A stretch of DNA of 27,385 nt, taken from the IMG/VR virus record IMGVR_UViG_3300028025_002453, positions 1 to 27,385 of that record; one strand, given 5' to 3'. Positions 1 to 27,385 of the stretch are shown piece by piece (position 1 is the stretch's first letter; every line of letters begins with the position of its first letter). The notes under the pieces were generated by a model that was given only the letters and a program-made list of their open reading frames with translations, made no database searches and had not been told where the DNA came from. The position numbers were made by a program, and so were the translations under genes. Source of the stretch: a virus.

Positions 1-2
1 CA

Positions 3-31
3 ATTATACCCTACTTATCATTACAAAGCAA
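3..31 (-). promoter_or_regulatory. Sigma70-type promoter (TTGCTT-N17-TATAAT)
   Basis: The -35 TTGCTT is at 26-31 and the -10 TATAAT at 3-8, separated by exactly 17 bases, with AGGG directly before the -10. It lies just downstream of the stop codon at 39 and would drive genes to the left of the window. The -35 is weak (3 of 6 consensus bases), but spacing and -10 match the other sites of this class in the window. Confidence 0.5.
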
Positions 32-38
32 GTTTTAT

Positions 39-611
39 TTACACAGCTATCTGATAAGCACCAGAAAGATCAAAGTGGCTAGCAGTATTTGTTGCAGAAA
101 CTGGAGTGGAAGATTTCCAAGCCAAATCTGTTGTGCTTCCAGAATAATATAATTTCATTATAGTTGTAGAATCAGCAATATCTGTAATTCCTGCAATATG
201 ATAAATTGCATCATTAGGGGTAGGAGCATGTAAAGTTCCACCACGAATAGTAAAAGTTGATACTGTTGGGAATGGTAATGTAAATTGATACTGGCTTGCT
301 GAACCAAAGTCTGTTGTTGCAGCAAAACTAACATTAATTCTAAAGTGACAGATTAGTCCCTGAAGAACATAAGAGCCAGTGGTAACAGTTCCATCAAGAT
401 TATTACCAGAAACAGTTTTGAACTGTGGAGTAAATGATGCAGAAGTATTTGTTATACCAAACGGAATACCACCTGGAGTTACACCATCTGATAAACGAAT
501 TGGTGTTGTGCCATCGGTGTCATAAAAGATCTCACCTTTGGTTCCGATATAAGCAGCAGCAGATCTGCCACCCATCTTATCAGCGAATAGTTTAAAGGTT
601 GAGTTTGACAT
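39..611 (-). CDS. Fibre-like virion structural protein
   Basis: 190 aa. I see no enzyme motif. Residues 20-50 hold a pattern common at the N-termini of phage fibre and adhesin proteins: a tyrosine-glycine-threonine-lysine-glycine-glutamate run (YIGTKGEIFYD), then RLSDG and TPGG. The rest is rich in Ser, Thr, Gly and beta-prone residues, which suits a beta-structured trimeric fibre or decoration protein on the virion surface. It starts at ATG 611 behind a purine-rich AAGAGAAA ribosome-binding stretch. It is the last gene of the window in transcription order, just after the lysis genes, and a promoter-like site lies immediately past its stop. It could be a tail fibre, a head fibre or a receptor-binding accessory; sequence alone does not separate these. 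I am fairly sure it is structural, not of its exact place in the particle. Confidence 0.6.
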   Translation of the reverse strand: MSNSTFKLFADKMGGRSAAAYIGTKGEIFYDTDGTTPIRLSDGVTPGGIPFGITNTSASFTPQFKTVSGNNLDGTVTTGSYVLQGLICHFRINVSFAATTDFGSASQYQFTLPFPTVSTFTIRGGTLHAPTPNDAIYHIAGITDIADSTTIMKLYYSGSTTDLAWKSSTPVSATNTASHFDLSGAYQIAV

Positions 612-624
612 ATTTTCTCTTTTC

Positions 625-978
625 TTATTTTAAGTACTTTACAATCTCAGACAGGTGTCCAATAACAAAACCTACAGTTGCAGCACCACCAATAACATAC
701 CATTTCCACTGTTCAAGAGCAGATACTCGATGATTCATTTTCTCTAGATCTTCAACTACATCTTTACGAATTTCAGCATGTTGATCTTGAGAGATCTGAG
801 CATTGGCTTGCATCTTGTGCTCAATGCGTGTTTGCATATCGTCAATCTTATCAACGATTTCTCTATTACTTGTAGTAATGCGAGAGTGTATTTCTTTGAT
901 GTCGCTTTTAAGTTCTTTCACATCTTCCTTAATGGTATCAACCTGTGCTTCCATTTTAGCAATTCTTTCTAGATCCAT
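625..978 (-). CDS. Holin-like coiled-coil membrane protein (XhlA-like)
   Basis: 117 aa. Residues 1-90 are a highly charged heptad-rich coiled coil (many Lys, Glu, Ile, Leu). Residues about 93-110 form a single hydrophobic segment (WYVIGGAATVGFVIGH) followed by a short polar tail. This layout, a soluble coiled coil anchored by one C-terminal membrane helix, is that of the XhlA/haemolysin family of phage lysis accessory proteins. Its start codon directly follows the stop codon of the upstream lipoprotein, with no spacer, so it is co-translated with the spanin pair. Likely role: help open or regulate the inner-membrane hole at lysis. It could instead be a generic membrane-anchored phage protein, since no endolysin gene is visible in the window to prove a complete lysis cassette. 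Confidence 0.55.
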   Translation of the reverse strand: MDLERIAKMEAQVDTIKEDVKELKSDIKEIHSRITTSNREIVDKIDDMQTRIEHKMQANAQISQDQHAEIRKDVVEDLEKMNHRVSALEQWKWYVIGGAATVGFVIGHLSEIVKYLK

Positions 979-1254
979 TTACTTTACACTCTCAAAAATG
1001 TTTTTCTGCGTATTGTACCATTCAACCCAAGTATCAACTTTAATTTTACATTCATGATATTGCCCGTAGTTGTCCACCACGACTTTCAACACTTCACTTA
1101 ACTTCTCAGTAGGTTCAGTTTTCTTCAAGTCAGGACACGCTTCCATTAGTTCATTTGGAACAGATGGAAAATTTCTTTTAACTGGTGTTGGTGTTTCAAA
1201 CATTGCACAACCAGTTAATGATAGTATTGCTAAAGCAAGTAGGAGGTTTTTCAT
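979..1254 (-). CDS. Outer-membrane spanin subunit (o-spanin, Rz1-like lipoprotein)
   Basis: 91 aa. The N-terminus is a lipoprotein signal peptide: MKN, a hydrophobic stretch, then the lipobox LTGC with the acylated cysteine at residue 16. The mature part is small and begins with a proline-containing stretch (PTPVKRNFPSVP). It contains further cysteines (Cys43 and Cys69 by my count) that could form disulphides. Its ATG overlaps the stop of the upstream inner-membrane partner in an ATGA arrangement (1251-1254), the classic tight pairing of Rz/Rz1-type genes. Role: together with the i-spanin it bridges the periplasm and fuses inner and outer membranes in the last step of Gram-negative lysis. The lipobox and the pairing make the call good, although o-spanins diverge too fast for residue-level proof. 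Confidence 0.7.
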   Translation of the reverse strand: MKNLLLALAILSLTGCAMFETPTPVKRNFPSVPNELMEACPDLKKTEPTEKLSEVLKVVVDNYGQYHECKIKVDTWVEWYNTQKNIFESVK

Positions 1255-1700
1255 TTCTTTGCTCCTGGAGTTGCTGCTGCTTCATTTAGTATATCGACTG
1301 CCTCAGGTGCTACTTTACAAATTGAATCAATTTTTGCTTCAACTGTTTTAATATGTTCTTGGATGACTACACGAGTCTCTTTAACATACTTAATCTTTTC
1401 TTTCACAACAGTCTGAATCTTTACATTGGCTTCTGTAGACTGTTGTTCAGCAATAGCAACTTTTGCTTCTAATTCTGCTACCTTTGATCTCCACTCCATT
1501 TCAGTAGAGTAGCTACCATAAAAGTAAATCCCACCAACTAGTAAAATAGTTCCTAGTATTCTAGCGATTCCAGAATAAGGAATTAGTGGTGGGATAAATC
1601 TTGTAAAGAAACTCAGAGCATAGAGTGCTATGCCACTAAACATAATACCAATAACTACAAAGTACAAAACTGCATCAGGTACAAATGAAAGCATCCACAT
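1251..1700 (-). CDS. Inner-membrane spanin subunit (i-spanin, Rz-like)
   Basis: 149 aa. Two hydrophobic segments lie near the N-terminus (about residues 8-32 and 45-62, the second ending GIYFYGSYS). A long Lys/Glu/Ala/Val heptad region, residues 65-125, follows and should form a periplasmic coiled coil, then a cysteine (Cys128) and a short C-terminal tail. The topology fits an i-spanin, though most i-spanins have one membrane helix and this appears to have two. It immediately precedes and overlaps the lipoprotein o-spanin gene. A promoter-like site lies about 195 bases upstream, inside the previous gene. Alternative: an unrelated membrane protein with a coiled coil; the pairing with the lipoprotein argues against that. 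Confidence 0.62.
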   Translation of the reverse strand: MWMLSFVPDAVLYFVVIGIMFSGIALYALSFFTRFIPPLIPYSGIARILGTILLVGGIYFYGSYSTEMEWRSKVAELEAKVAIAEQQSTEANVKIQTVVKEKIKYVKETRVVIQEHIKTVEAKIDSICKVAPEAVDILNEAAATPGAKK

Positions 1701-1702
1701 CT

Positions 1703-2239
1703 TTATACTCCAACAGGTTTAGGACGACGAATCATTCCAGCGATAGTAGATGCCTGTCCAGCCTTGTACTTCTTAATTTCTTTTGGACCAATCTTTGGTT
1801 CATTGGTAGATACTGCAGCACCTGTAACATTAGCGATGCCGTCTTCTTCAAGAAACTTCTTAACGATAATCTCTTCCTCAACGAGCGACACTCGATTATC
1901 CAACATTTTCATGATAGAGTCAAATTTTTCTTGCATTAATGCTGTTGAACGATTGCCAGACTCATAGTGTTCTTTAACTAACCAGAGTGCAGCAACTAGA
2001 GATTTCATTTTACTCTCGCCACCTGGAAGTCTATTAATAATTTTCTTTACATTGAATACTAAACGATTCAAGTAAGTGTATGCATCTCTTTCTTCACCAG
2101 TGCTAAGAGTATTTGCTCTACGAAGATTCTTACCCTTGGCATCAATGATGCCTAGTTTATATGCTTCTGTATCCTCAAAGTTAGTGACTAACATTTTAAG
2201 GATTCGATATGCAATTAAATTGTCTACTATGCGACTCAT
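1703..2239 (-). CDS. Conserved phage protein of unknown function
   Basis: 178 aa, mostly helical, soluble and mixed-charge. The N-terminal half (for example YRILKMLVTNFEDTEAYKLG and NRLVFNVKKIINRLPGGESK) looks like a family I associate with T4-like marine phages, but I cannot attach a function. The C-terminus is basic and proline-rich (RRPKPVGV). Its ATG overlaps the upstream stop in TAATG (2237-2241), so the two genes are translationally coupled. A promoter-like site at 1895-1923 is embedded in it. By position between a structural gene and the lysis genes it could be a minor virion or assembly protein; that is inference from neighbours only. Confidence 0.6.
   Translation of the reverse strand: MSRIVDNLIAYRILKMLVTNFEDTEAYKLGIIDAKGKNLRRANTLSTGEERDAYTYLNRLVFNVKKIINRLPGGESKMKSLVAALWLVKEHYESGNRSTALMQEKFDSIMKMLDNRVSLVEEEIIVKKFLEEDGIANVTGAAVSTNEPKIGPKEIKKYKAGQASTIAGMIRRPKPVGV
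1895..1923 (-). promoter_or_regulatory. Sigma70-type promoter (TTGACT-N17-GATAAT)
   Basis: The -35 TTGACT is at 1918-1923 and the -10 GATAAT at 1895-1900, with a 17-base spacer; each box has one mismatch to consensus. It lies inside the 1703-2239 gene, about 195 bases upstream of the i-spanin start, and could give separate expression of the lysis genes. Confidence 0.45.
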
Positions 2240-2619
2240 TAAATTTTCCTAAGTGTTGATATAATCGTTTCATCCAAGACTATATCAGACAAAATGATAC
2301 CATATTCTGGTAACTCTGCTGGCATTCTATCGAGGTATACTAGAAATGTTACTAGCACATCCCAACATGATTCATCAATCTTATAGAACAGCATTCTTGT
2401 TGCTGACTCACCGAAGATGTTATAAAGTACAATAATATGATTGAGGATTAATCGCTCTCTCAGTTCATCATAGTTTTTATATCTGGAAAGTAACTTCTTA
2501 AGATATAAGAACTTCTTTATGTCTTCTTCAAATTCTTGTAGGCTATGGCACTGCGGATTATCGTAGTGATGCATTGCGTATACAAGAAAGTTACCTTCAT
2601 TTAGTTTTTCACTAACCAT
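2239..2619 (-). CDS. Conserved phage protein (DUF7207-like, tentative)
   Basis: 126 aa from the ATG at 2619. The frame can be extended to a TTG at 2649, but that codon lies inside the terminator hairpin of the upstream gene and lacks a usable ribosome-binding site, whereas the ATG at 2619 has GAAG six bases upstream. The protein is alpha-helical and aromatic-rich, with FLVYAMHHYDNPQCHSLQEF near the N-terminus and LILNHIIVLYNIFGES in the middle. That pattern resembles a domain of unknown function found in T4-like phages, which I recall as DUF7207 but cannot verify. There is no membrane segment or signal peptide. Function unknown; it is coupled to the next gene by a TAATG overlap. Confidence 0.62.
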   Translation of the reverse strand: MVSEKLNEGNFLVYAMHHYDNPQCHSLQEFEEDIKKFLYLKKLLSRYKNYDELRERLILNHIIVLYNIFGESATRMLFYKIDESCWDVLVTFLVYLDRMPAELPEYGIILSDIVLDETIISTLRKI

Positions 2620-2628
2620 ATTATCTTC

Positions 2629-2659
2629 AAAAAAGTAGAGGGAGAACAACTCTCCCTCT
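2629..2659 (-). terminator. Intrinsic (Rho-independent) terminator
   Basis: A perfect 9-bp inverted repeat (arms 2637-2645 and 2651-2659, loop of 5 bases) is followed on the minus strand, after two bases, by six consecutive T residues at 2634-2629. It lies 16 bases past the stop codon of the virion protein gene at 2676-3440 and so ends that transcript. It is the only well-formed intrinsic terminator I found. Confidence 0.85.
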
Positions 2660-2675
2660 TTACATCATGTATTTA

Positions 2676-3440
2676 TTATGCGTCTGGGAGCACTGTATCG
2701 TCAGAAGCATCAGAACCCATAGAACCCATGGCAACTATTGTTTCAGTAGTAATACGACCAGCACGACCGCCAGTACCAACAATGCGTTTTACCCAACCAG
2801 CGTGAGTAGCAGCAATACCACCAGCACCAAAACCTAGATCAGAAACTGTAGTTGCTTGGATAGTTGCCACTGCAGTAGCAAGTTCAAAGTATTGAGCATT
2901 GTTACCAGTGCCACTAATGTCAACAGTTGTACCACCATCAGTAGCAGAAACTTTAAATGCATCGGCTGTTAGACCAGAAGCAATAACATAATATGTTGTG
3001 TTATTTGTTAAACCAGTTGCAGCAGTGCCACCGCCATGGAAGTACTTAACAGCATCACCAGCACTTAGACCATGCGCTGTATAAGCGATAGTGTCAGTAG
3101 CAATAGTAATACCAGTAGTAGGAATAGTGCGTCTTGGGATTGCGATAGCAACAGTTGGTGCTGAAGTATAACCAGTACCAGTATTAGTAACAGTAACAGC
3201 TGTAACTACACCACCAGCGATAGTAGCAGTAGCTGCAGCAGAAGATCCTGCGCCACCAGAGAAGGTGACTGCTGGTACTTCTAAGTAACGAGCACCTGCA
3301 TTATTAACTGCAACTGAAGTTACATTGTCGCCACCTGCTGTGATTTCGGTAGTATCCATACCGAATGTAATTGCTTTTTCAGCATCAGATAAAAACTTTG
3401 GTTTACCTGCTGCTTCGTCTATATTTGACCATAGTGCCAT
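2676..3440 (-). CDS. Virion structural protein, beta-rich, probably abundant
   Basis: 254 aa, low in charge and very rich in Gly, Ala, Thr and Val. The start MALWSNIDEAAGKPKFL resembles the opening of virion proteins in T4-like cyanophages. Residues 30-105 hold beta repeats of the type N-x-G-x-x-Y...P-x-V (NNAGARYLEVPAVTF, TNTGTGYTSAPTVAI), common in phage decoration and fibre-like proteins. The C-terminus has GWVKRIVGTGGRAGRIT. The ATG at 3440 has a strong Shine-Dalgarno (AAGGAGA, spacing 7), and the gene ends in a strong intrinsic terminator; both suggest high expression. It follows the probable head-internal cluster. It could decorate the capsid or sit in the tail; I am confident only that it is a structural protein. 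Confidence 0.65.
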   Translation of the reverse strand: MALWSNIDEAAGKPKFLSDAEKAITFGMDTTEITAGGDNVTSVAVNNAGARYLEVPAVTFSGGAGSSAAATATIAGGVVTAVTVTNTGTGYTSAPTVAIAIPRRTIPTTGITIATDTIAYTAHGLSAGDAVKYFHGGGTAATGLTNNTTYYVIASGLTADAFKVSATDGGTTVDISGTGNNAQYFELATAVATIQATTVSDLGFGAGGIAATHAGWVKRIVGTGGRAGRITTETIVAMGSMGSDASDDTVLPDA

Positions 3441-3469
3441 TTTTAGTTCTCCTTGAATTGGACTTTAAT

Positions 3470-5233
3470 TTATTTTGAATGTAGTTTAGAATTACCCAAA
3501 TTCTTACGAGCACCTGATTGTGCTCCAGCTGGGCGACCACGACCACGCTTTTCAGCTGCTGGTTTCATTGGTTTTTTATCATCATAATCATCTGCGCCTT
3601 CTGGATCAGTATAACTTGCTCCATAAGAACGACCTTTAACTTGAGTAACTCCACCTGGACCTGGAGTGTACTCTAACATAAACTCTTTATATGAAACTTT
3701 GTTAGAGATTAAATTACCTTCCTCATCGAAAGATTCTTTAACTGGTTTCTTCACCTTCTTAACTGCTTCCCATTTTTCTTCATGGGCAGCATCTCCAGCT
3801 GCATTTACTTTAACTTCTACTGACTTAGCCTCATTCATTTCAGAGTGCATGTAGTCAGCTGCAGTTTGGATATAGTCAGTGGCAAGAGTAATCTTAGATT
3901 GAACCCATTCTGGCATGTCAGTGTCTGGCTTTAGAATTTCTTTGATCATTTCAGCACATCTTGTTAGAGTTGCCAATTGATTCAAAGCCATGTCACCTTC
4001 GTAACCATACTCTTCTTCGTCTTTTTCTTCTTTAATTTTATTAGTTGGCATACCATTGATTGGTTTGCGTGATGCTTTTAATGCTTTATTCTCTGGAGTA
4101 CCCTTGATGTATTTACGATCTGGTACTGGAGCAACTGGTGCTTGCTCATTGGTCTTTGCCATCTTTTGCATTGCTTGTCCAGCCATGTTGGCAACTTTAC
4201 CTGCTGGATCTTTCTTAGCGTCAGCTTTGGTAGTTTTCTTCCAATCACCTTCGTATTTGAAAGAAACTAATTTACCTGCTTTATCTTTTGTAGTAGTCAT
4301 TTGTGCTTCATTACGCAAAGCACGACCAATTGCTTTATTGTGTGCTTGAGCAGTCTTGTGTTCTGGCTCTGCATCTGGAACTGGGTTGTTAAGTTTATAA
4401 CGAGCACCACGAGATGCGTCCATCATATTCTTCATTGTTTTATTTTGTTTTGCTTGATCAGACTTTTCATCTAACCCTTCAACTTCTTCACCCATGTTTA
4501 GAGTTCTTCTTTTATTAGCGATCAAAGCACCTCTGGCTTTACCAGACTTCATTAGGTTAGTTAATTTTTGACGAGCAACTGACATATGACTAACTGCATC
4601 TAAGGCATTGAGTTTAGTCTTCATTCTACGAATTTCGTCTAGTTCTTCGACTGATTCAGACATAGTTGAATGTTTAACTGTAGTAGAGTTACCACCATTC
4701 GCACCTTGGAAATGAACATCATCACCAGATCGTTTAGCAGTCCAGTGTTTTCCATCTTCAGTTTTAAACTTATGTTCTTGCTGGTCTTTCAGCTTAGCAA
4801 TGGCTTCATGGTGTTCTGGATGTAAAGGAATAGAGAAATCAGAACCATGATGAACAGTCTTCATAGTACCCCAAGAGTACTTTTTAGTATTAACAGTTGC
4901 TTCGTCCAACTCTACCTCTTCTTTAACTTCGTTATCTAGAACAGACTTTGCTCTATGTAAAGAACTGTAAGTATCGATATGAGTAGTCTTACCTTTATGT
5001 TCTCTATGAATAGAATAATCGGTAGGAGAGTCTTGCATAATGTGATACTTGGCACCATCAGCACCTTTTCTTGTATGCACCAACTTAGTAGCACCAGTAG
5101 TTGCTTCTTCTAACTCTTCAGTTTCTTCTTTACGAAGTAACTTAAAGTCATGAGCATCGACTTTACCATTCTTGTTCTTGTCGATCTTATGTTGGTTACC
5201 CTTCAACGCTTCCATAAATGATTTGTATTCCAT
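3470..5233 (-). CDS. Probable head-internal modular protein with EF-hand, LDE sites and AT-hook
   Basis: 587 aa, very rich in Lys, Glu and Ala. Modules in order: an N-terminal MEYKSFMEAL like the T4 capsid-targeting peptide; an EF-hand loop at residues 18-29 (D-K-N-K-N-G-K-V-D-A-H-D); acidic linkers each containing L-x-E before a small or charged residue, at residues 41-44 (LEEA), 109-112 (LDEA), 198-201 (LDEI) and 254-257 (LDEK); a helical module at 413-466 (EWVQSKITLATDYI) that recurs in marine phage proteins; a second targeting-like sequence SYKEFMLEY at 514-522; and an AT-hook-like KRGRGRPAG at 562-570. I infer a DNA-associated internal head protein that the prohead protease may cut at the L-x-E sites. 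It starts at ATG 5233 behind GGGGAA, directly after the Dps-like gene. No enzyme motif is visible; function remains inference. Confidence 0.6.
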   Translation of the reverse strand: MEYKSFMEALKGNQHKIDKNKNGKVDAHDFKLLRKEETEELEEATTGATKLVHTRKGADGAKYHIMQDSPTDYSIHREHKGKTTHIDTYSSLHRAKSVLDNEVKEEVELDEATVNTKKYSWGTMKTVHHGSDFSIPLHPEHHEAIAKLKDQQEHKFKTEDGKHWTAKRSGDDVHFQGANGGNSTTVKHSTMSESVEELDEIRRMKTKLNALDAVSHMSVARQKLTNLMKSGKARGALIANKRRTLNMGEEVEGLDEKSDQAKQNKTMKNMMDASRGARYKLNNPVPDAEPEHKTAQAHNKAIGRALRNEAQMTTTKDKAGKLVSFKYEGDWKKTTKADAKKDPAGKVANMAGQAMQKMAKTNEQAPVAPVPDRKYIKGTPENKALKASRKPINGMPTNKIKEEKDEEEYGYEGDMALNQLATLTRCAEMIKEILKPDTDMPEWVQSKITLATDYIQTAADYMHSEMNEAKSVEVKVNAAGDAAHEEKWEAVKKVKKPVKESFDEEGNLISNKVSYKEFMLEYTPGPGGVTQVKGRSYGASYTDPEGADDYDDKKPMKPAAEKRGRGRPAGAQSGARKNLGNSKLHSK

Positions 5234-5235
5234 TC

Positions 5236-5682
5236 TTATTCCCCAGTAGTTTTTAGGATGGATCTTAGCATCCAGCCATGTTTCTTATGTGCATCTAGTC
5301 TAGAAGCCACAAAATCAGCAAACCCTTGCTCTTTTGCAACAGTTAGTAGATCGAATAACTTATTTAGGCGAACGATGCTTTCGTTGTTCGCTGCAAGTAA
5401 ATCAGCCAGCATTGTCTCTGGAGTTTGTCCAACATTACCTGCATCGATAGACTTATGAACATAAATCTCGTCTAGGTTTCTTGGAGCATACTCTTGTAGA
5501 GCACGGATTTCTTCTGCAAATGTATCGATCGCACCATAGAGTTCCTCGTATAGATTACCGAAGAATTCGTGTAGTTGAGGGAAATCTTTACCTTCCACAT
5601 TCCAGTGATAAGAGTGTGCCTTAAAATACATTAAAAATGTATTGCTTAGACAGACCCTTGCTTCTTGTACAGTATCGTCCAT
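5236..5682 (-). CDS. dps-like: Dps-like ferritin (DNA-protecting miniferritin)
   Basis: 148 aa, close to the length of bacterial Dps. The family signature HWNVEGKDFPQLHEFF...YEELYGAIDTFAEEIR is present, and all four classic ferroxidase positions are kept with the right spacing: His26, His38, Asp53 and Glu57. The C-terminal helix has HKKHGWMLRS, as in Dps. Known Dps proteins form 12-subunit shells that oxidise and store iron and often coat DNA, limiting Fenton damage. The gene lies 2 bases upstream of the EF-hand/AT-hook protein and directly follows a probable head-internal gene, so it may be made with virion proteins and could enter the head, though it lacks the targeting-like N-terminus. Alternatively it protects phage DNA in the infected cell. 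No long basic tail is seen, so DNA binding is uncertain; the ferritin fold is not. Confidence 0.88.
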   Translation of the reverse strand: MDDTVQEARVCLSNTFLMYFKAHSYHWNVEGKDFPQLHEFFGNLYEELYGAIDTFAEEIRALQEYAPRNLDEIYVHKSIDAGNVGQTPETMLADLLAANNESIVRLNKLFDLLTVAKEQGFADFVASRLDAHKKHGWMLRSILKTTGE

Positions 5683-6066
5683 TTAACAGTTCCACTTTCT
5701 AAGTGCGAGTGCTTTACGACTTGGCTCGCCATTTGGTTTCTTCATTGGACCTTCCATACCACCCATTCGTGCACAGAAAGATTTTCTACGATTTGCTGCT
5801 TTGCTTCCAGCTTTTAATTCAGATGGAGGAGTGGTAACTGGTGCTTGTAAATTAGCACCTTTAGCATTGTATGCGTCACGACCTTTTTGAGTCAGACCAC
5901 CAGTAGATGACTTGTGTCCCTTAGCATCAACTGCTGCTTCATCAAGTTCTGTTTCTTCTTTGACGCAAGATCCAGGAGCACATGGCTTAGTTCCAGGCTT
6001 ACGCTTGTAACCTTTCCAGCAGTCACAAGACTCGGATAGGTATTCTGTGAATGATTTAAAATACAC
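5683..6066 (-). CDS. Cys-rich small head-associated protein (DUF6321-like)
   Basis: 127 aa from a GTG start at 6066 with AGGAAG nine bases upstream; it overlaps the previous gene by 11 bases. The N-terminus MYFKSFTEYLSES matches the targeting-like peptide of its neighbours. Next comes a cysteine-rich segment (CDCWKGYKRKPGTKPC, then GSC), then an ETELDEA site at residues 38-44. The C-terminal domain runs from GGLTQKGRDAYN through RRKSFCARMGGMEGP to ALRKWNC. I recognise it as a conserved small domain of T4-like phages, which I recall as DUF6321; function unknown. The strongly basic domain and the N-terminal peptide fit a packaged DNA-binding or internal head protein. Its shared LDEA motif ties it to the 3470-5233 and 6056-8197 proteins. 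Confidence 0.65.
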   Translation of the reverse strand: MYFKSFTEYLSESCDCWKGYKRKPGTKPCAPGSCVKEETELDEAAVDAKGHKSSTGGLTQKGRDAYNAKGANLQAPVTTPPSELKAGSKAANRRKSFCARMGGMEGPMKKPNGEPSRKALALRKWNC

Positions 6067-8197
6067 TTGGAGTACTTCCTTTAGTAACTTTGCCGTGAGA
6101 CATTCTAGCTTTTTCTACTGTACGAACACGAGAAACTAATCTTTGAGCAACACGAGAAATAATATCTTTTCTCTTTGCCATTGTTTTTTCAATTCGTTCT
6201 TTTTCGCCAACAGAAACTTTAGCATAATCACGACCACGAAGCATGCGTTTCTTCATTAGTTTAATCGCCAATCTTCTTGCTCGTTTATTAATAGTTGCTG
6301 GGTTTGAAAATCGTTTCAACGCAATCTTAGTTGAACGACCTCGTTTTGCAGAAGTCTTACGGAGACGGATCTTACCTTTCATTCTTTCTACACGAGAAAG
6401 AACTTCCATTAGATCATATTTGGCTTCTTCTTCTAGTGGTGGAATTTCTTCACCATCGTCATCATAAACTAAAATAAGTTCGTCTTCTTCGTAGAGATCT
6501 TCGATGTCTTCGTCTGTGACAGAGTTTATCATTTCTTCAATTTCTTCTTCAGTAAAATCTTCTTTGAAGAATGGATCTTTTGACATTGTTGTATCAGTAC
6601 TAATTCCTGGACGCTGTTCACCGCATTCACATGGATTCATACCACATTCTGGACAGACTTCTTTTTTCTTAGCTTCATCTAATTCTTCGGATAGACCACT
6701 TGGTTTATCTCTAAAGTGTTTCCAATCAGATGCATCTGTAGATACGATATGCTTGTAAGGAACTTCATGACCAGACATAGTCTTAACATGAGTGCCAGTT
6801 TTATTTGCTACATTACTAAGGTGATGTTGATTACCTTTTTTGTAGATAACAGTTCCACCATGACTAGAGACATCATCTTCTCCATAACCTTCTTTCATTT
6901 GGCCATGTTTCTTTAGATCGTTGTCAAATTGTTTGCTGGTAGCTTTGTTAATTCCAGAGAAACGCTTGTCCCCCTTTTTATAATTACCAGACGCATCAGC
7001 TGCTTTAGCAGATGCAGCAGAAGCTGTCTTATATCTTGCTAATAGATCAGTTGATAGTTCATTGATGTTTTCTTTCTCTTGTGTATGTTTAGTAGCAAGA
7101 GTTTCTTTTTCTTTAGCATGTTTAAGAGCCAACTGCGCTTTCATTCTTTCTTTAGCGGGATCAGTTTCTTCTGTTTGATATTTAACTTTCATACGACGAA
7201 GATGGTGTGAACCTTTTTCTTCACCTCCAGGAACTAATGTATGACCAACTTCACTCGGGGTGTATGTGTTTAACTTTTCATTATCGGTCTCATCAGTAGG
7301 CGGAGACTCTTTCATATTGTAATTATAGAATGTCAAGAAACCTTTAGTCTTACCCTGTGGCTTAGTGATGTCTTGTTTAGCACCAGTATCCGAAGTAGAT
7401 GGCTCTAACTTATCTGTGCCGTTTGGTTGTATGACTGCTTCTTTCATTTCTTTTTCTTCCGTAGGTTTAACATCTTGGATCCATTTAGAAACAAGATTAC
7501 CAGATTGTTCTTTTAACAGTAAATGATTCGAACCACGCTTAACAATTTTATATAATTCACCATTTGATTCTACAAGGTCACCTTCATTAAAGATCTCTCC
7601 ACGAAAATATTGCTCACGGAGTTTATCTTTAACCATCATCAATTGTTCTTTGACTGGATCTAATCCCAATCCATGACGAACATCGTTCATTAGGCGACGA
7701 CCATCAAGTTCACGAATGTTGCTCGGCAACTTCTTTTTAAATTCTTCGTACAATCCTTTTACAGCCAACTGCTTCATTTTAGCATAGTTAGCATCAGGAT
7801 TCTTTTCCGTGATTGGAATAATTTGAATGGAAGTATTTTCTTTAACAAGTTTCTTTAGTTTATCGACTTGTTCGCTTCCAGTAACTATTACAATCTTCTT
7901 GTATTTCTTGCCTAGTTCTTCAAGCAGATTATTAATCTTAGACTCGTTCACAGACTTGAACTTGGTCTTAGGGAACATTAACTTTAAGTATTGTTCCTTC
8001 TTTTCTTCTTGAATTAGGCTATCTTTAGTGGATGCGTAGATGACATGGTCAGTATTCTTTTGCTCTGACAGTCTAGTGACAGTTTTTACCAACAACTCAT
8101 GTGCTGTGGTTGGAGGATCAAAATCTCCAAATGCACAGACTAATGTAGTCGAGGGTAATTCTTTGATTAGTTGTCTATAATCTTTCATACGATCCAT
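6056..8197 (-). CDS. Multidomain protein: N-terminal nucleotidyltransferase fold, C-terminal basic domain
   Basis: 713 aa. Residues 15-180 look like a cytidylyltransferase/NMNAT-type nucleotidyltransferase: the strand and loop AFGDFDPPTTAHELL (22-36) correspond to G-x-F-x-P-x-x-x-G-H, with the usual H-x-G-H reduced to T-A-H. Residues 200-245 resemble a small beta barrel. Residues 378-420 (INELSTDLLARYK, then KRFSGINKATSK) are a module that I recall recurring in phage virion proteins. At 505-509 is ELDEA, followed by a CPECGMNPCEC cluster (515-525) that may bind zinc. A very acidic stretch (547-592) precedes a strongly basic helical region (603-697). M4 begins MKDYRQLIKEL, close to the T4 internal-protein leader. 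I infer a packaged, possibly protease-cut protein; whether the N-terminal domain is catalytic is open because the signature is degenerate. Confidence 0.6.
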   Translation of the reverse strand: MDRMKDYRQLIKELPSTTLVCAFGDFDPPTTAHELLVKTVTRLSEQKNTDHVIYASTKDSLIQEEKKEQYLKLMFPKTKFKSVNESKINNLLEELGKKYKKIVIVTGSEQVDKLKKLVKENTSIQIIPITEKNPDANYAKMKQLAVKGLYEEFKKKLPSNIRELDGRRLMNDVRHGLGLDPVKEQLMMVKDKLREQYFRGEIFNEGDLVESNGELYKIVKRGSNHLLLKEQSGNLVSKWIQDVKPTEEKEMKEAVIQPNGTDKLEPSTSDTGAKQDITKPQGKTKGFLTFYNYNMKESPPTDETDNEKLNTYTPSEVGHTLVPGGEEKGSHHLRRMKVKYQTEETDPAKERMKAQLALKHAKEKETLATKHTQEKENINELSTDLLARYKTASAASAKAADASGNYKKGDKRFSGINKATSKQFDNDLKKHGQMKEGYGEDDVSSHGGTVIYKKGNQHHLSNVANKTGTHVKTMSGHEVPYKHIVSTDASDWKHFRDKPSGLSEELDEAKKKEVCPECGMNPCECGEQRPGISTDTTMSKDPFFKEDFTEEEIEEMINSVTDEDIEDLYEEDELILVYDDDGEEIPPLEEEAKYDLMEVLSRVERMKGKIRLRKTSAKRGRSTKIALKRFSNPATINKRARRLAIKLMKKRMLRGRDYAKVSVGEKERIEKTMAKRKDIISRVAQRLVSRVRTVEKARMSHGKVTKGSTPSVF

Positions 8198-8234
8198 CTA
8201 TAAAGTAGTACATATTATTTAGGAGTTTGTATCC

Positions 8235-8471
8235 TTACATTACAGCTAGTAATCCTTGTGCTGCAGCAACGATCCAACGACAAGCGATCTCGTCTGATGC
8301 AAGTTCCTGTTGTGCTCTAATGTCAGCGATCTCTTGTAGAAGGAATCCGTATTCTTCTGAGGTTAATTGTCCTTGAGCATAGTTCTCGTGGATCACTAGC
8401 ATTTCGTTTGCTAATGCTGCTGCTGGACCATTAAGTCCAGCCTGTTCTCTTAGTTCGTTGAGGATACTCAT
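8235..8471 (-). CDS. Small conserved phage protein, unknown function
   Basis: 78 aa, all-helical and acidic (NELREQAGL, ANEMLVIHENYAQGQLTSEEY), with a hydrophobic C-terminal stretch (CRWIVAAAQGLLAVM) that could be a short membrane or packing helix. Its ATG overlaps the stop of the upstream lipoprotein gene in ATGA (8468-8471), so it is translationally coupled to it. The segment GQLTSEEYGFLLQEI resembles small conserved proteins in other phages. One guess is a partner of the lipoprotein at the envelope; nothing in the sequence proves this. Confidence 0.55.
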   Translation of the reverse strand: MSILNELREQAGLNGPAAALANEMLVIHENYAQGQLTSEEYGFLLQEIADIRAQQELASDEIACRWIVAAAQGLLAVM

Positions 8472-8818
8472 TTTCTACCTTTCCATGCGTCGGCAACTAC
8501 ATCTATACGAGTTTTGTTTAATTTTAAAACAGATTCGCAAAAAGGAATGCTCTTAGATTCTCTGGCTTTTCTAATTGCTTCTTCTAATTTAGCTATAGCA
8601 TCTGCTTGTGGATCATCACGAAGTGAAGTATAAACCCTTAATTTCTCTATATTCATTTCTGCGCTCAACCAAGAGAAGTCTTTATTTTCGCAAGATAAAC
8701 TATGAACTGCAATTTTGGTGTCAACCAGATACCCAAACATAACTGGATCATGCGGTTGTGGTAAAATTAATGCGCAACCTGATAGTGCTACTGCTAAAAT
8801 TAAAATTAGTCTTTTCAT
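8468..8818 (-). CDS. Phage-encoded lipoprotein, unknown function
   Basis: 116 aa. It has a clear lipoprotein signal peptide: MKR, a hydrophobic stretch, and the lipobox ALSGC with the lipid-bearing cysteine at residue 15. The mature protein is about 100 residues, mostly charged and helical (AKLEEAIRKARESKS), with two further cysteines (Cys43 and Cys94) that could pair in the periplasm. It overlaps both neighbours by 4 bases in ATGA junctions. It is not next to an i-spanin and lacks the proline-rich look of Rz1, so I do not call it a spanin. Surface lipoproteins of phages sometimes block superinfection; that is one possibility, not shown here. Confidence 0.65.
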   Translation of the reverse strand: MKRLILILAVALSGCALILPQPHDPVMFGYLVDTKIAVHSLSCENKDFSWLSAEMNIEKLRVYTSLRDDPQADAIAKLEEAIRKARESKSIPFCESVLKLNKTRIDVVADAWKGRK

Positions 8819-10611
8819 TTCATAGCCTTTCTGAGATCGTTATACAGAGCATCTTTATGTTCTGGCTTCATCTGGCTTGATAGATGAGAATGAAATTCTT
8901 CTTTCTTACCTGCTGACGCTAATCCTCTTAGTTTAGTACCAGAGACACCTTCAACACCTTTAGCATTTTCATCTCGTTTACCAGCATTCTCAAATGTAAT
9001 GTCTTTAAAGTTATACTCTCCATGAGCACCCTTAACTCCATTATACTTCTTGAGTAAGTCAGCCATTGGTTTGCGATCTTCACCACCAGCAAAGTGCAGA
9101 TGAGTCACACCTTGTTTGTGAAGTGCTGCTGCTTGATGTAGGAGAGTTGGTTTATCTTTATCAGCTACTGTTACATTAGTTCCAGGGAATGCATTCTTAG
9201 CATGTTTTAGTTTTTGTTCAGGAGAAAGAGGATTCTTACCTTTCTTCTTATCAGCTGCAGTAGTATCTTGAGAACCAGATAGAACTAGAGTATGATCACC
9301 ACCAAATTTCTTGGCAGTGTCATGCATATGTTGAACAAGTTTCTCATGTCCAGCAGTTGGAGGATTCATACGACCAAATGCCATTGTGTGGTGGACTTCA
9401 TCTGTCTTTGGTGCACCACGAGACTTCAATAGATTCTGACGAGCAAACTCTGAACGATTGACCAACTTGGTTGGTTCTGTTACACCATTGTGAGTATGAT
9501 TATAAACAAAACCTTCTGGCTTGGATGCAACACCACCGATAGAATGTTCATATCCACCTTCGTTTGATTCAAGACTATTGACCAATTCATTCTTTGCATT
9601 GGCAAGATGACCATGCATCTTTAGTAGATTGTCGTAGTGTTCTTTGTTCTTATCAATATGTGCCAACTGAGCACCAGCATCATTCATAATCTCTTGCTTC
9701 TTGGCAGGAGTTTTAATCTTTTCGAACTTCTTCTTCAATTGTCCTGACACATGGTCTTTGAATCCATCGCTGGAAGGAGTTTCACCAGTACGAACTGTTT
9801 GATTGATATAGGTTGCTAAGTGTCCTGATTCACCGCTATGCTCTGGATGAATTGCTTTATACATCTTGGCACCATGAGTCTCGTGAATAGTCTTGGCTTT
9901 GGATAGTTCACCAAGAACTTTTTGTTGAGATTGTTCAGAGTATTTTGCACCTCCAGCATCGTAACTGGCAGTGTGGTGATAGATGTCTGGATGAGAACCG
10001 AAATCACTTTCAGAAACATTACCAGTTGCACGCATGTTGCTTAGGTTAGTTCCTTCGTATTTGGTATGAGTAACTAAACCAAATTTAGATTTGTTAATTG
10101 ATGTAGCTTTGTCACCCTTTGCACCATAAGTGATAGTGTTTGGTGTGAAAGAAGTTTTGTCTCCTTCTTTCTTAAGATCAGGTTTAGTGAACATCACATC
10201 ACCTTGGAATACACCTTTCTTTGGTGCAATCTTTGGTGCATGTTCTAATGCTGCTTTAAGTTTTTCTACAAGACCTGGAGCATGTCCATGATTCTTCTGA
10301 ACATCTTCAGGTGTATAATTTAGTTTTGGGTTTTTATTGAAGGCAGACTTTGATGCAACAAAGAATTTACCATTTTCTGGGTGGTGTCCATAAACCAAAG
10401 ATGGCGAACCATCGTACTTCATAGTCAGTTTGTTGGAGTTCATACCTTGTTTGGTATGGAAGTGTGCACCATGTAGAGCATTATACGCATGATTAAATCC
10501 GTCTGCTCCATGGAACAGTGGACGATCCTCAGCGTGAGTAATGTGTTTAAGTTTTGCACCCTCTTCATTCGGTGCACCCTCAGTTAAAAAGTCTCTAAAT
10601 CCTAGTATCAT
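8815..10611 (-). CDS. Fusion of ligase-like (KxDG) domain and NMNAT-like nucleotidyltransferase
   Basis: 598 aa, two domains. N-terminal (about 25-395), DUF6267-like: KYDG at 65-68 looks like motif I of the covalent nucleotidyltransferases (DNA/RNA ligases, capping enzymes). GVFQGDVMF (133-141), EGFVYN (366-371) and TKLVNR (381-386) sit where motifs III, IV and V might be. C-terminal (about 405-598): GRMNPPTAGHEKL (413-425) matches the G-x-F/M-N-P-P-T-x-G-H signature of NMNAT-type enzymes, and VSGTKLR (556-562) matches their I-S-x-T-x-x-R element. This half keeps both motifs and is probably active. The N-terminus MILGFRDFLTEG resembles a capsid-targeting leader. Likely roles are nucleic-acid end repair/ligation or NAD metabolism; a packaged enzyme is inferred. 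A full-consensus promoter ends 6 bases before its ATG, leaving almost no leader and no Shine-Dalgarno. Confidence 0.7.
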   Translation of the reverse strand: MILGFRDFLTEGAPNEEGAKLKHITHAEDRPLFHGADGFNHAYNALHGAHFHTKQGMNSNKLTMKYDGSPSLVYGHHPENGKFFVASKSAFNKNPKLNYTPEDVQKNHGHAPGLVEKLKAALEHAPKIAPKKGVFQGDVMFTKPDLKKEGDKTSFTPNTITYGAKGDKATSINKSKFGLVTHTKYEGTNLSNMRATGNVSESDFGSHPDIYHHTASYDAGGAKYSEQSQQKVLGELSKAKTIHETHGAKMYKAIHPEHSGESGHLATYINQTVRTGETPSSDGFKDHVSGQLKKKFEKIKTPAKKQEIMNDAGAQLAHIDKNKEHYDNLLKMHGHLANAKNELVNSLESNEGGYEHSIGGVASKPEGFVYNHTHNGVTEPTKLVNRSEFARQNLLKSRGAPKTDEVHHTMAFGRMNPPTAGHEKLVQHMHDTAKKFGGDHTLVLSGSQDTTAADKKKGKNPLSPEQKLKHAKNAFPGTNVTVADKDKPTLLHQAAALHKQGVTHLHFAGGEDRKPMADLLKKYNGVKGAHGEYNFKDITFENAGKRDENAKGVEGVSGTKLRGLASAGKKEEFHSHLSSQMKPEHKDALYNDLRKAMK

Positions 10612-10617
10612 ATTACT

Positions 10618-10646
10618 ATTATACCCTAAGTTGCAATAATTGTCAA
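10618..10646 (-). promoter_or_regulatory. Perfect sigma70 consensus promoter (TTGACA-N17-TATAAT)
   Basis: The -35 TTGACA is at 10641-10646 and the -10 TATAAT at 10618-10623, with a spacer of exactly 17 bases and AGGG before the -10. It fills the 61-base intergenic gap before the gene starting at 10611. The expected start point, 6-7 bases past the -10, falls on or next to the A of the ATG, so the transcript would be leaderless or nearly so. It is the strongest promoter by sequence in a non-coding position in this window. Confidence 0.85.
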
Positions 10647-10672
10647 GCGATAACCCTACAGAGTTGAGGGGA

Positions 10673-11914
10673 TTATTTCAGTCCAAAAGTACCTACTAGA
10701 CTCTTATGCGGTCCAGAAGAACTCTTAACAGCGAATGTAGCTACACGAACTGGCTTTTTGGTTATTGGATGTTTACCTTTAATAACAACTGTGCTTCCTT
10801 GATGTTCTGTATAAAGATCTGTAGCGTTTGCCAAATGTTCATCGGCAATGCTATGGGATGCTTTAATAACTGGCTCAGAAGAACCATCAGATTTAACTTT
10901 ACTATGAGCAACTGAATGCGGAATATGAGTTGGAGCAGAAACATGCTGACGAATAATGTCACGCAACTCTGAATCAGATTTAGTAGAAAGTCCTGCATGA
11001 AATTGTTTAGCAACAGCAGTCTTTGCATCTCTAGAAGAAGACTCTGCGGCATTGACACGAGCATTAGAAGTGTGTAGATATTCTGCTTGTTCTTTTGGTT
11101 TTAAACTATCATGACCATTAATAAATGCACCTAGATGTTCATGCATAATTTTATTTTTCTTACTTAAAGATTTACCTGCTGCAGTAATACCCTGTAGTTT
11201 GGCATGTTCTATTCTTGCCTTATCAATACCCATCTTATCAATTTTATATTGAATGTTCTTTTGATCAGCAGAACCATTATAGCCAAGTGCTTCCATATGT
11301 TTATGGTGAGCATCAGTCAATGATTTCAAACTACCCTTTTCAATACCAGCAGTCTTTTCCAAAGAGTCAAGACCTGGATTACGATAGTTAGGTTCATTGG
11401 AACCATACTTAGCTGATACGCCATGGTATCCAACTGTCTTACCTTCTTTATTTTTAAGAGTAAGAATCAAATCAGCATTTGAATTTGGATCTGAAACACC
11501 ATTACCATTTGCATCTTTTACTGTCTTAAAATGGTCTCCAGGACTGTTTGGTTTGTCTGCGTTAGATGTCCAGTGAACATCACCAATATGAGCATGGTCA
11601 CCAATATGTCCTTGCTCTTGAAGATGTTTCTTAAATGCTTCAGCTGTATTCTTAGCATGGGAATCAATTTCATCGTATGCAGCTTTACCAATTTTCTTCA
11701 TTAAGCGATCGTGAACTTGAACTGGTGTTCCAGCATGCTCTTCGTTTTCAGATTCAGAACGATGATGTAATGGAAGTTGTTTGTCTGAGTGAAGATGTTT
11801 TGCCAGAAGCAACTCGTGGAGTTTACCTTTGTCGTCAGACTCTAGGTCTTGTGATAATGCTTTCTCTAGCAGTATATCTGTTTCTTCTTTTAAGAATGAT
11901 TTAAAATTTAACAT
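10673..11914 (-). CDS. Probable head-internal protein, possible PD-(D/E)XK-like fold
   Basis: 413 aa, His-, Lys- and Ser-rich. The N-terminus MLNFKSFLKEE fits the F-x-x-F-[LI]-x-E pattern of T4 capsid-targeting leaders. In the middle, Glu34 (in LHELLLAKHL), Asp148 (in NADLILTL) and S-A-K at 167-169 (in GYHGVSAKYG) follow the order alpha1-Glu, Asp, x-x-Lys of PD-(D/E)XK nucleases, with Ser in place of the usual Glu. The segment after this (NYRNPGLDSLEK) looks like a conserved phage motif. C-terminal residues 370-413 are beta-like (VVIKGKHPITKKPVRVATF). Possible role: a packaged nuclease or an inactive relative that binds DNA. It is followed by the promoter gap at 10612-10672, which also holds a weak CCCT/AGGG inverted repeat without a T-run. 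Function is low-confidence; the gene is certain. Confidence 0.5.
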   Translation of the reverse strand: MLNFKSFLKEETDILLEKALSQDLESDDKGKLHELLLAKHLHSDKQLPLHHRSESENEEHAGTPVQVHDRLMKKIGKAAYDEIDSHAKNTAEAFKKHLQEQGHIGDHAHIGDVHWTSNADKPNSPGDHFKTVKDANGNGVSDPNSNADLILTLKNKEGKTVGYHGVSAKYGSNEPNYRNPGLDSLEKTAGIEKGSLKSLTDAHHKHMEALGYNGSADQKNIQYKIDKMGIDKARIEHAKLQGITAAGKSLSKKNKIMHEHLGAFINGHDSLKPKEQAEYLHTSNARVNAAESSSRDAKTAVAKQFHAGLSTKSDSELRDIIRQHVSAPTHIPHSVAHSKVKSDGSSEPVIKASHSIADEHLANATDLYTEHQGSTVVIKGKHPITKKPVRVATFAVKSSSGPHKSLVGTFGLK

Positions 11915-11917
11915 AAC

Positions 11918-12643
11918 TTACCTTAGAAATGGATTCTTCTTTTGTGTTCCTGGTTTAAGAGAGTACTTACTGTTAGGCATTTTAGTAATTTTTATTTCTG
12001 CCTGAATCTCGTAAAAATCAGATCTTGTGGCGACTCGAACTTTGAAGTCTCCCATACCTGCAAGAATTGGAATTCGATCAGCACCTAACTTAAATGGATC
12101 AAACTTTGATATTAGATAAAAGTCATCGGCAGCTTGCATGTAATAAGCTGGGGCTTTTTTACCAAGAGTGTAATGCTCTGTGACTAATTTACCAAGATTA
12201 TAGTTTTCTTGATTCGCAATGTATCTATTAACATTGGGTTGATCAAAATACTTTTTCATAACCTCCAAAGGAACTGCTCCGTCTTCTTTGAGACCACCTT
12301 TGGTTGTTGGTAATTTTATTTTGTTTATAGGAATGCCAGAGAACAAAGCAATTTTTTTGACGAAGTCTTTAGAAAAAGAAGACTTGTTAAGAATTTCAAC
12401 TGCAGCATGTGCTGCTGGAGTAGTATAAGTGGTTTTCCAATTACCATTCGAATAAAATACACGAGGATTAGAAAGATTATCGGTATGATTCATCTTCACT
12501 TCCATCCATGAAGTAGTTGTGCCATATGTTACTTTAACATCAGCATAGCCTGTGTCTCCTGGAGGTCTTGTTGCTTTAACCCCTGGAATTTTATCGATGT
12601 ATCTGGCCACATCTTGCTCGTACTTGTCAGATAATGCACTCAT
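11918..12643 (-). CDS. PD-(D/E)XK nuclease-like protein
   Basis: 241 aa. Residues 35-50 carry D-x12-E-V-K (Asp35 in GYADVKVTYG, Glu48 and Lys50 in WMEVKMNH), the central signature of the PD-(D/E)XK nuclease superfamily, after an N-terminal helix with Glu9 (DKYEQDVARYIDK). The rest is less conserved. The C-terminus is basic (KPGTQKKNPFLR). It is followed 3 bases later by the 413-aa probable head protein and preceded by a short gap with TAGTAAATA, a possible T4-late-like promoter. It might be a DNA-processing endonuclease used in packaging, recombination or host-DNA breakdown. No DNA-binding domain is visible, and a structural, non-catalytic role cannot be excluded. Confidence 0.6.
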   Translation of the reverse strand: MSALSDKYEQDVARYIDKIPGVKATRPPGDTGYADVKVTYGTTTSWMEVKMNHTDNLSNPRVFYSNGNWKTTYTTPAAHAAVEILNKSSFSKDFVKKIALFSGIPINKIKLPTTKGGLKEDGAVPLEVMKKYFDQPNVNRYIANQENYNLGKLVTEHYTLGKKAPAYYMQAADDFYLISKFDPFKLGADRIPILAGMGDFKVRVATRSDFYEIQAEIKITKMPNSKYSLKPGTQKKNPFLR

Positions 12644-12670
12644 TCACTGTCCCTATTAGTAAAGTATTTA

Positions 12671-13399
12671 CTATTTAGGACGACGAGATGCTCGGATAGT
12701 TCGCTGGTATTTACGATCCCACTTGGCGATTTGCTGCATCAACTTAGGAATTGCAGCGTTATTACGATAGTCGTAATTGAATGCTTTAAGGATGTAGTTT
12801 AGGGTGGAAGAATCTTTAGAGTGCTTTGCTCTATTGATTAGTTCTTCTGTGGTGATGGTTGGTTTGTAGGTTTTGAAATCAAGTAACACACAGTGGGCAT
12901 ATGCCTGAATTTCATCGAACTCGGAGAGATACCTTCTCTCAATGTTCTTCTTTTCATGTTTTACTTTCTTGTAAGGAACGACATAGTTAGACCACTCATC
13001 CCCTCGTCTATCGAACTGCATGAAGTGTATTAACTCATGCATTTGAGTCTGGATTATACGATACTTAAACTTGTTCCATGTATCGTGGGTGAATGGAAAC
13101 CTATCGAATGCAGTTGTGTATATCTGGATACAACACTGTCTTTCATCTGGTCCATATTCCCCACCAACGGCAACATAGTTGTCGTACATTTTGGCTTTGG
13201 ATTTTTGTGGAAGGAACTCAACTTTAGTTCTCCACTTTTTGAAGTAGTTTGAAAGACCCTTACTATCGTTGCAATAGTTGTCTAGGTCTTGCCAAACTTT
13301 TGAAGGTATAAATTTTGCTCTAAATGGACGCTCGTAAAAGTTGAGCATGTCCATCCAATCGTAATTAGCGTTTTCTAGGAATTCAAAATTGCATTGCAT
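12671..13399 (-). CDS. Putative zinc metallopeptidase (HExxH)
   Basis: 242 aa. The motif HELIHFMQF (His121, Glu122, His125) matches the zincin H-E-x-x-H signature, and FDEIQAYAH about 40 residues later could supply the third zinc ligand (Glu or His). The protein is rich in aromatic and basic residues, and its C-terminus is very basic (KYQRTIRASRRPK). There is no signal peptide, so it acts in the cytoplasm or virion. It lies between the P-loop kinase and the nuclease-like gene. Phage roles for such proteins include SprT-like DNA-protein crosslink repair and virion maturation; neither is proven. The fold call rests on one motif, so treat it as a candidate. Confidence 0.5.
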   Translation of the reverse strand: MQCNFEFLENANYDWMDMLNFYERPFRAKFIPSKVWQDLDNYCNDSKGLSNYFKKWRTKVEFLPQKSKAKMYDNYVAVGGEYGPDERQCCIQIYTTAFDRFPFTHDTWNKFKYRIIQTQMHELIHFMQFDRRGDEWSNYVVPYKKVKHEKKNIERRYLSEFDEIQAYAHCVLLDFKTYKPTITTEELINRAKHSKDSSTLNYILKAFNYDYRNNAAIPKLMQQIAKWDRKYQRTIRASRRPK

Positions 13400-13420
13400 T
13401 TCACATCCCAGAAAGGCATT

Positions 13421-14029
13421 TTACATCTTGAAATTACCTTCCAAGAATGCGAGTACCTTTCCCTGCTCCTCCAAGTTAGTATTGCTAAACTCAGTAATAT
13501 AAGGCATCAGTTCAAAGTTTGATAGTAGATTACTATATTTAGTTTCTCTACCTCTTAGGAATTGTTCGGACTGGTCTGAGCCACGATCTTTATATCGTTG
13601 TTCTAGGACTTCCTTAGTTGTTTTAAGGTAAACCACCTGCAGTTCTGTATTAGGTAGTCCCATGGCGAACTCTAAGAAAGACTGATTAAAGATTCGATCT
13701 CCCTCGAATAGGATGTTACAGTTGTGTGAAGCGATCCAGTCTTGTAGTGGAGGTTGGACTGCCATAGAAAGTCGATCCGTTCCAGCGAAGACTTGACCCT
13801 CTTCATACTTACCGAGAATGTATAGATCTCGCTCTATATTGTAGCTGGCATTTACCAGCTTAACTGGAGCAACATCAATCCACTCTTTTCCTTCCATAAA
13901 CTTACGGAATAGAGTGGTCTTACCAGTTCCAGGTTGTCCACCCACAGCAATCAGTTTACGAGTTTTCATAGGATTAGTCACTTTCTTAATATTAATAGAG
14001 TCTGCAAGACCAAAGTTATCTTTAAGCAT
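13421..14029 (-). CDS. P-loop kinase, candidate hydroxymethyl-pyrimidine DNA kinase
   Basis: 202 aa. A clear Walker A, GGQPGTGKTT, lies at residues 30-39 after a hydrophobic strand (KLIAV). Further elements fit an NMP-kinase-like fold: TDRLSMAVQ (84-92), a Walker-B-like strand CNILFEGDR (104-112) and an arginine-rich lid region (RYKDRGSDQSEQFLRGR, 145-161). In phages that hypermodify thymine, a P-loop enzyme phosphorylates 5-hydroxymethyl-dU in DNA. The position at the end of a TET/JBP-containing cluster, two genes after a protein resembling the helical partner of that kinase, makes that the leading guess. It overlaps its upstream neighbour by 8 bases. It could instead be a polynucleotide or nucleotide kinase. 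A promoter-like site lies 117 bases upstream. Confidence 0.68.
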   Translation of the reverse strand: MLKDNFGLADSINIKKVTNPMKTRKLIAVGGQPGTGKTTLFRKFMEGKEWIDVAPVKLVNASYNIERDLYILGKYEEGQVFAGTDRLSMAVQPPLQDWIASHNCNILFEGDRIFNQSFLEFAMGLPNTELQVVYLKTTKEVLEQRYKDRGSDQSEQFLRGRETKYSNLLSNFELMPYITEFSNTNLEEQGKVLAFLEGNFKM

Positions 14030-14489
14030 TTCTGGCTTCTTGGATTAGGTTCTTCAATTCATCTTCAGTGAACACCCATACTCTTCCGAGAAAGTGGTGT
14101 GTGTCACTATCTACATTGTGCTTCTTGGTGAAGGTAGTTTTCTTAATTATATCTCGTGCAAGATTCTTAGACAAGTTTTCTTTAATCTCGTCTGCATAGG
14201 TTGGAACAGTTTCTTTCAACTTGGCTAACTCGAACTCGGCAACCTTATGTTCAACTGTAATCTTATTGAACGAATGAGTGTCAAGAAAGTCTTCCATATC
14301 AAATCCACCGAATGATAGAGTACTGGAAGAAACAGTACCAGAAGATACTGTAAGACTTCCTGTTGATATGCCACCATTGCTAATTGAAACTAATCCTGTG
14401 TCAGTCATAACTTTCATATCACCTGTTGCCGTAACTTTCATATCACCTGTTGCCGCATTGTGCATAATTCCACCAATTACTGTCGTCAT
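14022..14489 (-). CDS. Small protein with tandem 8-residue repeat, unknown function
   Basis: 155 aa. The N-terminal 60 residues are Gly, Ser, Thr and Met rich with a duplicated ATGDMKV[T/M] unit at about residues 13-28 and further low-complexity beta-like sequence (TVSSGTVSSSTLSFGG). The C-terminal half is helical and charged (AEFELAKLKETVPTYADEI) and contains DTHHFLGRVWVF. I do not recognise a family. It overlaps the helical enzyme gene in ATGA and the kinase gene by 8 bases, so it belongs to the same transcript and is probably co-translated with both. A role as a scaffold or DNA-binding subunit of the modification machinery is guesswork. The two repeat copies are almost identical at the DNA level, which suggests recent duplication. 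Confidence 0.5.
   Translation of the reverse strand: MTTVIGGIMHNAATGDMKVTATGDMKVMTDTGLVSISNGGISTGSLTVSSGTVSSSTLSFGGFDMEDFLDTHSFNKITVEHKVAEFELAKLKETVPTYADEIKENLSKNLARDIIKKTTFTKKHNVDSDTHHFLGRVWVFTEDELKNLIQEARNA
14146..14174 (-). promoter_or_regulatory. Sigma70-type promoter (TTGTCT-N17-TATAAT)
   Basis: The -35 TTGTCT is at 14169-14174 and the -10 TATAAT at 14146-14151, with a 17-base spacer. It lies inside the 14022-14489 gene, about 117 bases upstream of the P-loop kinase start. The -35 matches 4 of 6 consensus bases. Confidence 0.5.
14409..14455 (-). repeat. Tandem 24-base repeat, two copies
   Basis: Two adjacent copies of a 24-base unit, 14409-14432 and 14433-14455, are identical over 23 bases. 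In frame on the minus strand they encode the 8-residue unit A-T-G-D-M-K-V-T/M. Period and frame agree, so the repeat can expand or contract without shifting the frame. Confidence 0.85.
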
Positions 14490-15508
14490 GTAAACATCTC
14501 CAATCCATTTAATATAGGTTCTTCATCATCAAACATCCAATCTAAATTCTGGAGTGTACCAGTATTAAGGAAGGATGTAAACTTCTCTTTATCAATACCA
14601 TGTCTATGATCTAATCTCAGGTCAATAGTTTCTTCTCTTGACTGCCATAGAACATTCCAGTCAATACCATACCAACCATCTTTCTCACACTGAATAATCT
14701 CTTCTGCTTGTCTGTCAAGATAGTATCCAAGATATCTTCCACGACTCTTTCTAAAGATTTTCTTGAAAGAACACAGACAGGTTTCCATTGTAAAGTAATC
14801 TATAGACGATGCGAGTTCTGGAAATCTTGTTTTCGTCTCTGTAAGAATCTCATGGGCTTGTGACTCAAGATCTCCATACTCCGCTGCAGTGAGTTTTCTA
14901 TCCACACTGTCTTCTTGTCCGAGGGCATAAAGTAATCCATTACGATGAGAGCGAGAGCCATCATAATCGTCCAGCATGAGAGAAGTAGGATTGATCCGAA
15001 CACCAGCGGTATGCTTAAGATGCTGAAGATAAAACCAAGTACTGTAACGACCAAACTTATGCAAGCCAGACTTAACGCTTTGCCACAGATTATTAAAGTT
15101 TGCTTCCTCAGTGTCTCCATAATAACTCTCCAATTTTTCTCGTTGTGTTCTTCCACCAATAAATTGTTGATACGATGCGAACATGGTTGGAAGATGCCCC
15201 TTGTTCCATTTTGTGTCAGTTTGATAACGAAGTCTTTTGTAGTTGGCAGTGTTCCATTGAGTCATACGATCAACTGTTGCCAACTCAAAGTCAGGGAATT
15301 CATTCATCAATACCCAAGCAGTTGGAAGATAGTATGTGTTACCATACAACCAGCACAACCATAACTTCTGTTCATCGTTATGCTCGTATCTTTTGTTTAG
15401 GTAGTTTGTTGCCCATACTGCAGGATCGCAATCATCATACTTTAATGACCATGCGTACCAACGAATGAACGCTTCTCTACGATTTTGTTCTAGTCTATAA
15501 TCAAGCAT
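14486..15508 (-). CDS. Helical DNA-base modification enzyme (aGPT-PPlase / 5-hmdU-kinase helical-domain-like)
   Basis: 340 aa from the ATG at 15508; a longer form from 15538 lacks a good ribosome-binding site and would overlap the upstream gene more. The protein is almost all helical. Two stretches recall the alpha-glutamyl/putrescinyl-thymine pyrophosphorylase and 5-hydroxymethyl-dU kinase helical families of hypermodifying phages: WLCWLYGNTYYLPTAW (50-65) and, near the end, METCLCSFKKIF...RYLGYYLDRQ (241-266). Between them is FGRYSTWFYLQHL (152-164). The predicted role is activation of a hydroxymethyl pyrimidine in DNA or its replacement by a nucleophile. Context supports it: a TET/JBP-type enzyme and a P-loop kinase are in the same run of genes. 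The family match is from memory of motif style, not a search. Confidence 0.55.
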   Translation of the reverse strand: MLDYRLEQNRREAFIRWYAWSLKYDDCDPAVWATNYLNKRYEHNDEQKLWLCWLYGNTYYLPTAWVLMNEFPDFELATVDRMTQWNTANYKRLRYQTDTKWNKGHLPTMFASYQQFIGGRTQREKLESYYGDTEEANFNNLWQSVKSGLHKFGRYSTWFYLQHLKHTAGVRINPTSLMLDDYDGSRSHRNGLLYALGQEDSVDRKLTAAEYGDLESQAHEILTETKTRFPELASSIDYFTMETCLCSFKKIFRKSRGRYLGYYLDRQAEEIIQCEKDGWYGIDWNVLWQSREETIDLRLDHRHGIDKEKFTSFLNTGTLQNLDWMFDDEEPILNGLEMFT

Positions 15509-16178
15509 ACCATCTCTTAAATGAAATCTCAGGAACATCCCAGCATAACTGGTTTTCCCATCTTTCGTTTTTATAAAACAACTCGTCTTTTATATCTTTT
15601 AAATTTACAATGGCATATGTGCCAGTGAACAATCCAATTAGAAAACAATAAGAAGCACCATCATGTTTTAGTGCATGATCAACTTTATGTCTTTTAATAG
15701 TTGATACACCATCACCAGTTCCGCACTGAACATCAATACGAACATCGGCAGTCTTGTCAATCAAATCTGCGTCACCTGTTCGTTTAAAGGTATCGATGCT
15801 CGTTAGGTCATCTCCACCATTTCTTTCGAGTTTACCTAATATCAATTTATCAATAATAAATGGAGTAAATATCTTTTCAGCTAGGTAACCAAGCATCCAG
15901 TTATAATAAACATCTTCCATGGCACGACCATTGTTTTTCATACGAGGAAGAATATTGTTAGTCTTAATCTGCATAAAAGTATCAATGATGTCTTGGCTAA
16001 TGTTTCCCTCGTATGGGACAGATAACTGCTGATTGATTTTATTGAAGATATTATCCAAACGAGAATTTTGTTTTTGAATCACTGTCCAGTTTGGCTCTTT
16101 GATATCTTTTGCAGAAAGATACTTTTGAAACTCATCCTTGCGAGTGAATCCCATTACCTTACGATATTCTTTGGTCAT
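15501..16178 (-). CDS. Unknown protein, possible PD-(D/E)XK-like core
   Basis: 225 aa from the ATG at 16178, which overlaps the upstream stop as ATGA and has GGAAGAG eight bases upstream. The frame runs 17 codons further up, but that would sit deep in the upstream gene. The central part has a helix with acidic residues (AMEDVYYNWMLGYLAEKIF) followed by DADLIDKTADVRIDVQCGTG (136-155) and TIKRHKVDHAL. The order helix-Glu, Asp, then D-V-Q recalls PD-(D/E)XK proteins with the E-x-K changed to a Q-containing variant, but the match is loose. It lies between the GNAT-like and helical enzyme genes. It may be a target-recognition or nuclease-like subunit of the modification system, or unrelated. Confidence 0.45.
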   Translation of the reverse strand: MTKEYRKVMGFTRKDEFQKYLSAKDIKEPNWTVIQKQNSRLDNIFNKINQQLSVPYEGNISQDIIDTFMQIKTNNILPRMKNNGRAMEDVYYNWMLGYLAEKIFTPFIIDKLILGKLERNGGDDLTSIDTFKRTGDADLIDKTADVRIDVQCGTGDGVSTIKRHKVDHALKHDGASYCFLIGLFTGTYAIVNLKDIKDELFYKNERWENQLCWDVPEISFKRWYA

Positions 16179-16816
16179 ACTAAAAACTCTTCCAATGATG
16201 GTTGTTCTAGTAATGCATCTCTCAACCATGCCTTGCCGACTGCATCAATTGCTGTTTGGCTCTTTGCTTTCTTCTTCTCACCCCACTTGTACGCTTCCAA
16301 ACCTTCACCACGAAATTGATCTCTGGCTTTGTATGGTGGTAATGCTTGAAGTGGATTCACAATGGCAAAGTCACGATAAGCAATCTGTTCTGCTCTTGTT
16401 GGAAACAATGGTTGGTCTGAACGAAGTGAACCTGTTGGATCAACTGCCCACCAAATTAAACCATTCTTGTAATGCCATGTAACTGAAGAAGGAGTGCAAG
16501 ACATCTTTAGTCGAGCCATCTTTCTTTCCTTTACTGCATAATCAATCCATGCGTCCCAACACTTTGATGCGTAACCATTTCCTTCTTGTCCTTCAAGTGT
16601 AACAATCTCATAGAGATTGCTATAACCATCACGATTGAATGTGGCAAAGATTAAACAAACAACATCACCATTCACTTCAAGAGCCATTGGTGGTGCTTTG
16701 TCATAGTTATGAAACCGATACCACAATGAATGTGCAGCCGATAAGAACTTGGTGTTCTTACCAGCTGGGCTATTTTTAATTAACTCTTCAACTCTCGTTG
16801 AATTAACAAAGTTCAT
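16175..16816 (-). CDS. GNAT-like acyltransferase with clamp-motif-like C-terminus
   Basis: 213 aa from the ATG at 16816 (GGTGG nine bases upstream; 14-base overlap with the amidotransferase gene). Two upstream in-frame starts, ATG 16834 and TTG 16855, are possible but have worse ribosome-binding sites. The strand-loop-helix MALEVNGDVVCLIFATFNRD, then LYEIVTLEGQEGNGYASKCWDA, looks like beta3-beta4-alpha3 of the GNAT fold, with EGQEGNGYA in the place of the acyl-CoA pyrophosphate loop (usually Q/R-x-x-G-x-G/A). The protein ends PSLEEFLV, similar to the polymerase C-terminus. Phage GNAT-fold enzymes include Mom, which modifies adenine, and acyltransferases predicted in thymine-hypermodification clusters. 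I infer acylation of a DNA base intermediate; a protein or small-molecule substrate is the alternative. Confidence 0.58.
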   Translation of the reverse strand: MNFVNSTRVEELIKNSPAGKNTKFLSAAHSLWYRFHNYDKAPPMALEVNGDVVCLIFATFNRDGYSNLYEIVTLEGQEGNGYASKCWDAWIDYAVKERKMARLKMSCTPSSVTWHYKNGLIWWAVDPTGSLRSDQPLFPTRAEQIAYRDFAIVNPLQALPPYKARDQFRGEGLEAYKWGEKKKAKSQTAIDAVGKAWLRDALLEQPSLEEFLV

Positions 16817-17492
16817 ATTGTAAGTCCACCGCATCTTCAATGACTTCTTTTTCAATTGTCATTGCGAGTTGGTCATCAAATGTAATGTAATGGTTCATCA
16901 AAGTATTAATCGGAAATCCTGGAACGAATGCTCGTTTTGGAACATCAGCAGTAGAAGTAATTATACACCCATTTGAGATAGAAGTCAAATATAATGGACG
17001 CTTACCATTGCGATAGAATCTAATTCGTTTATCAGTATGCAACTCAATTACTGCAAGACTAGAATGTTTCCAATGTTGTAACGGAGAATAGTCTTCCAAT
17101 GAACGAAGCAACAACTCAGTATCGTTTTTACCTTCGCAGGTATAACCATGGAGTAATTCCCAGTCTTCATAAAGTTCTTGAGTAATAACTCCATTGTGGA
17201 CTACTGAAACATTGTCATTGGCAATTGGTTGATTGAATTCTAAGTCACTTGTGCTGTAACGACAGTGACCAACTAAGTACAAGTTGCCGTCTTCATTTAA
17301 ATATGATTCAAAATCAAATGGAAACTTATCTGCAGAGACTGGTAGCTTTTGCGTAACGATAGAATTGGCTTTAACATAAGACAAACCAGTAGCATGCATT
17401 CCTCGAATCTTAGACTCAAGGAACACACGATGTAACATATCAAAATCCTGCAGGGTTGGACTATGCAGGATTGCGCCAATGACTGAACACAT
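16803..17492 (-). CDS. Stand-alone class II glutamine amidotransferase (Ntn hydrolase)
   Basis: 229 aa. Cys2 follows the initiator Met and would become the N-terminal nucleophile. The remaining active-site pattern of class II glutaminase domains (PurF, GlmS, AsnB) is present: RGMHATG (30-36), GHCRYST (75-81, the glutamine-binding Arg), QPI...VVHNG (88-101, oxyanion Asn/Gly) and NDTELLLR (123-130). There is no synthase domain, so the ammonia or aminated product must be passed to a partner. Its ATG shares a base with the stop of the TET/JBP-like gene (TAATG), making translational coupling near certain. In this setting it probably supplies nitrogen for a DNA base modification. It could also be a glutamine-dependent step in nucleotide synthesis, but no such partner is nearby. 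Confidence 0.85.
   Translation of the reverse strand: MCSVIGAILHSPTLQDFDMLHRVFLESKIRGMHATGLSYVKANSIVTQKLPVSADKFPFDFESYLNEDGNLYLVGHCRYSTSDLEFNQPIANDNVSVVHNGVITQELYEDWELLHGYTCEGKNDTELLLRSLEDYSPLQHWKHSSLAVIELHTDKRIRFYRNGKRPLYLTSISNGCIITSTADVPKRAFVPGFPINTLMNHYITFDDQLAMTIEKEVIEDAVDLQYELC
16960..16988 (-). promoter_or_regulatory. Sigma70-type promoter (TTGACT-N17-TATAAT)
   Basis: The -35 TTGACT is at 16983-16988 and the -10 TATAAT at 16960-16965, with a 17-base spacer. Only one base differs from full consensus. It lies inside the amidotransferase gene and would allow the GNAT-like gene (ATG 16816) and those after it to be expressed without the dioxygenase and amidotransferase. Confidence 0.62.
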
Positions 17493-18853
17493 TAGAAGAA
17501 TCCTTCAAGTGAATTTGCCTTTTGTGATTCTGGATGATACTTCATTAGTGTATCATGACCAAGTTTTGCTTCAAGGTATTCATACCATTCATCAGACTCC
17601 CACATAGAAGAACTAACACCATTCCAAAGATGTCGTTGAGAACCATCTTCGTATTTCTGGTCTGGGTGTTCTTTGTTAAGTCTTCGTTGTTCAACAAAGT
17701 CATAACGACAATCTTCATATTGTTTTGAACCCAACTCAGCCATCTTCTCACGGAAGTAAACAACCAATGAGATTCGCTCTGCTTCTTCATCAAGCAATTC
17801 AATCTGAGTATTACCATGCATCACTTCATGATTATTAATCAGTAGCAAATCTCCAGGTCTTGGATTAACAGCAACACGATACTCTGGTGCTACAAGATAA
17901 CATCCTTTGTAGTTACCATTATTACTCAATGTCAATAGATTAGATAGACCAGAAGTTAAGTCACCAGCGTCAAAGTGACACGCAGTTCTGAAAGACTTAT
18001 TCACAGTAACAGTGGTGAATGGAGTTCCTGGAACTAAGAATGCAGGATCTAGTTTCTTTGCTGCTTCCATTTGATTATTATATCTCCATGGCAACAAGTC
18101 TTTGAAACCTTGCGCAAGTTGCTGTAGGAATGGATATGCCATGGCAAACTTTGCTGGTTCACGAGCAGTGTAAGATGTTGCACGACCATAAGGAATGCGA
18201 GGATAACGATCGAACCATCCAGCAATACCAGACATAACACCATTGGCATAGGTAGTTGCGCACACATACGCTTTCTCTACTCGTCTTGCTTCGATAACCA
18301 TTTCAGATGCATCTAGTTTACGAACTTTCTCAACCCATTCGTTGAATACAAATCCGTCTTTCTTGACTGCTTGAATACCCCAAACATTATTTCGTGTAGA
18401 TGGTTTATCAGTCTTACCTTCGTGCTTGGCTTTAATAACATCAATTGGATCTCCATCCAACGATGCTTTTGGATCCAAGAAGTATTCAATAATTTCTGAT
18501 TCGTATTCAGTGACCCATTCACGATTACCCAACTTCTCTGCTCTTGGACCTGCAGCCATACCTCTGTTCTGAGTTTCAGTTGCTGCTTCACGGAGACCAA
18601 TATACGCTTGGTCTTGTTGCTCTTTACTGAAGTAGTTCTTACGAAACTTTAAAACAATTCGTCTTTCATCCATCCCAGTATCGCACGATGAACATTCTTG
18701 GTCACAATCTGCTTGAGTCGCTAGATCGCAGTTGGCTGGCATATAGACATCACAATCCTCTTCAATGAGGAAATCATAATGCGACTCATCTGGGAATTGT
18801 CCCAACATATGAGTCATATCAAGTTTCTCTTTTGCTACAATTATCTTTACCAT
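17492..18853 (-). CDS. TET/JBP-type 2OG-Fe(II) DNA dioxygenase
   Basis: 453 aa. The double-stranded beta-helix core lies at about 275-370. Iron ligands are His293 and Asp295 (in ACHFDAGDL) and His346 (in EVMHGN); Arg360 (in RISLVVYF) should bind 2-oxoglutarate. The surrounding sequence, TVTVNKSFRTACHFD, GLSNLLTL and VAVNPRPGDLLLINNHEVMH, has the style of phage TET/JBP proteins, which oxidise the methyl group of thymine or 5-methylcytosine in DNA. The N-terminus has a cysteine cluster (Cys34, 42, 50, 54, 57) that could bind zinc and contact DNA. The last residues, NSLEGFF, resemble the C-terminal motif of the window's DNA polymerase and may dock on the sliding clamp. A strong AGGAG precedes the ATG. 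It heads the modification gene run, directly after the helicase gene. No methyltransferase is in the window, so T versus 5mC is undecided. Confidence 0.8.
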   Translation of the reverse strand: MVKIIVAKEKLDMTHMLGQFPDESHYDFLIEEDCDVYMPANCDLATQADCDQECSSCDTGMDERRIVLKFRKNYFSKEQQDQAYIGLREAATETQNRGMAAGPRAEKLGNREWVTEYESEIIEYFLDPKASLDGDPIDVIKAKHEGKTDKPSTRNNVWGIQAVKKDGFVFNEWVEKVRKLDASEMVIEARRVEKAYVCATTYANGVMSGIAGWFDRYPRIPYGRATSYTAREPAKFAMAYPFLQQLAQGFKDLLPWRYNNQMEAAKKLDPAFLVPGTPFTTVTVNKSFRTACHFDAGDLTSGLSNLLTLSNNGNYKGCYLVAPEYRVAVNPRPGDLLLINNHEVMHGNTQIELLDEEAERISLVVYFREKMAELGSKQYEDCRYDFVEQRRLNKEHPDQKYEDGSQRHLWNGVSSSMWESDEWYEYLEAKLGHDTLMKYHPESQKANSLEGFF

Positions 18854-18862
18854 AACTTTCTC

Positions 18863-20254
18863 CTAAAACTTAAATCCTTCGAACGATTCTGCTTTTTGTC
18901 TGCGACCAAAATTACTCTTGTCAAACATTGGTTCATCGTCATCACTCTTTCCTGAATCACTTAGCGTTTGTGCCGATGCTTCTACATCATACAGTTTCAT
19001 CTTCGCTCGATCAACTCCAATAACAAATCTCTTATAAAATCCTGGATCGTTATAGCGATTCTTCAACTGTTTAACAATAATCTGATTTAATCCTTCCAAC
19101 TCTTCATTGCTGACCAAAGCAAACATAAAGTCAGCTGTCGCTGGCAAACCAAAAGATTCAGAGGTATCTTCAAGTCCTGGATCCGAGTTTGTGAATCCAG
19201 ATCGAGTAGTTTGAGTGGCTGATACAATTGGAACATTATACTCAACTGCCAATCCTCTTAGTTCTTCTGCAATGCTCTTAATATATGTATAAGAGTTAAT
19301 ACTTCCACCTTGCTTCATTCGTTGACTCGCACAAATATTGAGATAGTCAATGAAGATAATGTCAGGTTTAAATTCTCGTTTCAACTTTAGTTCTTCTAGC
19401 AAAGCACGGAAGTGACCAGAGTGAGCACCAGCAGTTGGATATTCTTTGACAATTAGTTTACCTTTAGTCTTAGATGTAATCTTGGCAATACGACTTTCGT
19501 AGATATCCCTGTCAATAACTTTTAGTTCATCCATGGTTAGGTTAAGAAGATTCGCATCAATCCTTTCAGCGATTCGCTCTTCTGCCATTTCCATAGTTAT
19601 GTATAATACATTTTTACCTTGGGTTAGACAACCAGCACCCACATGGCACATAAACAAAGACTTACCAACACCAGTGCCAGCAAGACAAATGTTAAGGGTT
19701 TTCTTTGAGAGTCCACCCTTAGTGATTTTATTGAACATGTCAAGGTCGAATGCAACCTTCTCTTCCACCCTGTGATAAAAATCATACCTTTCATTGTGGT
19801 CATCAAGGTAGTCGTGACCAATATGATTATCAAATGAAACGGCAAGAGCATCAGAAAGAATAGATGGGATAGCGTCTTTCGTTTGGTGCTTGTCGTTACC
19901 GTCAATGATTCTGATTGCTGAGAGTACTCCATTATAAATTGCCCTATCTTTACAAAACTTTTCAGTATGTTCTAACATCCAGTCTGTGTTTACTGGTTCT
20001 TGACTCAATGTGTTAATAAAGTCGCCAAGTTCAGACAACTCTTTATCGTTGAGGTCTTTTCGATTGCTAACTTCAATCTGTAGGATTTCTTTGGATGCTG
20101 GTTTGTTATACTTCGTGAAGAAAGAAACAATCTCGTCTGCGAGAATTACTTCTTTACGATCTGCAAAATATTCTTTCTTGATAAATGGAATTACTTTACG
20201 ACAATAGTTCTCATCAAATATCAGATTGCTCAGAATCTTTTGTTCTATTCGCAT
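18863..20254 (-). CDS. gp41-like: Replicative DNA helicase, DnaB family (T4 gp41-like)
   Basis: 463 aa from the ATG at 20254 (one codon after a TTG). The N-terminal 150 residues are the helical domain of DnaB-type helicases. The RecA-like core follows: Walker A AGTGVGKS (about 192-199), KNVLYITMEM (H1a/catalytic Glu region), Walker B PDIIFIDYLNI, and the motif H3/H4 region VPIVSATQTTRSGF. It unwinds the lagging strand 5'-3' at the phage fork as a hexamer. The start overlaps the upstream gene by 41 bases, and a promoter-like site lies about 200 bases upstream. The C-terminus ESFEGFKF resembles the terminal motif of the polymerase, suggesting a shared partner, probably the clamp. No primase gene is visible in the window. 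Confidence 0.92.
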   Translation of the reverse strand: MRIEQKILSNLIFDENYCRKVIPFIKKEYFADRKEVILADEIVSFFTKYNKPASKEILQIEVSNRKDLNDKELSELGDFINTLSQEPVNTDWMLEHTEKFCKDRAIYNGVLSAIRIIDGNDKHQTKDAIPSILSDALAVSFDNHIGHDYLDDHNERYDFYHRVEEKVAFDLDMFNKITKGGLSKKTLNICLAGTGVGKSLFMCHVGAGCLTQGKNVLYITMEMAEERIAERIDANLLNLTMDELKVIDRDIYESRIAKITSKTKGKLIVKEYPTAGAHSGHFRALLEELKLKREFKPDIIFIDYLNICASQRMKQGGSINSYTYIKSIAEELRGLAVEYNVPIVSATQTTRSGFTNSDPGLEDTSESFGLPATADFMFALVSNEELEGLNQIIVKQLKNRYNDPGFYKRFVIGVDRAKMKLYDVEASAQTLSDSGKSDDDEPMFDKSNFGRRQKAESFEGFKF

Positions 20255-20549
20255 CAATTTCTGTTCCGCCTGTATATGTTAAATTATTTTCTTCCACACC
20301 TTGATGCAGCAATTCTTGTAGGATATCACCTATGTATGATTCAAAGGGTTTCATATCTGTCATACCTTTATCACCACGATCAAGGATCTCATACTCAAAC
20401 TTTAAATGCAAGGAATCATTCGTTTCGTCTGGGTCGAATGATACCTTTCCATAAGCATAAATTATACCCTCAAACGCACCCTCAGTCAACTTAATTGCTT
20501 GAAGTCCACTGTGTTTGTGTTCAAGAATTTGGTATCTAAAATTACTCAT
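20214..20549 (-). CDS. Conserved small protein between uvsX and helicase genes
   Basis: 111 aa, acidic and soluble, mixed alpha/beta, with EGIIYAYGKVSFDPDE and FESYIGDILQELLHQG as the most striking stretches. The position between uvsX and the gp41-like helicase fits a small conserved gene of marine T4-like phages, but I know no function for it. It overlaps the end of uvsX by 8 bases and the start of the helicase by 41 bases, so it is co-translated with recombination and replication proteins and may act with them. A near-consensus promoter is embedded in its coding sequence at 20461-20489. It has no visible nucleic-acid-binding motif. Confidence 0.6.
   Translation of the reverse strand: MSNFRYQILEHKHSGLQAIKLTEGAFEGIIYAYGKVSFDPDETNDSLHLKFEYEILDRGDKGMTDMKPFESYIGDILQELLHQGVEENNLTYTGGTEIDANRTKDSEQSDI
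20461..20489 (-). promoter_or_regulatory. Sigma70-type promoter (TTGACT-N17-TATAAT)
   Basis: The -35 TTGACT is at 20484-20489 and the -10 TATAAT at 20461-20466, with a 17-base spacer and AGGG before the -10. It lies in the coding sequence, about 200 bases upstream of the helicase ATG. It would allow helicase and modification genes to be transcribed apart from uvsX. Confidence 0.6.
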
Positions 20550-21618
20550 CGAACTCTAACTCTTCCAATGCTTTGTCTAGGTCATCTTCTTGCATCATCT
20601 GTCCACCCTGACCGATTGAGTATTTGTTCTTAACAAAATCGTAGAATGATTTGCTCGTAAGAATTGATAACCAGAAGTCTTTGTCATCAGTCTCTTTGAT
20701 ACGATATTTCTTGGCTTCTACTTCACCAGTCTCTGGATCGCACTTGGAATACCATCCGTTACTTGGTTTGACCACATGCTTGGATTCAAGAGCAAGGTCA
20801 AGTAAACCAGACCACTTACTAAGACCACCATCAAAAGATACGCTAACAGGTATCTTAGATTTCTCTTTAACATAACGACTCTTCTCCACATTGATAATAA
20901 AATTGTAACCTACGATTTCAGTACCTTCTTTTTCTTGTTGGCGACCAAGAATGTATACATTGTCTGCTGAATACATTGCACCAGTACCACCACCAACGAT
21001 TGCTTTCGGAAACATTCCGATCTCCATATATGTATGGTTCACTACAACCAGTGGAATGTCCTTCAAGTTCAAGTGAGGAGTAACCATACGGAACAATGAC
21101 TTCATCTGTTTTGCTCTTGACATATCTGCAACAGACTTACCTTCCATGGCATCTTCAACTTCTTTCTTAGAAGCCAGATTACCAATGGAGTCAATAACGA
21201 TAATCAAATGATCACCACGCTCTACATTGGACAACTGCTGCATAATATCGAACTTCAATTGTTCCACATCAGTCAGCGGAGTATGAACAACTCGCTTTGT
21301 ATCAATACCAAAAGTATCGAAGTAAGACTGCGGAGTACCAAACTCTGAGTCATAGAACAACAACGCTGCATCTTCATACTTGTCCAAGTAAGACTTAGCC
21401 ATTAGCAATGAGAACGCAGTCTTAAAGTGTTTACTTGGACCAGCCCACATTGTAATTCCTGGAGTGAGACCACCATCAAGACGACCAGACAAAGCCACAT
21501 TGATGATTGGAACAGAAGTAGGAATCATATCTTTCTTCTTAAAGAACTTTGATTCAGATAGAATCGCAGAGTCTTTGATAGTTGTATTCTTTTTAATTTT
21601 CTCTAGTATGCTTGCCAT
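20542..21618 (-). CDS. uvsX: UvsX recombinase (RecA/Rad51 family)
   Basis: 358 aa. The T4 UvsX-type Walker A, GPSKHFKT, is at residues 60-67 (the F-K-T ending is typical of UvsX rather than bacterial RecA). It is followed by LLFYDSEFGTP (catalytic Glu), LIIVIDSIGNL (Walker B) and VVNHTY...VGGGTGAMYSAD, matching loop L2 of the family. The C-terminus is acidic (QEDDLDKALEELEFDE), which in T4 interacts with UvsW/UvsY or moderates DNA binding. It catalyses strand invasion for recombination-dependent replication and repair. It follows the thioredoxin gene by one base and overlaps the next gene by 8 bases. No uvsY-like gene is visible in the window. Confidence 0.95.
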   Translation of the reverse strand: MASILEKIKKNTTIKDSAILSESKFFKKKDMIPTSVPIINVALSGRLDGGLTPGITMWAGPSKHFKTAFSLLMAKSYLDKYEDAALLFYDSEFGTPQSYFDTFGIDTKRVVHTPLTDVEQLKFDIMQQLSNVERGDHLIIVIDSIGNLASKKEVEDAMEGKSVADMSRAKQMKSLFRMVTPHLNLKDIPLVVVNHTYMEIGMFPKAIVGGGTGAMYSADNVYILGRQQEKEGTEIVGYNFIINVEKSRYVKEKSKIPVSVSFDGGLSKWSGLLDLALESKHVVKPSNGWYSKCDPETGEVEAKKYRIKETDDKDFWLSILTSKSFYDFVKNKYSIGQGGQMMQEDDLDKALEELEFDE

Positions 21619-21619
21619 A

Positions 21620-21871
21620 TTAACCTTTCAGGAATTCTAACAATTTTTCTTCACTAACCATACCAACCTGTCGTTTAATTTCAGCACCAGTATCATCTAC
21701 TAGAACCATTGTTGGAACAGATCGCACTTTATATTCTTGCGCCATCATCATCTCATTATCAATATCATATTCTTCGATTGCAATATTAATCTTATCTTTT
21801 GCACCATCGATAATTTTTGAAAGTCCTTTACATGGACCACACCACTCGGCATAAAATTTTAACAGCTTCAT
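21620..21871 (-). CDS. Thioredoxin
   Basis: 83 aa, a compact thioredoxin fold. The active site WCGPC is at residues 10-14 (Cys11, Cys14), and the cis-proline loop VRSVPTM follows at the expected distance. It is shorter than E. coli thioredoxin (about 109 aa), lacking the N-terminal strand and helix. It reduces disulphides in the cytoplasm and is a likely electron donor for ribonucleotide reductase; in T7 a host thioredoxin is a polymerase processivity factor, but that polymerase is family A. It sits between the polymerase/hydroxylase and uvsX genes, with its own promoter (21883-21911) and AGGAGA Shine-Dalgarno, so it probably begins a transcript that includes uvsX. Confidence 0.9.
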   Translation of the reverse strand: MKLLKFYAEWCGPCKGLSKIIDGAKDKINIAIEEYDIDNEMMMAQEYKVRSVPTMVLVDDTGAEIKRQVGMVSEEKLLEFLKG

Positions 21872-21882
21872 TTATATCTCCT

Positions 21883-21911
21883 ATTATACAGTAACTTTTG
21901 TTGCAAGGCAA
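21883..21911 (-). promoter_or_regulatory. Sigma70-type promoter (TTGCCT-N17-TATAAT)
   Basis: The -35 TTGCCT is at 21906-21911 and the -10 TATAAT at 21883-21888, with a 17-base spacer, in the 40-base gap before the thioredoxin gene. The Shine-Dalgarno AGGAGA follows the -10 directly, so the leader is very short. It should drive thioredoxin and uvsX. Confidence 0.7.
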
Positions 21912-22463
21912 CTATGGATTGTTCTTGGAATGTGGAACATCAAACACAAATGTAATGCGAACTACATCTCCAACATTTTTAGTTCCATGTGATAGTTTAT
22001 TGTTGAACCAAATCAAATCACCAGCATCTATCTGTAAAGATTCTCCACCAACTGTGTAAACATACGAACCTTGTATTGCAAGATGGTATCTGTCTCTTGT
22101 TTGGTAATAATCTCCAATGTCAATATGTTGTCCAACTTCTCCACCAATCGGCAGTGAAAGGAATCCACATCTGTCAAATTTCTTAAAGTTGCGTTTTAAG
22201 AATCCTACAATCTCTGTGTGTCTGTTATACGCTGGTGTTTCTACAGATGATTGACTATCACCCACATATTGATTTAGGTCTTTTACAGTACCAATTTTTA
22301 ATTGAAGAACTCCAGCTGCAACTGCAGGGAATCCATACTCATTAACTAAATCATGCACACCTTCAATATCTTTCTGAGCACCCCAATCAGCTGGGTACTG
22401 TTGTAGTTGTTTCAATATCTTAGAAACATTGATACCTTTTTTAATAACTCTAATGTTAGCCAA
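21912..22463 (-). CDS. 2OG-Fe(II) hydroxylase, aspartyl/asparaginyl beta-hydroxylase-like
   Basis: 183 aa from a TTG start at 22463, chosen because a perfect GGAGG lies six bases upstream; a further upstream TTG (22514) would overlap the polymerase by 59 bases and has no such site. The beta-helix core keeps H-x-D (HIDIGD), the distal His (LSHGTKN) and the Arg (VRITFVFDV), with IDAGDLIWFNNKLSHG typical of the aspartyl/asparaginyl beta-hydroxylase family. Such enzymes hydroxylate protein side chains using 2-oxoglutarate. It overlaps the polymerase stop by 8 bases. Marine T4-like phages commonly carry 2OG oxygenases; the substrate here is unknown and could be a ribosomal or host protein, or a nucleotide. 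Confidence 0.78.
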   Translation of the reverse strand: MANIRVIKKGINVSKILKQLQQYPADWGAQKDIEGVHDLVNEYGFPAVAAGVLQLKIGTVKDLNQYVGDSQSSVETPAYNRHTEIVGFLKRNFKKFDRCGFLSLPIGGEVGQHIDIGDYYQTRDRYHLAIQGSYVYTVGGESLQIDAGDLIWFNNKLSHGTKNVGDVVRITFVFDVPHSKNNP

Positions 22464-24951
22464 AGAAATCCTCCAATGAACTTTCTTCTTGAGTCTTCCA
22501 ACCCAATGGTTCAATTACAATTTGTAGTGCGTCCAAGAAAACCTTCTCAAACATCTTGTCATAATCTATGTATGATTCTAATTTAAACTCTTTTGGTAGA
22601 ACCTGAGGAAATGCAATCACATCTTCTTGGAAAGGATTCGGTGTGCGAACATACACGAAACGAATCTTATCTCCATCACGGATTGGTTGATACTTCTTAT
22701 CGATTCCCATACGCTTGCAGTGGTGATTGAACAACAATGCGCCACGAACATGGATTGGTGTTCCCTTTGTATAAATCGGACTGCCTGCATACTGCTTCAA
22801 TCCATTCACACCTCTCGGGAAAGCAATCTCTTGAATCGGTAATTTGTCAAACTCTTTTCTAAACTCCATAACATATGTATGTAAGTCTTTTTGATCCCCT
22901 GCGAGGATAACTTGAAGCGAATCACGCAACTTTGTACGAATAACCGCAGGTGTAGATGACTTGACCATCTCCAGACCCATAACTTTAATCTTAGGTTTCG
23001 CAAACTGTACTCCTTCTGAGTTGTGAACATTAATAATATATCGTTTCTTTGCAGTCCAGATGGCTTTGTCCGCAAGAACTTCTCGCTTCATTACCATCTT
23101 CTGACTATACGCATTCATATAATCTGATAGTTCGGTGTAACCTTGATCAATGAATGGTTGGAAAACATCCTCGCAAATCTTATCCATGTACTTAATCTTC
23201 TGCTCAGTGTTCTTACCTTCGCAAACTTTCTCGATGAGATGTTCCAGCGTAAGATAGATTGAGTCAGTGTCAATGGCAATAACAAAGTCTTGACCTTCTG
23301 TCTTAAGAGTCTTGTTAAGGAATGCATTCAACTTGTTTGCCATCCAACGAATGGACAATTGACCAGAAGTCGTAATACCTTCAGCCATACGGATATCAAA
23401 GTAACGGAAATACTGATTACCCATCGCACCATACGCAGAGTTAAGAGCAATCTTCATCGCCATCTGCAGATTGTTAAGACGAGAGATATCTTTTAGTAGG
23501 TGAACTTTTGTTTTATCGTTTTGGTATTCCTGTTCAATCTTTAACATCTGTTTCTTAAACTTGGAACGATTGATATACATCTCTTCCATCAACTCAGGCA
23601 TGAATCCTTTGATGTCTTTGCGATATGTCCAACCATTCGCAGTCATGGCAAGGTCTCTGCGTTTGAGATAGTCTGTATCAATCTCTTTGTTGAGTAACTT
23701 GTCAACAGTCACCGACAACTTCTCGCTCGTTAGTGTTTCTGGAGAGATGTTGTACTGCATAATCAAGTGAGGATACAGAGAGTTTAAGTCAAAGGAAACA
23801 ACCCACTTGTGCATACCAACCATTGGATCTTTAACATAAGCACCTTCGAACTGAGCATCTTTACCAGAGTAAGACTTGGCTGGAATGACAATACCTTTCT
23901 TACGCAGGTGATTGTAAATGATAGTGTCCCACATACGAACCTGAGAGTAAACATCTTCAGGATTAATCTTTGCATTGTATGCCATGGTCAGGTGCAACTC
24001 AAGCAAACGCATCTTATCTTCGAGTTTGTCAACTAACTCCACATCGTGAATGTTGTATTCAACAAAGTCTTTCCAGTAGTTTGTATAGAAATCTTTGAAG
24101 TCATTTCCAGGATTCTCTTTCTTTGCATCATCTAGTTCTTCACCAGCGATGTAATCCAAACGATATGACTCTTGCTTTGTATATGTATATTTCTTGTAGA
24201 GTTCGAGATAATCTAGCTGAGAAATACCCATGATGTCATAGTGAATCTCTTCATTACCTTTAATGAAAGTCTTTCGTTGATTGACATAACCCCATGGACT
24301 AATCTTGTTGGCAAATGTATCGCCCAACTCTCGCTGAATACGATGAATCAAATAGACATTATCAAAGAAGTCAGTGTTCCAACCAGTGATGACATCTGGA
24401 TAATTACCTTGCCACCAAATCATAAACTCTTTGAGCATGTGCTGTTCGTCACGACAGTTTACCATCGTAACATCAGAACGAGGAGACTTATACTCACCAT
24501 ACTTTGTTTGAGCAAAGGTAACAACCTTCTTGGATTGAAGATCCTTGATAGTAATTAACAGAATCTCTTCGTTGGCAGACTTGATGTCTGGGAATCCATT
24601 CTCAGTTTCAGTCTCAATGTCAATGGTATAAACTTTAATCTGTTCCATATCCCAGTTGACATCACCCTCATATGTATCACTGATATACTGATATGCATAA
24701 TTGGTATTACCATAAACAGGAAACCCCTCAACACCTTCATAGCGTTTTAGAAATTCTCGAGTCTCACGGATACCTCCAGGTTTTATTTCGTCAACGAATG
24801 TATCTTCAAGAGTCTTCCATTTTGATTCGGATTTAGAAGTGACAAAAAGCGTAGGGTAGAAATCTACCTTACGCTGATATGCTCTGCCGTTTTGATATCC
24901 TCTAACGAGGATCTTGTCGCCCACTGGGTGGACGCTGGTGTAAAATTCCAT
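22456..24951 (-). CDS. gp43-like: Replicative DNA polymerase, family B (T4 gp43-like)
   Basis: 831 aa. The N-terminal 3'-5' exonuclease has motif I IDIETE (Asp111, Glu113), motif II GWNTDFFD (about 190-197) and motif III YNIHDVELV (Asp303). The polymerase domain has motif A FDLNSLYPHL (about 387-396), motif B KIALNSAYGAMGNQ (500-513) and motif C IDTDSIYL (Asp561, Asp563). All catalytic acids are present, so it should be proofreading and active. It ends SSLEDFFG, equivalent to the clamp-binding tail of T4/RB69 gp43. Its start overlaps the exonuclease gene in TAATG. The codons for the terminal LEDFFG also hold the GGAGG ribosome-binding site of the next gene. A promoter-like site lies about 165 bases upstream. 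Confidence 0.97.
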   Translation of the reverse strand: MEFYTSVHPVGDKILVRGYQNGRAYQRKVDFYPTLFVTSKSESKWKTLEDTFVDEIKPGGIRETREFLKRYEGVEGFPVYGNTNYAYQYISDTYEGDVNWDMEQIKVYTIDIETETENGFPDIKSANEEILLITIKDLQSKKVVTFAQTKYGEYKSPRSDVTMVNCRDEQHMLKEFMIWWQGNYPDVITGWNTDFFDNVYLIHRIQRELGDTFANKISPWGYVNQRKTFIKGNEEIHYDIMGISQLDYLELYKKYTYTKQESYRLDYIAGEELDDAKKENPGNDFKDFYTNYWKDFVEYNIHDVELVDKLEDKMRLLELHLTMAYNAKINPEDVYSQVRMWDTIIYNHLRKKGIVIPAKSYSGKDAQFEGAYVKDPMVGMHKWVVSFDLNSLYPHLIMQYNISPETLTSEKLSVTVDKLLNKEIDTDYLKRRDLAMTANGWTYRKDIKGFMPELMEEMYINRSKFKKQMLKIEQEYQNDKTKVHLLKDISRLNNLQMAMKIALNSAYGAMGNQYFRYFDIRMAEGITTSGQLSIRWMANKLNAFLNKTLKTEGQDFVIAIDTDSIYLTLEHLIEKVCEGKNTEQKIKYMDKICEDVFQPFIDQGYTELSDYMNAYSQKMVMKREVLADKAIWTAKKRYIINVHNSEGVQFAKPKIKVMGLEMVKSSTPAVIRTKLRDSLQVILAGDQKDLHTYVMEFRKEFDKLPIQEIAFPRGVNGLKQYAGSPIYTKGTPIHVRGALLFNHHCKRMGIDKKYQPIRDGDKIRFVYVRTPNPFQEDVIAFPQVLPKEFKLESYIDYDKMFEKVFLDALQIVIEPLGWKTQEESSLEDFFG

Positions 24952-25520
24952 TAAACTTGTTTTCCATACATAAGTTGCATTGCATCAAGTGCGCAGTCGT
25001 GGACAGGATGGTGTTTGATAACTTCGTGTCGTTTGAAGAGAGGATGATCCACTTCTACATAGCCATTTGTGGTTCCAAACATAATGTCAACTGCAGTTCT
25101 GACATCTCTCCACATATTATACCCTGTAATTTCTTCCAAGCCAAATTTAACTGCCAAGGAATCAATGGATAGTTGATCAAGTGAACCTCGTGCCCACATA
25201 GTTTGTTTCTTTGCATTTGGAAACTTTGCCATGTAATCGTAGAACATTTGCATTCCATCTTTTACATTCATGTCTTCATTAGAAGGATCCAAAGATACTT
25301 TGCGAACATACTCATGTTGATCTTTCCACCACCCCAAAGTAGATTGTGAGGCAGAACGACCAGCTTTCAATTGTTCCTTGACATCGAACTTTACAAAACA
25401 TGCATTGTTCAATAGGTCTTGATAAGTTGGTCGTTTCTCTGGATCAAAATGAACCATAGCTGCAGAGAGAATCACACAGTTGGATTCTACTCCCAGTGTT
25501 TCAACATCGAACATGAACAT
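24951..25520 (-). CDS. dexA-like: DEDDh 3'-5' exonuclease (T4 DexA / RNase T-like)
   Basis: 189 aa. Catalytic residues of the DEDDh exonuclease superfamily can be read: Asp5 and Glu7 (MFDVETLG), Asp115 (in WARGSLDQL), and His174 with Asp179 (HDCALDA). It is a little shorter than T4 DexA. The likely reaction is 3'-5' degradation of single-stranded DNA or trimming of RNA; in T4 the related enzyme helps degrade host DNA and affects replication. The ATG has AGGA upstream, and the stop overlaps the polymerase ATG, so it is co-translated with the polymerase. A promoter-like site (25116-25144) lies in its coding sequence. Confidence 0.85.
   Translation of the reverse strand: MFMFDVETLGVESNCVILSAAMVHFDPEKRPTYQDLLNNACFVKFDVKEQLKAGRSASQSTLGWWKDQHEYVRKVSLDPSNEDMNVKDGMQMFYDYMAKFPNAKKQTMWARGSLDQLSIDSLAVKFGLEEITGYNMWRDVRTAVDIMFGTTNGYVEVDHPLFKRHEVIKHHPVHDCALDAMQLMYGKQV
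25116..25144 (-). promoter_or_regulatory. Sigma70-type promoter (TTGGCT-N17-TATAAT)
   Basis: The -35 TTGGCT is at 25139-25144 and the -10 TATAAT at 25116-25121, with a 17-base spacer and AGGG before the -10. It lies within the exonuclease gene, about 165 bases upstream of the polymerase ATG. The -35 matches 4 of 6 bases. Confidence 0.5.
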
Positions 25521-25822
25521 TAGAATCCTCTTCCTTCGCCTTCTTTGGTGAAGAATGCATTAATTTTTTGATCAATAGTCCAACCATTAGTATAATCATT
25601 ATCTTCGTCACAAAGAATCAATGCTTCTTCTTGAGTCATAACACGATGTGATGTGATGACTTCTGGTAATGCTAACTGAGAAAACTCTTTAGCGTCTTCC
25701 ATTGTTACATCATCCATGGCATACTCTGGATTAGTTGCTGGTGCTTCGACCATATAACGCATACGATATGATTGAATTGCTTCGACCATTACCCACACCG
25801 AACCTTCTTTTATATCACTCAT
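25520..25822 (-). CDS. Small acidic phage protein, unknown function
   Basis: 100 aa from the ATG at 25822, one codon after a TTG; AAGGAG lies seven bases upstream. It is acidic and soluble, with no signal or membrane segment. Readable parts are KEGSVWVMVEAIQSYRMRYM at the N-terminus, EEALILCDEDNDYTNGW near the middle, and a C-terminus KEGEGRGF. I do not recognise a family. It overlaps both neighbours by a few bases, which places it in the polymerase transcript. Confidence 0.55.
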   Translation of the reverse strand: MSDIKEGSVWVMVEAIQSYRMRYMVEAPATNPEYAMDDVTMEDAKEFSQLALPEVITSHRVMTQEEALILCDEDNDYTNGWTIDQKINAFFTKEGEGRGF

Positions 25823-26183
25823 CAATCATCTCCTTAGTTAAAGCCAGCGAGTTCTTCAATGACTTTTCAGCAACCCGCAATCCATATTCCATCTCATATT
25901 TTTGTTGTTTCAACAAAGAAATCTCACGAGATTGTTTTGTATTCTGCTCATATAACTCTGTGGTATCTTTCTTAAGATTTTCTACCCATGTAGTAACTTT
26001 ATGAATTGTCACCCAAGTACCATCAGCAAGTTTAGTATGACCATCACGAATACGAAATTCGTCAGTCCATCGTGCACCTTCTTTATAAGATGGCATTGGT
26101 TCAAACAAAAACAATTCTTGTTGTTCTAATTTGCGTAGGAGAACATCAAAGTTTTGTTCAACTGTATCTTTACCATAAAACAT
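25815..26183 (-). CDS. Coiled-coil phage protein, unknown function
   Basis: 122 aa. The N-terminal half is mixed alpha/beta, with an aromatic segment (ELFLFEPMPSYKEGARWTDEF). Residues 70-120 are a heptad-rich coiled coil (TTELYEQNTKQSREISLLKQ), so it probably forms a dimer or trimer. There is no signal peptide or membrane helix. Its ATG overlaps the upstream stop in TAATG and it overlaps the next gene by 8 bases. Function unknown. Confidence 0.55.
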   Translation of the reverse strand: MFYGKDTVEQNFDVLLRKLEQQELFLFEPMPSYKEGARWTDEFRIRDGHTKLADGTWVTIHKVTTWVENLKKDTTELYEQNTKQSREISLLKQQKYEMEYGLRVAEKSLKNSLALTKEMIDE

Positions 26184-26713
26184 TATTCATCCCCCTCATC
26201 AGATTCATATTCTTCTTCACGACCAGACATTGCTGCATGGATGTCACAAAGTGTGCGATGCCATCCATCGGTGTATGTTTTTCCTGGAGCACCACACTCT
26301 TCACAGGTACGATAACTCATAGACTCTGCGAAAGAAATATATTGATAGTGTTTGTCTGTTGCAGCTTGAACATAGAATCGAAGTCCACCAAACTTTTCTT
26401 TCACTTGAACAGCAACTGGAACCTTCAGTGTTTCTTCATCTAGTTTTGCTTTGGCTTCATCAATGGCTTCTTGTGTTACAGTTTTTGTTCCATAAAGAAT
26501 ACTACCAGCACCAACTTCCACAAGATGATTATAGCGACTCTTGGCTTGACGATATTCAGAAGTCAATAGACCACAAAGAACATCGATGATATTATACCAA
26601 CCATCACCACACTCAAGTCCCCAGCACATTGCTGTGGTGCGCATATCTGCATTACGATCTTTAAAGATCAGCGGATACTTTGCACAGAGTGCTTCGTCTA
26701 ATTCTCGTTTCAT
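26183..26713 (-). CDS. Conserved phage protein with CxxC...CxxH zinc-finger-like end
   Basis: 176 aa from the ATG at 26713 (GGAG eight bases upstream; an in-frame TTG four codons earlier is inside the upstream stop region and less likely). The N-terminus, ELDEALCAKYPLIFKDRN followed by MCWGLECGDGWYNIID, is a pattern I have seen in many phage proteins. Near the C-terminus CEECGAPGKTYTDGWHRTLCDIHA supplies two Cys plus Cys/His ligands and probably binds one zinc. The tail is strongly acidic. Function is unknown. It lies 2 bases after the stop of its neighbour and is part of the same tightly packed run. Confidence 0.65.
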   Translation of the reverse strand: MKRELDEALCAKYPLIFKDRNADMRTTAMCWGLECGDGWYNIIDVLCGLLTSEYRQAKSRYNHLVEVGAGSILYGTKTVTQEAIDEAKAKLDEETLKVPVAVQVKEKFGGLRFYVQAATDKHYQYISFAESMSYRTCEECGAPGKTYTDGWHRTLCDIHAAMSGREEEYESDEGDE

Positions 26714-26715
26714 AA

Positions 26716-27141
26716 TTAACTCCAAGTCCTATGTGCTTCGGCAACATGTTCCATGCCATCGTATTCTTCAACGATGTAGTCAACACCATCTGGGATTTCT
26801 ACAATTGATAATTCAGCGTGATTACCATTGGCTTTATGTCCCAGTTCTTCAACTGCTTGAACCAATGCTGGGTCATGTCGTTCGATCTCTCGTTCGTAGA
26901 TAGTTTGTTCTGAACGCAACTTGTTATAAGTCATACGATCGTCCATAGACATTGAGTAGAATGATTCACCTTCTTTATCTTCAACACGATCTTCTGGCTT
27001 AACTGTCCAGTAAGTCCAAAACTTCCAGACACCTCCACCCTGTTCTGGGTATACAGTGATGCCTTTGATCTCAAAGTATCGCATAACAGCTTCGTGGCTT
27101 AAACTAAAGCCACCATAACAACGATTGATTACTACTTTCAT
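26716..27141 (-). CDS. Conserved phage protein, unknown function
   Basis: 141 aa. The opening MKVVINRCYGGFSLSHEA and the later IERHDPALVQAVEELGHKAN are a recognisable signature of small proteins found widely in phages and some bacteria, with no known activity. It continues with VVEIPDGVDY-like beta structure (SIVEIPDGVDYIVEEYDG) that may be a small domain. It overlaps the ligase stop in ATGA (27138-27141). The full-consensus promoter at 27243-27271 lies about 100 bases upstream, in the ligase gene, and would drive this gene and those after it. Confidence 0.65.
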   Translation of the reverse strand: MKVVINRCYGGFSLSHEAVMRYFEIKGITVYPEQGGGVWKFWTYWTVKPEDRVEDKEGESFYSMSMDDRMTYNKLRSEQTIYEREIERHDPALVQAVEELGHKANGNHAELSIVEIPDGVDYIVEEYDGMEHVAEAHRTWS

Positions 27142-27385
27142 TTTATTACCTTTGAATTATCTGCAACATCTTTATCATCACGCAGTTCAATGAACACTGG
27201 AAGGAACAAAGATTCTTCTCCACTTTTGTTCTTGATTCTAGCATTATACTTCACTGCCACGATTTTGTCAACTAAATTTTCTTTCCAATATTGCTTTCGT
27301 TGTGCATCATTGAAACCAGATCCTACATTTACCTTTACAATTCCATCTGCGGATTCACAGATAATTGCACCAAGCATACCTACTG
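27138..27385 (-). CDS. ATP-dependent DNA ligase, C-terminal OB-fold part (partial)
   Basis: The frame is open to the window end, so the N-terminal catalytic domain is outside; only about 81 codons are visible. They match the OB domain of T4-type phage ligases: LGAIICESADGIVKVNVGSG, FNDAQRKQYW, then IVAVKYNARIKN and SLFLPVFIELRDD. The ATG at 27377 is internal, since the frame runs through valine and glycine codons before it. The reaction is sealing of nicks at Okazaki joints. The motif order and length past the G-S-G-F signature fit the family well. The active-site K-x-D-G cannot be seen. Confidence 0.8.
   Translation of the reverse strand, partial: VGMLGAIICESADGIVKVNVGSGFNDAQRKQYWKENLVDKIVAVKYNARIKNKSGEESLFLPVFIELRDDKDVADNSKVIK
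27243..27271 (-). promoter_or_regulatory. Perfect sigma70 consensus promoter (TTGACA-N17-TATAAT) in ligase gene
   Basis: The -35 TTGACA is at 27266-27271 and the -10 TATAAT at 27243-27248, with a 17-base spacer. Both boxes match full consensus although the site lies in ligase coding sequence. The transcript would start near 27236 and enter the 26716-27141 gene about 95 bases later. Confidence 0.72.

Follow-up and report, generated by a model that had tools for sequence, protein, structure and literature searches.

The window, by which we mean the whole 27,385-nucleotide stretch analysed here (IMG/VR record IMGVR_UViG_3300028025_002453), represents 27.4 kb of the genome of a T4-like phage. Its minus strand, to which all coordinates below refer, encodes a DNA polymerase, UvsX and a DnaB/gp41-type helicase, as named from their sequences. 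A Tet/JBP-type 2OG-Fe oxygenase (17492–18853; Pfam E 9e-27) is, on sequence grounds, a possible DNA base modifier, and the product of 11918–12643 resembles PD-(D/E)XK nucleases by eye (PPGDTGYADVKV...WMEVK), with no Pfam match. The gene under study, 8815–10611, is a 598-residue open reading frame that begins with an ATG at 10611 and has no internal stops; PADLOC returned no match for its product.

The protein is composed of three parts: an N-terminal tag (residues 1–11, MILGFRDFLTE; 10579–10611) that is similar to the T4 capsid-targeting sequence MKTYQEFIAE, a DUF6267 domain with a ligase-like core (residues 22–396; 9424–10548; Pfam PF19782, E = 5.9e-89) and a nucleotidylyltransferase domain of the PPAT/NMNAT class (residues 405–598; 8818–9399). 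In PHROGs, the N-terminal half falls in a family annotated as unknown and residues 394–598 match 'cytidyltransferase' (2e-44); the Pfam CTP_transf_like match to the C-terminal half is weak (13 bits, below the cut-off). A preliminary description had picked out KYDG, EGFV, KLVNR, GRMNPPTAGH and VSGTKLR within this one reading frame, and re-reading the frame and the motif positions bears this out. Further features are a YQGD acidic motif (D138) in register with the others, an N-terminal HxxHxED motif and a helical insert.

To describe conservation in DUF6267, 301 loci were reduced to 64 full-length representatives of less than 80% identity to each other, which with the window protein make 65; a further 27 sequences from genome contigs gave an alignment of 92. 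Identical in all 92 are K65, D67, G68, D138, P157-N158-T159, Y162, H182, Y185, N270, K340, E366, G367, V369 and K382. The motifs of covalent nucleotidyltransferases are recognizable among them in ligase order: motif I, K65-Y66-D67-G68 (10408–10419), with the predicted nucleotidyl-lysine; a motif III-like Q136-G-D138 (10198–10206), in which the acidic residue is Asp and not Glu; motif IV, E366-G-F-V369 (9505–9516); and a motif V-like K382-L-V-N-R386 (9454–9468; R386 in 91 of 92). The identity of the key residues across the whole set argues that the motifs did not arise by chance, and the loss of conservation at K65, D67 and G68, named beforehand as the outcome that would speak against a ligase, is not seen. 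TKLVNR, proposed earlier as motif V, holds up for its invariant lysine but is canonical only by half, as the second lysine of KxK is replaced by Val (V384) in 90 of the 92. For this reason we use the term 'ligase-like' and do not file DUF6267 as a proven member of the superfamily. The E366–K382 spacing of 16 is close to the spacing of 14 between E312 and K326 in Naegleria Rnl (NgrRnl; residue numbers taken from mutant names in structure entry titles). Between motifs III and IV lies the helical insert (residues 226–347; 9571–9936), delimited from the secondary structure of the models and the alignment and containing the invariant N270 and K340.

AlphaFold modelled the whole protein from an 82-row alignment with a pLDDT of 92, most of residues 1–13 and 398–402 being disordered; DUF6267 alone gave a pLDDT of 94 and a pTM of 0.91. 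K65 lies at the end of a strand, D138 within a strand, E366 just before a strand and K382 within a strand, which is where motifs I, III, IV and V should lie. Whether a ligase-like fold surrounds K65 had also been set out in advance as a test, and structural re-alignment (VIA) of the DUF6267 model to solved structures places RNA or tRNA ligases at all of ranks 1–22, led by NgrRnl (Z 9.0, r.m.s.d. 3.7, 188 aligned residues) and including T4 Rnl2 (8.1), Trl1 (8.1), TbREL1 (7.5) and T4 Rnl1 (7.4). Below these, the top 50 consists mostly of RNA or DNA ligases, with archaeal and human DNA ligases at Z 6–7. After motif V, the model continues with a helix (386–397) and a linker leading to residue 405; no β-barrel follows, and the C-terminal OB-fold with motif VI that marks ATP-dependent DNA ligases and mRNA capping enzymes is thus absent from this part of the model. 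On these models, computation shows residues 22–396 to have a predicted fold of the covalent-nucleotidyltransferase (polynucleotide-ligase) type, bearing invariant KxDG, acidic, EGxV and K motifs.

The VIA Z of up to 9.0 has to be read together with a Foldseek search of the same model against the PDB that found nothing significant, the best match being REL1 at E = 0.24. Sequence comparisons gave a similar result. No match was obtained with phmmer against PDB sequences; profile searches of the PDB yielded nothing meaningful for DUF6267 and only borderline PPAT/NMNAT matches for the C-terminal half. Comparison by hhalign with the T4 Rnl2 and Rnl1 families was not significant, and the Rnl2–Rnl1 control failed too. 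Nor was significance reached against a broader RNA_ligase set, in which 10 of 60 and 6 of 60 column-shuffled controls attained the real score. The family HMM PF09414 (Rnl2) found no match, and PF09511 (Rnl1) matched 2 of 57 DUF6267 members, at E 0.1 only; a local hhalign alignment with T4 RNA ligase 1 brings motifs IV and V into register. Because Foldseek and profile comparisons are not significant, the proposed homology rests on fold and motifs, and at that level the ligase reading of the modelled domain is well supported. Membership of the Rnl1 or Rnl2 family is not demonstrated. A literature search for DUF6267 returned no paper, and we came across no publication that assigns it to the ligases; among the papers listed on cyanophage RNA ligases and on phage RNA ligase–NMNAT fusions, none deals with such a fusion.

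The C-terminal domain is more readily placed. Residues 405–598 align with PPAT, NMNAT and NadD structures, with a VIA Z of up to 14.7 (153 residues, r.m.s.d. 2.9, to 3k9w). The first catalytic motif ([TH]xGH) lies in G413-RMNPPTAG-H422 (9346–9375) and the second in V556-SGTKL-R562 (8926–8946); among 210 distinct partner-domain sequences, T419, G421 and H422 are 96–99% conserved and the residues of S-x-[ST]-K-x-R about 93%. With its modelled fold and both motifs intact, this half is a nucleotidylyltransferase of the PPAT/NMNAT class. The earlier assignment of a complete NMNAT-type domain was therefore right as to the superfamily and the two motifs but too specific as to the substrate: the best structural matches are to PPAT (CoaD), not NMNAT, and the two enzymes lie within 2 Z units of each other, so that the fold does not distinguish their substrates. 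PHROGs and alignment identify a second nucleotidylyltransferase paralogue at 6056–8197, kept as a separate gene beside the fusion; its sequence reads TxAH at the site of TxGH, the second catalytic motif is degenerate, and it is therefore probably inactive.

DUF6267 and the nucleotidylyltransferase are linked in evolution as a pair. Among the 56 representatives with enough flanking sequence to judge the partner, 54 have both, 18 as a fusion and 36 with the partner encoded just downstream. Separate neighbouring genes are thus the commonest state, as in Syn9 (gp183/gp184) and S-SM1 (189/190). On the tree, fusion requires three changes, compared with at least 15 for random labels, suggesting about three fusion events; the fusion in resequenced S-PM2 sits in a part of the tree other than the window clade. 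The two representatives without a partner, L076 (Vibrio phage 2.275.O) and L079 (S-SSM7), are untagged and keep all ligase motifs, from which the ligase-type domain probably has a job independent of its partner. About 500 deposited phage genomes contain one or other of the pair, as do very many viral contigs, and the matches among genome contigs come mostly from marine MAGs; a plasmid search for DUF6267 found none. One 188-kb contig (L395) belongs to the assembly of a Nonlabens xiamenensis isolate. As that assembly also contains a T4-type prohead protease, the contig probably represents a co-sequenced or carried T4-like phage.

The N terminus of the window protein, MILGFRDFLTE followed by GA, is matched in T4 by internal proteins II and III (ipII and ipIII), both of which begin MKTYQEFIAE followed by A. 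The T4 capsid-targeting sequence suffices for packaging foreign proteins (PMC3012670). A tag of this kind extends the N terminus ahead of the HxxHxED motif in at least 53 of the 65 DUF6267 representatives, and it is also found on split partner genes. In DLP_6, a loose version of the pattern matched 7 of 1,099 candidate starts; alternative starts of the DUF6267 gene account for two of the 7. In the window, a block at 3470–11914 contains five genes with tag-like starts, and the replication genes have none. Besides the fusion, these are 3470–5233 (MEYKSFMEAL), 5683–6066 ((V)YFKSFTEYLSES), the paralogue at 6056–8197 (MKDYRQLIKE) and the gene immediately upstream at 10673–11914 (MLNFKSFLKEE), which neighbourhood comparison finds kept beside DUF6267 in the window clade. 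Their N-terminal sequences suggest a set of co-packaged head proteins. An untagged Dps/ferritin-like protein (5236–5682; Pfam Ferritin, E 1e-20) is encoded inside the same block.

Published virion proteomes agree with the distribution of the tag. The cyanophage partner proteins S-SM1_190, S-SZBM1_140, S-SCSM1_91 and S-CREM2_154 have been reported in virions (PMC3037559, PMC9146016, PMC9602691, PMC10665884), some such detections being possible contamination according to their authors. All four are tagged (MKKFSAFLNEAE, MRFRQFIIEA, MKSFLQFLKEAA and MKNFSSFLTEAD, respectively). The untagged proteins that could be checked were two: the DUF6267 protein S-SZBM1_141 is absent from the published virion list, and the S-PM2 fusion matches a gene product reported as undetected in S-PM2 virions. 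Cyanophage DUF6267 proteins start directly at the HxxHxED motif, so packaging of the family is not universal, and we rejected head packaging as a general property of DUF6267; our literature search gave no instance of DUF6267 itself being detected in virions. A T4-type S77 prohead protease is encoded in all 12 related phages. The tag, the virion data on tagged partners and the protease in relatives together make packaging of the window protein likely, and by the same analogy head delivery is likely in the tagged clades. The proposal that the protein is packaged in the head therefore has support from the tag and from the proteomes of tagged partners, and for the phage of the window itself it is an inference. 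Cleavage by the prohead protease is predicted after E11. If the tag packs it into the particle as expected, the protein could be active as soon as the phage enters the host cell.

A P-loop kinase of the Ploopntkinase3/Zeta-toxin type (13421–14029) is conserved in the window clade, where about 20 relatives have it 2–4 kb upstream of the DUF6267 gene, and in HTVC008M a Zeta-toxin/AAA_33-type kinase lies between the DUF6267 and nucleotidylyltransferase genes. These kinases would fit 5'-end healing, which is at most a weak suggestion. No phosphatase, 2H or KptA partner in RNA repair was identified beside DUF6267.

The biological task of the fusion is a matter for hypothesis, as are the earlier suggestions that it repairs ends or RNA and that it uses or makes NAD/ATP-type adenylates. 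We give about an even chance to the view that it is a head-delivered enzyme of RNA-ligase type with an attached nucleotidylyltransferase module. The prohead protease would remove the tag and the enzyme would be ejected together with the DNA. K65 would take AMP from ATP (or NAD+) and pass it to a 5'-phosphate end, which would then be sealed to a 3'-OH. Its likeliest job would be to mend host RNA during the first minutes of infection, such as tRNA that an anti-phage nuclease has cut. What the attached domain makes, a dinucleotide such as NAD+ or a CoA-like product, would serve this early phase too. The structural ranking and the missing OB-fold lead us to prefer RNA-type ligation. A tighter coupling, which we consider improbable, is a virion-delivered cofactor cycle in which the nucleotidylyltransferase rebuilds a dinucleotide (for example NAD+ from NMN and ATP) that serves the ligase-type domain as AMP donor. 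Such a cycle would allow an injected particle protein to seal nucleic-acid breaks despite an attack on host NAD+ or ATP.

The same covalent chemistry might act on DNA instead of RNA, sealing restriction nicks or ends of the incoming phage genome. This is possible but unlikely. The gene lies beside UvsX and the gp41 helicase, DNA ligases also match the fold, and searches of 12 related phages for DNA_ligase_A_M and RNA_ligase genes found neither in 8 of them, so that DUF6267 could be the sole ligase there (a PF09511 search of the genomes gave no match, but neither did the control genomes, so that this absence carries no information). Against this, RNA ligases outscore DNA ligases, the OB-fold and motif VI are missing, and a separate DNA ligase is encoded by the other four relatives, among them the nearest complete one; in that phage at least, DUF6267 is not simply the replicative ligase.

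The remaining alternatives shift the emphasis away from sealing. The main job could be resupply of NAD+ (or CoA), a virion-borne nucleotidylyltransferase countering host NAD+ depletion while DUF6267 uses or senses its product. In the cyanophages checked, tag and virion reports concern the nucleotidylyltransferase only, and phage NAD+ synthesis as counter-defence has been reviewed (PMC9503650). We nevertheless hold this to be rather unlikely, given that the closest structures are PPAT and not NMNAT, that the protein carries no fused NadV or Nudix domain, and that DLP_6 has separate NAMPT and ADP-ribose pyrophosphatase genes elsewhere. Quite unlikely, in our estimate, is a repurposed ligase-type domain that nucleotidylates a protein, a small molecule or an RNA 5' end, as in capping, and never seals. 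The lost motif V lysine, the E-to-D change in motif III and the large insert with invariant residues of its own would suit such a role, but the other motif residues are completely conserved and the nearest folds are those of ligases. That the resemblance consists of coincidental motif-like strings on an unrelated fold seems very improbable: the non-significant Foldseek and profile searches would allow it, but the four motif sites stand in ligase order and belong to the small number of positions invariant across the 92 sequences, and an independent comparison of folds gives ligases at all top 22 ranks.

If the ligase reading is correct, DUF6267 is an unrecognized branch of the ligase superfamily in abundant marine and freshwater viruses, in a family very common among marine T4-like viruses and hitherto unexplained. 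The tag analysis, compared here with published virion proteomes, provides a simple sequence rule for head-loaded, injected proteins.

Among known enzymes, DUF6267 is most like the group of T4 RNA ligase 2, Naegleria Rnl and the RNA-editing ligases (PF09414), with fold Z values of 7.5–9, the motifs K-x-[HD]-G, G-[ED], EG[YF]V and K-x-x-N in the same order and no OB-fold after motif V. It differs from this group in lacking an HMM match, in motif V (KxV compared with KxK), in the helical insert of about 120 residues and in its fusion to a nucleotidylyltransferase with a head-targeting tag. T4 RNA ligase 1 (PF09511) shares KxDG in motif I, EGYV in motif IV and the fold (Z 7.4), whereas sequence similarity is not significant and the flanking domains differ. 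The C-terminal half is like PPAT (CoaD) and NMNAT (NadM/NadR) in fold (Z 13–14.7) and in its TxGH and SxTKxR motifs, and is homologous to the cyanophage 'cytidylyltransferase' T4-GC190 (phrog_3041). Unlike NadM and NadR, which are fused to Nudix or P-loop kinase domains, it is joined to DUF6267; overviews of phage NAD+ and RNA-repair systems, in the passages covered, report fusions of HIGH-type nucleotidyltransferases with Nudix or P-loop kinase domains and mention none with a ligase. Finally, the protein shares with T4 IPII and IPIII an N-terminal M-x-x-[FY]-x-x-F-[LI]-x-E tag followed by a small residue, and an S77 protease in relatives. In T4 the tagged cargo is a small internal protein, whereas here, where packaging is deduced from sequence, it would be a large two-domain enzyme.
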